In this document: positions 1 to 64,000 of the stretch, piece by piece
Position numbering within the stretch: the first letter of the stretch is position 1
Layout of the letters: every line of letters begins with the position of its first letter
The notes under the pieces: model-generated
Database searches by the model: none
What the model was told of the DNA's origin: nothing
What the model saw: the letters and a program-made list of their open reading frames with translations, nothing else
Made by a program: the position numbers and the translations under genes
Source: an uncultured Olleya sp.
GTDB lineage: Bacteria; Bacteroidota; Bacteroidia; Flavobacteriales; Flavobacteriaceae
Direction: 5' to 3'
NCBI GenBank assembly: GCA_947503885.1
Contig: CANNFD010000002.1
Location: 186,001-250,000, forward strand
Length of the DNA: 64,000 bases

Positions 1-2
1 GG

Positions 3-1679
3 GCAACCAATAATTACGACACAGGAAAACCTCCAACTACACGACCAAAAAAAATTAGAATTGATAATGCAGACAACACCCATCAAGATCAGGCGTCCAT
101 GGACAATGCTATCGACTTACAACGTAACCGAGAGCCAATGCCTGAAGAAGAAATAGTCGTAATTTTTAAATACAAAAACACTAAAGATTACACTACTAAC
201 GGTAAACTATTTTTATTTTACAACGAAACCAAATATAGCGATGCTAATTTTAAAATAACAGACACAAGAACCCACAACGGTGAGACGCCAATAGAAAACG
301 ACAATCTAGTTTACACCTCAAAACCAGAAAACAAAGCTTATTACGCTTCCGCGGAAACTAAAAGCTTACGTACCTATATTACACCACAAGACTCTACAGA
401 AAAACAAAACTTACCACTGACACTTGCAGATGCCAAAGCAAACTATAAAAATTCAAGTCAGCTAAGCTTTAGCAACATGCAACCCAATGAAGAGCGCAAT
501 GTATTTTACACCTTAAAAACAACACCAGAAATGCTTAAGGATACAAGCGCGATAATAAGTGTAAGGGGCGTATATATTCCGGATGATAATTATGACAACC
601 ATAACGTAAAAGATATGGAAATGGAGATTGTAACCTCCCATGACCCAAATAAAATGTCCTCAAACGCAACGTATTTAAATTATAGATTAGTCCGTTTTAA
701 AAAACCAAAATTTAAAATTAGATTTCAAAACAATGGAGAAGGTCCAGCTAACACCATAAGACTAGAAACTGACATACCTGATATGTTTGATAAAACATCA
801 ATTAAGGTTTTGGACATGTATCCAAAAGTAAAAATTTGTCCAAAATACGAAGTAGAATACAGTTGTTTGGATACTACCTACACTAAAAAACAAGCCATAT
901 TTACTTTTAAAAACATCTATCTTCCAGGTAGCGAGCAAAAAAATGTTAAGGAATATGACTCAACTAAAGGGTTTGTGAAATATCAGATTAAGTTTGGAAA
1001 AGATTTTCATAAGCAAAAAACCAAATCTAGAACTGCCATTATTTTTGACAAAAACGATCCGATAATCACCAACTACTCTACCACGCGGTTTTTACCAGGG
1101 ATATCCATTGGTGCAAAAGCGGGATATAATATGTTTACAGATTTAGACAACTCAAAAAGTTATTTTGTTGGCGCAACGGTTTCTCCTTACAAATCCTACA
1201 AATGGTACTGGCAGGTAGAGCTTTTAAACAGCTTACATAACTACGATGGACAATCCAATTTTACCAATACGTTTATACCAGAGACAGCAACAGGTTTTGC
1301 GTATTGGGAACGCAAAACAACTAACACAACTTTTGAAAACATTGATTGGGAAATACCTGTTCTTGCTAGGTACAATGTTAATAATTACATTGGTTTAGGA
1401 GCCGGACTACAGGGTATGTTTTCTATTAGTGAGAAAAACGAAACTACAACTACCAGAGCCTATTATGAAGATCAAGAAGGCACTTTAGCAGTACCAAACA
1501 TAGAGCCTACAACCACAACTAGTTCTGAAAAAAATAGCTTCACAAATTTTAGAACGGGATTCTTAGTGGAAGCTACAGCTGGTTTTGCTAGAATTGGACC
1601 AAGTATTGGGGCGCGTTATGTTTTCAATTTTAAAGAAAACTACAACTACATGCAGTTTTATGCCATTTGGAAATTTTAA
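3..1679 (+). CDS. Surface/outer-membrane protein with DUF11-like region and C-terminal beta-barrel (5' truncated by window)
   Basis: The frame is open from the first bases of the window through the Met codon at 99, so the gene begins outside the window and 558 residues are visible. The middle contains a DUF11/CARDB-like stretch (around 705-800, FKIRFQNNGEGPANTIRLET), typical of repeated adhesin-like domains. From about 1090 the sequence changes to alternating hydrophobic and aromatic strands beginning SIGAKAGYNMF and ends in a terminal Phe (YAIWKF), as expected of an outer-membrane beta-barrel. It lies 8 bp before the CHAT-protease gene and is probably co-transcribed with it. The function is unknown; a membrane-anchored surface protein is inferred. 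An internal start at 99 is unlikely because coding sequence continues upstream. Confidence 0.7.
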   Translation, partial: ATNNYDTGKPPTTRPKKIRIDNADNTHQDQASMDNAIDLQRNREPMPEEEIVVIFKYKNTKDYTTNGKLFLFYNETKYSDANFKITDTRTHNGETPIENDNLVYTSKPENKAYYASAETKSLRTYITPQDSTEKQNLPLTLADAKANYKNSSQLSFSNMQPNEERNVFYTLKTTPEMLKDTSAIISVRGVYIPDDNYDNHNVKDMEMEIVTSHDPNKMSSNATYLNYRLVRFKKPKFKIRFQNNGEGPANTIRLETDIPDMFDKTSIKVLDMYPKVKICPKYEVEYSCLDTTYTKKQAIFTFKNIYLPGSEQKNVKEYDSTKGFVKYQIKFGKDFHKQKTKSRTAIIFDKNDPIITNYSTTRFLPGISIGAKAGYNMFTDLDNSKSYFVGATVSPYKSYKWYWQVELLNSLHNYDGQSNFTNTFIPETATGFAYWERKTTNTTFENIDWEIPVLARYNVNNYIGLGAGLQGMFSISEKNETTTTRAYYEDQEGTLAVPNIEPTTTTSSEKNSFTNFRTGFLVEATAGFARIGPSIGARYVFNFKENYNYMQFYAIWKF

Positions 1680-1687
1680 ATTTTTAG

Positions 1688-4261
1688 ATGAAATATAGCC
1701 TTATCATATTCTTTTTTTTTGTCTTCGGAAACTGTTTTTCGCAAGACTTAGAAGAGGCTATTTATGTTGCAACGGAAACATTTAATGCAGATAGAAATCC
1801 AAAAACTTATTCCGTTTTATTAAAAAACGAAGCTAGTTTTAAATCAAAATTAAGTACAAAAGACGACTATTTTGCTTACCTATTTTTACTAGTAAACAAA
1901 GCCAATTATTTAGAAAAAACTAATCAGCAAACAAAAGCAATTGCTACTTACGAGACTGCTTTAAACCTTTATAACAAACAAAAACTTGACAAAACATTTG
2001 TTTACGACATTACGGAATTCTGCTTAAAACCTTTAGGAATTTTATATAATCAAATTGGAGATTATACTAACGCCGAAAACACAATTAAGCATTATATTTT
2101 TTTAGCAGAACAGCAAAAAAACATACCACATAAAATTAGTGGCTCTATTAACTTGGCCCGACTATATTTTACAATCGGGAAATATAAATCTGCTAAAGAC
2201 GTAGCAAATAATGGCTTAGAGATTAAAGGCGCAACGGACTTACAAAAGCAAATGCTTAAACGTATAATCACCGATAGTACTATTAAAGGTGCTTCGTCAA
2301 AATCCAACAGTACAAATCCTATAGTTTTAGAAACTAATTCTGATAATGACATCAACTACCAGCTGGCTTTAAAAAACAAGGATTATAAAAAAGCTTTAGC
2401 TTTTTTTAAATTAAAATATTCTCAACTAAATACAGAAGGCTTAACAGCTAGAGATCAAGCAAAATTAAAGGTAGAACATGCTCAAATTTTATACAAATTA
2501 AATGATTTTAATAATGCTTTAATGCTATTAAAACAGGCATTAAATATATTATTACCAAACTACAACCTTAAAGTGCTTCCCGAAAAAGAAGACCTATATC
2601 CAGAAAACACATTTATTGATATTTTTGATTTATTAGCAAGATTACAAACCAATCCAAATAACACCTTAGCCTGTTACGACTTAAGCTTTTATGTCTCTAA
2701 TTTGCTCACTCAAAATATAACGTCTCAGGAAGCCAAACTAATACATTTAAGTGCCAACAGAAACCGAAGCGAATTATGTATAAACTTGCTGTTTGACACT
2801 TATCAAGCCACAAAAGACACAACAACAATTATAAAAGCGTTTGATTACGCTGAAAAAAATAAAGCTTCTATTTTAAAAGAAACGATAGGCAAAAAAACGC
2901 TATTTCAATTACATCCTAATGATAGCCTATTAATAAAAGAACAATCTTATTTACTTAAACAAGAGCGTCTAACTAACGATTTAATTAAAGCCCAATACCA
3001 ACAAAATGCAAATCAGATCGATTTAATAAGTCAAGACCTAACAAATGTTAGTGTCACTTTAAAACAATTAAAATCTAAGATTAACAAAAGATATCCTGAT
3101 GTAGATAATACATCTATTGATTTTACCAGGCTTCAACAAAAACTTAAAAAAGACGAAGCTATTTTAGTCGAGTATTTTTATGGTGTAAACAATGTGTTTC
3201 AGTTTACAATATCTGACACAGGTTTTGATTTAATTAGAATAGAAAAAAATACTTTATTTGATTCAAGTATTGCTAATTATATAGATTATTTTAATAATTC
3301 TTCAGTAATAAATAATAACATCCAACAGTTTACAACAGATGCGTTGCTGTTATATAAGTTATTGCAATTTGATAAAACTGCGACTTATAAAAACGTGGTT
3401 GTGATAACGGATGGCTTTTTAAATTTTATTCCTTTTGAAAGTTTATTAACTCAAAATACAACTACAAAAAGCTATTCTAAAATGCCTTTTGTAGCTAAAA
3501 ATCAAGCATTAGCCTATAACACAAGCGCTTTATTTTATTTAAACAACAGGCCTTTTAAATATAGTAATACGGTTTTAGGAGTTTTTCCTGTATTTGACAA
3601 CAGTAATTCTAAACTTACCTACTCGTTAAACGAAGCTGAAAGCATAGATAAAGCAACAAACGCAAAGTTTTTAATGTACGATTCTGCTACAAAAAACGAT
3701 GCTTTGCAGCAAGCAAAAAACTATAGTGTATTACATTTATCCACACACGCTACTAGTGGATCATTTACCGTACCTGCAAATATAGATTTTATTGATCAAA
3801 AATTATTTTTAAACGAATTATACAGCCTAAACCTAAATAATAATTTAGTGGTTTTAAGTGCTTGCGAAACTGGTATAGGGAAACTACAAAAAGGAGAAGG
3901 CAGCATGAATTTGGCTAGAGGATTTCAATATGCTGGTGTGGAGAATTTATTATTTTCACTTTGGAAAATTAATGATTTATCAACCTCTCAGTTAATGGCT
4001 TTGTTTTATAAAAATTATAGTAAAACAGAGTCTGCCTTTAAAGCTAATCATTTATCAAAGGTTGATTATTTAGAGGATAATAGTATTTCAAACATTAAAA
4101 AATCACCATATTATTGGAGTGCTTTTATCTATTATGGCGATTTAACACCAGAAAAGCCATCTAATTTTTTAAAATCCATCCTTTTTACTTTTATTGGTTT
4201 AGGGATTGCTTTACTTTTAATACTTATAATACGTAGACGTAAAAATGGACAACACGCTTAA
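1688..4261 (+). CDS. TPR-CHAT domain protease, membrane anchored
   Basis: An 857-residue protein with a signal peptide (about residues 1-18, ending CFSQ), helical TPR-like repeats over roughly 50-450 and a C-terminal CHAT domain (about 560-815), the caspase/separase-like peptidase fold. The predicted dyad is present: His687 in LHLSTHA and Cys726 in LSACETG. A single transmembrane helix near 830-850 is followed by an RRRK tail, so the protease should face the periplasm. CHAT proteins elsewhere act as induced proteases, for example in gasdermin and Csx29 systems; the substrate here is unknown. It overlaps the downstream aspartyl protease by 17 bp, so the two are translationally linked. The call to the CHAT family is firm; the physiological role is not. 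Confidence 0.88.
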   Translation: MKYSLIIFFFFVFGNCFSQDLEEAIYVATETFNADRNPKTYSVLLKNEASFKSKLSTKDDYFAYLFLLVNKANYLEKTNQQTKAIATYETALNLYNKQKLDKTFVYDITEFCLKPLGILYNQIGDYTNAENTIKHYIFLAEQQKNIPHKISGSINLARLYFTIGKYKSAKDVANNGLEIKGATDLQKQMLKRIITDSTIKGASSKSNSTNPIVLETNSDNDINYQLALKNKDYKKALAFFKLKYSQLNTEGLTARDQAKLKVEHAQILYKLNDFNNALMLLKQALNILLPNYNLKVLPEKEDLYPENTFIDIFDLLARLQTNPNNTLACYDLSFYVSNLLTQNITSQEAKLIHLSANRNRSELCINLLFDTYQATKDTTTIIKAFDYAEKNKASILKETIGKKTLFQLHPNDSLLIKEQSYLLKQERLTNDLIKAQYQQNANQIDLISQDLTNVSVTLKQLKSKINKRYPDVDNTSIDFTRLQQKLKKDEAILVEYFYGVNNVFQFTISDTGFDLIRIEKNTLFDSSIANYIDYFNNSSVINNNIQQFTTDALLLYKLLQFDKTATYKNVVVITDGFLNFIPFESLLTQNTTTKSYSKMPFVAKNQALAYNTSALFYLNNRPFKYSNTVLGVFPVFDNSNSKLTYSLNEAESIDKATNAKFLMYDSATKNDALQQAKNYSVLHLSTHATSGSFTVPANIDFIDQKLFLNELYSLNLNNNLVVLSACETGIGKLQKGEGSMNLARGFQYAGVENLLFSLWKINDLSTSQLMALFYKNYSKTESAFKANHLSKVDYLEDNSISNIKKSPYYWSAFIYYGDLTPEKPSNFLKSILFTFIGLGIALLLILIIRRRKNGQHA

Positions 4262-4697
4262 AGACTTTTTATTTGCAAAAAATTATATAAGAGTCAAATT
4301 AAAACTTACAAAGACCAATCATTTTGAAATTAAGGCATCAATAAATGGTGTAAAAGGATTGTTTATTTTAGACACAGGTGCATCTAATAGTTGTGTTGGA
4401 TTTGAAGCTACAGAAAAATTTGTGCTAAATAAAGTTAAGGATTCTAAAATCCTTGCTGCTGGAGCTGGCGCAACTAATATGCCTACCCAAGTTTCTAAAA
4501 AAAACACCATAGCAATAGGGCGACTAAAAATAAAAGAATCTGCTTTAGTATTATTTGACTTAAGTCATGTTAATGCTGCTTTAGTACATCATAATGGACA
4601 ACCTGTAGATGGTATTATTGGTGCCGATATATTAAAAAAAGTGAAAGGAATTATTGATTATGAAAAAAAACATTTGTACTTAAAAAAATTAGTCTAG
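4245..4697 (+). CDS. Retropepsin-like aspartyl protease
   Basis: A 150-residue single-domain protein with the retropepsin active-site motif FILDTGAS (Asp43) after a short strand-rich N-terminus, and a second family hallmark, DGIIGADIL, near residue 125. Bacterial retropepsins of this size work as homodimers, each chain giving one Asp. No signal peptide is visible, so it is probably cytoplasmic, unlike the CHAT protein whose 3' end it overlaps by 17 bp. Two unrelated protease folds in one transcription unit suggest a proteolytic cascade or a shared maturation process, but that is inference. The response-regulator gene begins 60 bp downstream. Confidence 0.82.
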   Translation: MDNTLKDFLFAKNYIRVKLKLTKTNHFEIKASINGVKGLFILDTGASNSCVGFEATEKFVLNKVKDSKILAAGAGATNMPTQVSKKNTIAIGRLKIKESALVLFDLSHVNAALVHHNGQPVDGIIGADILKKVKGIIDYEKKHLYLKKLV

Positions 4698-4757
4698 AGA
4701 CTTATTTTTATTTAATTTTATTAGCTACAAATCAACCTACAAAACGACCAAAAATAT

Positions 4758-5399
4758 ATGAGTGCATCAATTGTTATAGCAGATGACCATCCATTAATGT
4801 TAAGAGGACTCTCTGACTTTATTACCTCAAGAGGTTTTAAAATAATTGGAAGTGCAGAAGATGGTCAGACAGCATACAACCTTATTATCAAACTTAAACC
4901 TGACATTGCATTATTAGATATTAGAATGCCAAAAATGACAGGTATAGATGTTGCTGAAGCCTGTTTTAAAAACGAATTGGACACTAAAATAATACTTATA
5001 ACATTTGATAATGAGGAGCATTTATTTGATAAAGCACGTGCCTGCAATGTATATGGTTATATTTTAAAAGAATTTGCTGTTGAAGAAATAGAAACATGTA
5101 TTGCACATGCTTTAAAAGGAGAACCTTATTTTAGTGAAGAGATTGCCTCTTACCTTAATGCTAAGGTAACCTATTCTAGTTCAAACTTAACAGAAATGCT
5201 TACCCCAACCGAAATTAAAGTGGTTAAGTTATTGTCTGAAAAACTAACTACAACAGAAATTGCAGAACAACTAATGAGCTCTCCAAGGACTATTGAAAAA
5301 CACAGAAGTAATATTGTTAAAAAATTAGATTTAAAGAAATCTCATAATGAGCTAATGCTTTGGGCTAACATGAACAAAGAAGTATTAAAGCATATATAA
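4758..5399 (+). CDS. NarL/FixJ-family response regulator (orphan)
   Basis: A 213-residue two-domain regulator. The receiver domain (1-120) has the acidic pair Asp9/Asp10, the phospho-acceptor Asp54 (LLDIRMP), Thr82 and Lys104, all required residues. A LuxR/NarL-type helix-turn-helix follows at about 145-205 (LTPTEIKVVKLLSEKLTTTEIA, then RTIEKHRSNIVKKL). No histidine kinase gene lies beside it, so the partner kinase is elsewhere or input comes another way. The stop codon is immediately followed by four palindromes of the 7-2-7 inverted-heptamer geometry used by NarL-family proteins, which makes it the natural candidate to control the small-RNA array downstream. That link is inferred from position and geometry only. 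Confidence 0.9.
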   Translation: MSASIVIADDHPLMLRGLSDFITSRGFKIIGSAEDGQTAYNLIIKLKPDIALLDIRMPKMTGIDVAEACFKNELDTKIILITFDNEEHLFDKARACNVYGYILKEFAVEEIETCIAHALKGEPYFSEEIASYLNAKVTYSSSNLTEMLTPTEIKVVKLLSEKLTTTEIAEQLMSSPRTIEKHRSNIVKKLDLKKSHNELMLWANMNKEVLKHI

Positions 5400-5407
5400 C
5401 TGGATAA

Positions 5408-5429
5408 AAATACGTAGTTCTACGTATTT
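5408..5429. promoter_or_regulatory. Palindromic operator of small-RNA unit 1
   Basis: Perfect palindrome with 10-bp arms AAATACGTAG and CTACGTATTT around a TT spacer. Read as inverted heptamers it is TACGTAG-tt-CTACGTA, the 7-2-7 layout known for NarL/NarP sites. Its centre is 43.5 bp upstream of the predicted start at 5462. The right arm overlaps the -33-like TTTC (5427-5430), and the -7 box TACCTTAG is at 5450-5457, 19 bp further on. Activation by a dimeric regulator at about -43 is the simplest reading; repression is possible because the -33 element is covered. Confidence 0.75.
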
Positions 5430-5461
5430 CATATGTCGATAATGTGTTATACCTTAGCAGT

Positions 5462-5530
5462 GCTATTAAATCAATTTTAGGGAAATTGAGAAAGCTCTAA
5501 AACAGACAACTTGTTTTGGAGCTTTTTTTT
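5462..5530 (+). ncRNA. Predicted small RNA, unit 1
   Basis: About 69 nt from the conserved G of GCTATTAA (5 nt after the -7 box) to the end of the T-run. It folds into a 5' hairpin, CAATTT (5472-5477) with AAATTG (5483-5488) and loop TAGGG, then a terminator of 14 pairs: AAAGCTCTAAAACA (5491-5504) with TGTTTTGGAGCTTT (5512-5525), one G-U pair, followed by T's. There is no start codon with a sensible frame inside. Expression is predicted from sequence only. Confidence 0.72.
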
Positions 5531-5548
5531 GAACACGTCCCAAATAAA

Positions 5549-5570
5549 AAATACGTACCCCTACGTATTT
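5549..5570. promoter_or_regulatory. Palindromic operator of small-RNA unit 2
   Basis: The same 22-bp palindrome as in unit 1 but with 9-bp arms AAATACGTA and TACGTATTT around CCCC, so the inner heptamer base differs. TTTC at 5568-5571 and the -7 box TACCTTAG at 5591-5598 are separated by 19 bp. Conservation of the outer arms with a changed centre points to the TACGTA core as the recognised part. Confidence 0.72.
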
Positions 5571-5602
5571 CACAACTCAATTATATCATATACCTTAGCA
5601 GT

Positions 5603-5667
5603 GCTATTAATCATAATATATAAAAATTAAAAAGCTTTAAAACCGTCAATTGTTTTAAAGCTTTTTT
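5603..5667 (+). ncRNA. Predicted small RNA, unit 2 (divergent)
   Basis: About 65 nt beginning GCTATTAA and ending in a perfect 13-bp stem, AAAGCTTTAAAAC (5631-5643) with GTTTTAAAGCTTT (5652-5664), plus T-run. It lacks the G-rich-loop 5' hairpin seen in units 1, 3 and 4; that stretch is AT-only. It may be a degenerate copy or have a different target. Confidence 0.62.
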
Positions 5668-5685
5668 TGATTTTACTCCAAATAA

Positions 5686-5707
5686 AAATACGTAGTTCTA
5701 CGTATTT
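5686..5707. promoter_or_regulatory. Palindromic operator of small-RNA unit 3
   Basis: Identical 22 bp to unit 1 (10-bp perfect arms, TT centre). TTTC lies at 5705-5708 and the -7 box TATCTTTA at 5728-5735, again separated by 19 bp. Confidence 0.75.
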
Positions 5708-5739
5708 CATATATCAATAATAGATTATATCTTTACATT

Positions 5740-5809
5740 GCTATTAATCAATTTATGGGAAAATTGAGAAAGCTCTAAAACAGACAAACTTGTTTTGGAG
5801 CTTTTTTTT
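5740..5809 (+). ncRNA. Predicted small RNA, unit 3
   Basis: About 70 nt, the closest relative of unit 1. The 5' hairpin pairs CAATTT (5749-5754) with AAATTG (5761-5766) around loop ATGGGA. The terminator pairs AAAGCTCTAAAACA (5769-5782) with TGTTTTGGAGCTTT (5791-5804), followed by T's. The near-identity to unit 1 suggests redundant targets or gene dosage. Confidence 0.72.
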
Positions 5810-5826
5810 AAGCAAAACCCAAATAA

Positions 5827-5848
5827 AAATACGTAGTTCTACGTATTT
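5827..5848. promoter_or_regulatory. Palindromic operator of small-RNA unit 4
   Basis: Identical 22-bp palindrome to units 1 and 3. TTTC at 5846-5849 and the -7 box TACCTTTA at 5869-5876, 19 bp apart. This unit is upstream of the micropeptide gene at 5964. Confidence 0.75.
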
Positions 5849-5880
5849 CACATGTCAACAATACACTTTACCTTTACAAT

Positions 5881-5947
5881 GCTATTAATTAGTTCTTAGG
5901 GAGAATTATTTAACGAAAACTCTGCATTGTAATGATGCAGAGTTTTT
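5881..5947 (+). ncRNA. Predicted small RNA / leader, unit 4
   Basis: About 67 nt beginning GCTATTAA. The 5' hairpin keeps loop TAGGG (5897-5901) but its stem is AGTTCT with AGAATT instead of CAATTT with AAATTG, so base pairing is kept while the sequence differs. The final stem, AAAACTCTGCAT (5916-5927) with ATGCAGAGTTTT (5935-5946), is unrelated to the other units and has a short T-run. Because a small gene starts 17 nt after it, this hairpin could be a leaky terminator or attenuator rather than an absolute end. Confidence 0.68.
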
Positions 5948-5963
5948 ATTAATCATTAAAATT

Positions 5964-6074
5964 ATGGACATAGAAAAACGAACACAAGAACAAAACAGAA
6001 TTATTACTGTTTGTATTATCATACTGTCAGTAATTTTAATCAGTTTTAATTTATTTATTTATTTTAATAAGTAA
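5964..6074 (+). CDS. 36-residue membrane micropeptide
   Basis: ATG at 5964 opens a 36-codon frame ending TAA at 6072-6074. The peptide has a charged hydrophilic N-terminus (MDIEKRTQEQNR), then one hydrophobic helix of about 22 residues rich in Ile and Leu, and ends FNK, so it should be a single-span membrane peptide. It is preceded by promoter unit 4 and its hairpin, and followed 5 bp later by a strong terminator, so it has its own compact transcription unit. Nothing in the peptide identifies a family. It could be a regulator of the neighbouring envelope proteins or a small toxin; both are guesses. Confidence 0.6.
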   Translation: MDIEKRTQEQNRIITVCIIILSVILISFNLFIYFNK

Positions 6075-6078
6075 GCAT

Positions 6079-6113
6079 AAAAAAAGGGAGCAACAATGTT
6101 GCTCCCTTTTTTT
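6079..6113. terminator. Bidirectional terminator between micropeptide and odhB
   Basis: The stem GGGAGCAAC/GTTGCTCCC is extended by A-T pairs on both sides, with an A-run before and a T-run after, so it can stop both the rightward array/micropeptide transcript and the leftward odhAB transcript. Confidence 0.85.
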
Positions 6114-6129
6114 ATATAATTATAACTTG

Positions 6130-7344
6130 TTAAAGTTCTAATGCTTTTTTAACATCATTATCCATTAGTAATTCTATTGGATTTTCTAATGCTTCTTTAA
6201 CAGCAACTAGGAAACCTACACTTTCTTTACCATCAATAATTCTGTGATCATAAGATAATGCTACATACATTATTGGTCTAATAACAACCTCTCCATTAAT
6301 AGCTACAGGACGTTCAACAATGTTATGCATACCTAAAATCCCACTTTGAGGAGGGTTAATAATTGGTGTAGACAACATACTACCAAAAACACCACCATTA
6401 GATATAGTAAATGTTCCTCCAGTCATTTCGTCTACAGTTATTTTTCCGTCTCTAGCTCTAATTGCTAAACGTTTTACTTCAGACTCAACTCCTCTAAAAG
6501 TTAAGTTTTCAGCATTTCTAATTACTGGTACCATTAATCCTTTAGGTCCAGAAACAGCAATACTTATATCAACAAAGTCAAAGCTTTTCATTTCCTTACC
6601 ATCAATCATTGAGTTGACCGCTGGATACATTTGTAATGCTCTAACCACTGCTAACGAGAAGAAAGACATAAACCCTAATCCTACACCATGTTTAGCTTTA
6701 AACTCCTCTTTATATTCTTTACGCAGAGCAAAAATAGGAGACATATCTACTTCGTTAAAAGTAGTTAACATTGCTGTGGTGTTTTTAGCTTCAACTAAAC
6801 GTTCTGCTACTTTACGACGTAACATAGACATTTTAGAATTAGAAGACCCACGGTTTCCTCCTGTTGGAGTCCCCATAGATGGTACTGCATTTACAGCGTC
6901 ATCTTTAGTGATACGACCATCTTTACCAGTACCAGAAATTGTAGAAGCATCAATATTTTTTTCTGCTAATATTTTCTTAGCTGCTGGACTTGCTGTACCA
7001 GAAGCATAAGTATCAGCTTTTGGTGCTTCAGCTTTAACAGCTTCTGCTTTTGGAGCAGTTTCAACTTTTTTATCTTCTTTTGCTGGTGCATCTCCTTCTG
7101 GTGCTTTTGCACTAGTATCAATTAGACAAACTACTTGTCCAACTGCTACAGCGTCACCTTCTTCCGCTTTAAGTGTTATAATACCACTAGCTTCCGCAGG
7201 CAACTCCAAAGTTGCTTTATCACTATCTACCTCAGCAATAGCTTGATCTTTTTCTACATAATCACCATCTTGAACTAACCATTCTGCTATTTCAACTTCT
7301 GTGATAGATTCGCCTGGAGAAGGCACTTTCATTTCTAAAATCAT
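6130..7344 (-). CDS. odhB: Dihydrolipoyllysine-residue succinyltransferase (2-oxoglutarate dehydrogenase E2)
   Basis: A 404-residue E2 core protein of the 2-oxoglutarate dehydrogenase complex, which transfers the succinyl group to CoA in the TCA cycle. The domains are in order: lipoyl domain (1-80, lipoylated Lys43 in DSDKA), an Ala/Lys/Pro-rich linker, the peripheral subunit-binding domain (about 115-155, ending [12 protein letters not shown]) and the catalytic acyltransferase domain (175-404) with His367 and Asp371 in HRIIDG. Pairing with odhA upstream confirms the succinyl rather than acetyl specificity. A start at Met5 (MKVPSPGES) is also possible. The gene is the last of a leftward unit with 7370 and odhA and ends at the shared terminator. 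Confidence 0.95.
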
Positions 7345-7369
7345 CGTAATGTAATTTTATATTGTTGTG

Positions 7370-7744
7370 TTATTTTTTCTTTTTTATTGAATTTACTTGA
7401 AAAAATTCAAGTTTATTATCAGTTCCAACCATAAAGTAAGCATTATAAATTCCGTTTTCAAAATTAATAATATAATTATGACCTGAACGAACTGTATCTG
7501 TATAATCTATTGATTTTATTTTACCTAGAGCTTCTCTATTAACTTCTTCTTTAAAAAAAGCTTTAGTTTTTTCTAGGGTTAAAACCTTTTTAAAATCATC
7601 ATTAAACATGTTAAAGATGCTAACTATATTACCTTCGTTATAATTATTTTGAAATTCTGAAACTACTTGTTTATAAATTGCTTGCTCTTGGGCAAACCCT
7701 ATTGAAGTAATTAGTAGTGTTAGAATTAAAAGTAACTTTTTCAT
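7370..7744 (-). CDS. Small secreted DUF3887-like protein
   Basis: A 124-residue protein with a clean signal peptide (cleavage after GFAQ) and an alpha+beta NTF2-like pattern (FNMFNDDFKKVL, then IDYTDTVRSGHNYIINFENG), resembling the DUF3887 family of small periplasmic proteins. It sits between odhA (19 bp upstream) and odhB (25 bp downstream) in the same direction, so it is in the operon, although a secreted protein has no evident job in the 2-oxoglutarate dehydrogenase complex. Function unknown. Confidence 0.75.
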   Translation of the reverse strand: MKKLLLILTLLITSIGFAQEQAIYKQVVSEFQNNYNEGNIVSIFNMFNDDFKKVLTLEKTKAFFKEEVNREALGKIKSIDYTDTVRSGHNYIINFENGIYNAYFMVGTDNKLEFFQVNSIKKKK

Positions 7745-7762
7745 GTTTATAGTTTATTTAGC

Positions 7763-10522
7763 TTAACGCTGGTTATTTTTTGTTTTGTCAAATACAAAAT
7801 CTATAACTTCTTTATGACGTTTTTTAGAACGCACTGAACTACCTGCTGCTGGCGCACCATAAGGACGTCTTGATGCTAATCTAAATGTTTTAGCTTCATC
7901 TAAATGCATTAACATGTGTGCATAAGCCCCCATGTTTCTAGGCTCTTCTTGTGCCCAAACAATATCCTCTGCATTTTTATATTTACTTAAAGCTGCTTTA
8001 ATTTCTTGTATTGGTAATGGAAATAATTGCTCTATTCTTACCAATGCAACATCATCACGTTTTAAGTTTTCACGTTCTTCATCTAAATCGTAATAAAATT
8101 TACCAGTTAAAAATACTAGTGTTTTTACTTTATCTGCTTTTACAGATTTATCATCTATAAATGTTTGGAACGTTCCGTTTGCAAATTCTTCTATAGTACT
8201 TACACATTTTGGATGACGCAATAAACTTTTTGGTGTAAACACAATTAATGGTTTACGATAGTTAGTTTTCATTTGACGTCTTAATAAGTGGAAAAAGTTT
8301 GCTGGAGTCGTACAATCTGCAACAAACATATTATCCTTAGCACATAATTGTAAATAACGCTCCATACGTGCTGAAGAGTGCTCTGCACCTTGCCCTTCAT
8401 AACCATGAGGTAATAACATGACTAGTCCGTTTTGAGTTTTCCATTTATCTTCACCTGCAGATATGTATTGGTCCAACATGATTTGGGCACCATTACTAAA
8501 ATCTCCAAATTGTGCTTCCCATATGGTTAATGTATTTGGACTTGCCATAGCATATCCATAATCAAAACCTACAACTCCGTACTCTGACAGTAATGAGTTG
8601 TATATATAAAACTTACCTTGCTTATCGTTGATTTGGTTAAGCAGTAAAATTTCTTCTTCACTATCCTCAACCTTTACCACTGCGTGTCTATGAGAAAAAG
8701 TACCACGCTCTACATCTTGACCAGAAATACGTACGTTATACCCTTCGTCTAAAAGTGTACCATAAGCTAAATGTTCTGCCATAGCCCAGTCTAGTCTGTT
8801 TTCGTCAAACATAGTTTGACGGTCATTGATTAGACGTTCAATTTTTCTAATAAACTTTTTATCTTTTGGTAAGTTAGAAATTACTTTAGTTATTTCTGCT
8901 AATTTTTTAGAAGAGGTAGTTGTATCTACCTTTTGCATCATAGCGGTTTCATCTACTTGCGTAAAATCCTTCCATTGTTCTTCCATAAAAGGAGTGATGA
9001 CCGTTTTGTCCTCTTTACGAGAATCTTCTAATTTTTCTTCTAAACTAGACTTGTAGTTAGTTTCTAGTTGTTTAACGTAAGCTTTATCAATTATCCCTTG
9101 GGCAATTAACTTCTCAGCATAAATATCTCTAGGGTTAGAGTGTTTTGAAATTGCCTTATATAATTTAGGTTGTGTAAATCTAGGCTCATCCCCTTCATTA
9201 TGACCATATTTTCTATAACCTAATAAATCAATAAACACATCGCGCTTAAAATTCATTCTAAAGTCTAAAGCAAAAAGCATTGCGTGTACAACTGCTTCTG
9301 CATCGTCAGCATTAACGTGCAGTACTGGCGACAAAGTTACTTTAGCAATATCTGTACAATAGGTACTTGATCTTGCATCTAAATAATTTGTTGTAAAACC
9401 AACTTGATTATTTACTACGACATGTATAGTTCCGTTAGTTTTATAACCATCTAACTGTGCCATTTGCACAACCTCATAAACTAATCCTTGACCTGCAATA
9501 GCAGCATCGCCATGCACTACAATTGGTAATACTTTACTAAAATTATCGCTATAATAATTGTCTTGTTTTGCTCTAACTATACCTTCTACTACTGCTCCAA
9601 CCGTTTCTAAATGCGAAGGGTTTGGTGCAATACTTAAGTTAATTTTTTTACCTGTATCTGTTTTGCGGTTACTTGTCCAACCTAAGTGGTACTTAACATC
9701 TCCATCAAATACTTCTTGTTCGTAATCTTTTCCATCAAACTCGCTAAAAATATCTTTTGCAGATTTACCAAAAATATTTGTTAAGGTACTTAATCGTCCT
9801 CTGTGAGCCATTCCCATTACAAACTCTTCAACGCCAAGTTCTGCTGCTTTTTCAATTACTGCATCTAAACCAGGGATTAAAGACTCTCCTCCTTCTAAAG
9901 AAAAACGTTTTTGACCAACATATTTTGTATGTAAAAAACTTTCAAACGAAACTGCTTCGTTTAATTTTTTAAGGATATGTTTTTTTTGTTCTTCAGAAAA
10001 ATTAGGTTGATTATCGTTAATATTAAGTTTGTTTTGAATCCACTGAATCTCATCAGGTTTTCTTATATACATATACTCGACACCAATAGAATCGCAATAA
10101 ATACTATCTAAATGTCTTATAATTTCGCGAAGTGTTTGCGAACCAATTCCTAATGTTTCACCAGCATTAAATGTTGTATCCAAATCCGACTGAGACAAAC
10201 CAAAATTTTCAATTGCTAATGTTGGTTCATATTTTCTACGGTCTCGAACGGGATTGGTTTTAGTAAATAAGTGACCTCTTTCTCGATAGCCATTTATTAA
10301 TTTTACAACCTGAAACTCTTTAGTTAGGTTCTCGGAAACATGCTCGCAAGAAAAATCCTCTGGCATGTCACCAGTCTGTCCAAAACTTTCAGAACCAAAG
10401 TCGTAACCTTGAAAAAAGGCTCTCCAACTAGGCTCTACTGAGTCTGGGTTTTTTAAGTATTGATCGTATAAATCAGCAAAGTATGCTGTATGTGCTGCGT
10501 TTAAAAAAGAGTATTTATCCAT
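7763..10522 (-). CDS. odhA: 2-oxoglutarate dehydrogenase E1 component
   Basis: A 919-residue thiamine-diphosphate-dependent E1 that decarboxylates 2-oxoglutarate and passes the succinyl group to the lipoyl domain of OdhB. It has the characteristic short N-terminal E1o region (MDKYSFLNAAHTAYF ... PSWRAFFQGYDF), a dehydrogenase domain with the ThDP motif from GDAAIAGQG through NNQVGF (around residues 340-375) and the C-terminal transketolase-like pyrimidine-binding domain, ending in an RPYGAPAAGS element typical of E1o. The length is normal for the family. A -7-like box (TATTTTTG read on the minus strand) lies at 10562-10569, giving a leader of about 35 nt. Confidence 0.96.
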   Translation of the reverse strand: MDKYSFLNAAHTAYFADLYDQYLKNPDSVEPSWRAFFQGYDFGSESFGQTGDMPEDFSCEHVSENLTKEFQVVKLINGYRERGHLFTKTNPVRDRRKYEPTLAIENFGLSQSDLDTTFNAGETLGIGSQTLREIIRHLDSIYCDSIGVEYMYIRKPDEIQWIQNKLNINDNQPNFSEEQKKHILKKLNEAVSFESFLHTKYVGQKRFSLEGGESLIPGLDAVIEKAAELGVEEFVMGMAHRGRLSTLTNIFGKSAKDIFSEFDGKDYEQEVFDGDVKYHLGWTSNRKTDTGKKINLSIAPNPSHLETVGAVVEGIVRAKQDNYYSDNFSKVLPIVVHGDAAIAGQGLVYEVVQMAQLDGYKTNGTIHVVVNNQVGFTTNYLDARSSTYCTDIAKVTLSPVLHVNADDAEAVVHAMLFALDFRMNFKRDVFIDLLGYRKYGHNEGDEPRFTQPKLYKAISKHSNPRDIYAEKLIAQGIIDKAYVKQLETNYKSSLEEKLEDSRKEDKTVITPFMEEQWKDFTQVDETAMMQKVDTTTSSKKLAEITKVISNLPKDKKFIRKIERLINDRQTMFDENRLDWAMAEHLAYGTLLDEGYNVRISGQDVERGTFSHRHAVVKVEDSEEEILLLNQINDKQGKFYIYNSLLSEYGVVGFDYGYAMASPNTLTIWEAQFGDFSNGAQIMLDQYISAGEDKWKTQNGLVMLLPHGYEGQGAEHSSARMERYLQLCAKDNMFVADCTTPANFFHLLRRQMKTNYRKPLIVFTPKSLLRHPKCVSTIEEFANGTFQTFIDDKSVKADKVKTLVFLTGKFYYDLDEERENLKRDDVALVRIEQLFPLPIQEIKAALSKYKNAEDIVWAQEEPRNMGAYAHMLMHLDEAKTFRLASRRPYGAPAAGSSVRSKKRHKEVIDFVFDKTKNNQR

Positions 10523-10638
10523 TATTTTCTTTAAGACGTGTTCGCTTCAACAAAATTTTATCAAAAATACAACATTTACTAAATATAGAGATGCTTTTAT
10601 TATATTTATAACATTATAAAACCTCTAAATTAATTATT

Positions 10639-11184
10639 ATGAATATTAAACTAGTTAACACCCCTAAAATTATTGTTTTATCATTAATAGCGTGTTTTTT
10701 TATAACTTTTGCTAATGCTCAAGATGATTTACCTAAACAAAAAAGCGAATTTTGGAAAAAAGTGCGTTTTGGAGGTGGGTTAGGTTTAAGTACTGGTAAT
10801 AATTTTTTTAGCGCTACTTTAGCACCAAGCGCCATTTACCAATTTGATAATAATTTTGCTCTAGGTTTAGGATTAAACGGTACTTATAACAAAAGTAAAA
10901 ACTACTACAAATCAACTATATTAGGAGCTAGTCTTCTAGGATTATTCAATCCTATTCAAGAAATACAACTATCTACCGAATTTGAACAACTAAATGTAAA
11001 TCGTCAATTTGAAGGCCCATTTGCAAGCACACCAGATAGCAACTATTGGGTACCTGCTTTATTTGTTGGCGCTGGATACAGAACAAAAAATGTTACTGCC
11101 GGTCTTAGATATGATTTACTATATGACGACACAAAAAGCATATATGCAAATGCTTTAATTCCATTTGTGAGAGTGTATTTTTAA
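10639..11184 (+). CDS. Small outer-membrane beta-barrel protein
   Basis: A 181-residue protein with a signal peptide (cleaved after ANAQ) followed by about eight amphipathic strands (VRFGGGLGLSTGNNFFSATLAPSAIYQF onward) and a C-terminal Phe. Flavobacterial homologues divergent from odhA are often labelled alpha-ketoglutarate decarboxylase because of this neighbourhood, but nothing enzymatic is visible; it is an OmpW/OmpX-sized barrel. It is transcribed away from odhA and ends in its own terminator. Confidence 0.8.
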   Translation: MNIKLVNTPKIIVLSLIACFFITFANAQDDLPKQKSEFWKKVRFGGGLGLSTGNNFFSATLAPSAIYQFDNNFALGLGLNGTYNKSKNYYKSTILGASLLGLFNPIQEIQLSTEFEQLNVNRQFEGPFASTPDSNYWVPALFVGAGYRTKNVTAGLRYDLLYDDTKSIYANALIPFVRVYF

Positions 11185-11210
11185 AAAAATCACTCATAAA
11201 AAATAAATTC

Positions 11211-11247
11211 AAACCTTTCTGCACTTCTAGCAGGAAGGTTTTTTTTT
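11211..11247 (+). terminator. Terminator of the small barrel gene
   Basis: Stem AAACCTTTCTGC / GCAGGAAGGTTT with one G-T pair, 7-nt loop and eight T's. It separates the barrel gene from the denitrification operon. Confidence 0.88.
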
Positions 11248-11290
11248 ATGACATTACATTAATCGTTTTAATTAAGATAAAAAACTCCTA

Positions 11291-11337
11291 AATATGACAT
11301 TTGTCATATTTTAAAGATTATTGTGTTAGTATTTTTG
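11291..11337 (+). promoter_or_regulatory. Crp/Fnr-type operator and promoter of the cytochrome c-nosZ operon
   Basis: Perfect palindrome AATATGACA-TT-TGTCATATT (11291-11310) followed after exactly 19 bp by the -7 box TATTTTTG (11330-11337). The core TGAC-N4-GTCA is a Crp/Fnr-superfamily site shape (compare HcpR/DNR-like sites). If transcription starts 5 nt after the box, as in the small-RNA units, the operator is centred at -41.5, the classical class II activator position. The same core and spacing recur before nirK. Confidence 0.78.
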
Positions 11338-11357
11338 TTGAATAAAATTTAAACAAC

Positions 11358-11861
11358 ATGAAGACAACACTAAAATTAATGACTGTATTATTTATCACCC
11401 TAATTGTTAGTTGTGGCGGTAAAGAAGAAAAGAAAAAAGAATCATTCTCTTACAAAAAGAAAGAAACAACAGAACAAACCACTACAAAAAAAGAAGCAAA
11501 AGTTAAACCTTCTGAAAAAATTGATTTATCAAACAAAGGTGTTGGACCTATCAAGTCGGTTGAGTTAGCAGCAGTAATAGACCAAGAAATGGTGACTCTT
11601 GGAGCTGATGTATTTAAAAAAATGTGTACAGCATGTCACAGAACAGACAAAAAATTTATAGGCCCAGCTCCAGCAGGAATCTTAAAACGTCGTTCTCCAG
11701 AATGGATTATGAATATGATTTTAGCTCCTGAAAAAATGGTTAAAGAAGACCCATTAGCTAAAGAGTTATTAATGGAGTTTAACGGATCACCTATGGCTAA
11801 TCAAAACCTAAGTGAAAAAGACGCTAGAGCTGTATTAGAATATTTTAGAACCTTGGAATAA
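11358..11861 (+). CDS. Cytochrome c lipoprotein of the nos operon
   Basis: A 167-residue lipoprotein (lipobox Cys19 in IVSC) with a Lys/Glu/Thr-rich tether to about residue 55, then a class I cytochrome c fold. Heme attaches at Cys90-Thr-Ala-Cys93-His94, and Met146 in GSPMANQ is the likely sixth ligand. As first gene of the nosZ operon it is the probable electron donor to NosZ in the periplasm, as cytochromes encoded with sec-type (clade II) nos clusters are thought to be. Confidence 0.88.
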   Translation: MKTTLKLMTVLFITLIVSCGGKEEKKKESFSYKKKETTEQTTTKKEAKVKPSEKIDLSNKGVGPIKSVELAAVIDQEMVTLGADVFKKMCTACHRTDKKFIGPAPAGILKRRSPEWIMNMILAPEKMVKEDPLAKELLMEFNGSPMANQNLSEKDARAVLEYFRTLE

Positions 11862-11900
11862 TCCAAAGTAATAACCAATCAAAAACTTATACAAATAGTC

Positions 11901-12479
11901 ATGAAAACTTTAAAAATAATTTTTTTTACATGTATTTGTTTAGCTTTTGTTTTTGCTTGTAAAAACGAAAACAAAGACGCGACATCGACCTCTACAGTTA
12001 CCCAAACTGACAACACATCCGGTGAAAGATCTGGTCAAGCTTTTATTGAAGATGATGGTTCCACACCTAATATATTACAAATTGCAATTGGCTCTAAAGA
12101 CCACACAACTTTAGTTGCAGCAGTACAAGCTGCACAACTAGAAAATGCTTTAGTAAACGCAGGACCTTTAATGGTTTTTGCGCCAACTAACGAAGCTTTT
12201 GCTGCATTACCAGATGGTACAGTAGACAACTTACTAAAACCAGAAAACAAAGATGCATTAGCTAATATATTAAAGTACCACGTTACTCCTGGAAACTATT
12301 CTAAAGATTTTTTAAAGAAATTTAAAAAATTAGGTCAAGCTAATAATAGCTATGTAAAAGTAGAAGTTGTAGATGGAGAACCAATGATTGGAGGTGCTAA
12401 AATCATTGCAAGTGTACCTGCAGGGAACGGTATAATTCACGTCATTGACAAAGTATTATTACCTCCTACAGAAGAATAG
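11901..12479 (+). CDS. Fasciclin (FAS1) domain lipoprotein
   Basis: A 192-residue lipoprotein (lipobox Cys20, FAFVFAC context) with one FAS1 domain at about 50-190, recognised by GPLMVFAPTNEAFAALP, LANILKYHV and NGIIHVIDKVLLP. FAS1 domains usually mediate adhesion or protein interaction. It lies between the cytochrome (39 bp) and nosZ (27 bp), so it is in the operon; an interaction or scaffold role for periplasmic N2O reduction is inferred, not known. Confidence 0.85.
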   Translation: MKTLKIIFFTCICLAFVFACKNENKDATSTSTVTQTDNTSGERSGQAFIEDDGSTPNILQIAIGSKDHTTLVAAVQAAQLENALVNAGPLMVFAPTNEAFAALPDGTVDNLLKPENKDALANILKYHVTPGNYSKDFLKKFKKLGQANNSYVKVEVVDGEPMIGGAKIIASVPAGNGIIHVIDKVLLPPTEE

Positions 12480-12506
12480 AAAAACACTAATTAAAATCAC
12501 ACAATA

Positions 12507-14474
12507 ATGAAAAAAATAATAACATCAACAATTGCACTTGTAGCTATTCTTGCTTCATTTACAAGTTGTAACAACTCAAGTAAATCTAGCAACTCCGGAG
12601 CTTTATCAAGCAACAATGCAGAAAAAGTATATATAGCTCCTGGAGAACACGATTCGCATTACGCATTTATATCAGGAGGGTATAGTGGTAACCTTACAGT
12701 TTACGGTTTACCTTCTGGAAGAATGTTTAAAGAAATTCCAGTATTCTCACAATTTCCAACAAATGGTTATGGGTATTCTGAAGAAACAAAACCTATGTTA
12801 GAAACATCTTTTGGGCCTATCCCATGGGACGATTCGCACCACCCAGATATTTCTCAAACTAATGGAGAATTAGATGGTCGTTGGATTTTTATTAACGGTA
12901 ACAACACACCACGTATCGCAAGAGTTGGTTTAAGATCTTTTGAAACAGAAGAAATTATTGAAATCCCTAACAGTGCCGGTAACCATAGTTCTTCTTTTAT
13001 TACAGAAAACACAGAGTATGTGGTTGCAGGAACACGATTTTCTGTTCCAGTACCGCAACGTGATATGCCAATTAAAGACTATAAAGGAAACTTTAAAGGT
13101 GCTTTAACTTTTATTTCTGTAGACCCAGAACATGGTCACATGGACATTAAATTTCAAATACTAATGCCAGGATTTAACTACGATTTATCGCATCCTGGAC
13201 GTGGAAAATCTCATGGATGGTTCTTCTTTACCACGTATAATACTGAAGAGGCAAGCACGCTTTTAGAAGTTAACGCCTCTCAAAACGATAAAGATTTTAT
13301 TGCAGCAATTAACTGGAAAAAAATTGAAGAATATGTAAATAATGGTGGTGGTAAAATGATGCCAGCAAATTATGCGCATAACTTAATGGATGAGTCTACA
13401 CATACTGCTACTACTACTATGAAAAAAGAAGTACGTGTAGTAAACCCAATAGATGTTCCTGGAGCAGTATATTTTTTACCAACACCAAAATCACCTCATG
13501 GTTGTGATGTAGATCCATCTGGAGAGTATATTGTAGGTAATGGTAAATTATCAGCTAACTTAACAGTACACTCATTTACAAAAATGCTAGATGCAATTGA
13601 AAAAGAGAAATTTGCAGGTGAAGCTTATGGTATTCCAATTTTAAACTTCGAAGACGTTTTAGCAGGTTCTGTTGAACAACCAGGATTAGGGCCTCTACAT
13701 ACTGAGTTTGATGGTCAAGGAAATGCATATACTACATTCTTTATCTCTTCCGAAGTTGTAAAATGGAAATTAGGTACTTGGGAGGTTATTGATAGAAAAC
13801 CAACGTATTACTCTGTTGGTCACTTAACAATTCCTGGAGGAAACTCTGCAAAACCTTTTGGTAAATATATGTTTGCTATGAACAAAATTACTAAAGACCG
13901 TTATTTACCAGTTGGTCCAGAGATGGAACACTCTGCACAATTGTATGATATCTCTGGAGAAAAAATGGAATTACTTTTAGATTTCCCAACACATGGTGAG
14001 CCACATTACGCTGCTGCTATTCCTGCTGAAATAATAAAAGAAAACTCTTTAAAATTCTACAAGTTAGCAAATAATAAACACCCGTATAAAGCTACAAATG
14101 ATGAAGAAACTAGAGTAGAAAGAGATGGTAAAAACGTGCATGTTTATATGACCATGATACGTAGTCACTTCTCTCCGGATAATATTGAAGGTGTTAAAGT
14201 TGGAGACAAAGTATTTTTCCACATAACCAACTTAGAACAAGATTTTGATGTCCCTCACGGTTTTGCTGTAATTGGCGCTAATAATGCAGAATTATTAATA
14301 GCTCCAGGTCAAACAAGAACTTTAACATGGGAGCCTAAACAAGTAGGTGTATGGCCTTTCTATTGTACAGATTTCTGTTCTGCATTACACCAAGAAATGC
14401 AAGGTTATATCAGAGTCTCTGCTGAAAACAGCGACACGCCACTAAAGTGGTCAATGGGAGAAGATATAGAATAA
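12507..14474 (+). CDS. nosZ: Nitrous-oxide reductase, sec-dependent (clade II), lipoprotein form
   Basis: A 655-residue reductase of N2O to N2. The N-terminus is a Sec/lipobox signal (Cys21 in SFTSC) with no twin-arginine motif, which marks the clade II type. The seven-bladed propeller (about 50-530) carries the His-rich Cu-Z site motifs (GEHDSHYAF, DDSHHPD, NYAHNLMD, SPHGCDVDPSG, LGPLHTEFD). The C-terminal cupredoxin domain has the Cu-A ligands Cys620, Cys624, His628 and Met631 in CTDFCSALHQEM, plus His in VPHGF. All catalytic elements appear intact, so a functional enzyme is expected. Confidence 0.96.
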   Translation: MKKIITSTIALVAILASFTSCNNSSKSSNSGALSSNNAEKVYIAPGEHDSHYAFISGGYSGNLTVYGLPSGRMFKEIPVFSQFPTNGYGYSEETKPMLETSFGPIPWDDSHHPDISQTNGELDGRWIFINGNNTPRIARVGLRSFETEEIIEIPNSAGNHSSSFITENTEYVVAGTRFSVPVPQRDMPIKDYKGNFKGALTFISVDPEHGHMDIKFQILMPGFNYDLSHPGRGKSHGWFFFTTYNTEEASTLLEVNASQNDKDFIAAINWKKIEEYVNNGGGKMMPANYAHNLMDESTHTATTTMKKEVRVVNPIDVPGAVYFLPTPKSPHGCDVDPSGEYIVGNGKLSANLTVHSFTKMLDAIEKEKFAGEAYGIPILNFEDVLAGSVEQPGLGPLHTEFDGQGNAYTTFFISSEVVKWKLGTWEVIDRKPTYYSVGHLTIPGGNSAKPFGKYMFAMNKITKDRYLPVGPEMEHSAQLYDISGEKMELLLDFPTHGEPHYAAAIPAEIIKENSLKFYKLANNKHPYKATNDEETRVERDGKNVHVYMTMIRSHFSPDNIEGVKVGDKVFFHITNLEQDFDVPHGFAVIGANNAELLIAPGQTRTLTWEPKQVGVWPFYCTDFCSALHQEMQGYIRVSAENSDTPLKWSMGEDIE

Positions 14475-14517
14475 ATAAACTTAGGGAAATTTTGTTTTAG
14501 TGTTTATTTCCTTAAAT

Positions 14518-14553
14518 AAGGCGAGAGTTGATTTATCGCTCTCGCCTTTCTTT
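14518..14553 (+). terminator. Hairpin between nosZ and the maturation genes
   Basis: Stem AAGGCGAGAG / CTCTCGCCTT with an 11-nt loop and a T-rich tail (TTCTTTTT). It may terminate most transcripts after nosZ and let a minority read into nosL-DFY, or protect the nosZ 3' end. Confidence 0.7.
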
Positions 14554-14604
14554 TTAAATCACTATTAACTATAACTAAATGGTTATCAAACAAAATTATA
14601 TTAT

Positions 14605-15216
14605 ATGAAAAAGGCTGGAATTATAATGATTGTTGGTTCCTTACTACTATTAGGGCTTTTTAAATTTCCTTTATGGAACATCATGCTAGGTGCTCCACAA
14701 TACCCTGACCCCTTAGGAATGAATATCCACATTACCGGTATACAAGGTGTTCAAGAATTTGATCTTCAAAACATAGACGGTTTAAACCATTATATTGGCA
14801 TGAAAACTATACCTAAAGCAGAAGAAATGTGGGAATTTTCTGTTTTTCCAAAAGTTATTTTAGCAATGAGCTTATTAGGGGTGCTAATTGGCGTTCTTGG
14901 ATTTGTTGGTAAAGTTAGTTATAAATATTTTTTAGGTTGGTTTGTACTTATGTCTGTTTTAGGAATATTGGGTATGTACGATTTTAATAATTGGCTAATT
15001 GATTATGGTAGTAACTTAGATCCTAATGCTATTATTAAAGTAACTAATCCAGATGGCACACCAATGTCATATAAACCACCATTAATTGGCTATCAAAAAC
15101 TACTTAATTTTGATGTAGACTCCTGGCCCCACATAGGAGGATATCTTATGTTTCTCGGGATGACATTAACACTTGTTGCTTTTTGGCTTGGCAGAAAAAC
15201 AAGCTTAAAACAGTAA
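14605..15216 (+). CDS. nos-cluster integral membrane protein
   Basis: A 203-residue protein with about four transmembrane segments (residues 5-22, 84-103, 108-127 and 177-197) and an N-terminal extracytoplasmic loop of about 60 residues. Its position between nosZ and nosL matches the membrane proteins of unknown function found in clade II nos clusters. I cannot assign it to NosB or NosR: it has no FMN or iron-sulfur motif. A role in NosZ maturation or electron delivery is inferred from context. Confidence 0.7.
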   Translation: MKKAGIIMIVGSLLLLGLFKFPLWNIMLGAPQYPDPLGMNIHITGIQGVQEFDLQNIDGLNHYIGMKTIPKAEEMWEFSVFPKVILAMSLLGVLIGVLGFVGKVSYKYFLGWFVLMSVLGILGMYDFNNWLIDYGSNLDPNAIIKVTNPDGTPMSYKPPLIGYQKLLNFDVDSWPHIGGYLMFLGMTLTLVAFWLGRKTSLKQ

Positions 15217-15241
15217 AGCAAAAACAAAAAAACACTAAAAC

Positions 15242-15679
15242 ATGCAAACACTAAAACACTATTCTATTTTTGCACTATTACTAATGCTTTTTAGTTGTAA
15301 TGTAGAACCTGAACCTATAAACTACGGAAGCGACGGTTGTTATTTTTGCAAAATGACCATTGTAGACAAGGTCCACGCAGCAGAAGTAGTTACAAAAAAA
15401 GGTAAAATCTATAAATTTGACGCTACGGAATGTATGATTAATTTTATGGACAACTTTGATACTTCCGAAATTAAATTTTATTTAACTAACAATTACACAG
15501 AGCCAGAAGTATTGATAGATGCTACTAAAGCAACCTTTTTAATCAGTAAAAATATTCCAAGTCCTATGGGTGCTTTTCTATCCGCTTTTAAAAATAAAGC
15601 CGATGCAGAAAACCTTCAAGCTGATAAAGGCGGAGATTTATACACTTGGAAATCCTTATTAGAAAAATTTAAAGACTAA
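15242..15679 (+). CDS. nosL: Nitrous-oxide reductase copper chaperone NosL
   Basis: A 145-residue lipoprotein (lipobox Cys19 in LFSC) with the NosL copper-binding motif Cys33-Tyr-Phe-Cys36-Lys-Met38 and the conserved FDATECMINFM segment. NosL delivers Cu(I) to NosZ in the periplasm. It is followed after 4 bp by nosD, as in most nos operons. Confidence 0.92.
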   Translation: MQTLKHYSIFALLLMLFSCNVEPEPINYGSDGCYFCKMTIVDKVHAAEVVTKKGKIYKFDATECMINFMDNFDTSEIKFYLTNNYTEPEVLIDATKATFLISKNIPSPMGAFLSAFKNKADAENLQADKGGDLYTWKSLLEKFKD

Positions 15680-15683
15680 TATT

Positions 15684-16919
15684 ATGAAAAAAATATTAGT
15701 TTTTATAGCAGTCGTTTTAACGACTAGCATAGTATTGGCACAAAGTATCGAAGTCTGCAAAAGCTGTCCTATTTCAACATTAAAGGAAGGCATTGCCCAA
15801 GCTAAAGACTTTGACACTATTATTGTTAAAAAAGGAACTTATAAAGAGCATAATGTAATTGTCAATAAGCCATTAACTATTATTGGTAAAAACTATCCTG
15901 TAGTTGACGGTGAGTCAAAAGGAGAAATCATCACTATTATATCTGATAATGTCACTGTAGATGGATTGTTTATCATTAATGTAGGTAATAGTTATACTTC
16001 AGATTATGCTGCAATACGAGTAAAAAACAGCAAAAATTTTCTGATTCAGAATTTAGTTTTAGAAAAACTATTCTTCGGTATTTATATCGAAAAGTCTAGA
16101 GACGGAAAAGTGTTTCATAATAAAATAATTGGTGATGCAGTTGAAGAGTACAATTCCGGAAACGGCATTCAGCTTTGGTACAGTAAAAACATTCAAATTG
16201 AACATAATTTTATACAACATGTCCGGGATGGTATTTATTTAGAGTTTTCAGATTTCTGTACTATCAAAAACAATATCAGCTCTTTAAATGTACGTTATGG
16301 ATTACATTTTATGTTTTCTAACGATGATGTCTATCAAGACAATGAGTTTTCAGATAATGGAGCAGGTGTAGCTGTTATGTTTTCAAAACGTATAAAAATG
16401 TACAATAACATTTTTAAAGAAAATTGGGGTACAGCGTCTTACGGTTTGTTGCTAAAAGAAATTAATGATGCGGAAATTGAAGGCAATACTTTTTCGGATA
16501 ACACCATTGGTATTAACGTAGAAGGAACTAACCGTATTAATTACAAACACAATAATTTTCAAAATAACGGTTGGGCAGTTAAAGTAAAAGGGGCTTGCTA
16601 TGCCAATATATTTACCGAAAATAATTTTTTATACAATTCCTTCGATATTGCCTATAATAGTAAGGTTAATGATAATCAATTTGATAGAAATTATTGGAGT
16701 GGCTATACCGGTTACGACTTAGACAAAAACGGAACTGGAGATGTACCTTACAGACCAGTAAAATTATTTTCTTACATCGTTAACCGTACTCCAGAAACAA
16801 TTATTTTACTTCGTAGTATGTTTATTGATATTATTGATTTTTCTGAAAAAGTATCTCCCGTATTCACACCAGATAATTTATTAGATAACAACCCACAAAT
16901 GAAAAAAATAACATGGTAA
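15684..16919 (+). CDS. nosD: Nitrous-oxide reductase maturation protein NosD
   Basis: A 411-residue periplasmic protein with a signal peptide (cleaved near VLAQ) and a right-handed parallel beta-helix (CASH/NosD repeats) over about 45-330, seen as repeated NxI/NxF turns (IQHVRDGIYLEFSDFCTIKNN and similar). NosD works with the NosFY transporter to supply sulfur for the Cu-Z centre. The stop codon overlaps the nosF start by 7 bp. Confidence 0.93.
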   Translation: MKKILVFIAVVLTTSIVLAQSIEVCKSCPISTLKEGIAQAKDFDTIIVKKGTYKEHNVIVNKPLTIIGKNYPVVDGESKGEIITIISDNVTVDGLFIINVGNSYTSDYAAIRVKNSKNFLIQNLVLEKLFFGIYIEKSRDGKVFHNKIIGDAVEEYNSGNGIQLWYSKNIQIEHNFIQHVRDGIYLEFSDFCTIKNNISSLNVRYGLHFMFSNDDVYQDNEFSDNGAGVAVMFSKRIKMYNNIFKENWGTASYGLLLKEINDAEIEGNTFSDNTIGINVEGTNRINYKHNNFQNNGWAVKVKGACYANIFTENNFLYNSFDIAYNSKVNDNQFDRNYWSGYTGYDLDKNGTGDVPYRPVKLFSYIVNRTPETIILLRSMFIDIIDFSEKVSPVFTPDNLLDNNPQMKKITW

Positions 16920-17620
16920 TTATAGAAAACTTACATAAAAAATTCGGGAAGAATCAAGTCTTGAGTGGTGTTGATTTAACCATTAATGAAGGCGGAATCT
17001 TTGCTGTCCTTGGACCTAACGGTTCTGGTAAAACCACCTTAATAAAATCGGTTTTAGGAATGGTTATCCCAAACAAAGGAAACATTACTGTATTAGGAGA
17101 AAACATTAAAAAAAACTCGGAATACAGACATAAAATCGACTACCTACCTCAAATTGCCAATTTCCCGAGTAACTTAAAAGTAAAAGAATTAATCAAAATG
17201 ATTAAGGATTTACGCAAACCAACTACAGAAGACAAACGCTTAATTGAGCTATTTAAAATAGAATCGTTTTTAGATAAAAAACTAGGACAACTATCTGGAG
17301 GTACAAAACAAAAAGTAAACCTTGTGTTGACCTTTATGTTTGATAGTCCGTTAATTATTTTGGACGAACCAACAACCGGTTTAGACCCAATCTCATTAAT
17401 ACGGTTAAAAGATCTAATTAAAGCTGAAAAAGCTAAAGGAAAGACAATACTTATTACGTCTCATATTATGAGTTTTGTTGAAGAAGTTTCAGATGAAATT
17501 GTATTTATCTTAGAAGGTAAAATATACTTTAAAGGCTCAATTCAAGAATTAAAAACCAAGACACAGCAGCCAGATTTTGAGCATGCAATTGCGTCTATAT
17601 TATCAGATAATCATGCTTAA
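16913..17620 (+). CDS. nosF: ABC transporter ATPase NosF
   Basis: A 235-residue nucleotide-binding subunit with Walker A GPNGSGKTT, signature LSGGTKQK, Walker B LIILDEPTTGLD and the H-loop TSHIM. It forms the NosFY transporter that is coupled to NosD. The start ATG at 16913 overlaps nosD and the 3' end overlaps nosY by 8 bp. Confidence 0.95.
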   Translation: MVIIENLHKKFGKNQVLSGVDLTINEGGIFAVLGPNGSGKTTLIKSVLGMVIPNKGNITVLGENIKKNSEYRHKIDYLPQIANFPSNLKVKELIKMIKDLRKPTTEDKRLIELFKIESFLDKKLGQLSGGTKQKVNLVLTFMFDSPLIILDEPTTGLDPISLIRLKDLIKAEKAKGKTILITSHIMSFVEEVSDEIVFILEGKIYFKGSIQELKTKTQQPDFEHAIASILSDNHA

Positions 17621-18395
17621 AATATTAAAATATAGTTTTTACGATTTAATGCGTAGTCGTTGGAGTTACGTCTACTTTGCATTTTACTTTCTTCTAGGTA
17701 TTGTATTATTATTTTTAAATAATGATCTATCTAAAGCAGTCATCACTTTAATGAATGTTATAATAGTTTTAGTACCATTAATCGGAACCATTTTTGGTGT
17801 GATGTACTATTATAATAACAAAGAATTTACTGAGCTTTTATTAGCCCAACCACTTAAACGGTCGTCAATATTTTTAGGTCAATATCTAGGTGTAGCCATA
17901 TCGTTGTCCATGAGTTTAATTTTAGGCTTAGGGATTCCGTTTGTGTTTTATGGTTTGTTTGAAAGCAGTGCTATATGGGATTTTTCACTATTAATAATTA
18001 CTGGTACTTTTTTAACATTAATCTTTACTGCATTAGCGTTTAACATCGCGTTATCAAACGAAAACAAAATAAAAGGTTTTGGATACGCCATTCTACTATG
18101 GTTATTTTTAGCAATTATTTATGACGGGTTATTTTTAATGACACTTATTATGTTTGAAGATTATCCGTTAGACAAATTATCTTTAATCGGAACGATGCTA
18201 AATCCAATAGATCTATCCAGAACATTAATTCTTTTAAAATTAGACATTTCGGCATTACTAGGCTATACAGGCGCTGTCTTTAAGCAGTTTTTTGGTACTA
18301 GTTTTGGCCTAATTGTTTCTTTTATTATGCTATCCGTTTGGGTGCTTTTACCAGTATCAAGAATAATATTTAAATCGAAGAAAAAAGATTTTTAA
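17613..18395 (+). CDS. nosY: ABC transporter permease NosY
   Basis: A 260-residue permease with six hydrophobic segments. I place the start at ATG 17613 (MLKILKYSF), which overlaps nosF by 8 bp; the longer frame beginning at a TTG at 17577 would add residues that look unrelated. The sequence has the ABC-2 type layout of NosY, including the EFTELLLAQPLKR coupling segment between the second and third spans. Confidence 0.9.
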   Translation: MLKILKYSFYDLMRSRWSYVYFAFYFLLGIVLLFLNNDLSKAVITLMNVIIVLVPLIGTIFGVMYYYNNKEFTELLLAQPLKRSSIFLGQYLGVAISLSMSLILGLGIPFVFYGLFESSAIWDFSLLIITGTFLTLIFTALAFNIALSNENKIKGFGYAILLWLFLAIIYDGLFLMTLIMFEDYPLDKLSLIGTMLNPIDLSRTLILLKLDISALLGYTGAVFKQFFGTSFGLIVSFIMLSVWVLLPVSRIIFKSKKKDF

Positions 18396-18416
18396 TTATA
18401 AACACTAAGCAAAGCT

Positions 18417-18842
18417 ATGAACACAAAGCATCTTATAATCATATTGCTTGCAACCTTTGTATTAGGTTGTAAAAATGAAAATAGTCAATCAGAAACCTCT
18501 TCTGCTATTCATCTTGAAGGTTTAACATTAAACAACAACCAGAAATGGATTGCCAATAAAGAAACACATATTGGTATGAAGCGGATAGACTCTATATTAG
18601 AAAACAACACTTCGTATAACGGAAAAACTTTAGGTGAGTCACTATCCAGACAAACTAGCTATATTATTAAAAGTTGCAACATGAAAGGCGAAGCTCATGA
18701 CCAACTCCATCTAGTACTTGTGCCGATGCTAGAAATAATTACAGACCTTAAAAATTTAGATAACAACTTACTAGTAAAGCAAAACACAATAACTATCAAA
18801 CAGCTTACTACAACTTATTTTCAATACTTTAAAATTAAATAA
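18417..18842 (+). CDS. Lipoprotein of unknown function at the end of the nos operon
   Basis: A 141-residue lipoprotein (lipobox Cys18 in VLGC) with a mainly helical body. A cluster KSCNMKGEAHDQLHLVLVPML (from about residue 84) carries Cys, Met and two His residues, a pattern that could bind copper or heme. It is the last gene of the nos operon, 21 bp after nosY. I do not recognise a family; a copper-handling role is only suggested by the residues and the neighbours. Confidence 0.7.
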   Translation: MNTKHLIIILLATFVLGCKNENSQSETSSAIHLEGLTLNNNQKWIANKETHIGMKRIDSILENNTSYNGKTLGESLSRQTSYIIKSCNMKGEAHDQLHLVLVPMLEIITDLKNLDNNLLVKQNTITIKQLTTTYFQYFKIK

Positions 18843-18922
18843 TAGTTGAAAATTAAATTTTAAAAAACCCAATACACTACCTATAAAGATATACTTGCTT
18901 TAAATTGGATAATTTCATCCCT

Positions 18923-18967
18923 TATGATATTTATCATATCACGCCAACAAAAACTCTTATATTTTTG
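18923..18967 (+). promoter_or_regulatory. Crp/Fnr-type operator and promoter of nirK
   Basis: Palindrome TATGATA-TT-TATCATA (18923-18938) and -7 box TATTTTTG (18960-18967). The core ATGATATTTATCAT is an Fnr/DNR-like TGAT-N4-ATCA site. The operator centre is 36.5 bp from the last base of the -7 box, exactly as before the cytochrome c-nosZ operon. Confidence 0.78.
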
Positions 18968-18983
18968 TTAAAAATTAACACAG

Positions 18984-20426
18984 ATGAAAACACTAAAACC
19001 AATTATTTTAAGCTTAGCATTATTAATCTTAGGCTGTAAAGACTCAAAGAAAGACGGAGAAAACTCAAGTACTGCAAACATACCAGTAAGCAGAGAAATG
19101 GTAGCAGAATTAACAGCGCCACCACATGTACCAACCCCAGTTGGCTCTAGAAAAGCAAAAAAACTAATTGTTAATATGGAAATTCTTGAAGAAGAAGGCG
19201 AATTAACAAATGGTGTTAGGTATAACTATTGGACCTTTGGAGGTTCTGTACCAGGAAGTTTTATTAGAACTCGCGTTGGTGATGAAGTAGAGTTTACCCT
19301 ATCTAACCACCCAGACAATAAGCTACCACATAATATAGATTTACATGCTGTTACAGGACCAGGTGGTGGTGCAGAATCTTCTTTTGTTGCGCCAGGTCAT
19401 GAAAAAACATTCTCATTTAAAACATTAAATCCAGGACTTTATGTATACCATTGTGCTACTGCACCTGTTGGAATGCACATTGCAAACGGTATGTATGGTT
19501 TAATTTTAGTTGAACCAGAAGGAGGTTTACCACCTGTTGATAAAGAATATTACGTTATGCAAGGTGACTTTTATACCAAAGGAAAAAATGGTGAAAGAGG
19601 ATTACAACCTTTTGATATGCAAAAAGCAGTTGATGAAAACGCAGATTATGTAGTATTTAATGGTAGTGTTGGCGCACTAACTGGAGACAATGCTTTAACT
19701 GCTAAAGTTGGAGAAACTGTTAGACTTTATATTGGTAATGGAGGACCAAACTTAGTATCTTCATTCCACGTTATTGGAGAGATTTTTGACAAAGTATATG
19801 TTGAAGGTGGAGACTTAATAAATGAAAACATACAAACTACTTTAGTACCTGCAGGTGGCGCAGCTATTGTAGAGTTTAGAGTAGATGTACCAGGATCTCT
19901 AGTTTTAGTTGACCACTCTATTTTTAGAGCGTTTAACAAAGGAGCTTTAGGAATTTTAAAAGTTGAAGGAGAAGAAGACAAGAAAATTTATTCGGGAGAA
20001 ATTAGAGAAGGGATTTATCTGCCTGAAGGACCTGGAATACAAAACATGCCTACTACAGATGAAATTGCAGAATCTGATATTCCTGCAAAATCATTTGAAG
20101 AGCAAATGGAATTTGGTAAGCAAATCTACATGCAAAACTGTTTTGCTTGTCACCAATCTGAAGGACAAGGTATACCAAATGCATTTCCTCCATTGGCAAA
20201 ATCAGATTACTTAAATGCTGATGTAAACCGTGCAATTAGCGCTGTAGTAAATGGACTTAGTGGTGAGATTACTGTAAATGGAGAAAAATATAATAGTGTA
20301 ATGACTAGACAAATGATTTCTTCAGAGGAAGTTGCAAATGTATTAACTTACGTTTATAATAGCTGGGGTAACTCTAAAAAAGAAGTTACCAAGAAAATGG
20401 TAGACGACGTAAAAAACAAAAAATAA
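18984..20426 (+). CDS. nirK: Copper nitrite reductase with C-terminal cytochrome c domain
   Basis: A 480-residue lipoprotein (Cys18 in LGC) reducing nitrite to NO. Two cupredoxin domains carry the type 1 copper ligands His116, Cys157, His165 and Met170, the type 2 ligands His121, His156 and His311, and the catalytic Asp119 and His262, so the active site is complete. Residues 375-465 add a cytochrome c domain with Cys386-Phe-Ala-Cys389-His390, which replaces a separate donor protein. Such NirK-cytochrome fusions are known in several lineages. It begins a new transcription unit under its own operator. Confidence 0.95.
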
Positions 20427-20432
20427 TCTAAC

Positions 20433-21215
20433 ATGAAAACCAAAGTCTTTAGCCTGTTTTTATTGTGTTTGTTCTTTCAAACTTTAATGTTTGCTCAAGC
20501 TAAAGACATGGTTCTCATTGAAGGTAGTAGATACATCCCGTTGTACGGACGCGACTCAACAGTTGTTGAAGTCAAGGATTTTAAAATGGACATTTACCCT
20601 GTAACAAATGAAGCTTTCAAGAAGTTTGTTAAAGCAAATCCTAAATGGCGTAAATCTAATGTCATTTCATTATTTGCAGACAAAAGCTATTTATCCAATT
20701 GGAAAAATGATTTAGAGATTAACGACTCTATTAATTCTAAAAGTCCAATTAATTATGTCTCATGGTTTGCTGCCAAAGCGTATTGCGAATGTCAAGACAA
20801 ACGTTTACCAACTATTGACGAATGGGAATATGTTGCTATGGCGGACGAAACCACAAAAGATGCAAGAATAAAACCATCTTTTAACGAGAAGATTCTAGCT
20901 TGGTACGAAGCACCACGATCTAAAAAAAATCTTGTAGGAGAAACACCTAAAAACGCATGGGGAGTTTACGATTTACACGGATTACTATGGGAATGGACAC
21001 TTGATTTTAATTCGGTATTAATTACAGGAGAATCACGTAAAGACAAAGATAACGACAGTAATTTATTCTGCGGAAGCGCCTCAGTAAATGCAACAGACTT
21101 AATGAACTATGCTGCTTTTATGCGCTATGCCATTCGTGGTAGTTTAAAAGCTAAATATTCTATGAAAAATTTAGGATTTAGATGTGTTCAAGACATTAAA
21201 GAAGAAAACAAATGA
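20433..21215 (+). CDS. nirV: SUMF1/formylglycine-generating-enzyme fold protein, NirV type
   Basis: A 260-residue protein with a signal peptide (FAQA) and one SUMF1/EgtB-like domain: DIYPVTNEAFKKF, INYVSWFAAKAYCECQDKRLPTIDEWEY, WGVYDLHGLLWEWT and a C-terminal LGFRC. It follows nirK by 6 bp, the position of nirV in other nirK operons, where its exact function is unresolved. It overlaps the SCO gene by 4 bp (ATGA). Confidence 0.85.
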   Translation: MKTKVFSLFLLCLFFQTLMFAQAKDMVLIEGSRYIPLYGRDSTVVEVKDFKMDIYPVTNEAFKKFVKANPKWRKSNVISLFADKSYLSNWKNDLEINDSINSKSPINYVSWFAAKAYCECQDKRLPTIDEWEYVAMADETTKDARIKPSFNEKILAWYEAPRSKKNLVGETPKNAWGVYDLHGLLWEWTLDFNSVLITGESRKDKDNDSNLFCGSASVNATDLMNYAAFMRYAIRGSLKAKYSMKNLGFRCVQDIKEENK

Positions 21216-21979
21216 CCTTTTTAAAGCAAAATCACGAACACTTAATTAATATGAATGACGTGAGTAAATATCTTAAAATAATCGTATCAATGTTTGTGTT
21301 ACTTACAGTTGCGACAGCTTGTAAATCTGACACTGCTAAAGACACATCCGATGACATTGCAGCTTACCAATGTCCTATGCAATGCGAAGGCGATAAAACC
21401 TATAATGAAGCTGGTAGTTGTCCTGTTTGCAAAATGGACTTGAAAGCTATTGATAAAACTTCAAAAACAGTGGGCACTAATGAAATTTCAGAAGCATCTA
21501 TTTTTAACTTAACCAGTAAATGGCATACAGAAGAAGGTAAAGAAATCCAACTTAAAGACTTAAAAGGAAAAACTTTAGTCATGGTAATGATTTATACTTC
21601 TTGTCAAGCTGCTTGCCCAAGATTAGTTGCAGATATGCGAAGCATTGATGCCAAAATACCTAAAGAAAATCAAGAAGATTTAAACTTTGTATTAGTAAGT
21701 ATAGACCCTGAAATTGACACTCCAGAACGCTTAAAAGCTTTTGCTATAGAAAATACAATGGATGATGAAAAATGGACTTTTTTGCAAGGTACCGAAAGCG
21801 GTGTTAGAGAATTTGCAAACGTTTTATCTGTAAAATATAAAGAAATTTCTCCAATAGATTTTTCGCATTCTAACATTATTAGCGTTTTTAATTCTGGAGG
21901 CGAATTAATCCATCAACAAGAAGGTCTAGGCGTAAATAATAAAGAAACTATTGAAGCTATTCTTGAGCTAACAAAATAA
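21212..21979 (+). CDS. SCO1/SenC copper protein with heavy-metal-binding domain
   Basis: A 255-residue lipoprotein with a heavy-metal-binding domain (YQCPMQCEG ... GSCPVCKMDL, about 50-75) fused to a SCO/SenC thioredoxin fold (about 95-250). The latter has the metal motif TSCQAACP (CxxxC) and the distal His in DFSHSN. SCO proteins load copper into cupredoxin and Cu-A sites, so NirK or NosZ are likely clients. The ATG at 21212 overlaps the nirV stop; a start at 21251 (MNDVSKYLK) gives a shorter, more normal lipoprotein signal. Confidence 0.88.
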   Translation: MTFLKQNHEHLINMNDVSKYLKIIVSMFVLLTVATACKSDTAKDTSDDIAAYQCPMQCEGDKTYNEAGSCPVCKMDLKAIDKTSKTVGTNEISEASIFNLTSKWHTEEGKEIQLKDLKGKTLVMVMIYTSCQAACPRLVADMRSIDAKIPKENQEDLNFVLVSIDPEIDTPERLKAFAIENTMDDEKWTFLQGTESGVREFANVLSVKYKEISPIDFSHSNIISVFNSGGELIHQQEGLGVNNKETIEAILELTK

Positions 21980-21988
21980 AATTTAACA

Positions 21989-23251
21989 ATGAAAAAACTT
22001 CTAACAATCCTATGCATAGGACTTGTAATGACATCCTATGCTCAAGAATTTGAAATTTCTGCAGAACTAAGACCACGTTTTGAATACAGGCATGGTTACA
22101 AAACTTTAATTGCAGATGATATTGATGCAGCAACATTTATATCCCAACGATCACGTATAAACTTTGGTTTTAAAAACGAAAAACTAAATACTTTTGTTTC
22201 GTTACAAAATGTAAGAGTTTGGGGTGATGTCACTACATTATCAAACACTGATAAAAACGGAACAGCATTACATGAAGCTTGGGCAGAATTATTATTAGAC
22301 CATAAGTTTTCAATAAAATTAGGAAGACAAGAAATAGCATACGACGATCAAAGGTTATTTGGAAACGTAGGTTGGGCACAACAAGCAAGAAGCCATGATG
22401 CATTTATTGCCTCCTATAAACCTAATGATAATAATAGATTAGATTTTGGTTTAGCTTTAAATGAAGCTAATGAGACTTTGTTTGATGCAGATTATAATGT
22501 AAATAGTTATAAAGCATTTCAATACTTATGGTACCATACAACTGTAAAAGATTTTGGCATAAGTCTAGTACTATTAAATAATGGTTTAGCGTTTGAGGAT
22601 ACAAATAATGAACAGCAAGTAGATTATAACCAAACTATAGGTACAAGACTAACTTATTCCAAAAGTAAAGTTAATGCAGATGCTTCATTATACTTTCAAA
22701 CTGGTAAAATAGCAGATACAAACGTAGACGCATTTAACGTTGCAGGAAATGTTATTTACACTATTAATAACAAATTTAAAGCCGGTTTAGGTGTAGAGTA
22801 CCTTTCTGGGACCGACATGAACACTACAGACAATGCACTAAAATCTTTTAATCCTTGGTTTGGAACCAATCATAAATTTAACGGATTTATGGATTATTTT
22901 TATGTTGGAAACCATACTAATTCTGTTGGACTAATAGATGTAAATGCTACAATAGCGTATCAAAAAAATAAATTTTCGGCAAAGGTAATGCCTCATTTAT
23001 TTTCATCTGCTGCTACAGTTGTAGATAATACAGGAAAAGAAATAAGTAATGATTTAGGAACAGAGATAGATTTAGTTTTAGGTTATAAATGGACTAAGGA
23101 CGTGAGTTTTCAAGCAGGATATTCGCAGATGTTTGGCACAGAAACTATGGAAGTTTTAAAAACAGGAAATAGCACTGCAACCAATAATTGGGCATGGCTA
23201 ATGGTAACTGTAAAGCCTAGTCTGTTTAAAACTACGTTTAGAAAAGAATAA
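21989..23251 (+). CDS. Alginate-export-like outer-membrane porin
   Basis: A 420-residue protein with a signal peptide (SYAQ) and a long beta-barrel of the alginate_exp/AlgE-like type: RPRFEYRHGY, SQRSRINFGF, LGRQEIAYDDQRLFGNVGW. In flavobacteria such barrels occur in many catabolic and respiratory loci. At the end of the nirK operon it could admit nitrite or another small anion; that is inference. The barrel fold is clear, the substrate is not. Confidence 0.78.
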   Translation: MKKLLTILCIGLVMTSYAQEFEISAELRPRFEYRHGYKTLIADDIDAATFISQRSRINFGFKNEKLNTFVSLQNVRVWGDVTTLSNTDKNGTALHEAWAELLLDHKFSIKLGRQEIAYDDQRLFGNVGWAQQARSHDAFIASYKPNDNNRLDFGLALNEANETLFDADYNVNSYKAFQYLWYHTTVKDFGISLVLLNNGLAFEDTNNEQQVDYNQTIGTRLTYSKSKVNADASLYFQTGKIADTNVDAFNVAGNVIYTINNKFKAGLGVEYLSGTDMNTTDNALKSFNPWFGTNHKFNGFMDYFYVGNHTNSVGLIDVNATIAYQKNKFSAKVMPHLFSSAATVVDNTGKEISNDLGTEIDLVLGYKWTKDVSFQAGYSQMFGTETMEVLKTGNSTATNNWAWLMVTVKPSLFKTTFRKE

Positions 23252-23264
23252 ATAAATTTAGTGT

Positions 23265-23726
23265 TTATTTCCAAAATTCATCATCCAGATTATCCTCAAA
23301 AGATTCTGGTTGATGGATTTTTTCTATTTCAATCATTTGTGTTTCAGTAGCAACTTTTTGTATTTCCGGAAACAAAACACGTTCTTCAAACCTTATGTGT
23401 TTTTCTAATTCTTCTTCAATTTTACTTAATGTTTTAGCATCATTTTCAGTTTCAGCAAACAAGCGTTTAATTCGTCTGTGTTCTGCTAATGCTTTTTTTA
23501 CAAGCTCATTATCCTTTTCTAAAATGGTAAAAATATGTGCTTCTTCTATTTCAAAATGAGGAATTAATTGGGTTTTATAAAACCAATCAGCATAAGACCG
23601 CATACGTTTTGGATCTATATTTTTACTAAACCCAGATCTTATTTTCCAAGATAACAACAATCCGTGATGATGTTCTCTGCTTAATGGTTGTAATGCTATA
23701 TGACGTTTTTGAGGTTTAATTTTCAT
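23265..23726 (-). CDS. Hemerythrin-domain protein
   Basis: A 153-residue cytoplasmic four-helix protein with the hemerythrin HHE pattern: SREHHHGLLLSWK, HFEIEEAHIF, EHRRIKRLF, LEKHIRFEERVLFPEI. These supply the His and Glu ligands for a di-iron site that binds O2 or NO. It overlaps the upstream membrane-protein gene by 11 bp, forming a two-gene leftward unit next to ric. Confidence 0.87.
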   Translation of the reverse strand: MKIKPQKRHIALQPLSREHHHGLLLSWKIRSGFSKNIDPKRMRSYADWFYKTQLIPHFEIEEAHIFTILEKDNELVKKALAEHRRIKRLFAETENDAKTLSKIEEELEKHIRFEERVLFPEIQKVATETQMIEIEKIHQPESFEDNLDDEFWK

Positions 23727-24909
23727 GCTGTTTTGTTTTAAAAATGTTATATAAAATAAACATAATCCCTAAAGGCAATAAGATGCTAAATAAGAAAAGT
23801 AATAAATAATAATTTGGAAATAATCCTAGTCCTAGATAAAAATTAAAACCTTGGATTGCTAATAATAGTTCTGTAAAAACAAAACCGATTACAAAGGTAT
23901 AAACCCCTACATATAAGCTTTTAGAAAAGCTAACAATTGGTTTTTTAAATATAAGTGAAAACAAAAATCCTGTAATTACACCTAGCATCAATAAATGAAT
24001 AAAACCTATAATTAAGTTTCTTTGTGTGTAAACTATTTGCGAGAATTCTGGTAATAAACCTAATGCTTGCAGCCCTATTTTTAAAATAAAACATAGTGCT
24101 GTAAAAACGTACAGAGATTTAATTAAGCTTTGTTGCTTTATTAATGTTTTATTAAATGTTGGTCGCAGTAATTTAACTAAATAATACAACATTATTAGCT
24201 GCGATACAATTCCTATTGCATTAACTACAAGTAATCCATTATGAGGCAAAAACCAATGAATAGGCAAGGCAAATGTAAGAAGTGTTGATAGTATTAATAC
24301 TTTATAAAATTGTCTAAATAATTTTGAGTCTTCAACTTTAAATACATGAAAAAATAACGCTAATACTGCTATTAAAAACCAGCCATTAAATTGAAAATGT
24401 AAGAAAAACTGAATGGCAATTTGATAAAAAGCAGAAGCACTACCTAAAGTAGCAACAGCTGGCCCTAAACACCAAACACCAAAAGTAGATGTTACCATAA
24501 AAACTAAAGCAGTTTTAAGCAGTAGTCTAGATACCGGATTGCTTACCTTTTGATGTTTCCAAATTAAATACACAAAATAATAACTACAAAAAATATGAAG
24601 GGTAGAAAACGTTATAGATATAGCTGCATAACCTTGAAATGGAAAACTAATCATCATACCAACAACTGCCAATTGTGTTACCCAAAATAAACGTTTAAAA
24701 ATAGGCTTGTTATCTTCAATAAAATAATAAACTATTAATGTGTACAACATTAAGTAAACCCAGCCCAACATAGCGACATGCGAGTGTGCATGAGTTAAAT
24801 AACGGTAATCAAAATTAATATCGCCAACATAGGTATAACGTAGAGCTAACCCCATTAAGGCAGCAATTAAAAAATTAATAAGGCAAACTATTATTAGTTT
24901 TTTTTGCAT
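23716..24909 (-). CDS. Heme-copper-oxidase-subunit-I-like membrane protein
   Basis: A 397-residue protein with about twelve transmembrane helices. Conserved His pairs lie in membrane positions reminiscent of cytochrome oxidase subunit I and NnrS: THAHSHVAMLGW (about 39-50), FLHFQFNGWF (about 168-177), and HLLMLGV near 308. The oxidase Tyr-His crosslink and full Cu-B triad are not evident. In this neighbourhood (hemerythrin, Ric, Rrf2) a role in NO tolerance is likely but unproven; it is not a recognisable NorB. Confidence 0.72.
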   Translation of the reverse strand: MQKKLIIVCLINFLIAALMGLALRYTYVGDINFDYRYLTHAHSHVAMLGWVYLMLYTLIVYYFIEDNKPIFKRLFWVTQLAVVGMMISFPFQGYAAISITFSTLHIFCSYYFVYLIWKHQKVSNPVSRLLLKTALVFMVTSTFGVWCLGPAVATLGSASAFYQIAIQFFLHFQFNGWFLIAVLALFFHVFKVEDSKLFRQFYKVLILSTLLTFALPIHWFLPHNGLLVVNAIGIVSQLIMLYYLVKLLRPTFNKTLIKQQSLIKSLYVFTALCFILKIGLQALGLLPEFSQIVYTQRNLIIGFIHLLMLGVITGFLFSLIFKKPIVSFSKSLYVGVYTFVIGFVFTELLLAIQGFNFYLGLGLFPNYYLLLFLFSILLPLGIMFILYNIFKTKQHEN

Positions 24910-24945
24910 TGAAAAAGTATTACTTACAATATAAAATATTAAAAT

Positions 24946-24981
24946 AAAAACCTTAGAAAGTTAAGGGAAACTTTCTAAGGC
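24946..24981 (-). terminator. Terminator after ric
   Basis: Perfect 12-bp stem CCTTAGAAAGTT (24951-24962) / AACTTTCTAAGG (24969-24980); on the minus strand it is followed by TTTTTATTTT. It separates ric from the downstream membrane-protein gene. Confidence 0.85.
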
Positions 24982-25009
24982 TTAATAACAATTAAATATA
25001 ATTACGCTA

Positions 25010-25741
25010 TTAATTAAATTGTTTTTCAAGCTTTGTTGCTTGAGGAAATAATATATTATTTTCTAAATGAATATGTAGGTGCAAATCTTTTTCAAACTCG
25101 TCCAACATAGCATACGTCACTTTATAAGTATTACATGCATCTGCAGGTGGCGTATAATTATCTGTCAATGCTGCAATTTCTCTGAAGCGCACACCTTCGT
25201 TATCATGTTCTTTCATCATCAAAGTAATTGGATTTACTACTGTGCCAAAATGTGGCGCTTCCACTACTCCGTTTTGTAATTTTGCTTTAACTAATTTTTT
25301 AACAAACGGAAATAACACCAATTCTTCTTTTTTCATGTGGGCTGCTAATTCTCCAGCAGACGCTGTAAACAATTCGTTTATCTTAAATAATTCTGGATGA
25401 CGTCCACCATGAACTTTGCATAGCTTGTCTAAAAACTGACGTAATACCGGAATCTTCTCCTCAACATAACGATGATGTTTTTTCTCGATATAATCCACTA
25501 ATAAGTCTAAAGGCCATGATCTATAATCAATATTCTGACCTGTATTACTATTTGTAATAGCCTCCAACTCTTCTAACAACATATTACTGTCAATATTGTT
25601 TGTTTCGCATACCTCTTCAACAGAGCGGTTACCTCTGCAACAAAAATCAATTTTATACTTAGAAAAAACTGCTGCTGTTCTAAAATCTTCTGCTACAAAT
25701 TGACCAATTTCTTTCTGGGTGTTTTTATGTAATGTTTCCAT
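25010..25741 (-). CDS. ric: Iron-sulfur cluster repair di-iron protein Ric/ScdA/YtfE
   Basis: A 243-residue protein with the N-terminal ScdA_N domain (FRTAAVFSKYKIDFCCRGNRSVEE) and a hemerythrin domain with His/Glu ligands spread over KHHRYVEE, HGGRHPEL, AAHMKKEELVLFP, MMKEHDNEG and HLHIHLENNILFP. It repairs iron-sulfur clusters damaged by NO or oxidants. I choose ATG 25741 because the frame upstream begins with TTG at 25762 and would run through the palindrome at 25757-25770. Confidence 0.92.
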   Translation of the reverse strand: METLHKNTQKEIGQFVAEDFRTAAVFSKYKIDFCCRGNRSVEEVCETNNIDSNMLLEELEAITNSNTGQNIDYRSWPLDLLVDYIEKKHHRYVEEKIPVLRQFLDKLCKVHGGRHPELFKINELFTASAGELAAHMKKEELVLFPFVKKLVKAKLQNGVVEAPHFGTVVNPITLMMKEHDNEGVRFREIAALTDNYTPPADACNTYKVTYAMLDEFEKDLHLHIHLENNILFPQATKLEKQFN

Positions 25742-25756
25742 AATTATTTTTATTTC

Positions 25757-25770
25757 GGACAATTTAGTCC
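25757..25770 (-). promoter_or_regulatory. Operator-like palindrome before ric
   Basis: GGAC-AATTTA-GTCC lies 16 bp upstream of the ric start codon. On the minus strand AGGACTAAATTGTCCG matches the palindrome before the rrf2 gene at 10 of 16 positions, so the neighbouring Rrf2 protein is the probable ligand. Confidence 0.55.
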
Positions 25771-25819
25771 TGTTTTTAGTTAAATTTTTTTTATAGAATT
25801 TATTAGTGCTGCTATTGTT

Positions 25820-26254
25820 TTAAACTTTTAAAAACGAAGCACCAATTTTTATATCCAATGCTAACTCTTCTAGATTAGTGTTTTCTAATAAATCTTGTAA
25901 TCCATCACGAATAACTTTAAACTTATCGTGCATTGGACATGGATGATTTTCGTTACACTTATCTAACCCTAACCCACAACCTTTATAAATAGCATCACCA
26001 TCAATCGCATTAACTATTTCTGCTATTTTAATTTGTGATATTTTGTTTTTATCAATCTCAAATCCGCCATATGCCCCACGTACTGATTTAACAATGTTAT
26101 TAGCGACTAATGCCTGCAAAATTTTTGCAGTAAATGCTTGAGGAGAATTTATTTCTTCTGATATTTCTTTAGGACTCACGCGATTACCTTCAAACGAATT
26201 TTTAGCAATAAAAATTGAGGCTCTAATGGCATACTCGCAAGCTTTTGAAAACAT
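25820..26254 (-). CDS. Rrf2-family transcriptional regulator (NsrR/IscR-like)
   Basis: A 144-residue winged-helix protein with helix-turn-helix at about 27-57 (SPKEISEEINSPQAFTAKILQAL) and wing GAYGGFEI. The cluster-binding Cys triad Cys93-x6-Cys100-x5-Cys106 (CGLGLDKCNENHPC) is close to the NsrR/IscR pattern. With ric as next gene (78 bp) it is best read as an NO- or iron-sulfur-sensing repressor of ric. I do not give the symbol nsrR because the Cys spacing alone does not decide between NsrR and related sensors. Confidence 0.88.
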   Translation of the reverse strand: MFSKACEYAIRASIFIAKNSFEGNRVSPKEISEEINSPQAFTAKILQALVANNIVKSVRGAYGGFEIDKNKISQIKIAEIVNAIDGDAIYKGCGLGLDKCNENHPCPMHDKFKVIRDGLQDLLENTNLEELALDIKIGASFLKV

Positions 26255-26295
26255 AGTTATAAATATTTAAAGCAAAGATAGGTGTTTATTTTAAT

Positions 26296-26313
26296 TAAGA
26301 CAAATTTATCTTA
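26296..26313 (-). promoter_or_regulatory. Operator-like palindrome before the rrf2 gene
   Basis: TAAGACAAATTTATCTTA, imperfect palindrome 42 bp upstream of the rrf2 start and 1 bp before the stop of the next gene. It has the same GAC-N6-rTC shape as the ric site and suggests autoregulation. Confidence 0.5.
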
Positions 26314-26664
26314 TTAAGAATATTTATTTCTAAACCAAACTTTTTGCCACTCTCTTTGCAAAATCAAAAAAGTAACTTGTTCTGATAGTTGCAAAGTATC
26401 ACTACCATCTAGTTGTCTGATAGTGTCTTCTGACACATCAATAATGTATAACAAGTTAAGATAATCTGTAAATTTTTCTTGAATAAGTTTATAAACCGTT
26501 TCGTGCAAGATTAGTTTTAAACTAGTGGCTAAGATGTCTTCATCAAAATCTAAATCGATGTTAGCGTACAAAAAATCTTTATTAAGTTGTTGTACTAATT
26601 TTTGATAAAGCTTTAAATTATTAGCTTCAGCAATTAAATCTTCAAAAGTTACAGGAAGTGCCAT
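26314..26664 (-). CDS. Conserved hypothetical cytoplasmic protein
   Basis: A 116-residue all-helical protein without signal peptide or membrane segment, rich in Leu, Asp and Gln. It has no motif I recognise. It is 10 bp after the prenyl synthase gene in the same direction, so it is very likely co-transcribed. Function unknown. Confidence 0.65.
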   Translation of the reverse strand: MALPVTFEDLIAEANNLKLYQKLVQQLNKDFLYANIDLDFDEDILATSLKLILHETVYKLIQEKFTDYLNLLYIIDVSEDTIRQLDGSDTLQLSEQVTFLILQREWQKVWFRNKYS

Positions 26665-26673
26665 ATGCTTTAA

Positions 26674-27648
26674 TTAAACAGTACGTGTCATTAAACCCAT
26701 ACCAAATTCGCGTAGCAAATCTTTTTTGTCTTCAGACACAGTTAAAGTGTCCAACACATCAAATGCTTTTTTGGTGTATTCTTTAATAGCATTCTGGGTA
26801 GCTTTAGCAGATTTAGAATCTATAAAATACTGTTTAACAGTATCTATTTTTTCTGAATTATCATCTAATTGTACTGAAAATAATTGCTCTAATTTTACTT
26901 TATCTTTTTCATTTAAAAACTCTAAAGCTTTTAAGTATAAATAGGTCTTTTTATTTTCAATAATATCACCTCCAACTTGTTTTCCAAAAGTTTCAGGATT
27001 TCCAAAAGCATCTAAATAATCGTCTTGTAATTGAAAGGCAATCCCCAACAGACGACCAAATTGATAGATGCTATTTTGATTTTCTTCGGACGTTTCTGCT
27101 ACAATTGCTCCCATTTTCATTGCTGCTCCTACTAAAACAGCGGTTTTGTATTCAATCATTTTTAAATACTCAGGTATGGTAACATCATCTCTAGTTTCAA
27201 AATCAACATCATATTGTTGCCCCTCGCATACCTCTAAAGCTGTTTTACTAAATAATTTAGCTAAGGCTTGAAAAGTAGTTGGATTATAGTTTTCAAATAA
27301 TTGATAAGCCATAATCAGCATAGCATCACCAGACAAAATACCAGTATTAATGTCCCATTTTTCATGCACAGTTTGCTGACCTCTTCTTAAAGGTGCATCG
27401 TCCATAATATCGTCATGTACTAAAGAAAAATTATGAAACACCTCTACGCTTAATGCTGCATCTAGTGCCTTTTGGTGGTCTGTACCAAAAATCTCTGCAG
27501 TCATTAATGTTAAAACTGGTCTAAGTCGTTTACCACCCAACTGCAATATATAATGTATTGGACTATATAAATTTTCTGGTTGTTTTGGAGACGAGTAGTT
27601 TTTTAAATACTCTTTAAAAACAGACTGATAAAATAAAATGTTTTGCAT
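26674..27648 (-). CDS. Polyprenyl (farnesyl/geranylgeranyl-type) diphosphate synthase
   Basis: A 324-residue trans-prenyltransferase that condenses isopentenyl diphosphate with allylic diphosphates in the cytoplasm. It has GGKRLRPVL, the first Asp-rich motif DDIMDDAPLRRG, KTA in the middle and the second Asp-rich motif QLQDDYLDAFG, all canonical. Product chain length cannot be told from motifs alone. I use ATG 27648; a TTG at 27666 would add six residues. dxs at 39 kb supplies the same pathway but is not linked in an operon. Confidence 0.9.
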   Translation of the reverse strand: MQNILFYQSVFKEYLKNYSSPKQPENLYSPIHYILQLGGKRLRPVLTLMTAEIFGTDHQKALDAALSVEVFHNFSLVHDDIMDDAPLRRGQQTVHEKWDINTGILSGDAMLIMAYQLFENYNPTTFQALAKLFSKTALEVCEGQQYDVDFETRDDVTIPEYLKMIEYKTAVLVGAAMKMGAIVAETSEENQNSIYQFGRLLGIAFQLQDDYLDAFGNPETFGKQVGGDIIENKKTYLYLKALEFLNEKDKVKLEQLFSVQLDDNSEKIDTVKQYFIDSKSAKATQNAIKEYTKKAFDVLDTLTVSEDKKDLLREFGMGLMTRTV

Positions 27649-27724
27649 CCTGCAAAAATAAAGCAAATACTTCTAACAATCTATTGTCTAGCAAAACTCC
27701 AATGTTAAATAATAATTAAACTTT

Positions 27725-27765
27725 GGAAACTTGAATTGTTTTTAAAGTTTCCTTGTGTACATTTG
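27725..27765 (+). promoter_or_regulatory. TetR-type operator overlapping the efflux-operon promoter
   Basis: Inverted repeat GGAAACTT (27725-27732) / AAGTTTCC (27745-27752) with 12-bp spacer. It spans the -33 element ATTG (27735-27738), which is 19 bp from the perfect -7 box TACATTTG (27758-27765). Binding would block polymerase, consistent with autorepression by the TetR protein encoded just downstream. Confidence 0.72.
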
Positions 27766-27774
27766 CAAAATATT

Positions 27775-28380
27775 ATGAGAGAAAAAATTATAAATAAATC
27801 TGGAGAACTGTTTTTAACACTTGGCTTTAAAAGTGTTACAATGGATGATATAGCTAACGCATTAGGTATCTCTAAAAAAACTATCTATCAGCATTTTGAA
27901 AATAAAACAAAATTAGTTGAAGCCACTACACTAAATGTGTTTGAGACCATTTGTCAAGGTATTGATTGTATTTCAAACGCATCTCAAAATCCAATTGAAG
28001 AGTTGTATGACATTAAGATGTTTGTAATGAATTATTTAAAAAACGAAAAAACATCACCTCAGTTTCAGCTAAAAAAATATTATCCTCAAATACACCAACA
28101 ACTTACAATTAAACAGTTTCAAAAAATGCATGTTTCTGTTAAAGAAAGTATACAAAGAGGTGTTGAAACCGGACTGTTTAGAAAAAACATAGATATAGAT
28201 TTTATTTCTAGAATGTACTTTAATGGTATGTCTGGTATTAAGGACGAAAATATTTTTCCTAAAGGCATCTTTACAATGGAGTATCTAACAGAAAGTTATT
28301 TAGAATATCACCTAAGAGCCATCTGTAGCGAAAAAGGATTACAGACACTAAACAAATTTATAACCACCAATCAATCTTAA
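27775..28380 (+). CDS. TetR/AcrR-family repressor
   Basis: A 201-residue regulator with an N-terminal helix-turn-helix (about 20-45: VTMDDIANALGISKKTIYQHFENK) and a helical ligand domain. The start at ATG 27775 lies 10 bp after the -7 box, so the longer frame starting at a TTG upstream cannot be transcribed from this promoter. It is the first gene of the TolC-MFP-RND operon (3 bp to the next gene) and presumably represses it until an efflux substrate binds. Confidence 0.9.
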   Translation: MREKIINKSGELFLTLGFKSVTMDDIANALGISKKTIYQHFENKTKLVEATTLNVFETICQGIDCISNASQNPIEELYDIKMFVMNYLKNEKTSPQFQLKKYYPQIHQQLTIKQFQKMHVSVKESIQRGVETGLFRKNIDIDFISRMYFNGMSGIKDENIFPKGIFTMEYLTESYLEYHLRAICSEKGLQTLNKFITTNQS

Positions 28381-28383
28381 ATA

Positions 28384-29691
28384 ATGAAACATTTACTAAT
28401 ACTAGTTAGTTTAATTTTCGGTACAGTTGCTTATTCTCAAGAAGCTCCAACACAGTTTTCTTTACAAGAAGCAATTGATTATGCTTTAATAAATAATAGG
28501 TCTGCAAAAAATGCAGCGTTAGATATTGAGGCAGCAATTAAACAAAAATGGGAAACAACCGCTACAGGATTACCACAATTAAATGCTGCTGTAGACTATC
28601 AAAACGCATTAAAACGTAACATTTTTGTCTTTGGTGACGATGTGATACAAGTTGGGTCTAAACACACATTAACGGGTACAGCAACTTTAAGTCAATTAAT
28701 TTTTGACGGATCTTACCTAGTAGGCTTACAATCTGCAAAAGTGTATTTAGAAATCTCAAAAAACGCTAAAACCAAAACTGATCTAGAAATCAGAAAAGCA
28801 GTTATTAATGCCTACGGAAATGTGCTTATGGCAAAAGAAAGTGTATCGATATTAGAAAAAAATATCAGCGTACTTGAAAAAAACCTGAATGACATTACTA
28901 AAATTTTTGAAAACGGTTTAGAGGAAGAAGAAAGTGTCGAGCAATTAAAAATCACGCTTTCTAGTGTAAAAAGCAGTTTAAATAACACTAACAGATTAAA
29001 AGATTTAGCATATCAAATGCTAAATCTAACTCTTGGAAAGCCAATAAACGACCCTATTGTTTTAACCGAAGACTTAGATGCTTTAACCTTAAAAAACATA
29101 AAATTAAGCTTAATAGATGCAGCTAATGATGTAGAAAACACAATAGATTATAAAATTGCAGAAAACGATAAAGTAGCAAAAACACTTTTAGTAAAACTAG
29201 AAAAAAGTAAAGCACTACCAAACTTAAGTGCTTTTGTTAATGGCGCATATGCAGGAAACAGAGAGTCTTTTAACTTTACAGACAGTGATAAAAAATGGTA
29301 TGGCTCTTCTATTTTTGGAGTTAGTTTAAATATTCCAATATTTAGTTCTGGAATGAGGACAGCTGCAACGCAACGTGCACAAATAAATTTAGAAAAAGCT
29401 GAAATCAATTTAACTGAAACTGAGCAGATGCTTAATTTACAAATTCAATCGGCTAAAAGTGACTACCAATTTGCAATTGAAGATTACCAAAATAAAAAAG
29501 AAAACTTATCACTTGCAGAACGTATTGAGCAAAAAAACCAAACTAAGTTTTTTGAAGGTATCGCTTCTAGCTTTGACCTAAGACAGGCACAAACACAATT
29601 ATATACCGCACAACAAGATTTACTTCAAACAATGCTAGATGTTATTACTAAAAAAGCAGAACTAGAAACATTATTAAACACAACCAACTAA
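28384..29691 (+). CDS. TolC-family outer-membrane efflux protein
   Basis: A 435-residue protein with a signal peptide (AYSQ) and two OEP repeats of long helices with short strands (LQEAIDYALINNRSAKNAALDIEAA and the matching second half near LNIPIFSSGMRTAATQRAQINLEKA). It forms the outer-membrane channel of the tripartite RND pump encoded with it. Normal length for the family. Confidence 0.92.
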   Translation: MKHLLILVSLIFGTVAYSQEAPTQFSLQEAIDYALINNRSAKNAALDIEAAIKQKWETTATGLPQLNAAVDYQNALKRNIFVFGDDVIQVGSKHTLTGTATLSQLIFDGSYLVGLQSAKVYLEISKNAKTKTDLEIRKAVINAYGNVLMAKESVSILEKNISVLEKNLNDITKIFENGLEEEESVEQLKITLSSVKSSLNNTNRLKDLAYQMLNLTLGKPINDPIVLTEDLDALTLKNIKLSLIDAANDVENTIDYKIAENDKVAKTLLVKLEKSKALPNLSAFVNGAYAGNRESFNFTDSDKKWYGSSIFGVSLNIPIFSSGMRTAATQRAQINLEKAEINLTETEQMLNLQIQSAKSDYQFAIEDYQNKKENLSLAERIEQKNQTKFFEGIASSFDLRQAQTQLYTAQQDLLQTMLDVITKKAELETLLNTTN

Positions 29692-29713
29692 CCATATCTA
29701 TAAAACACTAATT

Positions 29714-30883
29714 ATGAAACATATAATAACACTTTCTTTTCTTGCTATATTACTTGCATCTTGTAATGGCGATAAAAAAAATACAGTTGAAAAAGTCTTA
29801 GAAAAAAACGACTTAAAAGAAATCAGAACTAAAAGAGCAGAATTAGTATCAGAACAAGATGCAATACATACTAAAATAAAACTTTTAGATGACAGAATCA
29901 AAACTTTAGACACCACACAAAACATACCTTTAATCACAACTTTTATTGCTAAACAAGAAGTTTTTAATCACGTATTAGAGTTACAAGGTAATGTTACAAC
30001 TAAAAACCTTTTAACAATCACTCCAGAGTTTAATGGTATACTTACTAATATGTATGTAAAAGAAGGACAACGTGTATATAAAGGACAAACACTAGCCAAA
30101 ATTGACGATGGTGGATTAAGCCAGCAGTTAGCACAATATAAGATTCAAGCAAATTTAGCTAAAACAACTTTTGAGCGCCAAAAACGATTATGGGATCAAA
30201 AAATTGGTAGCGAAATTCAGTTTTTACAAGCCAAATCTAATTACGAGTCTCAACAACAAGCCATCAACCAATTACAAAAACAAATAAACAAAACTACTGT
30301 TGTAGCGCCTTTTAGCGGAACAATTGACGATATAATCACAGAAAAAGGAAGTGTAGTTGCTGCAGGTCAAACACCACTTATGCAAATTGTAAACTTAGAC
30401 AATATGTATATAGAAACTGACGTGCCAGAAAACTATGTAGCTGATATTACTAAAGGTAAGGACGTTACTGTCGAGTTTCCAATATTAGGAAAATCTATAA
30501 ACACTAAAATCCGTCAAGCTGGAGATATAATAAATCCAGCTAACAGAACTTTTAAAGTAGAAATTGATGTACCTAACAAGGACAAAAGTATTAAGCCTAA
30601 CTTAACTGCAAGACTTAAAATTAACGACTACACAAACCCTGAAGCAATACTAGTCCCACAAAGTATTATATCTGAAAATGCAGAGGGAGAACAATATGTT
30701 TACGTTGTAAATGATAAAAAAGAAAACAACCAAGGCGTAGTAAGTAAAGTCTTTGTAAAAACAGGAAGAACCCAAGGAGATGTAATAGAAGTTTTAGAAA
30801 ATATTGAAAGTGGCGCAGAACTTATTAAAGAAGGTGCACGTAGCGTTAAAGATGGACAAACTGTTAAAGTGAAAAACGACTAA
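29714..30883 (+). CDS. RND efflux periplasmic adaptor (MFP), lipoprotein
   Basis: A 389-residue lipoprotein (Cys17 in LLASC) with an N-terminal coiled-coil stretch (about 25-65), then the usual MFP order: barrel-sandwich half, helical hairpin (about 140-190), second sandwich half (VVAPFSGTIDDI) and beta-barrel and membrane-proximal domains. It links the TolC and RND proteins. The extra coiled coil before the first sandwich strand is longer than in AcrA. Confidence 0.92.
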   Translation: MKHIITLSFLAILLASCNGDKKNTVEKVLEKNDLKEIRTKRAELVSEQDAIHTKIKLLDDRIKTLDTTQNIPLITTFIAKQEVFNHVLELQGNVTTKNLLTITPEFNGILTNMYVKEGQRVYKGQTLAKIDDGGLSQQLAQYKIQANLAKTTFERQKRLWDQKIGSEIQFLQAKSNYESQQQAINQLQKQINKTTVVAPFSGTIDDIITEKGSVVAAGQTPLMQIVNLDNMYIETDVPENYVADITKGKDVTVEFPILGKSINTKIRQAGDIINPANRTFKVEIDVPNKDKSIKPNLTARLKINDYTNPEAILVPQSIISENAEGEQYVYVVNDKKENNQGVVSKVFVKTGRTQGDVIEVLENIESGAELIKEGARSVKDGQTVKVKND

Positions 30884-30885
30884 AT

Positions 30886-33800
30886 ATGACCAAAAAGAAA
30901 AAACAAATCGACAAAGAATTTGGTCTATCATCGTGGGCAATTAATAACAAAACCACAATATATGTCCTAATTGCAGTTATATTTTATCTTGGAATCGCAT
31001 CCTTTTTTAGCATGCCAAGAGAAAATTTTCCGGAAGTAAATGAAACCAAAATTTATGTTAGTTCTATCTACCCTGGTAACACAGCTGAGGATATTGAAAA
31101 ACTAATTACCGACCCGCTAGAGGATAAGCTAAAAACGGTTAGTAATGTTGTAGAGATTACTTCAACCTCTCAAGAAGACTTCTCAATGGTAATTATTGAG
31201 TTTGATGAAGGTATTACGGTAGACCAAGCTAAGCAAAAGGTAAAAGATGAAATAGACTCTGAAACTTCAGGAGAAGATTGGCCAACTTTTAATGGTGCAA
31301 AAGTAGAACCTGATGTTTTCGAATTAAGCCTTTCTGAAGAAATGCCAATTCTAAACATTAATATTTCTGGGGATTATCCAATTCAAAAATTAAAAGAATA
31401 TGCAGAGTATCTTCAAGATGACATTGAAGATTTAATTGAAATTAAAAAAGCAGATATCCGCGGTGTACAAGATAAAGAAGTTGAAGTTGCTGTAGACATC
31501 TATAAGATGATGGCTTCGCAAGTAACGTTTAACGATATAATTGGAACCATCAATAATGGTAACCTAACCATGTCTGCAGGTAACTTAAAAGCAAGTGGTC
31601 AAAGACGTACAATTAGGGTTTTAGGTGAAATTGAATCGCCATCAGAATTAGAAAATTTTGTTGTTAAGTCTGAAAATGGTAAATCAATTTATTTAAAAGA
31701 TGTTGCTACCGTATCTTTTCAAGAAGAAGATAAAACAACTTTTGCAAGAGAGCATGGCAAACCTGTTGTAATGCTAGACGTTAAAAAACGTGCTGGTAAA
31801 AACATGGTTGCTGCTGCAGAGCAGATTCAAGTAATTGTAAAAAACGCAAAAGACAACGTCTTTCCTAAAGATTTATCTGTAACAGTAACAAACGATCAAT
31901 CCTCCGTTACTATTGGTCAAGTAGAAGATTTAGTAAACAACATTATTTTTGGAGTAATATTAGTTGTAACCGTGTTAATGTTCTTTTTAGGTTTTAAAAA
32001 TGCATTATTTGTTGGTTTTGCTATACCAATGTCTATGTTTATGTCTCTTATGATTTTAGGGTTTATAGGCTATAGTCTTAATACAATGGTATTATTTGGA
32101 TTAATTATGGGACTTGGTATGTTAGTAGACAACGGTATTGTAGTTGTTGAAAACGTTTATCGACTAATGGAAGACGAAGGACTTAGTCGTGTAGAAGCTG
32201 CTAAAAAAGGTATTGGCGAAATTGCTTTTCCTATTATAATATCTACCGCAACAACCGTTGCTGCTTTTACACCTTTAGCCTTCTGGCCTGGAATAATGGG
32301 AGATTTTATGGAAATCTTACCTATAACATTATCTGTAGTTTTAGGATCCTCATTATTTGTGGCTATCTTTTTTAACTCTGTATTAGTTTCAGAATACATG
32401 ACTATTGAAGACAAAAACATGCCTTTAAAACAAATTATTCGTACAACAATAATTGTTGCTGTTTTTGGAATTCTTATATTAATCTTTGGTGGTGCTTATA
32501 GAGGTTTAGGTACTGTTATGATTTTTACTGCTATTATGCTCTGGGCTTACCGTTTCTTTATCAGAAAATGGGCTAATAGTTTTCAAAACAAAGCATTAGT
32601 GTCTCTAGAAAACTGGTACGAACGTCAATTACGTGGCGCACTTTCTGGATGGAAACCTTATATATTAAGTATTGGTACGTTTTTACTTTTAATAGCGTCT
32701 TTTATAGCTTTTGGTATTTCATTAAAAACACAAAGAACTAAAGTTGAGTTTTTTCCGGATAACAAACCAAATCAAATTATTGTTTATATCGAGTATCCTC
32801 AAGGTACTGCAATCGAGAAAACAAATACAATTACTAAACAAATAGAAAACCGTGTATTTGATGTGCTTTATCAAGAGCAATACATGGATAATGGTTATAA
32901 TTTTTTAGTAGAAAGCACAGTAACTCAAGTTGGTGAGGGTGCCGGAAACCCACAAACAGATAGCGGATCTACTGCAGAAATGCCACACAAAGGTAAAATT
33001 ACTGCCTCCATGCGAGAGTTTAAATTTAGACGTGGAGAAGATAGCGAGTTGCTTCGTCAAAAAGTACAAGCATCATTAGTTGGGATATATCCAGGTGTAT
33101 TAATTTCAGTCGAAAAAAATGCGGATGGACCTCCTGCTGGATCTCCTATTAATATTGAAATTCAGGGTGATGATTATAATGAGCTTATCGCTACTGCAGA
33201 AAGTATGCGAGAATACATTAACACTAAAAATATTGCTGGAATTGACGAACTTAAAATAGATGTTAATAAGGATAAGCCTACAATGCGCGTTACTATTGAC
33301 AGAGAAAAAGCGGGTGAGCTTGGTATTAGTGCTGCGCAAATTGGACAACAATTACGTAATTCAATTTTTGGAGCCAAAGCAGGAATCTATAAAGAGGATG
33401 GTGATGATTACGATATCTATGTTCGTTTTAACGAAGCTAATAGATATAATAAAAGTGCATTATTTAATCAAAACATTACGTTTAGAGACAATACTGGACA
33501 AATAAAAAGCATACCTGTTTCTGCAGTTACAAAATTTGAAAACACTTCTGGTTTTAGTGCAATTAAACACAAAGACACCAAGCGTGTAGTAACAGTATAT
33601 TCTGCATTAGCACCTGGTTATACAGATGCTGCTGCAATTGTTAGTCAAGTACAAAACGAAATGAAAGGGTATGAAGATTTACCTACCGGAATCAATATTG
33701 ATTATACAGGTCAAATTGAAGAGCAGAATAAACAAATGACATTTTTAGTAGGTGCATTTTTAACTGGATTAGGATTAATCTTTTTCATATTAATATTCCA

Positions 33801-34398
33801 ATTTAATTCGGTTTCAAAACCTACAATAATCATGATCGCTATTTTTCTTAGTTTTATTGGTGTATTTGGTGGTATTGTTATTTCAGGAAGTGCGTTTGTT
33901 ATTATGATGACTATGGTTGGAATTATATCACTTGCCGGAATTGTGGTAAATAATGGTGTAGTGCTATTAGATTATGCGCAATTACTTATTGATAGGAGAA
34001 AAGCAGAATTAGATTTAGAAAAAGAAGAGTATTTATCTAATCAAGATCTTTTTGAAAGTATCGTAAAAGCAGGTAAGGCACGTTTAAGACCAGTACTACT
34101 AACAGCAATTACAACTATATTTGGATTAATACCATTAGCAATTGGTTTAAACATTAACTTCTTTACACTTTTTGCAGATTTTGATGCAAACATATATATG
34201 GGTGGAGATAATGTTGTGTTTTGGGGTCCATTAGCTTGGACAGTAATCTATGGGTTATTAATTGCTACATTTTTAACATTAATTGTTGTTCCAATATTAT
34301 TTTTCTTGTCTGTAAAATTAAAAATGTGGATAAGAGACAAGTTTTCTTCTGAAGAAACAGAAGAAACAATCATACTGGAAACTATAAAAGAAGAATAA
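30886..34398 (+). CDS. RND-family efflux permease
   Basis: A 1170-residue proton-driven inner-membrane transporter with twelve core helices, two porter regions and the motifs FGLIMGLGMLVDNGIVVVENV (with the proton-relay Asp in the fourth helix) and GIVVNNGVVLLDYAQ in the second half. About 120 residues longer than AcrB: a hydrophobic hairpin of about 45 residues (around 525-565) lies between the halves and the cytoplasmic tail is acidic. The substrate cannot be predicted. Last gene of the operon, followed by a terminator. Confidence 0.93.
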   Translation: MTKKKKQIDKEFGLSSWAINNKTTIYVLIAVIFYLGIASFFSMPRENFPEVNETKIYVSSIYPGNTAEDIEKLITDPLEDKLKTVSNVVEITSTSQEDFSMVIIEFDEGITVDQAKQKVKDEIDSETSGEDWPTFNGAKVEPDVFELSLSEEMPILNINISGDYPIQKLKEYAEYLQDDIEDLIEIKKADIRGVQDKEVEVAVDIYKMMASQVTFNDIIGTINNGNLTMSAGNLKASGQRRTIRVLGEIESPSELENFVVKSENGKSIYLKDVATVSFQEEDKTTFAREHGKPVVMLDVKKRAGKNMVAAAEQIQVIVKNAKDNVFPKDLSVTVTNDQSSVTIGQVEDLVNNIIFGVILVVTVLMFFLGFKNALFVGFAIPMSMFMSLMILGFIGYSLNTMVLFGLIMGLGMLVDNGIVVVENVYRLMEDEGLSRVEAAKKGIGEIAFPIIISTATTVAAFTPLAFWPGIMGDFMEILPITLSVVLGSSLFVAIFFNSVLVSEYMTIEDKNMPLKQIIRTTIIVAVFGILILIFGGAYRGLGTVMIFTAIMLWAYRFFIRKWANSFQNKALVSLENWYERQLRGALSGWKPYILSIGTFLLLIASFIAFGISLKTQRTKVEFFPDNKPNQIIVYIEYPQGTAIEKTNTITKQIENRVFDVLYQEQYMDNGYNFLVESTVTQVGEGAGNPQTDSGSTAEMPHKGKITASMREFKFRRGEDSELLRQKVQASLVGIYPGVLISVEKNADGPPAGSPINIEIQGDDYNELIATAESMREYINTKNIAGIDELKIDVNKDKPTMRVTIDREKAGELGISAAQIGQQLRNSIFGAKAGIYKEDGDDYDIYVRFNEANRYNKSALFNQNITFRDNTGQIKSIPVSAVTKFENTSGFSAIKHKDTKRVVTVYSALAPGYTDAAAIVSQVQNEMKGYEDLPTGINIDYTGQIEEQNKQMTFLVGAFLTGLGLIFFILIFQFNSVSKPTIIMIAIFLSFIGVFGGIVISGSAFVIMMTMVGIISLAGIVVNNGVVLLDYAQLLIDRRKAELDLEKEEYLSNQDLFESIVKAGKARLRPVLLTAITTIFGLIPLAIGLNINFFTLFADFDANIYMGGDNVVFWGPLAWTVIYGLLIATFLTLIVVPILFFLSVKLKMWIRDKFSSEETEETIILETIKEE

Positions 34399-34434
34399 TC
34401 AACATTTATAGGATTAGTTATAGATGATTTAAAC

Positions 34435-34466
34435 AAAAAATCCGAAGTCTTTACTTCGGATTTTTT
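34435..34466 (+). terminator. Terminator of the efflux operon
   Basis: AAAAAATCCGAAG / CTTCGGATTTTTT stem with short loop. Its T-run merges into the aspS -7 box TACTTTTG (34466-34473). Confidence 0.85.
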
Positions 34467-34491
34467 ACTTTTGCAATTCTAATAAATTATT

Positions 34492-36246
34492 ATGTACAGA
34501 AGTCATAACTGTGGTGAGTTAAATGCATCACATATAAATACAGAAGTTACCCTTTCAGGTTGGGTTCAAAAATCTAGAGATAAAGGATTTATGATGTGGG
34601 TCGATCTACGTGATCGCTACGGTATAACTCAACTTATTTTTGACGAAGAACGCACACCCAAAACTATGATGGAGCAAGCACAAAAGCTTGGTCGCGAATT
34701 TGTCATACAGGTAAAAGGAACCGTAATTGAGCGTGAATCAAAAAATAAAAATATTCCAACAGGTGAAATTGAAGTGTTAGTAAAAGAATTAACCATTCTA
34801 AACAAAGCATTACTTCCTCCATTTACTATCGAAGATAAAACCGATGGTGGTGAAGATATTAGAATGAAATATCGCTACCTTGATATTAGACGTAATCCTG
34901 TTAAAAACAATCTAATTTTTAGATCTAAAGTAACACAAGAAGTTAGAAATTTTTTGTCAAACGAAGGGTTTATTGAGGTTGAAACACCTTACTTAATCAA
35001 ATCTACTCCAGAAGGTGCTAGAGATTTTGTAGTACCATCTAGAATGAATCAAGGTGAGTTTTATGCCTTACCACAATCTCCTCAAACCTTTAAGCAATTG
35101 CTTATGGTTGGTGGAATGGATAAGTATTTTCAGATTGTAAAATGTTTTAGAGACGAAGATTTACGTGCTGACAGACAACCAGAATTTACGCAAATTGACT
35201 GCGAAATGGCATTTGTAGAGCAGGAAGATATTTTAAATGTATTTGAAAATCTAACACGTCACCTTTTAAAAGAGGTTAATGGTGTAGAGATTGAAAAATT
35301 CCCTCGCATGCTATATGACGATGCGATGCGTTTATACGGAAACGATAAACCAGACATTAGATTTGGAATGGAGTTTGGCGAGTTAAATGATGTGGCACAA
35401 CATAAAGACTTTGGTGTATTCAACTCGGCAGAACTAGTAGTTGGTATTGCAGTTCCTGGCGGTAATGCTTACACGCGTAAAGAAATAGACAAATTAATTG
35501 ATTGGGTAAAGCGTCCACAAGTTGGTGCTTTAGGCATGGTCTATTGTCGTGTAAACGAGGATGGAACATATAAATCATCTGTAGATAAATTTTACGATCA
35601 AGACGATTTAGCTAAATGGGCAGAAAAAACAGGAGCAAAAGCAGGTGATTTAATCTGTGTGCTTTCTGGAGACACCAATAAAGTACGTGCACAATTAAGT
35701 GCTTTACGTATGGAGTTAGCAACACGTTTAGGATTACGTGACCCTAAAGTATTTGCACCATTATGGGTTATTGATTTCCCATTATTAGAACTTGATGAAG
35801 AAACTGGTCATTACCACGCAATGCATCATCCGTTTACATCTCCTAAACCCGGTCAAATAGAATTGTTAGACACTAACCCAGGAGAGGTTAAAGCTAACGC
35901 ATACGATTTAGTCCTTAACGGAAACGAAATCGGTGGTGGATCGATACGTATCCATGATAAAGCAACACAAGCTATCATGCTTAAACATTTAGGTTTTAGC
36001 GAGGCTGATGCCAAAGCACAATTTGGGTTTTTAATGGATGCTTTTGAGTATGGCGCACCGCCACACGGTGGGTTAGCATTTGGACTAGATAGATTAGTCG
36101 CTATTTTAGGAGGCCAAGAAACCATTAGGGATTTTATTGCATTTCCAAAAAACAACTCGGGACGAGACGTCATGATTGACGCTCCTGCTCCAATTGATGA
36201 TGAGCAACTAACAGAATTAAGTTTAAAACTTAATATTAAATCATAA
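34492..36246 (+). CDS. aspS: Aspartyl-tRNA synthetase
   Basis: A 584-residue class II synthetase charging tRNA-Asp. It has the N-terminal OB-fold anticodon domain (1-110), motif 2 ([21 protein letters not shown]), the bacterial-type GAD insertion (about 290-410) and motif 3 ([12 protein letters not shown]). The bacterial insertion indicates AspRS proper rather than the archaeal-type enzyme. Transcribed from its own promoter box at 34466-34473. Confidence 0.97.
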
Positions 36247-36250
36247 CAAC

Positions 36251-36277
36251 AAAAATCCTGCAAATTGCAGGATTTTT
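36251..36277 (+). terminator. Terminator of aspS
   Basis: AAAAATCCTGC / GCAGGATTTTT stem, 5-nt loop and T-run ending 16 bp before the next start codon. Confidence 0.85.
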
Positions 36278-36292
36278 TGGTACATTTAATTC

Positions 36293-38074
36293 ATGCCTAA
36301 ACAATCACTTTTAAAACGTTTTTTTATTTGGAGAATCAAATACGTCTCCGAGAAAAATTTTACTTATATATTAAGTGGATTAGTAGGATTATTAGCTGGA
36401 TTAGCTGCAGTAACACTAAGAAACATAACGTTTACTATTGAGAGTGCTTTGGATAATTTAGTGGCATTTTCTAAAAACCAAATCTATTTTATCTTACCTG
36501 TTATTGGTTTATTTTTAGTTTACTTATTTACAAAATACGTGATTAAAACAAAGTTAGAACACGCCATACCTTCCATATTATTTAAATTATCAAAACGGAG
36601 TGGTTTAATTGAGCGTTCTAAAATTTACATTCCGCTAATTACTGCTCCTTTAACCGTTGGTTTTGGAGGGTCTGTCGGACTACTTGGACCTGCAATCGCT
36701 TCAGGGTCTGCAATAAGTTCTAACCTAGGTAAATTGTTTCATGTAAACCAGCAAACTAGAACTTTATTAATTGGTTGTGCAGCTGCAGGCGCCATTTCAT
36801 CTATATTTAAATCACCTATTGCAGCTATAATTTTTGCGGTAGAAGTGTTTAGTTTAGACTTGACTTTTGCCTCTTTATTACCATTATTAATCGCATCAGT
36901 TTCTTCTGTCTTAACCTCCTATTTTTTTATGGGTGACGACTTATTATTCAACTTTAATTTCTCAGACAAATTCGAAATCAAAGACACGCTATTTTATGTA
37001 GTTTTAGGTATAGGCACAGGTTTTGCTTCGATTTATTTTACTAAAATGTATTTCTTTATTTTAAAATTTTTCGAACGTTTTAGGTCCAGATTACTAAAGT
37101 TAATTATTGGTGGATTAGCAATTGGTGTCATGCTTTATTTTATTCCGCCACTTTACGGAGAAGGTTTTGGGTTTATAAACCACCTATTAGCAGGTGACCA
37201 TTTAACCGCATTAGGTACAACTCCGTTTGACCATTTAAACGATAATATATGGGTAGTTATTGGTTTATTAATTGGTATAACAGTATTTAAAGCAATTGCA
37301 ATGACTACAACTTTTGCTGCTGGAGGAGCTGGTGGTATTTTTATACCAACTATGGTAATGGGAAGTGCTTTGGGTAATGTTGTTGCTAAAATTATTAATA
37401 ATTTAGGTTTAGGGTTTAATGTCTCCGAAACCAATTTTACATTAATAGGTATGGCAGGTTTGATTGCAGGTGTGCTACATGCCCCGTTAACAGCCATATT
37501 CCTAATTGCCGAAATTACTGGTGGATACGAGCTATTTATCCCTTTAATGATTGCTGTATCCATGTCAATCATAATTAAAAAAAATGCACTAGATTTTACA
37601 ATCTACACTAAAGAGCTTGCTTTAAAAGGCGAACTTCTAACACACAATAAAGATCAAAGCGTATTAACATTAATGTCCCTTAATAGTGTTATCGAAACCA
37701 ATTTTGTAACATTAAATCCAACCATGACGCTTGGTGATATGCTACACAAAGGGGTTGCAAAATCTACAAGAAACTTGTTTCCTGTTGTCAATAAAAACAA
37801 AGTATTAGTAGGTATTATATTGTTAGACGACGTTAGAGAAATCATGTTTAACCAATCGCTTTATGACACTACATTGGTTGAAGATTTAATGCACAATCCC
37901 CCAGATATTATAGACTATAAAAATGACTCCATGAAAACTGTAATGGTTAAATTTCAGGATTCCAACGCGTGGAATTTACCTGTGATAAAAGACGGTAAGT
38001 ATCATGGATTTGTATCAAAATCTAAATTATTAACCGCCTACAGACGCCAATTAATAAATTACACAACCACTTAG
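36293..38074 (+). CDS. ClC-family chloride channel/transporter with CBS domains
   Basis: A 593-residue protein with the ClC membrane domain (about 20-435) and two C-terminal CBS domains (about 450-590). The N-terminal helix region has GSVGLLGP at 126-133 where typical antiporters have GREGP: the position of the gating glutamate is Leu131. The later GGAGGIFIPTMVMGS element (family GxFxP motif) is intact. Loss of the gating glutamate would favour channel-like or uncoupled behaviour, by analogy with E148A mutants of the E. coli protein. Ion and direction are not known. Confidence 0.9.
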   Translation: MPKQSLLKRFFIWRIKYVSEKNFTYILSGLVGLLAGLAAVTLRNITFTIESALDNLVAFSKNQIYFILPVIGLFLVYLFTKYVIKTKLEHAIPSILFKLSKRSGLIERSKIYIPLITAPLTVGFGGSVGLLGPAIASGSAISSNLGKLFHVNQQTRTLLIGCAAAGAISSIFKSPIAAIIFAVEVFSLDLTFASLLPLLIASVSSVLTSYFFMGDDLLFNFNFSDKFEIKDTLFYVVLGIGTGFASIYFTKMYFFILKFFERFRSRLLKLIIGGLAIGVMLYFIPPLYGEGFGFINHLLAGDHLTALGTTPFDHLNDNIWVVIGLLIGITVFKAIAMTTTFAAGGAGGIFIPTMVMGSALGNVVAKIINNLGLGFNVSETNFTLIGMAGLIAGVLHAPLTAIFLIAEITGGYELFIPLMIAVSMSIIIKKNALDFTIYTKELALKGELLTHNKDQSVLTLMSLNSVIETNFVTLNPTMTLGDMLHKGVAKSTRNLFPVVNKNKVLVGIILLDDVREIMFNQSLYDTTLVEDLMHNPPDIIDYKNDSMKTVMVKFQDSNAWNLPVIKDGKYHGFVSKSKLLTAYRRQLINYTTT

Positions 38075-38134
38075 TCTATAAAAGGCGTTGAGCATTTATT
38101 ATCTTTACACCAAAATAATACCAATTTTAAAAAA

Positions 38135-38374
38135 ATGAAATATATCATCGCACTTGCTTTTATCGCCTCAGTAACCAGTATTATTTGTGGATATTGGTTA
38201 GATATTGACTATGGACAAAAGTTAATAGGGTATGGTGTTTTAGGTTTGTTTTTTGTTGTCATCCCTTTGTTTACCTACCACAGATGGAAAGACAGAGACG
38301 CAAAAGACTACATGCTTACAAAAGAAAAAATTGAAGACATGCGTAAAAAGGAAGGTGACAGACGTAAATTATAA
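38135..38374 (+). CDS. Small two-span membrane protein
   Basis: A 79-residue protein with two hydrophobic helices (about 2-20 and 32-48) and a charged, Lys/Arg/Glu-rich cytoplasmic tail. A TATCTTTA -7-like box lies about 35 bp upstream, so it may be transcribed separately from the ClC gene. No family recognised beyond a small flavobacterial membrane protein. Confidence 0.65.
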   Translation: MKYIIALAFIASVTSIICGYWLDIDYGQKLIGYGVLGLFFVVIPLFTYHRWKDRDAKDYMLTKEKIEDMRKKEGDRRKL

Positions 38375-38385
38375 TTATTCTTATT

Positions 38386-38505
38386 TGGGCATTACCCTTT
38401 TCCGCAAAAAGCTACAAAGTGTCGCGCTATCCACTGTATCTTTTTGTTCTTTTTAGTAAAACAAAAAGGATGTCGTTTCTATCGCTAATGCACTAAACCG
38501 CTAAC
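38386..38505. repeat. Probable dispersed flavobacterial intergenic repeat
   Basis: The gap after the small membrane gene has a composition unlike the neighbouring intergenic DNA: GGGCATTACCC, GTCGCGCTATCCACTGTATC, then a hairpin ATCTTTTTGTT / AACAAAAAGGAT (38438-38448 and 38460-38471) and GTCGTTTCTATCGCTAATG. From memory, this order of blocks resembles a non-coding repeat scattered through many Flavobacteriaceae genomes. Only one copy is in this window, so the repeat status rests on recollection. Confidence 0.5.
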
Positions 38506-38514
38506 ACCAGTTAA

Positions 38515-38964
38515 CTAATTTAAGTTTCTTTTTTCAATAAAAAAGCGTTTTAATAAAGTAGAGGCTTCCTCAGCCATAACTCCCCCTTCAATTTTAGTTT
38601 TAGGATGCAATTTGGTATTAAGTTTTATACAACCACGCTCCTCATCTCTTGCACCATATACAATTTTAGAAATCTGACTCCAATACAAAGCTCCTGCACA
38701 CATTTGACAAGGCTCCAAAGTCACGTACAACGTACAGTCCTTTAAATATTTACCACCTAAAAAATTAGCAGCAGCAGTAATCGCTTGCATTTCTGCATGG
38801 GCAGTTACATCATTTAACAATTCTGTTAAATTATGTGCTCTAGCAATTATTCTATCTTTAATAACAATTACAGCTCCAACTGGTATTTCACCTTTATCAA
38901 AAGCTGCTTCTGCTTCTTGAAGCGCTTTTTTCATAAAATAAGTATCGTCGTATGGATTTATCAT
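38515..38964 (-). CDS. tadA: tRNA(adenine34) deaminase / nucleoside deaminase
   Basis: A 149-residue zinc-dependent CDA-fold deaminase. The zinc and catalytic motifs are HAE (in VTAHAEMQAI) and PCQMC (in LEPCQMCAGAL). It converts the wobble A34 of tRNA-Arg to inosine. I use ATG 38964 (MINPYDDTYF); the longer frame begins with a TTG at 38991. Divergent from dxs with a short 60-bp gap. Confidence 0.88.
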   Translation of the reverse strand: MINPYDDTYFMKKALQEAEAAFDKGEIPVGAVIVIKDRIIARAHNLTELLNDVTAHAEMQAITAAANFLGGKYLKDCTLYVTLEPCQMCAGALYWSQISKIVYGARDEERGCIKLNTKLHPKTKIEGGVMAEEASTLLKRFFIEKRNLN

Positions 38965-39009
38965 AGCAGAAAGTTTGGCTTTAAAAATCAAAAATACAAT
39001 TTCAAGTAC

Positions 39010-39017
39010 TACATTTG
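39010..39017 (+). promoter_or_regulatory. -7 box of dxs
   Basis: TACATTTG is a perfect TAnnTTTG box only 7 bp before the dxs ATG (39025), so the mRNA would be nearly leaderless. No good -33 element is seen 19 bp upstream. Confidence 0.55.
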
Positions 39018-39024
39018 TAAAGCA

Positions 39025-40794
39025 ATGAGCAAATTACTCAATAAAATAGATAATCCAACACAGCTTCGTCTTTTAAAACAGGACGACTTACCTATTCTTG
39101 CTAAAGAGTTACGCGATTTTATTATCAACATTGTAGCTACCAAAGAGGGGCATCTTGGTGCAAGTCTTGGTGTTGTAGAATTAACTATTGCATTGCATTA
39201 TGTGTTTAACACACCAATTGACCAACTGGTTTGGGATGTGGGACATCAGGCTTATGGTCATAAAATTTTAACTGGCAGACGTGATAATTTTGAAACCAAT
39301 AGACAACTTGGAGGTTTAAGTGGTTTTCCAAACAGAGTAGAAAGTAACTTTGATACTTTTGGAGTTGGACACTCTTCCACCTCTATTTCTGCAGCATTAG
39401 GCATGGCAATTGCTTCAAGACTAAAAGGTGATTTAGACACTCAACATATTGCAGTAATTGGAGATGCATCTATAGCTAGCGGAATGGCTTTTGAGGGCTT
39501 AAATCATGCTGGTGTAACAGATGCTAATCTATTAGTGATTTTAAACGATAATGCTATTGGTATTGATCCAAGCGTTGGTGCCTTAAAACAATATTTAACC
39601 TATGTAAAAAAAGGCACCGAAAAACAAGATAATATTTTTGAAGCACTAAACTTTGATTATTCCGGACCTATTGATGGTCACGATTTACCAAAATTAATTG
39701 CAGAGTTACAACGTTTAAAACACGTAAAAGGCCCCAAATTTTTACATGTTATTACAACAAAAGGAAAAGGATTGCGTCAAGCAGAAGAAAACCAAGTCAC
39801 ATATCATGCTCCAGGAAAGTTTAACTCGTTAACAGGAGAGTTAAATCCAAAATCAAACACTAAACAGCCTCCAAAATACCAAGATGTTTTTGGCTATACA
39901 ATAGTAGAATTAGCAAAGCAGAATGATAAAATCATAGGTATTACACCAGCAATGCCAACCGGAAGCTCGTTAAAATATATGATGGAGCAAATACCAGATC
40001 GCGCATTTGATGTTGGTATTGCAGAGCAACATGCTGTAACGTTTGCAGCAGGTATGACTACTCAAGGAATGGTGACTTTTTGTAATATTTATTCCACATT
40101 TTTACAACGTGCTTACGACCAAGTTATACATGACGTTGCTTTACAAAACCTTCCTGTTGTTTTTTGTTTAGATCGTGCTGGTTTGGTAGGAGAAGATGGA
40201 GCCACACACCATGGTGTTTATGATTTAGCATATTTACGTTGCATACCAAACCTAATTATCTTTGCTCCTAGAAATGAAGTCGAGCTACGTAATATAATGT
40301 ACACTGCCCAATTAGGCTTAAAACAACCTATAGCAATTAGATATCCAAGAGGAAGAGGTCAGATTATTGATTGGCAACAACCGTTTTCTAAAATAGAAAT
40401 TGGTAAAGGCGAATGTCTTAAACATGGTACAACAACTGCTATTTTATCGATAGGTAGTATTGCTAGAAATATTACAGAAGCTTTAAAACTAATTGAAGAC
40501 ACTTCTACATTTTCTCATTATGATATGCGATTTGTTAAACCTTTAGACGTGGTAATGCTTCATGATATATTTAAAAATCATGACACTATTATTACCATTG
40601 AAGACGCTTCAGTTGCAGGAGGATTTGGAAGTGCTATTGCTCAATTTTCAGCTAAACACAACTACAAAAATACAGTAATTATAAAAGGTATCCCTGATCA
40701 ATTTATAGAACATGGAACGGTATTAGAATTACAGCAGTCAATTCTTCTTGACGCAGAAAGCTTAAGTTTATTCCTAAAAAAAATGACAGACTAA
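39025..40794 (+). CDS. dxs: 1-deoxy-D-xylulose-5-phosphate synthase
   Basis: A 589-residue ThDP-dependent enzyme making DXP from pyruvate and glyceraldehyde 3-phosphate, the first step of the MEP isoprenoid pathway. It shows WDVGHQAYGHKILTGR, the ThDP motif from GDASIASGMAFEG to LNDN, and the DRAGLVGEDGATHHG motif in the transketolase-like second domain. The frame stays open for 64 codons upstream of ATG 39025, but that stretch overlaps tadA and precedes the -7 box, so it is not part of the protein. Slightly shorter than the E. coli enzyme (620). Confidence 0.95.
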   Translation: MSKLLNKIDNPTQLRLLKQDDLPILAKELRDFIINIVATKEGHLGASLGVVELTIALHYVFNTPIDQLVWDVGHQAYGHKILTGRRDNFETNRQLGGLSGFPNRVESNFDTFGVGHSSTSISAALGMAIASRLKGDLDTQHIAVIGDASIASGMAFEGLNHAGVTDANLLVILNDNAIGIDPSVGALKQYLTYVKKGTEKQDNIFEALNFDYSGPIDGHDLPKLIAELQRLKHVKGPKFLHVITTKGKGLRQAEENQVTYHAPGKFNSLTGELNPKSNTKQPPKYQDVFGYTIVELAKQNDKIIGITPAMPTGSSLKYMMEQIPDRAFDVGIAEQHAVTFAAGMTTQGMVTFCNIYSTFLQRAYDQVIHDVALQNLPVVFCLDRAGLVGEDGATHHGVYDLAYLRCIPNLIIFAPRNEVELRNIMYTAQLGLKQPIAIRYPRGRGQIIDWQQPFSKIEIGKGECLKHGTTTAILSIGSIARNITEALKLIEDTSTFSHYDMRFVKPLDVVMLHDIFKNHDTIITIEDASVAGGFGSAIAQFSAKHNYKNTVIIKGIPDQFIEHGTVLELQQSILLDAESLSLFLKKMTD

Positions 40795-40805
40795 AACATT
40801 AGTCT
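40774..40805 (-). terminator. Terminator of the leftward secreted-protein unit
   Basis: CAGACTAA (40786-40793) / TTAGTCTG (40798-40805); on the minus strand it is followed by a run of eight T's that lies inside the 3' end of dxs. The stem includes the dxs stop codon. Confidence 0.65.
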
Positions 40806-40833
40806 GCCATTTAAAATTTATGTTATTAAAGTT

Positions 40834-41541
40834 TTAGTTTGTACTAAACGACCACTCTTGTCCTATAGTTTTCACTCCGTTATTATCTTTAGTATCCACT
40901 CTCCAGTAATACATTGTTGCAGCTGCAATAGTTACATCAAATGTAGAAGTTGTTAGGTCCGACTGACTTAATGCTGGGTCTGTTGTTGTCCCAAAATATA
41001 AATCGTAAGTCAACGTATCGTTAGTATCAACATCACCACCTGTCCAATCTAAAGTTGTCGTTCCCGCTGTAACAAAAGCATCAAATTCTGGCGCATTTAA
41101 CGTCGCAGTAAATGGCGCATAATTAGACACGCCATCACCTTCTGTATAAAAAGCATAGGTTTGTGTAGCTGCAGCTTCGTCCTCGTCATCAAAAGCAACT
41201 ACATTCCAATAATAAGCTACTCCGTTTTGTAAACTTACTGTTCTATTTGTAGCTGTTGTTGTTACTTGTTCTACAATATTTGTTTGGTTTCTATCCGTTG
41301 CAATTGTTAATCTGTAATTAATAGTATCTCCATCAACATCTGATGCTGCAGACCACTGGAAGTTAACATTACTATCAATACACAGTAAATCTGAAGTCGG
41401 GTATATTAATGTTGCAACTGCAGTAGGCGCTGTATTTGGCACTACTGGTGCAACAGAATCGCCACCGCCACTGCTACTACAAGAAATATTTAAAACCGCT
41501 GCTATTGCTAGTACAGGTATTAATTTTATTAGCTTATTCAT
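40834..41541 (-). CDS. Fibronectin-type-III-like repeat lipoprotein
   Basis: A 235-residue lipoprotein (lipobox Cys21 in NISC) with a Ser/Gly tether and two beta-sandwich FnIII-like repeats (about 42-132 and 145-235), each ending in an AYYWNV or MYYWRV and TYAF/WSFST pattern. It lies 6 bp after the large T9SS protein gene, so the two secreted proteins are likely co-expressed. A surface-exposed binding or adhesion role is inferred. Confidence 0.8.
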   Translation of the reverse strand: MNKLIKLIPVLAIAAVLNISCSSSGGGDSVAPVVPNTAPTAVATLIYPTSDLLCIDSNVNFQWSAASDVDGDTINYRLTIATDRNQTNIVEQVTTTATNRTVSLQNGVAYYWNVVAFDDEDEAAATQTYAFYTEGDGVSNYAPFTATLNAPEFDAFVTAGTTTLDWTGGDVDTNDTLTYDLYFGTTTDPALSQSDLTTSTFDVTIAAATMYYWRVDTKDNNGVKTIGQEWSFSTN

Positions 41542-41547
41542 ATCTTT

Positions 41548-44500
41548 TTATTTTTTAATAATTTTTAAAACTTCTGGTTGATCTAAATCTAGTTTTATAA
41601 AATAAATTCCAGAATTTAAATTAGCAAAAGGAACCTCTATATAGTTAGAGTTATTTTTTAAGTAGCTATTATTAAGTACTAGCTTACCAGTTACATCATA
41701 AATTTGAATCCCAATTTCTGATTTTGTAACCGAATTTGGTAATGAAATTTTCAGATTATCAATAACTGGGTTTGGACTTGCTTTAATACTTATTGTATTT
41801 TGAATTATAGTTTTGAAAGTCCCTTCGCAAGATTTTGAAGTTTTAATTTCTAATTCTCCTGAACCTACAAGGTCTAAATCAAAGTTAGTACTACTTGTAA
41901 TTAGTATTACTTCTTCATTAAACATTACTGTATAAGGTGCAGTACCTCTACTAACCTCAACATTAGTAATATCAGAATCAAGAGTATTGTTGTTAGCTAT
42001 TTGTAGCTCGATTACACCAGCTTCATCAATAGTAATTTCAAAACACTGCTCGTAATCAATAACAATATCATCTACAGACACACAAACTGTATAGGCGCCC
42101 ACTGGAAGATCTTGAAAAGTATAAGTATCATTTGTAAATGATTGTGTTAAGTTTAAGCCATTACCTACTAAAGTTGCAATGTAGTCAACATAAGTTTCGT
42201 TTACATTTACTACCACTTTACCATTATCTTCACCATCACAAGTTTCAGATATTATCTGAATTGAAATATTGTCTGCATTGGCATAACTTGAGTCACAAAC
42301 ATCTCCAACACCATTTCCATTAGTATCTTCTTGACCAATGTTAGCTACAAACACACAGTTATCTACTGCGTCAAATACACCATCATTATCTGTATCTTGA
42401 CAAGCATCTCCAACACCATTACCATCTGTATCTATTTGAGCAGGATTAGCATTAAGTGGACAGTTATCATTTATATCTAATACTCCATCTCCATCTGTAT
42501 CTTGACAAGCATCTCCAATGCCATTTCCATCAGCATCAGCTTGATCTGCATTAGCTGTGTTTACACAGTTATCGACACCGTTTAATACACCATCTCCGTC
42601 TTCGTCACCATTTGCATCAATTTTAAATTCTCCAGAAAAAATACCTCTACCATAAGTAGCTGCAAAGACCATATTATCATCTCTTAAATCTAAATCTGTT
42701 ACTTTAACATTTGTCATTCCGTTAAAAGCTTGATTCCAGTTTGGATTTGCATCAGAGAAATTATTAGTATACCAAACCCCTAATTCTGTTCCGATAATAA
42801 CCTCATCCGGACTTAAAGGGTTTTGTAAAATTGCTTTAACAGGTAGGTCTGGAAGGTCTCCTTCTTTAGCTAACCATGTTAAACCACCATCATTAGAGTA
42901 CCAAATATTTTGCACTCCATAATTATGTATCGTTAAAAATATTTCGTTTTCAGTTGCTCCATATTCTATATCTGACACACTTCCAAAAATTACATTAGAA
43001 GTATCTAATTGCGTAAATGTTGGCGCTGGTAAATTTGCGTTTTCTACTAAAAACACATCTCCTAATACTGTACCAACTAATAGTTTTGATGACGTCGTTG
43101 TATGTGGAGATACAGTAAACGCAGTTGGTGTACTTGTCAATAATGGGTCTGTTAAACTTACAGCTTGAACTGTAGATTGAGATTTAATCCCTGAATATCT
43201 TCTAATAATACTATTACCTCCAGCAGAATAATTAGAATATAAAATATCTAAATTAGAGTCTAAAGCTTGAGGGTTTATAAAAGCTCCATTAGAAGCACTC
43301 TCGTTATTTATTACAACATTAGCTCCTGTTGCAAAATTATATACATTAATACCTGAGTTATAAACATAGTTTCTAACAAAATATTGATCGGCACCATCTT
43401 GGTCAAAAAATGTAAATCCACCATCACCACCATAAGCTTCAATTGAAGCATCTGTTTGGTTTGGGTTTGCGTTTTCAAATAATTGCGTCCCGTTATCTTG
43501 TAATCCTCCAGCAAAATAATCACCATCAAACGCAGTAGTAGGTGCTACACCAACTGTATAAAATTGAGAAGTATTAAACTCTAAATCTCTTGGACTTGTA
43601 TTTACCCCCCCATTATTAGAATAATACACACCTCCATCATTTCCAAAAGCTACAACAGATGATGAGCCATTAGCAAAAGTCATTGCATGTTGATCAGCAT
43701 GTACTTCTTGATAACCAAATCCACCATACCAATGACTAAACTGGTTCCATGATGTACCACCGTTTGGAGATCTAAATAAATCAATACCTCCTGCATATAA
43801 TGCTTGGTCATTATTAGGGTCGACTTCTAGCATCAGGTCGTAATAAGACTGACCTCTTGTAAAGTCATTTGCTGCTATACCATTATCCGAATCATTAGGT
43901 AAATTCATTGGTATTGCAGTTGCATAACCGTCATTTGTTTTTTCCATAATTACTGGAGCAGAACCACCACCTTGAGCTAGAACATATAAAACATCTGGAT
44001 TAGCACTTGAAACTGCAATTTGAGTTCTTATAGCATCAGGCACCGTTCTAATTAAGTTAAATGTAGTCCCATCAACCGAGCTAAATATTTTCCCTCCACC
44101 ATCACCGAAAGCAACACTATTAGTAGTTGATACCCATAACTTATTATCAGCACCAATTTCTATATCATTTGGACAGTGCTTATTACCATTATCTGAAAGA
44201 GGTAATGATAACTCATTCCAGTTTGCTCCATTATCTACCGACTTGTATAATCCAAATTCAGGTCCTGTTAAATATGTCGCAGTATTTGAAGCGCCGTAAA
44301 AACTATCTCCAGCTGCTACATATACTTCTGAAACTCCGTTGTTATCTCTAACCTTAATATCATTTACAAATTGTATTCCTGGAACCAAATTACCATTTAT
44401 CTGACCAATTTGAGGATTTAAAGAACCTGTTACAGGTCCAGCATTTACTGCAGCTTCTATTACATCACCATCTGCTTTTGAAATCATTACTACTGGAATA

Positions 44501-45558
44501 GTAATTGTGTCATCATCTCCAGACATATTTATTAATGCATCATCTACATTATTCATTACAATAACTCCAATTGCACCAGCATTTTGTGCCGATTTAACTT
44601 TCTCTACAAATGTGCAAACACCTCTACGAACTAGAGCTATTTTTCCAGTCATATCTATAGTTGAAGGTCCGCAACCTTCATTAGGGTTATTAGAGGTTTC
44701 TCCATTAGTACCTGTAAAAGGCACTGTTGTATTTGCTAAAATAAATTCTGCAGTAATAACAGCGTCAATAGTTCCTCCAAAAATACTAGTTGGGTTTGAC
44801 ACATAATCACCTGCTATACTATTTGGCGAATTAACAGTAATGTTATTAATTACAGTTTCTGTAGTTGTAGGCCCTGTTATACCTCCAAAGACTTTAGTCC
44901 AAGTTGTACCAGCGTCTTCAGACTTCCAAACACCATCTCCATTAACATCTCCACCTACGTAGGATTCTCCTGTTCCTGCATAAAATATATTTGTATTATT
45001 AGGGTCATAAGTGATACAGCTAACAGCTAAATTTTCTGGGATATCAATTCTAGTCCAACTAGAATTAGCATCTGAAATATTAGTGTTTTTCCATAAACCA
45101 CCACTAACACCACCTGCAAAAAGCGTTTCGTTACTTGTATCGTTAGGATCAAACATTATAGCTCTTGTTCTACCTCCAACGTTGTTAGGACCTCTCTCTG
45201 TCCAACTATTATCAATACCGTCACCTGGCACTCTACCTGACGCTAAGTAAGCTTGTCTTTTGGCTTGTTGGTCAGCTTTAATTTGTTTTAAATTTTCAGA
45301 AGTTGGTCTTCCTAAAACAGGATCCATAGTAAGTTCCCATTCTTGTTCAAAATATTTATTAGGGGTTAAACCAGCTGCTCTTCTTTCTTTTTTACTTAGT
45401 TTAATAACATCCTTAAAAGGACTGTTTTCTAAGTTTTTTTTATGAATTTCTTTAATGTTAGCTTGCTCTGTTGTATCGGTTTCCTTTACCTGAGTTAAGG
45501 TGAAAAATGCAAGACATACAAGAATGCATGACGTTAGGATAATAATTTTCTTTTTCAT
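41548..45558 (-). CDS. Large secreted beta-propeller protein with PA domain, thrombospondin-3 repeats and T9SS sorting domain
   Basis: A 1336-residue secreted protein. Order: signal region with LAFFTLTQVKE, a sortilin/BNR-type propeller (GGVSGGLWKNTN, WTRIDIPENLAVSCITYDPNNTNIFYAGTGE and similar blades, about 110-1000), an inserted PA (protease-associated) domain at about 255-380 with CGPSTIDMTGKIALVRRGVCTF, then three thrombospondin type 3 repeats (DGDGVLNGVDNC ... NGIGDAC, about 1020-1120). It ends in a type A T9SS C-terminal domain (SPNPVIDNLKISLPN ... IYDVTGKLVLNN ... LKIIKK). No catalytic site is obvious; it is probably a secreted or surface-bound protein. Confidence 0.88.
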   Translation of the reverse strand: MKKKIIILTSCILVCLAFFTLTQVKETDTTEQANIKEIHKKNLENSPFKDVIKLSKKERRAAGLTPNKYFEQEWELTMDPVLGRPTSENLKQIKADQQAKRQAYLASGRVPGDGIDNSWTERGPNNVGGRTRAIMFDPNDTSNETLFAGGVSGGLWKNTNISDANSSWTRIDIPENLAVSCITYDPNNTNIFYAGTGESYVGGDVNGDGVWKSEDAGTTWTKVFGGITGPTTTETVINNITVNSPNSIAGDYVSNPTSIFGGTIDAVITAEFILANTTVPFTGTNGETSNNPNEGCGPSTIDMTGKIALVRRGVCTFVEKVKSAQNAGAIGVIVMNNVDDALINMSGDDDTITIPVVMISKADGDVIEAAVNAGPVTGSLNPQIGQINGNLVPGIQFVNDIKVRDNNGVSEVYVAAGDSFYGASNTATYLTGPEFGLYKSVDNGANWNELSLPLSDNGNKHCPNDIEIGADNKLWVSTTNSVAFGDGGGKIFSSVDGTTFNLIRTVPDAIRTQIAVSSANPDVLYVLAQGGGSAPVIMEKTNDGYATAIPMNLPNDSDNGIAANDFTRGQSYYDLMLEVDPNNDQALYAGGIDLFRSPNGGTSWNQFSHWYGGFGYQEVHADQHAMTFANGSSSVVAFGNDGGVYYSNNGGVNTSPRDLEFNTSQFYTVGVAPTTAFDGDYFAGGLQDNGTQLFENANPNQTDASIEAYGGDGGFTFFDQDGADQYFVRNYVYNSGINVYNFATGANVVINNESASNGAFINPQALDSNLDILYSNYSAGGNSIIRRYSGIKSQSTVQAVSLTDPLLTSTPTAFTVSPHTTTSSKLLVGTVLGDVFLVENANLPAPTFTQLDTSNVIFGSVSDIEYGATENEIFLTIHNYGVQNIWYSNDGGLTWLAKEGDLPDLPVKAILQNPLSPDEVIIGTELGVWYTNNFSDANPNWNQAFNGMTNVKVTDLDLRDDNMVFAATYGRGIFSGEFKIDANGDEDGDGVLNGVDNCVNTANADQADADGNGIGDACQDTDGDGVLDINDNCPLNANPAQIDTDGNGVGDACQDTDNDGVFDAVDNCVFVANIGQEDTNGNGVGDVCDSSYANADNISIQIISETCDGEDNGKVVVNVNETYVDYIATLVGNGLNLTQSFTNDTYTFQDLPVGAYTVCVSVDDIVIDYEQCFEITIDEAGVIELQIANNNTLDSDITNVEVSRGTAPYTVMFNEEVILITSSTNFDLDLVGSGELEIKTSKSCEGTFKTIIQNTISIKASPNPVIDNLKISLPNSVTKSEIGIQIYDVTGKLVLNNSYLKNNSNYIEVPFANLNSGIYFIKLDLDQPEVLKIIKK

Positions 45559-45648
45559 TTGTTTTATTTAATTCTACAAAAATATCTTTTTTTATATATT
45601 TTTTAACTTTTGACTGTTAAATATTCGATTTTCAATTACAATTATAAT

Positions 45649-46992
45649 TTATAAGCTAAACCCCTTAATTTTTTTATATTCAATGATCGCTTGACTGTCC
45701 GACATCAGTGATACAAAATGACAAACATTAAGTAGTCTTTTATATAAACTATCAACATTAAAATTTAAAGTTGAAGGCAATCCCTTTAGTATTAACTTAT
45801 CATAATTAGAAATATTACCTAAGTAATTATTATTAACAGCTTTACTATAAGTTTTTAATAGTGTATTTAATATCTGATATCCAGCAATCTCTTTATCAAC
45901 AACATCCTTAGACTGATACACTTTATTAACACTCAACTTAATAATGTCATTAATTTGTGCTTCATATTTACTTTTATCCAATAAGCTAATATTAAATTGA
46001 CCATTTAAAATTGCTTCTTCGTTTTCCATAAAAATAGTTACAGCTTCATTAATCAATGTATTTATAGCTAATGCTCTTAAATAACTGACTCTATCTTTTG
46101 TATTTGTTAATTGATAATACTTATTAGTATTAATAGAATCTCTAACTAAATTTATAAGGTATTCTAGTGCGTACTCTTCCTCGATTAACCCTAAGTTAAT
46201 ACCGTCTTCAAAATCTATTATGGTATAACATATATCATCTGCAGCTTCGACTAAAAAAGCTAATGGGTGTCTAGAATAGCTTAGGGTATCACTACTACCT
46301 GTACTAACTAATCCTAACTCTTCTGCAACCTCTTTAAATGCCTCTTTTTCTGTTTGAAAAAAACCATATTTTTTATCTGCTATATGGTTTGTTGGTTTTT
46401 TTGGTAATGACTCTTTGGGGTATTTTGTAAAGGCACCTAAAGTTGCATAACTTAACCTTAAACCTCCTTCACGACCAGCTCTACTTTGGGTTGCTATTTT
46501 AAAACCATTAGCATTTCCTTCAAAATCACATAAATCTAGATATTCTTTATCTGATAATTGTTGTTTATACTGCTTCCCTTCGCCAGAAATAAAAAACTCT
46601 CCAATAGCTTTTTCTCCAGAATGACCAAAAGGGGGATTTCCTATATCGTGTGCTAATGCTGCTGATGCTACAATTGCACCAAAATCGTTTGCTAAATATC
46701 CATGTATACTTTGTAGATGTGGGTGTTTTTCTAAAATTTTTTGCCCTACCTTTCTTCCTAAAGATCGTCCTACAACACTTACTTCCAAACTGTGAGTTAA
46801 CCTAGTGTGTACAAAATCTGTTTTTGACAACGGAATTACTTGTGTCTTATCTTGAAGACTTCTAAACTCTGAAGAAAATATAATACGATCATAATCTACT
46901 TCAAATCCCAAACGGGTTTCATCCTGTTCTTTTCTTAATCTTTTATTTGTGTCGCCAAAGCGTTTTAAAGAGAGTAATTGTTCCCAATTCAT
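45649..46992 (-). CDS. dgt: Deoxyguanosinetriphosphate triphosphohydrolase
   Basis: A 447-residue HD-superfamily enzyme releasing triphosphate from dGTP. The metal motif residues are present: H in RLTHSLEV, HD in AALAHDIGNPPFGHSGE and D in EAADDICYTIIDFED. The start used is ATG 46992; a TTG at 46998 adds two residues. It is divergent from the TonB receptor gene, with a Pho-box-like element in the shared intergenic region. Confidence 0.93.
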   Translation of the reverse strand: MNWEQLLSLKRFGDTNKRLRKEQDETRLGFEVDYDRIIFSSEFRSLQDKTQVIPLSKTDFVHTRLTHSLEVSVVGRSLGRKVGQKILEKHPHLQSIHGYLANDFGAIVASAALAHDIGNPPFGHSGEKAIGEFFISGEGKQYKQQLSDKEYLDLCDFEGNANGFKIATQSRAGREGGLRLSYATLGAFTKYPKESLPKKPTNHIADKKYGFFQTEKEAFKEVAEELGLVSTGSSDTLSYSRHPLAFLVEAADDICYTIIDFEDGINLGLIEEEYALEYLINLVRDSINTNKYYQLTNTKDRVSYLRALAINTLINEAVTIFMENEEAILNGQFNISLLDKSKYEAQINDIIKLSVNKVYQSKDVVDKEIAGYQILNTLLKTYSKAVNNNYLGNISNYDKLILKGLPSTLNFNVDSLYKRLLNVCHFVSLMSDSQAIIEYKKIKGFSL

Positions 46993-47050
46993 AATCAAAA
47001 TTTAGACTGCAAGATAACTATTTGAAAAATAAAGCAAAGCACTTTCTAAA

Positions 47051-47064
47051 GTTAACTTAATGTT
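47051..47064. promoter_or_regulatory. Pho-box-like element between dgt and the TonB receptor
   Basis: GTTAACTTAATGTT; its reverse complement AACATTAAGTTAAC is identical to 14 bases of the element before the phosphate porin gene (51971-51984). It is about 130 bp before the receptor start codon, and a related TTTTAGTTAAC occurs at 47131-47141. Confidence 0.5.
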
Positions 47065-47193
47065 TTCAAAAATCCACTAATAGTCCAATCTCATAACGTT
47101 GTTCTAACTTTTTAGTGACCTACTATTAATTTTTAGTTAACCTTGACTTTACAAATTCAGGGTTTCTTTGTGCCAAGAATTTTAATAGTCAAA

Positions 47194-49998
47194 ATGAAAA
47201 AAATAACCCACTTACTTATTGCTTTATTTAGCATCGTTACTTACTCTCAAAATGGATCAATATCAGGAATTTTAACTGACAAAGAATTTAACGATGAGCC
47301 TTTAGCGTTTGCCAACATCTTAATTAAGGGCACTACTATAGGAACAACATCTGATGATAATGGTCAATATCAATTTTTAGACTTAAAACCTAACACTTAC
47401 AATATTGAGTTTAGTTTTGTCGGTTACCAAACACAAACTATAACTGCTATTGTTGAAGCTGGAAAAACTACATTAATTAATGTAGCAATGGGAGCAAGTG
47501 CTGCGTCTTTAGACGAAGTTATACTAGAAACTGTTACTACTAAGCTTGAAAGCGAAACTGCTTTATTGCTAGATCAGAAAAAAGCAGTCGAAATCAAACA
47601 AAGTATTGGAGCTGAGGAGTTATCTAGAAAAGGTATTAGCGATGCAGCTGGTGCTGTCGCAAAAATATCTGGCGTTTCTAAACAAGAAGGTTCAAGCAAT
47701 GTTTATGTAAGAGGTCTTGGTGATAGATACCTTAACACAACTATGAATGGATTATCCTTACCGTCTAATGATGTGAATAAGAAAAACATTGATTTAAATT
47801 TATTCGCTTCGGATGTAATTCAAAACGTATCAATAAGTAAAGCTTACTCATCTCAATTTTACGGAGATTTTGCTGCTGGAAATGTAGACATCACTTCTAA
47901 AAAGCATAAACAAGGAGGCTTTGTTGATGCTTTTTCAGGAACTGGATTTAACACCAACGCCATAGATAAAAATTTTGTACGAAGTGAAGGAACAGGCTAC
48001 TTTGGGTATTATGGAAGAAACGAACATAACCCATTTGCCATTATATTAACTCATGGTGTAGACCCAGTTACTGTTGACACCCCAATTAATGTTACATATG
48101 GCGCGTCAGGTGGTAGCTCTTTCAATTTTGAAAATAATTCTAGATTAAGCTTCTTTATTACAGGGGGATTTGAAAACAACTACCAGTATAGAAAAGGTAG
48201 GTCCGTAGACTTTTCTACAGTAGAAAAAAAAGCATTTGAATCTGCTGAAGAGTTTGAATACTCTACTACCTCAACAGCTATGGCTAATATATATTTTAAA
48301 ATAAACTCGGATAATAACCTAAGTTTTAATTCTGTATTTGTCAATAGTTCTTCAGACGAAGTTGGATATTATGGCACAGATGGTCAAGGTAGAAATAGAG
48401 ATGCCATACTTAATACAGACAAAGGGTTTTACCAACAAAACACACAATTTGATCAAACAAAAATGTTTGTCAACCAATTAATAGGAAATCATAAATCAGG
48501 TAACTTTGAATTAGATTGGGGGTTTGGATACAACAAAGTGTTTTCTGACCAACCGGACAGAAAGCGTTTTAGTTTAGAAAACTATGATTACACTTTAGAC
48601 AACGATCCTTCAACTAACCCAACTTTTTATAGCAATGTAGTATTTGATAACCAACGTTACTTTCAAAAAATTGAAGATGACGAATACAATGGTCGCATCA
48701 ACTTAGCTCACGAGATTAATGATAATCTTAAACTTAATTTTGGATATAATGGTCGTAACAAAACTAGACAGTTTAATAACATAAGATATGGTTACGATAT
48801 TATTGATGGCAACTATCAAATAACAGATGTAAACAATTTTGATTCTATTTTTAACCTTGATAACTTAAACCTTAACGCATCATCAAATGGTTTATACCAA
48901 ATAAAAGTGCTAAAACCACACCCAACATTATCAAATACTAATAGACCTGGATTATTTGAAAACACATATAACGGAAAACTAAATATTTATGCCGGTTATG
49001 TAGATGCACAAATTAAAGCTGGAGAAAAATGGTTATTCGTACCAGGTATAAGATTAGAGAGTTTTGAACAAAGTATTGATTACAATGTAATTAATCTAGG
49101 AAACAATGGTGTAGATTCTAAAACTTCAAAAGAAACTTTTATACTTCCAAGTTTAAACATCAAATACAGCTTAACTGAAGAGCAAAACTTAAGGTTTTCT
49201 GCAAGTAAAACAGTATCAACTCCTGAGTTTAAAGAAATTGCTCCTTTTGTTTACGAAGATGTATCAACACGTATTGGAGGTAATCCAGATGTGCTTGGTT
49301 ACTCTAACGTTTTAAATATCGATTTTAAGTACGAATGGTTTTTTAGCAAAAGTGAAATATTCTCTTTAGGTGCATTTACTAAACAAATTAAAAACCCAAT
49401 TAACCTTGTCGTTGTTGGAGACGCAACAGGTACCCAACGCTATGTTAGAACTGGAGACAAAGCAACTGTTTATGGTATTGAAGTAGAATTAAGAAAAAAC
49501 CTAATAGTTAATGCTGATCAAAACTCTAATTTATCATTTGGTATTAATGCAACCTACATGAAAACTAATCAAGATCTATATCAAAACATAGATGGAACAT
49601 TTGATTTAGCTTTTAATAAGACCGATGATAAACTACAAGGCGCTTCTCCATTTATAGTAAACGCGGACATAAACTACTCGCCAACTTTAAAAAACTACAA
49701 ACCAGTAGCTAACCTAGTATTTTCATACTTCTCAGATCGTATTGATGCTTTAGGATCAGGAGACTTAGGAAACATTGTAGAAAAAAGTGTTCCAACATTG
49801 GATTTTATCTGGAAAAACACAATTAAAGACAATTTTGAAATCAACTTAAGTGCTAAAAACCTTTTAAATCCAACAATACAATATGTTAGAGAAGACCAAA
49901 ACCAGGGGGACATATTAGTTGTTTCTGCTAACGGAAAAGGAGTTACGGATTACAAAAGAGGCTTCAACTTAGGTATTCAACTTAAATATAAATTTTAA
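47194..49998 (+). CDS. TonB-dependent outer-membrane receptor
   Basis: A 934-residue receptor. After the signal peptide (TYSQ) comes a carboxypeptidase-like regulatory domain (about 20-110, FANILIKGTTIGTTSDDNGQYQFLDL), a plug domain (KAVEIKQSIGAEELSRKGISDAAGAVAKISGVSKQEGSSNVYVRGLGDRYLNTTMNGL) and a 22-strand barrel ending in a Phe (LKYKF). I use ATG 47194; the upstream frame start at 47143 would place a non-signal-like extension before MKKITHLL. Followed after 39 bp by the beta-helix lipoprotein, with which it probably forms an uptake pair. The Pho-like sites suggest a phosphate-containing substrate. Confidence 0.9.
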   Translation: MKKITHLLIALFSIVTYSQNGSISGILTDKEFNDEPLAFANILIKGTTIGTTSDDNGQYQFLDLKPNTYNIEFSFVGYQTQTITAIVEAGKTTLINVAMGASAASLDEVILETVTTKLESETALLLDQKKAVEIKQSIGAEELSRKGISDAAGAVAKISGVSKQEGSSNVYVRGLGDRYLNTTMNGLSLPSNDVNKKNIDLNLFASDVIQNVSISKAYSSQFYGDFAAGNVDITSKKHKQGGFVDAFSGTGFNTNAIDKNFVRSEGTGYFGYYGRNEHNPFAIILTHGVDPVTVDTPINVTYGASGGSSFNFENNSRLSFFITGGFENNYQYRKGRSVDFSTVEKKAFESAEEFEYSTTSTAMANIYFKINSDNNLSFNSVFVNSSSDEVGYYGTDGQGRNRDAILNTDKGFYQQNTQFDQTKMFVNQLIGNHKSGNFELDWGFGYNKVFSDQPDRKRFSLENYDYTLDNDPSTNPTFYSNVVFDNQRYFQKIEDDEYNGRINLAHEINDNLKLNFGYNGRNKTRQFNNIRYGYDIIDGNYQITDVNNFDSIFNLDNLNLNASSNGLYQIKVLKPHPTLSNTNRPGLFENTYNGKLNIYAGYVDAQIKAGEKWLFVPGIRLESFEQSIDYNVINLGNNGVDSKTSKETFILPSLNIKYSLTEEQNLRFSASKTVSTPEFKEIAPFVYEDVSTRIGGNPDVLGYSNVLNIDFKYEWFFSKSEIFSLGAFTKQIKNPINLVVVGDATGTQRYVRTGDKATVYGIEVELRKNLIVNADQNSNLSFGINATYMKTNQDLYQNIDGTFDLAFNKTDDKLQGASPFIVNADINYSPTLKNYKPVANLVFSYFSDRIDALGSGDLGNIVEKSVPTLDFIWKNTIKDNFEINLSAKNLLNPTIQYVREDQNQGDILVVSANGKGVTDYKRGFNLGIQLKYKF

Positions 49999-50037
49999 TA
50001 AACATAACTAAAAACTTAACACAAAAAACTTAACACA

Positions 50038-51207
50038 ATGAAAAAACAAATAATCTTAGGCTTAGCATTAGCAGCAACCTTTTTTTCTTGCTCTACTGAT
50101 GACACATCTGATATTGTAATAAATGACAATAGCGTAACTAATAATACATCAGGTGGAGTAACAACAGATCCTTCAACTATATATTTATCGGGTACTTATA
50201 CAGAAAACTTAACATTAGACGCAAACAAAACATACAAGCTTAACGGGTCTTTAATAATGTCAAGTGGTACAACATTAACTATTCCAGCATGTATGACCAT
50301 AGAAGCTTTAGCTTCTGGAGCAGATGTTTACATTGCAATATCACAAGGTGCAAAAATTATAGCTAATGGTACAGCAGATTGCCCTATTGTTTTTACATCT
50401 GACGCTGCTAGCCCTGCTGCTGGAGATTGGGGTGGCCTAATTATATTAGGAAAAGCACCTATTAACTCTGTAACCGGTACTAATACTGCAACTTCTGAAA
50501 TTGCTAGTTTACCTTACGGTGGAAATGTTGCAAACGATAACTCTGGATCTTTAAACTATGTACGTGTTGAGTACTCTGGTGGCGCTGCCGATGGACAATC
50601 AGAAAACAATGGATTTTCTTTTTACGGTGTAGGAAACGAAACCTCTGTAAATTACATTCAAGCTTATGCAGGAAAAGATGATGGAATCGAGTTTTTTGGA
50701 GGAACAGTTAATGCTAGTTATATATCTGTAATTAACGCAGAAGATGACTCGGTAGATTGGACTGAAGGTTTTTCTGGTACACTAAACCATGTTTATATCT
50801 CAAACAGAGCTAGTGATGACAAAGCTATCGAAGCAGATGGTTATAATACTGACTTTAGTAATGCTACTGGTATTTTCTCTAAACCAACATTAAACAATGT
50901 AACTATAATTGGCGAAGGTTCTGCTAACTCTTCTGAGGCGGTTAGATTAAGAGCTGGAACACAGGGTTTATTTAGCAACATTATGATTACAGGATATGGT
51001 GAAGGTTTTGATTTAGATGATTTAGACACTGGAAACGGAGTTATCAGTGGTGACCTTAAAGTCGAAGGGGTAACTTTTGTTGACGTTACTGATAAAGTTA
51101 AAAACGATACTACTGTAACTTTTACAGATGCTGATTTCTTTACAGGAGAAAACACAGCAACAGGCACAGATTATGCTTCATGGGGAGCAGGCTGGACGAC
51201 CAACTAA
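50038..51207 (+). CDS. Parallel beta-helix surface lipoprotein
   Basis: A 389-residue lipoprotein (lipobox Cys18 in FFSC) with a right-handed beta-helix of about 60-330: LTLDANKTYKLNGSLIMSSGTTLTIPAC, WGGLIILGKAPINS, LNYVRVEYSGG, VNYIQAYAGKDDGIEFFGG. Acidic Asp/Glu-rich turns could bind cations. Similar proteins are widespread in Bacteroidota next to TonB receptors and are sometimes wrongly labelled as transporters. Function is unknown; a substrate-capturing partner of the receptor is inferred from the two-gene unit. Confidence 0.8.
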   Translation: MKKQIILGLALAATFFSCSTDDTSDIVINDNSVTNNTSGGVTTDPSTIYLSGTYTENLTLDANKTYKLNGSLIMSSGTTLTIPACMTIEALASGADVYIAISQGAKIIANGTADCPIVFTSDAASPAAGDWGGLIILGKAPINSVTGTNTATSEIASLPYGGNVANDNSGSLNYVRVEYSGGAADGQSENNGFSFYGVGNETSVNYIQAYAGKDDGIEFFGGTVNASYISVINAEDDSVDWTEGFSGTLNHVYISNRASDDKAIEADGYNTDFSNATGIFSKPTLNNVTIIGEGSANSSEAVRLRAGTQGLFSNIMITGYGEGFDLDDLDTGNGVISGDLKVEGVTFVDVTDKVKNDTTVTFTDADFFTGENTATGTDYASWGAGWTTN

Positions 51208-51225
51208 ACACTTTAAAAAATCAAA

Positions 51226-51258
51226 AAAAAAGCCTTGCAAATGCAAGGCTTTTTTTTT
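51226..51258. terminator. Bidirectional terminator
   Basis: AAAAAAGCCTTGC / GCAAGGCTTTTTT with a 4-nt loop, flanked by A-run and T-run, between the convergent beta-helix lipoprotein and MORN-protein genes. Confidence 0.88.
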
Positions 51259-51272
51259 GTTAATGTAATAAT

Positions 51273-51632
51273 TTAATTACTAGTTGCAACTGGATTTTTA
51301 ACTTGCCATTCACTAATACTAGCAATTTTGTTATTATTATAATCTACTTCTTTAAGAGTGCTTTCATTCCAATAAAACCACTTGCCGACTTTTTTACCAT
51401 TATCATAATTTGCTGAAACTTGTTTCTTGCCTACAGTGTCAAAACTTAACCACTCACCTTGTAATTTACCATCTGTAGTGTAAGTTCCTGTTTGGCTTAC
51501 AACTCCATTGTCGTGATAGTAAACAACCTCTATTAAGTTGGTGTTTTCATTAAGTTTTAAATCTCTTTTGTTTTGAGCAAAAGAAACCACAGTAAATAAA
51601 AAAGCAATTGAAACTAAAATTGATTTCTTCAT
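51273..51632 (-). CDS. MORN-repeat (YwqK-like) secreted protein
   Basis: A 119-residue secreted protein with a signal peptide (VSFAQ) and three to four MORN/YwqK-type repeats: YYHDNGVVSQTGTYTTDGKLQGEW, YDNGKKVGKWFYWNE. Often annotated as a toxin-antitoxin antitoxin by similarity to YwqK, but no toxin partner is here. I choose ATG 51632 because the -7 box TATATTTG (minus strand, 51658-51665) leaves almost no leader for an ATG at 51650. Confidence 0.78.
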   Translation of the reverse strand: MKKSILVSIAFLFTVVSFAQNKRDLKLNENTNLIEVVYYHDNGVVSQTGTYTTDGKLQGEWLSFDTVGKKQVSANYDNGKKVGKWFYWNESTLKEVDYNNNKIASISEWQVKNPVATSN

Positions 51633-51657
51633 AATTATGGGTTTTAACATTATATTT

Positions 51658-51711
51658 CAAATATACATATTAGATAACGTTAACGCAACATTTACGTAAC
51701 ATTAAATTAAC
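51658..51711 (-). promoter_or_regulatory. Promoter and Pho-box-like 11-bp repeats before the MORN gene
   Basis: The minus-strand -7 box TATATTTG (51658-51665) is preceded by four contiguous 11-bp units ending in AAC when read on the plus strand: TATTAGATAAC, GTTAACGCAAC, ATTTACGTAAC, ATTAAATTAAC (51668-51711). The last unit differs by one base from ATTAAGTTAAC in the porin promoter. Direct repeats with 11-bp period are the form of PhoB sites. Confidence 0.55.
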
Positions 51712-51907
51712 ATAGAGATTTAAAATCTCTGAAAATCAATACTTAACAAATATTAATTAACATAACAATCCTTAATAATTAAATAATATTAGCGTTACAT
51801 TAAAATCACTTTTTGTCAAGATATTTGTTCCTGTCTTAAGATGACACAATTAGTATTTCATATAATCTATTAGTTTTTGTCGACTACATTATTATGATTT
51901 CTAATCA

Positions 51908-51937
51908 GGCTGCTTTAGGCCAAAGCAGCCTTTTTTT
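51908..51937 (+). terminator. Terminator inside a divergent intergenic region
   Basis: GGCTGCTTT / AAAGCAGCC with a 5-nt loop followed by seven T's. It lies between the leftward MORN gene and the rightward porin gene, where no annotated gene could need it, and therefore implies a short rightward transcript ending here. Confidence 0.75.
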
Positions 51938-51958
51938 GTTAATAAAAACATAAAATAA

Positions 51959-51991
51959 TAACACTTAGGAAACATTAAGTTAACATTAAGG
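51959..51991 (+). promoter_or_regulatory. Pho-box-like repeats before the phosphate porin
   Basis: Three contiguous 11-mers TAACACTTAGG, AAACATTAAGT, TAACATTAAGG. The AACATTAAG units repeat with an 11-bp period. A TTATTTGC -7-like element follows at 51996-52003. Confidence 0.6.
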
Positions 51992-52027
51992 TTGGTTATT
52001 TGCAGCGACAAAAACTAATAACTTATA

Positions 52028-53230
52028 ATGAAACTTCTCTTATCTATTGCGCTGTTATTGTGCTTAACGCTTACTATACACGCTCAAGAAATTAGCGACA
52101 CCTCTTTTGGTAAAGGTTTAATTAATTTTACAGCAAAAGACAGCTCTTTTAGTGTAAGATTTTCACCTCGTTTTCAATTAAGATCTATTTCTTCTTGGGA
52201 TCATGATGGGTCGCAATACACAAGTCCAGAACACAATTTTATTGTACGTCGTGCACGATTAAAATTTGACGGTTTTGCATATAGTCCAAAACTAAAGTAC
52301 AAAATAGAGTTAGGCTTATCCAACAGAGACCTATCTGGAGCTAATCAATTTAATCAAAATACACCTAGATACATTCTAGATGCAGTTGTGATGTGGAGAT
52401 TTGCAAAAAACTGGGAGCTTTGGGCGGGACAAGCTAAACTACCTGGTAATTTAGAACGTGTCGTGTCATCAGGAAATCTTCAGTTAATCGACCGCTCTTT
52501 ATTAAACAGTCGTTTTAATATTGATCGTGATTTAGGGTTGCAACTTAGACACAAATCAGATTTAGGAAATAACTTTATAATTCGAGAAAAATTTGCTATA
52601 TCTCAAGGCGAAGGTCGTAATGTTACTGAAGGAAATGAAGGTGGTTTACAATACACTGGTAGATTAGAGTTTTTACCTTTTGGAGAATTTAAAGCTAAAG
52701 GTGATTATGTTCAATCCGATTTAAAACGTGAGGCAAGACCTAAATTAATGCTAGGTTTTACATATAATTATAACCAAAATGCAGTAAGATCGCGTAGCGG
52801 ATTAGGAGACTACATGTTTAAAAATGATGGTTCTTTATATGAAACTAACATAACAACTCTTTTTGTAGATGCAATGTTTAAATATCAAGGCTTCTCTTTT
52901 ATGGGAGAATATGCTAAAAGAGATACTGACCAAGCTATCGCAGTTGATACCGATGGTATAACACCAACTGGAGACATCGTTTTAATTGGGAATGCAGTAA
53001 ACCTTCAAGCAGGTTATTTATTTAAAACTAATTATGAAATTGCTGGACGCTTTACCTCTTTAAATTACGATTCTGTTACAGGAAACTTACCCACAAAGCA
53101 ATATACATTAGGAGGGTCTAGGTACATTGTTGGACATAAACTAAAAATACAAACAGACTTAAGTTACACGACATTAAACAGTAATAAGGATAACATAACC
53201 TTTAGACTTGGATTTGATATTCATTTTTAA
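52028..53230 (+). CDS. Phosphate-selective porin, OprO/OprP family
   Basis: A 400-residue outer-membrane protein with a signal peptide (IHAQ) and the OprO/P-type barrel: FSVRFSPRFQLRSISSWDHDG, NFIVRRARLKFDGFAYSPKLKYKIELGLSNRD, LWAGQAKLPGNLERVVSSGNLQLIDRS. It ends in Phe. It is followed by the PiT transporter gene and is preceded by Pho-box-like repeats, consistent with phosphate-starvation control. Confidence 0.87.
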   Translation: MKLLLSIALLLCLTLTIHAQEISDTSFGKGLINFTAKDSSFSVRFSPRFQLRSISSWDHDGSQYTSPEHNFIVRRARLKFDGFAYSPKLKYKIELGLSNRDLSGANQFNQNTPRYILDAVVMWRFAKNWELWAGQAKLPGNLERVVSSGNLQLIDRSLLNSRFNIDRDLGLQLRHKSDLGNNFIIREKFAISQGEGRNVTEGNEGGLQYTGRLEFLPFGEFKAKGDYVQSDLKREARPKLMLGFTYNYNQNAVRSRSGLGDYMFKNDGSLYETNITTLFVDAMFKYQGFSFMGEYAKRDTDQAIAVDTDGITPTGDIVLIGNAVNLQAGYLFKTNYEIAGRFTSLNYDSVTGNLPTKQYTLGGSRYIVGHKLKIQTDLSYTTLNSNKDNITFRLGFDIHF

Positions 53231-53231
53231 A

Positions 53232-53252
53232 ACATAACATTGACATAACATT
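53232..53252 (+). promoter_or_regulatory. Pho-box-like direct repeat before the PiT gene
   Basis: ACATAACATT at 53232-53241 and again at 53243-53252, an exact 10-mer repeated with an 11-bp period. A GATATTTGC -7-like element follows at 53271-53279. AACATT-to-box spacing (31 bp) matches that of the porin promoter. Confidence 0.6.
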
Positions 53253-53301
53253 ACAATCAAAAACAGTAAAGATATTTGCAAACTTATTTTAAATAAAAAT
53301 T

Positions 53302-55614
53302 ATGGAAAACATCTACTTATACATAGTAATTGCTCTAGCAATATTAGCTGTTGCAGATTTAATTGTGGGAGTTAGTAATGACGCTGTAAACTTTTTAAAT
53401 TCAGCAATCGGATCTAGAGCCATCTCTTTTAAAACCATTATGATAGTTGCCAGCTTAGGTATTGCTATTGGTGCCATTTTTTCTAGTGGAATGATGGAAG
53501 TTGCTAGAAAAGGGATATTCAATCCTAGCGAGTTCATGTTTAGCGAAATCATGATTATATTTTTGGCGGTTATGATTACTGATATTTTGCTATTAGATTT
53601 CTTTAATTCTATAGGGATGCCAACATCTACTACCGTTTCTATTGTATTCGAGCTTCTTGGTGCTTCCGTAGCAATAGCATTAATCAAAATAGGTAATGAC
53701 AACGGAAATTTTAGTGATATTATAGACTATATAAACACATCAAAAGCATCCCAAATTATATTTGGAATATTATTGTCCGTCGTTATCGCGTTTTCTGTAG
53801 GTGCATTTGTACAATGGATATCCAGACTTTTATTATCCTATAATTATGAAAAGAAAGCAAAATGGGTAGGCGCCTTATTTGGTGGATTTGCATTGTCTGC
53901 AATTACTTATTTTATTTTCATGAAAGGATTAAAAAACATGGGGTTTGCTAAAGAACCTTACGCTTTTTTAAATGGAGAAACTATTGGTAGTATTTTAGAA
54001 ACTAAAGTATTTTTACTAGTTATAATAAGCACAGTATTTTGGACTGTAATATCTTATTTACTTATTGCTGTTGCAAAAGCAAACATTTATAAATTAATTA
54101 TAATAGTTGGTACTTTTGGATTAGCGCTAGCATTTGCAGGTAATGACCTTGTTAACTTTATAGGACCATCCGCTGGTGCATACCAAGCTTATTTAGACTT
54201 TATCAACCCAGAAATAAACACTTTAGGCTTATCTGCATCAGAGTTTTCAATGACTAGTCTAAGTGGTAAAGCACCAACACCAACCTTATTATTATTAATT
54301 GCAGGTGTAATTATGGTATTAACTTTATGGTTTTCTACAAAAGCTAAAAATGTAGTTAAAACATCTTTAGACCTATCTAGTCAGTCAGAAACTAAAGAAC
54401 GTTTTCAACCTAATTTTTTATCAAGAGGATTTGTTAGAGTAGCTATGCTAGTATCTCAAACATCATCTCTTATCCTTCCAGAAAAATGGCAAGCAAAAAT
54501 TGACAAACAATTTGAAGCACCAGTACTTACTTTACCAAAAAACAAAAAAGTAGACCTACCTGCATTTGACTTAGTACGTGCTGCAGTAAACTTAATGGTT
54601 GCAGCTGTTTTAATATCTATAGCCACGTCTTACAAACTACCATTATCTACAACTTACGTAACCTTTATGGTTGCAATGGGTACATCTTTAGCCGACAGAG
54701 CTTGGGGTGCAGAAAGCGCTGTTTACAGAGTTGCTGGTGTCATTAATGTAATTGGGGGATGGTTTTTTACTGCTATAATTGCTTTTGTTGCTGCTGCTTT
54801 TGTTGCGTTTTTACTAAATATCAATATTAGCATAATGTTTCCAATCTTATTTTTTGCAGCATTTGCATTAATAATAAGAAGCTCTATCGCACATAACAAA
54901 AGAGCTAAAGAAGCCAAAGCTGAAGACAGTCTTACTAAAGCAGAAAGCAGCTCTATACAAGGTGTAATCCATGAAAGTGCTAAAAACATTGCAAACGTAG
55001 TAAAACGTGGTAATAGAATTTATACTAACGCGATTAACGGACTAGCTACACAAGATTTAGCGTTACTTAAAAAGAATAAAAAACAAGTAAAAAAACTTTC
55101 TGATGAAGTCGATGAATTACGTGATAATATTTTCTACTTTATTAAAAATTTAGACGAGTCTAGTGTTGCTGCAAGTAATTTTTATATTCATATCCTTAGT
55201 TACCTTCAGGACATGACACAGTCATTAGAGTACATTTCTAAAACTAGTCTTAAACATATTAATAACAACCACAAAAAACTAAAATTCAATCAGATTAAAG
55301 AATTGAAGCAGGTTGATCAGAAACTAGAAGGTTTATTTAATGACACTAAAAAAGCTTTTGATTCTGGATCATTTGAGCAAATTGGTGAGATTTTAAACAA
55401 AAAAGGTGAGGTTTATAATTTTGTAAAAGAAAAAATTTCTGCCCAAGTAGAACGCACACGAAATGAAGAATCTTCTCCAAAAAATACAACGCTTTATTTT
55501 AGCATATTATTAGAAACTAAAGATTTACTTACTGCAACTATGAATCTTTTAGAGGAGTATAACAACTCTCATGATAGTAAGGTTGAACCAGCGACTATTA
55601 ATACTGAAAAATAA
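53302..55614 (+). CDS. PiT-family inorganic phosphate transporter fused to PhoU-like domain
   Basis: A 770-residue protein. The membrane part (1-540) holds the duplicated PiT signature: GVSNDAVNFLNSAIGSRA near the N-terminus and AGNDLVNFIGPSAGA near 280-295, with about twelve helices. From about 560 a soluble all-helical region (NRIYTNAINGLATQD ... SYLQDMTQSLEYISKTSLKHI) resembles PhoU/DUF47. In most bacteria that partner is a separate gene; the fusion is common in Bacteroidota. It imports phosphate with cations, with the fused domain likely regulating flux. Confidence 0.92.
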   Translation: MENIYLYIVIALAILAVADLIVGVSNDAVNFLNSAIGSRAISFKTIMIVASLGIAIGAIFSSGMMEVARKGIFNPSEFMFSEIMIIFLAVMITDILLLDFFNSIGMPTSTTVSIVFELLGASVAIALIKIGNDNGNFSDIIDYINTSKASQIIFGILLSVVIAFSVGAFVQWISRLLLSYNYEKKAKWVGALFGGFALSAITYFIFMKGLKNMGFAKEPYAFLNGETIGSILETKVFLLVIISTVFWTVISYLLIAVAKANIYKLIIIVGTFGLALAFAGNDLVNFIGPSAGAYQAYLDFINPEINTLGLSASEFSMTSLSGKAPTPTLLLLIAGVIMVLTLWFSTKAKNVVKTSLDLSSQSETKERFQPNFLSRGFVRVAMLVSQTSSLILPEKWQAKIDKQFEAPVLTLPKNKKVDLPAFDLVRAAVNLMVAAVLISIATSYKLPLSTTYVTFMVAMGTSLADRAWGAESAVYRVAGVINVIGGWFFTAIIAFVAAAFVAFLLNINISIMFPILFFAAFALIIRSSIAHNKRAKEAKAEDSLTKAESSSIQGVIHESAKNIANVVKRGNRIYTNAINGLATQDLALLKKNKKQVKKLSDEVDELRDNIFYFIKNLDESSVAASNFYIHILSYLQDMTQSLEYISKTSLKHINNNHKKLKFNQIKELKQVDQKLEGLFNDTKKAFDSGSFEQIGEILNKKGEVYNFVKEKISAQVERTRNEESSPKNTTLYFSILLETKDLLTATMNLLEEYNNSHDSKVEPATINTEK

Positions 55615-55637
55615 AAAAAACTATTTATATTTTTATT

Positions 55638-55665
55638 AAACCTCAAGAAATTGAGGTTTTTTTTT
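55638..55665 (+). terminator. Terminator of the PiT gene
   Basis: AAACCTCAA / TTGAGGTTT, 4-nt loop, T-run of nine. Confidence 0.88.
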
Positions 55666-55820
55666 GTTTAACACCATTTACCTATAAACCATTTATTATG
55701 TGACTAGTACAAGTCTTACCACTTACATTTTTATCTTTAAATTAAAGAATAAAACAAAAACTAAACATCCAAAAAAGGGTTACACACGTAAATACTATAA
55801 CTAAAAAAATTAATGTATTT

Positions 55821-56672
55821 ATGAAAAAAGCATCAATAGTATTAATCACAGTAGTACTACTATCATCTTGTGTATCAAAAAAGAAATTTGTCGCACTTGA
55901 ACAACAAAATGGTGAAATTACCAGTCAATTACAAAAAACTCAAGTTGAAAAAGAAGAATTAGAAGCAAAATTTGCAAAAATTGAAGCTAGGGTTAACGAG
56001 TATAATTCTAAAATCAATAGTCTAGCAGGAGAAGTTGGCGTTTTAACAGAAGAAAACAAAACTAAATTTGATGCGGTTGGAAATAAAGCTGTTATCTCGG
56101 AAAAAGCTAAAGAAGGCATGCGTAAAACTTTAAGTAAAGTTAGCCCAGACGTAATGAAGTATTACACAACATTAGAGGACTCTATGAATCTTGCTTTATC
56201 CTTAAATTTAAAACGTTTTGTAGACACTTCAGATTTGGATGAAAGTGATGATATTGCAATCAGTATTGACGAGACTGTAGTAATGATTTCTATCTCTGAC
56301 AAAATGTTATTTAATAGCGGAAGCTACAGAATAAACAAAAAAGCAGATAAGATATTACAAAAATTAGCAGACGTAATCAACTCAGAGCCTAGCTTAGATG
56401 TTATGATAGAAGGTCATACTGACTCCAGAACTATCAGCACTGATAAAATTGCAGACAACTGGGATTTAAGTGTATTACGCGCTACTTCTGTAGTTAGAAA
56501 ATTACAAAAAGATTTTGGTGTAGCACCAGAAAAATTAATTGCTGCAGGAAGAAGTAGCTATCAACCATTAACAGATAATGACACTAAAGAGGGGCGTTCT
56601 AGAAACAGACGTACACGCATTATTATATTACCAAATATTGATAAGTTTTTTGCTATGATGGCGTCCAACTAA
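55821..56672 (+). CDS. OmpA-family peptidoglycan-binding lipoprotein
   Basis: A 283-residue lipoprotein (lipobox Cys17 in LSSC) with a coiled coil at about 25-75 and a C-terminal OmpA domain (about 150-270): FNSGSYRINKKADKILQKLADVI, IEGHTDSR, LSVLRATSVVRKL, GRSSYQPL, RSRNRRTRIIILP. It should tether the outer membrane to peptidoglycan. Monocistronic, with its own terminator. Confidence 0.92.
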   Translation: MKKASIVLITVVLLSSCVSKKKFVALEQQNGEITSQLQKTQVEKEELEAKFAKIEARVNEYNSKINSLAGEVGVLTEENKTKFDAVGNKAVISEKAKEGMRKTLSKVSPDVMKYYTTLEDSMNLALSLNLKRFVDTSDLDESDDIAISIDETVVMISISDKMLFNSGSYRINKKADKILQKLADVINSEPSLDVMIEGHTDSRTISTDKIADNWDLSVLRATSVVRKLQKDFGVAPEKLIAAGRSSYQPLTDNDTKEGRSRNRRTRIIILPNIDKFFAMMASN

Positions 56673-56692
56673 TCTATTACAACAATTTAATC

Positions 56693-56725
56693 AAAAAAAG
56701 CATCCATTTCTGGATGCTTTTTTTT
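56693..56725. terminator. Bidirectional terminator between the OmpA and nrdA genes
   Basis: AAAAAAAGCATCCA / TGGATGCTTTTTTT with TTTC loop; serves the convergent OmpA lipoprotein and nrdA transcripts. Confidence 0.88.
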
Positions 56726-56763
56726 GATTATAACGCTTAATTTAAATTAACACTAAGTCCTTA

Positions 56764-59247
56764 TTAAGAACCACACATTAAGCAATCATCACCTTCAGCT
56801 TCTTTTGCCTGAGCAATTAAAGCTTTCATCTCTTCTGCAGACATTGGTTCTGCTTCTGCACTAGTTGTATTAGCAAACTTAGCAGCTGTATCGGCAGCTT
56901 TTTGTTGTTTTTGCGCAACGTTTTCATCACTTACAACATCAACTGCTTCAGCAACTTCAGCAATTGGTTCTGCTTTTTTCTTTTTCTCTACAGTAAATTG
57001 GATAGCATCAACCGCACTCTTAGTACGTAAATAATACATACCTGTTTTTAATCCGCTCTTCCAAGCGTAAAAGTGCATTGATGTTAATTTAGCCATAGTT
57101 GCACCTTCTAAAAATAAGTTAAGTGATTGTGACTGATCTATAAAATACCCTCTTTGACGAGACATATCTATAATATCTTTCATACTTAACTCCCATACTG
57201 TTTTATATAAATCTTTAATGTCTTGTGGTATACCTTCTACACCTTGTACAGACCCATTAGCTCGCATGATTTCGTTTTTTAAACTATCATTCCAAAGCCC
57301 TAATTCTACTAAGTCTTCAAGTAAATGTTTGTTTACTACAATAAACTCTCCAGATAACACACGACGTGTGTAAATATTAGAAGTATAAGGTTCAAAACAT
57401 TCATTGTTTCCTAAAATCTGGCTTGTAGATGCTGTTGGCATTGGCGCTACTAGTAACGAGTTACGTACACCATGCTTCAACACCTCTGCTCTTAGCTTGT
57501 CCCAATCCCAACGTCCACTTAAAGTGTCTTCTTGGATATTCCAAAGATTATGTTGGAATTGCCCTTTACTTATTGGAGAGCCTTCATAAGTTTGGTATGG
57601 TCCGTCAGCTTTAGCTTCTTCCATACTTGCAGTTACTGCAGCATAGTAAAGCGTTTCAAATATATCTTGGTTTAATGCTTTAGCTTCATCACTAGTAAAA
57701 GGCATACGTAATTTAATAAACGTATCTGCTAAACCTTGAACACCTAAACCAACTGGTCTGTGGCGCATATTAGAGTTTTTAGCTTCTTCAACCGGATAAT
57801 AATTACGGTCAATAACTCTGTTTAAGTTTTTTGTAACACGCTTTGTAATACGGAATAACTCTTTATGGTCAAACTCGCCATTTTTAATAAACATTGGCAA
57901 AGCAATTGATGCCAAATTACAAACAGCAACCTCGTCTGGAGCGGTATACTCCATAATTTCTGTACATAAATTAGACGACTTAATTGTCCCTAGATTACTT
58001 TGGTTAGTTTTACGGTTAGCTGCATCTTTATATAACATGTAAGGCGTACCAGTTTCTATTTGAGATTCTAAGATTTTCTCCCAAAGCTCTCTTGCTTTAA
58101 TAGTTTTACGTCCTTTACCTTCTGCTTCATAAGTAGTATAAAGTTTTTCAAACGCTTCACTATGTACATCTGCCATACCAGGACATTCGTTTGGACACAT
58201 TAACGTCCATGTACTGTCTTCCTGCACACGTTTCATAAATAAATCTGGAATCCACATCGCATAAAACAAGTCTCTTGCTCTCATCTCTTCTTTTCCGTGA
58301 TTCTTTTTTAAGTCTAGAAACTCAAAAACATCAGCATGCCAAGGTTCTAAATAAATAGCAAAGCTACCTTTACGTTTCCCGCCACCTTGATCTACATAAC
58401 GTGCTGTATCATTAAAAACTTGTAACATTGGCACAATACCATTTGATGTACCGTTTGTACCTGCAATATAGCTTCCTGTTGCACGTATGTTATGTACAGA
58501 CAAGCCTATACCTCCTGCAGATTGTGATATTCTTGCAGTTTGTTTAAGCGTATCATAAATCCCATCAATACTATCGTCTTTCATGGTTAATAAAAAGCAT
58601 GAAGACATTTGTGGTTTTGGTGTACCAGAATTAAAAAGTGTTGGTGTTGCGTGTGTAAAATATTTTTTAGACATCAACTCGTAAGTCTCAATAGCTGCAT
58701 CTAAATCGTTTAGATGTATACCCAGAGACACACGCATTAACATATGTTGTGGTCTTTCGGCTATTTTACCATTAAGTTTTAAAAGGTATGAACGCTCTAA
58801 GGTTTTAAATCCAAAATAATCGTAACCAAAATCTCTATTGTAAATTATAGTTGAGTCTAATCGCTCTTTATTTTCTTGGATTACATTATATACCTCATCT
58901 GATAATAATGGTGCTTTTTTACCTGTTCTTGGATTAACATAAACATAAAGGTCGTGCATCACCTCAGAAAATGTCTTTTTAGTGTTTTTATGCAAGTTAG
59001 ACACAGATATACGCGCTGCTAATCTAGCATAATCAGGATGTGCTGTTGTCATGGTTGCAGCAACTTCTGCAGCTAAATTATCAAGCTCGCTAGTTGTTAC
59101 TCCATCGTAAAGACCTTCAATGACACGCATTGCAACTTTTAACGGATCTACTAATTCATTTAAACCATAGCAAAGTTTTCTAACTCTTGCAGTGATTTTA
59201 TCAAACATAATTTGTTCTTTTCTTCCGTCTCTTTTAATTACATACAT
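56764..59247 (-). CDS. nrdA: Ribonucleoside-diphosphate reductase, class I alpha subunit
   Basis: An 827-residue catalytic subunit converting ribonucleotides to deoxyribonucleotides. It has an N-terminal ATP-cone (1-90, [18 protein letters not shown]), the active-site strand with Cys in SSNLCTEI, the finger loop [17 protein letters not shown] and the C-terminal redox Cys pair in CLMCGS. An Ala/Glu-rich linker of about 65 residues before the final Cys pair is longer than in E. coli NrdA. The nrdB gene is 254 bp upstream in the same direction. Confidence 0.96.
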
Positions 59248-59501
59248 ACTTTTACACGTTTTATTTATTTTCTGAACACCATTTCAGAAAAAGGGTTTGT
59301 TTACTTACTCTAATTTAACAACCTACTGTTTACTAGCAAGTTATGTTTAGCGCTAAAAATTATTTTTATAATAACAGCTATCTATATATGGCTTAAAGCC
59401 GAAAATAATAGCTATTAAATAACTGTTTAAAATATAGTTTGATTCTAAATGATGGTTTGGCTGGTTAACCTAAACTATTTAGAAAGCTGAAGTTTTATTG
59501 C

Positions 59502-60482
59502 CTAAAAATCGGCATCAAAACTAAATTTATCTGACTCATCTTCTTTATTAAGTACACCAGCTTTTTGATATTCTGACACACGTTTTTCAAAGAAGTTTGT
59601 TTTACCTTGAAGGGAAATCATATCCATAAAGTCAAATGGATTGGCTGTGTTATATTCTTTCTCACATCCTAACTCACCTAAAAGTCTATCCGTTACAAAT
59701 TCTAAATACTGTGACATTAATTTAGCATTCATACCAATTAAACTTGCTGGAAGCGACTCTGTAATAAACTCGCGTTCTATATCTAAAGCGTCAATTAAGA
59801 TTTCTCTAATACGCTCTTTAGGTACTTTATTTACTAAATGATTTTCATGCAGGTGTACTGCAAAATCACAATGCACTCCTTCATCACGAGAAATTAACTC
59901 GTTAGAAAATGTTAACCCTGGCATTAAACCACGTTTTTTTAACCAAAATATCGAGCAGAATGCACCAGAGAAAAAGATTCCTTCAACAGCAGCAAAAGCA
60001 ATAAGACGCTCTGCAAAACTATCAGATTCAATCCATTTTAATGCCCAATCTGCTTTTTTCTTAATTGCTGGAAAGGTGTCAATCGCATGAAACAGCCCAT
60101 CTTTTTCTTTTTCGTCTTTAACGTAAGTATCTATTAGTAAAGAGTAAGTTTCGCTATGGATATTCTCCATCATAATTTGAAACCCATAAAAGAATTTAGC
60201 CTCACTATACTGTACTTCGTTAACAAAATTTTCTGCTAAGTTTTCATTAACAATTCCATCACTTGCAGCAAAAAATGCTAAAATGTGTTTAATAAAATAG
60301 CGCTCGTCATCATTTAACTTGTTTTTCCAATCAGTAAGATCTTGATGTAAGTCAATCTCTTCGGCAGTCCAAAAACTAGCTTCAGATTTTTTATACCATT
60401 CCCATAAATCATGGTGTTGGATTGGAAAAATAACAAATCTATCTTTGTTTTCTGCTAAAATAGGCTCTACTGCTTGCGACAT
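59502..60482 (-). CDS. nrdB: Ribonucleoside-diphosphate reductase, class I beta subunit
   Basis: A 326-residue ferritin-like radical-generating subunit. The iron ligands appear in the expected order: Asp/Glu in [18 protein letters not shown]-type helix [15 protein letters not shown] (Glu, His), [12 protein letters not shown] and [14 protein letters not shown]. Partner of NrdA. A 254-bp gap without a gene separates it from nrdA; that gap holds a small GGCTTAAAGCC hairpin (near 59390-59400) but no promoter or operator I can defend. Confidence 0.96.
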
Positions 60483-60833
60483 TATATTGTGATTTTTTTT
60501 ATTATGATTTGCGATTAACTATCTAATTCGGGTTGTAACAAAGATTGAAAATAATCTATATTTTTAAAGGCACTTTACACTAAATCTTTTCAAAGTTTTT
60601 AACATCGATTGTTGAAATGTAGGTCTACAAGTGGCAGTTATTGGTGTTTCAGAAAAAAATATTTTTTTACAAATTATTTAGGAATAAAATAACCTTTAAA
60701 AAGTCTTAAACAAAAAAAATGAGCAGTAAAAAACCACTCATTTAATTAATTTTATAGTATAGCTTTTGTGTTTTTAATAGATTAATCTTGTCAACAAGGA
60801 TTAAATAAGCTCTATTTAAAAACAAATATTATA
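60483..60833. other. Intergenic stretch between nrdB and the DUF3109 gene
   Basis: About 350 bp without a supported gene. It holds the likely nrdB promoter region (CAAAGATT at 60538, i.e. AATCTTTG on the minus strand, one mismatch to TAnnTTTG), the minus-strand terminator at 60712-60743 and a weak hairpin TAATCTTG / CAAGGATTA near 60783-60804. I see no operator-like palindrome or small reading frame worth calling. Confidence 0.6.
60712..60743 (-). terminator. Terminator of the DUF3109 gene
   Basis: On the minus strand AAATGAGTGGT ... ACTGCTCATTT with one internal mismatch region, followed by a run of eight T's. Confidence 0.6.
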
Positions 60834-61403
60834 TCATCTAGACATTTTGCTAGCAACTTTTTCTAACTCGGTGTACCAATCTTCACCAAATTTTCTAATT
60901 AGCGCTTCTTTTACAAACTTATAAACAGGCACTTGCAGCTCTTTACCTAAAGTACAGGCATCATCACAAATATCCCATTTATCATAATTTACAGCAGAAA
61001 ACTCTGTATACTCTTTAACTCTAATTGGATATAAATGACAAGACACTGGTTTTTTCCATTTGACCTCCGCTTGGTTATAAGCCTCTTCTATACCACAAAG
61101 TGCAGTTTTTTTCTTGTCAAAAATAACGTATGCACAATCAGCACCATTTATCAAAGGAGTTTCTATATCTCCAAATTCGGTAACGATAGATGTTCCCTGC
61201 GCTTCAATTGCAGCAATACCTTCTTTTCTCAAAAATGGCTTTACTTTTGGATAGATGTCCTCTAAAATTTGCGCCTCATCTTTACTTAATGGTGCACCTG
61301 CATCTCCATCAATACAACAAGCGCCTTTACATGCAGATAAATTGCACATAAAATCTTTTTCTATTATAGCTTCAGAAACTATAGTCTTACCTAATTGAAA
61401 CAT
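60834..61403 (-). CDS. DUF3109 cysteine-rich protein (YkgJ-like metal binding)
   Basis: A 189-residue cytoplasmic protein with many Cys residues in clusters: CNLSACKGACCIDGDAG near the N-terminus, then CAYVIF, CGIEE, SCHLYPIRV and CDDAC. This matches DUF3109, a relative of the YkgJ zinc/iron-chelating group. The start is ATG 61403: an upstream ATG at 61439 lies before the -7 box TATATTTG (minus strand, 61426-61433) and would not be transcribed from it. Function unknown. Confidence 0.82.
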   Translation of the reverse strand: MFQLGKTIVSEAIIEKDFMCNLSACKGACCIDGDAGAPLSKDEAQILEDIYPKVKPFLRKEGIAAIEAQGTSIVTEFGDIETPLINGADCAYVIFDKKKTALCGIEEAYNQAEVKWKKPVSCHLYPIRVKEYTEFSAVNYDKWDICDDACTLGKELQVPVYKFVKEALIRKFGEDWYTELEKVASKMSR

Positions 61404-61425
61404 AAAACAACTTATATCTTTTTTA

Positions 61426-61433
61426 CAAATATA
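61426..61433 (-). promoter_or_regulatory. -7 box of the DUF3109 gene
   Basis: TATATTTG on the minus strand, a perfect match to TAnnTTTG, 23 bp before the ATG at 61403. It decides the start codon of that gene. Confidence 0.6.
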
Positions 61434-61611
61434 AAGCATCTTGCCAAAGTAAAAAGCGGTTTATACTAAAACAAAAACTTAATATTTTGATTTAATTAAG
61501 TTTAAATACTTTATTCTAAATTAAAAAAGAATAAATACAGAGTTAAAATTATTTACTTTTAATTTAAAAATTGCTTTGACCTAATTTTTGTATTTTTATA
61601 AAAAATTTTTA

Positions 61612-61809
61612 ATGAAAGTATTTACTTATTTAATAACAGTTTTAGCAGTAGTATTGATAGTTTATAATGCTACAAAAATTAATTTTTCAGCTTTATTTGA
61701 AGGCGAAAGCATTATTGCTATAATCACAATTTTATCAGCACTTTGTGCTATAATTTTATTACAAATCTTACGTGTTTCTAAAAAAATTGAAGCTAAAAAC
61801 AAAAGCTAA
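61612..61809 (+). CDS. Small two-span membrane protein
   Basis: A 65-residue protein with two hydrophobic helices (about 2-20 and 33-52) and a Lys-rich tail (VSKKIEAKNKS). The start is ATG 61612 (MKVFTYLI), the longer frame at 61588 adding eight residues before it. Its stop overlaps the start of the flavoprotein gene by one base (TAATG), so the two are coupled. No known family. Confidence 0.62.
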   Translation: MKVFTYLITVLAVVLIVYNATKINFSALFEGESIIAIITILSALCAIILLQILRVSKKIEAKNKS

Positions 61810-62414
61810 TGCAATTTGACACATTAATTATCGGAGGTGGAGCAGCGGGATTATCGTGTGCTTTAATTTTAGGTTCTGGACTAAGTAAACCTTTTGCAAA
61901 GGGTAAAAACGTTGCTATTATCACGCATCAAAAATCATCACATTTACAAAATGCTTTGTTTAATAATGTTTTAGGATTACAACCTGGCACCTTAGGAAAA
62001 GATCTACTAAATGAAGGTAAACAGCAACTGACGAGTTTATACCCAGAAGTTTTACAAATTGACAATGAAAAAGCACAAGAAATCCGTGAAACTAAAACTG
62101 GTTTTGAGGTGACAACAAACAAAAACACCTATACCACAACACGAGTTGTGGTAGCTGTAGGCTATACTAATTTACTTTTTATAAAAGGGCTAGAACAATT
62201 TATTAAACCCCACCCTAAAGCTGCTATAGAAAAAGATAGGATTTGGTTAGAAAACACAGATCACCTTATTAAAGAAAACTTATATGTAGCAGGCACCTTA
62301 GCGGGTTGGAGAAGTCAATTTGCAATCGCTTCTGGAAGTGGTGCCCATGTTGGAACTGACATATTAACCTTATGGAATAATGGAAAACACACTAAAGTAC
62401 ACGACAAAGCCTAG
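61809..62414 (+). CDS. Compact FAD-binding oxidoreductase (thioredoxin-reductase-like)
   Basis: A 201-residue protein with the Rossmann FAD motif LIIGGGAAGLS at residues 7-17, a middle region with VVVAVGYTN and a C-terminal FAD-contact segment YVAGTLAG ... ASGSGAHVG. It resembles thioredoxin reductase with the NADPH-binding domain missing: about 200 instead of 310 residues, and no CxxC. It could be a single-domain flavoprotein working with another reductase. The neighbouring genes do not reveal the pathway. Confidence 0.72.
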   Translation: MQFDTLIIGGGAAGLSCALILGSGLSKPFAKGKNVAIITHQKSSHLQNALFNNVLGLQPGTLGKDLLNEGKQQLTSLYPEVLQIDNEKAQEIRETKTGFEVTTNKNTYTTTRVVVAVGYTNLLFIKGLEQFIKPHPKAAIEKDRIWLENTDHLIKENLYVAGTLAGWRSQFAIASGSGAHVGTDILTLWNNGKHTKVHDKA

Positions 62415-62848
62415 ATGAAAAACCCTTCTAGAAAAGAACTTTTTTAGCTAATCGCTTCTTTATGTTTTACAGCTATTTTGCTAAAGACGACCATTAAGAT
62501 TTAACTTTTTTAAAAGGCATATTTAAAGAGCACGAGCATATCCATCGCAGAAAAGGGAATGACTTTTACTTTATCCACTTAGAAAACGACAAATATTTAA
62601 TCCCACAAATTTATAGTTCTGCTTTTAATAAAAAAGGGTTTTTAAATCAAGTCAAGAATGGTGACAATTTAACCTTAAGCATAGAGGGTAATAATGATAT
62701 ACATCAGATAGAAAAAGAAGGCGTAAAATATATAGACACTATAAAAAAAGCAGAATTACTAAATAGCAATAATTTTGTTGGGCTAATTTTAGGGGTTATC
62801 TTTTTTGTAGTTACTTTAATTTTAATTCCTACTTACTTAAAAAGTTAA
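62415..62848 (+). pseudogene. Broken gene for a small membrane protein
   Basis: ATG 62415 directly follows the flavoprotein stop and reads MKNPSRKELF, then TAG (62445), then LIASLCFTAILLKTTIKI, which looks like the continuation of an N-terminal membrane helix (TGG to TAG would explain it). It stops again at 62502. The coding pattern resumes in another frame from about 62498 (DLTFLKGIFKEHEHIHRRKG) and runs without stop to TAA 62846-62848, ending in a hydrophobic helix and YLKS. That downstream part has no ATG, GTG or TTG start. It is therefore best read as a ~144-residue gene with a nonsense change and a frameshift. Confidence 0.65.
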
Positions 62849-62850
62849 AA

Positions 62851-64000
62851 TTAATTTGAGTTTTCAGACAACTCAATAACCTTATCAATCATAACATCAT
62901 GCTTATTTAAAATCTTAAAATAAGCTCCATAACCATACAATTGTTCTGCAAGGGATGCTTTTAAGTAATGTTTAACTTCGTCTTTGTAAGCAACAAACAA
63001 TATGTTTGATCGTGTTTTTATTTTCAAAAATTCTTCGAATGATTTTACAACTTGATCAGAAATAGTAAAATTATCAAAAAAGTCTTCTCTAGAAATTTCG
63101 TTATAAAAGCTACGCTTCTTTTCAAGTTCTTCAAAAATAAAATTATTTAAAAACCCTCTTTTTTCTAAAAAAGTCAAAGTTTCGTTTTGCATTTTAGTAT
63201 CATAAGGCACAAAAACATCCGGAATTATTCCGCCACCACCATAAACAGTTTTCCCTTTAGGTGTAGTAAATTTTAAAGAGTCTGCAACTTCAATTTTCTT
63301 TTCATCTAAAAGCTCTCCTCTATTTAAACGGTCTGCAAAGTCATCATAATAATCTCTGTTTCCGTTTTGGTATGAGCGCTGGATGGACCTACCTGTTGGT
63401 GTATAATATTTAGACACTGTAAGCCTTACTGCGCTCCCGTCACCTAACATCATCTCTCGTTGCACTAAACCTTTACCATACGATCGTCTACCAACAATAG
63501 TCCCTTTGTCGTTGTCTTGTAATGCGCCCGCAATAATCTCTGAAGCTGATGCAGAATTTTCGTCTATTAATACATATACATGTCCATTTTCAAAACTTCC
63601 TTTTTTTGTTGCATAGCTTCGCTCTTCTTTACCTTTTTTGTTTCTTGTAAAAACTATTAGTTTATCGTCTTCCAAAAACTCGTCAATAATATTGACAGCA
63701 ATTTCCAAAAAGCCTCCAGGGTTACCTCTTAAATCTAAAGCCAAACTTGTTGCGCCTTGTTCTTTTAATTTAAGCAGCCCTGTTTTAAACTCTTTAAAAG
63801 TACTTTCGGCAAATCGATTAATTTTAATATACCCTAAATTGTCTGTTAACATATAAGCTGCATCAACACTTTTTATGGACACCTCATCCCTTGTTACATT
63901 AAAGGTTAGCAATTTAGGCTCGCCTTTTCTAAAAACTTTTAAGTTTAATTTAGTGTAACGATCGCCTTTTAGCTTATTAACAAGCGAGTCATTATTATAA
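62851..64000 (-). CDS. S41-family C-terminal processing peptidase (5' end outside window)
   Basis: The frame is open to the window end, so the N-terminus is missing and about 383 residues are seen. The upstream part (KLKGDRYTKLNLKVFRKGEPKLLTF on the minus strand) is the end of a PDZ domain. The catalytic S41 domain has the nucleophile Ser in ENSASASEIIAGAL and the Lys in SYGKGLVQ. The C-terminal region of about 130 residues is typical of Bacteroidota tail-specific proteases. It is probably a periplasmic or outer-membrane Prc/CtpA-type enzyme. Confidence 0.9.
   Translation of the reverse strand, partial: YNNDSLVNKLKGDRYTKLNLKVFRKGEPKLLTFNVTRDEVSIKSVDAAYMLTDNLGYIKINRFAESTFKEFKTGLLKLKEQGATSLALDLRGNPGGFLEIAVNIIDEFLEDDKLIVFTRNKKGKEERSYATKKGSFENGHVYVLIDENSASASEIIAGALQDNDKGTIVGRRSYGKGLVQREMMLGDGSAVRLTVSKYYTPTGRSIQRSYQNGNRDYYDDFADRLNRGELLDEKKIEVADSLKFTTPKGKTVYGGGGIIPDVFVPYDTKMQNETLTFLEKRGFLNNFIFEELEKKRSFYNEISREDFFDNFTISDQVVKSFEEFLKIKTRSNILFVAYKDEVKHYLKASLAEQLYGYGAYFKILNKHDVMIDKVIELSENSN

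Follow-up and report, generated by a model that had tools for sequence, protein, structure and literature searches.

A tandem array of putative small RNAs beside a LuxR-type response regulator gene in Olleya: an apparently undescribed regulatory RNA family of the Flavobacteriaceae

We describe four tandem units with the parts of small RNA (sRNA) genes, situated beside a response regulator gene in the window, i.e. the 64,000-nucleotide stretch of an uncultured Olleya sp. contig analysed in this work. The units apparently represent an undescribed multicopy regulatory RNA family that recurs in many genera of the Flavobacteriaceae; their transcription has not been shown. The reading we prefer, and hold to be probable without being certain of it, is that the regulator switches on a set of trans-acting sRNAs, amplified in dosage, together with a small membrane protein. 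To our knowledge, little is known about sRNA regulation in Bacteroidota outside Bacteroides. Three usual families of RNA-binding partners were not found in the Olleya genomes searched, which makes the array a system for asking how sRNAs act without Hfq, and its natural variation in copy number at a fixed operator geometry offers a way to study how two-component output scales with gene dosage. The same regulon raises the question of what a conserved membrane micro-protein does. The candidate regulator next door and the canonical 5' sequence add to the use of the array as a ready system.

The array begins immediately 3' of the stop codon of the regulator gene (4758-5399), and the starts of its units are spaced by 141, 137 and 141 bp. 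In each unit a 22-bp palindrome is followed by a short -33-like element and, after 19 bp, by a TAnnTTTR-like box; then come GCTATTAA, a hairpin and a T-run. The palindrome, which we refer to as the operator, has the form of an inverted TACGTA-N4-TACGTA. The features of the locus are, in window coordinates:

1688-4261, plus strand: TPR-CHAT protein, upstream and in the same direction (PF12770)
4245-4697, plus strand: retropepsin-like aspartyl protease, conserved neighbour (PF13650)
4758-5399, plus strand: response regulator, receiver and LuxR/GerE HTH (Pfam PF00072, PF00196)
5408-5429, plus strand: unit 1 operator palindrome, AAATACGTAGTTCTACGTATTT
5450-5457, plus strand: unit 1 -7 box, TACCTTAG (TAnnTTTG consensus from the available part of PMC9723704)
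5462-5530, plus strand: unit 1 predicted RNA, GGG-loop hairpin and terminator (folding, covariance model)
5549-5570, plus strand: unit 2 operator palindrome, CCCC centre
5591-5598, plus strand: unit 2 -7 box, TACCTTAG
5603-5669, plus strand: unit 2 predicted RNA without the GGG loop, most degenerate of the four (47.1 bits, the lowest score)
5686-5707, plus strand: unit 3 operator palindrome
5728-5735, plus strand: unit 3 -7 box, TATCTTTA
5740-5808, plus strand: unit 3 predicted RNA (folding, covariance model)
5827-5848, plus strand: unit 4 operator palindrome
5869-5876, plus strand: unit 4 -7 box, TACCTTTA
5881-5949, plus strand: unit 4 predicted RNA, canonical UUAGGGAGAAUU form with a short T-run (76.9 bits)
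5964-6074, plus strand: single-helix membrane micro-ORF, 36 aa, MDIEKRTQEQNRIITVCIIILSVILISFNLFIYFNK (conserved position and frame; no Pfam match)
6077-6115, no strand assigned: 19-bp inverted repeat that separates the array from odhB and resembles a bidirectional terminator

A first-pass annotation of the window had proposed four such units of palindrome, box, start and hairpin, and we find them at the positions it gave. GCTATTAA begins at each of the proposed starts (5462, 5603, 5740 and 5881), as can be read directly from the letters, and the 19 bp from TTTC to the TAnnTTTR-like box are seen in four out of four window units. The TTTC element, on the other hand, is common to the window units but is not invariant, as relatives have TTTT, TTGT and others in its place. 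Nor are palindrome and hairpin fully uniform, since unit 2 has a CCCC palindrome centre and lacks the GGG loop.

According to the available part of PMC9723704, the flavobacterial -7 box TAnnTTTG occupies positions -12 to -5, and this placement puts +1 at the G of GCTATTAA and the centre of the palindrome at -43.5. The distance between the operator and CTATTAA is exactly 36 bp in 63 out of 63 units that score at least 9/12 for the operator; these come from 67 units that were chosen by CTATTA[AG]T beside regulator homologues. A centre at -43.5 is a usual location for a LuxR-type class II activator, and the palindrome is the most conserved portion of the unit. We propose that a dimer of the active regulator would bind TACGTA-N4-TACGTA at -43.5, overlapping the poor -33 element, and that the bound regulator, once phosphorylated, would recruit RNA polymerase as a class II activator at all copies together. 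The spacing, initially described as invariant, is so in the four window units; among the named-record loci there are four units (L119, L134, L147 and L148) with 37 instead of 36 bp. It should be added that TTTR-N4-GCTATTAA is enriched genome-wide, the control giving 3 matches where this pattern gives 20. Two of the 20 belong to the array; the remaining 18 are for the most part not promoter-like by eye, and part of GCTATTAA may be a general feature of start regions. Two start-like sequences elsewhere in the window's genome (G000) are mentioned for completeness: at L097 (G000:C1:361999-362014, minus strand) TTTACAGAGCTATTAATCTAAGTAGGGC has a strong hairpin behind it (-26 kcal/mol over 90 nt) and no operator, possibly a further sRNA with the same start, and at L105 (G000:C5:144036-144051, minus strand) a GCTATTAAT start precedes a terminator-like hairpin that ends about 65 nt on, which makes another short RNA possible.

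RNAs of about 68 nt are predicted to start at GCUAUUAA and to end at the intrinsic terminator. The four window RNAs fold better than their shuffled versions (z values of -5.3, -4.6, -6.1 and -5.9, with 0 out of 200 shuffles as good in each case), and a terminator-like hairpin is present in 127 of 132 distinct units, with a median RNA length of 68 nt. All 132 units were selected by the fixed geometry and therefore cannot test it. For the analysis of covariation the set was reduced to 62 non-redundant units, from which 7 were dropped by rule (terminator energy above -10 or length of at least 78) and 10 more were removed manually, as alignment of their 5' part seemed difficult. In the remaining 45 units both sides of the terminator stem change in 12 of 13 pairs, 93.5% of the cells are paired, and 0 out of 500 shuffles were as good. 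These figures may flatter the stem, coming from 45 of 62 units; the innermost pair was scored one column off (53-73 where it should be 53-74), which costs that pair only. The strong covariation of the terminator stems indicates that an RNA of the plus strand is under selection. As for the 5' part, GCUAUUAAUUAGUUCUUAGGGAGAAUU is identical from Olleya to loci whose regulators are less than 50% identical (L045 and L050), and many other units retain the purine motif (GGGA, AGGA or GAGAG) while the surroundings have changed; some units do not retain it. The 5' hairpin is weak, with 15 of 62 folds beating 95% of the shuffles (some segments had been shortened by the terminator call).

Conservation, geometry and the compensatory changes in the terminator stem thus support the original proposal of tandem, separately promoted and terminated sRNAs under one operator type. 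The same data speak to the idea that the array is a repeat family without RNA function, in which the palindromes would act as decoys that buffer the regulator and the terminators would merely insulate. In its favour, the palindrome is the part conserved best, and the tandem copies are homogenised within species; yet conservation extends to the -7 box, to the distance of 36 bp and to the 5' sequence of the RNA, and the stems covary. We find this idea hardly credible. With respect to known RNA families, no gathering-level Rfam match was found in the array, and raising E up to 5 gave only sub-threshold matches to unrelated families. Elsewhere in the window (38416-38498, minus strand) there is an Rfam Flavo-1 RNA match of 59.5 bits that does not start with GCTATTAA. 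A search of the 10 Olleya genomes with our covariance model yielded 64 matches: by coordinates 51 belong to arrays, one more lies within an array but on its other strand, and 12 are located elsewhere. The last group was considered as dispersed sRNA copies and rejected, as 10 of the 12 non-array matches inspected by eye are gene-end terminators.

Absence of the unit from related genomes would have refuted the proposal, as the first-pass annotation itself pointed out. The unit is not absent: it was found in 10 out of 10 Olleya genomes searched, with 2 to about 10 copies per genome, and a loose pattern (operator, fixed gap and GCTATTAA, with up to 2 mismatches) matches 127 of 397 Flavobacteriaceae genomes and 88 of the 237 genera sampled, as opposed to 8 of 397 genomes for the reversed control. 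Some of the 127 genomes have only a lone 2-mismatch match, perhaps by chance. A mismatch-free match occurs in only three genomes of a class-wide sample of 395, all of them Flavobacteriaceae. Beyond the family, a match is present in 9 of 381 class genomes, always with 1-2 mismatches, compared to 6 of 395 for the control, so the non-family matches were counted as chance. Among the named-record loci, 26 of the 55 examined (80 were fetched) carry at least one unit.

The exact operator is found 3 to 9 times in 9 of the 10 Olleya genomes and in 0 of 30 other genomes, while the tenth Olleya genome has a variant operator twice, with the distance unchanged. G005 has 9 operators in a single array, and G003 has 8 and 3 operators at the ends of two contigs with a 117-bp overlap, which amounts to about 10. 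One of the three exact operators in both G007 and G008 is an orphan site away from the array. Internal units of Olleya are 86% alike within species and 72% between them. The last units are 83% alike between species and 66% alike to the internal units of their own genome; these values are from 7 of 10 loci, as two GTG micro-ORF starts were missed and one array end is on another contig. Internal units are thus most alike within a species and last units across species, a pattern that fits tandem amplification having acted on the internal units of each species. We suppose that the internal copies would yield sRNA only, that tandem duplication would multiply or lose them, and that array length would set the dosage.

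The response regulator encoded at 4758-5399 probably turns the units on. This assignment rests on position and conservation, there being no binding or expression data, and both activation by this regulator and the signal are inferred. Among 30 loci identified solely through the unit pattern, each from a different one of the 127 matching genomes, a regulator homologue is directly upstream in 28, a retropepsin-like gene is present in 27, and odhB lies downstream in 25, within the stretch covered. Both exceptions match the pattern with 2 mismatches; one has no recognised neighbours, and the other lies before a PQQ_2-domain gene. In the 65 family genomes covered by both searches, tallied by hand, units occur in 23 of the 29 that have a close regulator homologue (at E 1e-55 or better, with the broken copy of G075 also counted) versus 2 of the 36 that have none (Fisher p 4.7e-10). 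What counts against the assignment is that 6 of the 29 genomes with a close homologue have no unit. The 2 genomes with units and no close homologue, G064 and G072 (L226 and L227), count against it too: their unit still stands between the retropepsin gene and odhB, although the stretch contains no regulator homologue. Upstream in the window's genome there is also a protein with PKD, DUF7619 and DUF7849 domains. A scan of nine upstream ORFs showed no histidine kinase; one divergent gene, which lies upstream of the window and of the genes leading to the regulator (L196, 7320-7901, minus strand), codes for a 193-aa protein with a sigma-70 region 2 domain, ECF-like by size.

Operator-like sites also occur outside the array. 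Two sites in the window's genome (C9:107449 and C11:58835, 0-1 mismatch) have TAnnTT at the array distance on one strand and no GCTATTAA, and the same is true of the orphan operators L008 and L019 of G007 and G008, which are one orthologous site. Of the weaker 2-mismatch sites, 1 of 7 checked has TAnnTT at this distance, the background being 1.4% per position. Since the box distance is kept at sites without GCTATTAA, it looks like a property of the activator and not of the sRNA. L008 and L019 were rejected as further sRNA copies for want of GCTATTAA; as they keep the -7 box at the array distance, we count them as possible regulon members. Together with L055 (G000:C9:107449) and L056 and L062 (G000:C11:58835 and 59553), which have TAnnTT at the array distance and no GCTATTAA either, they are likely to be further targets of the regulator. 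The 2-mismatch operator sites number 16 in the window's genome (4 of them in the array) versus 7 for the control and are thus partly due to chance. One of them lies about 100 bp upstream of a gene for a 1395-aa DUF285 surface protein, beside a paralogous regulator (L061, G000:C7:73500-81500) that is 41% identical and adjoins a Y_Y_Y/HisKA_3 kinase. We dropped this site as support, because it does not have the array box distance and because some sites with 2 mismatches are due to chance. At L071 1500-1560 (G274:C14) a variant site that shares the geometry and GCTATTAA precedes a PQQ_2-domain gene, similar matches being present in G058, G315, G320 and G363; such sites are perhaps another regulon member or a site of a paralogue. 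Finally, an operator-like palindrome is located about 200 bp upstream of a gene that is curlin-like by eye (L059/L104, G000:C4:25762-25964) and whose leader contains ATGCTATTAATCAA.

The micro-ORF behind the last unit was absent from the first-pass annotation. It has about 36 codons and one hydrophobic helix, and its position and frame are kept in 9 out of 9 Olleya loci scored, two of which use a GTG start. Substitutions by codon position number 338, 153 and 504, i.e. third positions vary most. Similar micro-ORFs are present in many other genera; in most loci examined the micro-ORF comes after the array, and in some there is one after the first unit too. In Aequorivita, Altibacter, Pukyongia and UBA1903 a related TACGTG...ACGTA site stands directly before the micro-ORF with no sRNA unit, and the regulator homologues at these loci are of about 50% identity. 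T-runs just before a micro-ORF are shorter than elsewhere (mean 4.7, n=35, versus 7.6, n=44; p 3e-9, an optimistic value because the rows are related and not independent). The claim that every unit terminates independently therefore needs qualification for unit 4, which has a short T-run and a conserved membrane micro-ORF (5964-6074) behind it. Unit 4 is probably both an sRNA and a leaky leader of the micro-ORF, the RNA as well as the read-through being inferred: the last copy, separately conserved and with a weaker terminator, would give an sRNA and, by read-through, a single-helix membrane protein of ~36 aa.

One may go further and suppose that the whole array is a ladder of operators and promoters with attenuator-like terminators that controls nothing but the micro-ORF, the short RNAs being by-products. 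The usual place of the micro-ORF behind the array or after the first unit, and the loci where it directly follows an operator, are in line with such regulated leaders. However, the longer T-runs of the internal units would be expected to stop read-through, it is hard to see why one leader would need up to about 10 terminated copies, and the 5' part of the RNA is conserved across genera beyond what a terminator needs. We regard this explanation as improbable.

In the preferred reading, that of a regulator-activated sRNA set, the RNAs would act in trans through the purine motif UUAGGGAGAAUU, often placed in a weak hairpin, by short pairing with mRNAs and without Hfq. Base pairing through the purine motif, UUAGGGAGA being the motif in question, is our first choice even though no partner has been shown. 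CsrA was found in 0 of 31 genomes (controls were detected in E. coli, B. subtilis and T. maritima), RRM_1 in 0 of 10 Olleya genomes and 2 of 31 overall (controls detected in Bacteroides ihuae and Synechococcus elongatus), and Hfq in 0 of 21 genomes (control detected in 5 of 14). The complement of an 11-nt motif, TTCTCCCTAAR, has 24 matches in the 10 Olleya genomes, 19 of which are the arrays themselves, compared with 37 for the reversed control; the five sites outside arrays differ in their surroundings. This test covered only one 11-nt stretch and its perfect complement. With no Hfq, CsrA or RRM protein found in Olleya and no target from the 11-nt test, the mode of action, including base pairing and targets, is inferred.

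The lack of a perfectly matching target in that test would also suit a mechanism similar to Gac/Rsm, in which repeats of a GGGA-type motif would sequester an RNA-binding protein and the number of copies would determine how much of it is bound. A LuxR/FixJ-type regulator, an upstream palindrome and multicopy short RNAs agree with titration, as does the GGGA or AGGA motif that many units keep while its flanks change. But the hairpin is weak and absent in unit 2, and the searches for CsrA (0/31), RRM_1 (0/10 Olleya genomes) and Hfq (0/21) mean that an RNA-binding protein not known so far would be needed, so we think titration unlikely. Somewhat less doubtful, and still no more than a tentative suggestion, is a broader picture of an unnamed Flavobacteriaceae module. 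There, one regulator would drive an sRNA array independent of Hfq, CsrA and RRM proteins, together with the micro-protein; array length would be an evolvable gain control, and the GGGAG sRNAs would act via an RNA-binding protein or a pairing rule new to Bacteroidota. GGGAG in the units is the complement of the CU-rich motif of Gram-positive sRNAs.

How does the array compare to known regulatory RNAs? We found no description of it in the literature, subscription papers and preprints being outside our coverage. The earlier statement that no described family has such a layout is nevertheless too strong in kind, since multicopy sRNAs under a regulator, such as LhrC, csRNA and Qrr, are already known, as is FopS, a multicopy sRNA family in Bacteroides. 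In the Gac/Rsm system of Pseudomonas, a LuxR/FixJ-type regulator and a palindromic upstream site go together with multicopy RNAs (RsmX/Y/Z) that carry GGA motifs. The LuxR-type regulator, the upstream palindrome and the multicopy RNAs are shared with Olleya; the difference is that no CsrA/RsmA homologue was found in our genome searches. GGGA or AGGA is common in the units, but the hairpin that would present GGA in a loop is weak and missing in some of them. The csRNA copies of streptococci are mostly dispersed, unlike the Olleya copies, which form one array beside the regulator gene. RbpB of Bacteroides is an RRM protein; the search for RRM_1 proteins gave none in any of the 10 Olleya genomes.

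The remaining comparisons are limited to the available parts of the cited papers. The LhrC1-5/LisR system of Listeria monocytogenes, which together with csRNA/CiaR comes nearest to the array in design, also has several short sRNAs with their own promoters under one response regulator, and its RNAs have two stem-loops, the second being the terminator, and an exposed target motif (PMC4132741). At the sequence level Olleya likewise has a number of short RNA genes that possess a promoter and an intrinsic terminator of their own. The UCCC loop motif is not, as three of the four window units have a GGG loop and unit 2 has neither. LhrC pairs its UCCC motifs with a GGGAG site in the mRNA, whereas in Olleya it is the RNA itself that carries GGGAG, and the LisR-responsive element is upstream of -53 while the Olleya palindrome is centred at -43.5 (PMC4132741). 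In addition, Listeria belongs to another phylum and the Olleya array has no Rfam match. Similarly, CiaR controls several sRNAs, the csRNAs, which have the strongest promoters within a two-component regulon; they were found by searching for an operator followed by a terminator, and S. sanguinis has two tandem copies (PMC8186281). The CiaR site is a direct repeat, TTTAAG-N5-TTTAAG (PMC8186281), in contrast to the inverted repeat of the Olleya operator, which does not qualify as a CiaR-type site. Within the same phylum, FopS/GibS of Bacteroides thetaiotaomicron are multicopy paralogous sRNAs with a conserved 5' part; FopS has 14 copies with canonical promoters and RbpB as partner, as opposed to one operator-controlled array in Olleya (PMC11697453). 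Rfp18 of Flavobacterium psychrophilum is an sRNA from the same bacterial family with at least 3 stem-loops, the third of which is predicted to pair with protease mRNAs; the available part of the source (PMC9723704) describes no tandem array or regulator for it, and its sequence was not compared with the array. In summary, the Olleya array works like the LhrC, csRNA and FopS systems in its general plan, but it differs from them in operator type, motif, partners and phylum and has no Rfam match, and we have therefore filed it as a separate family.
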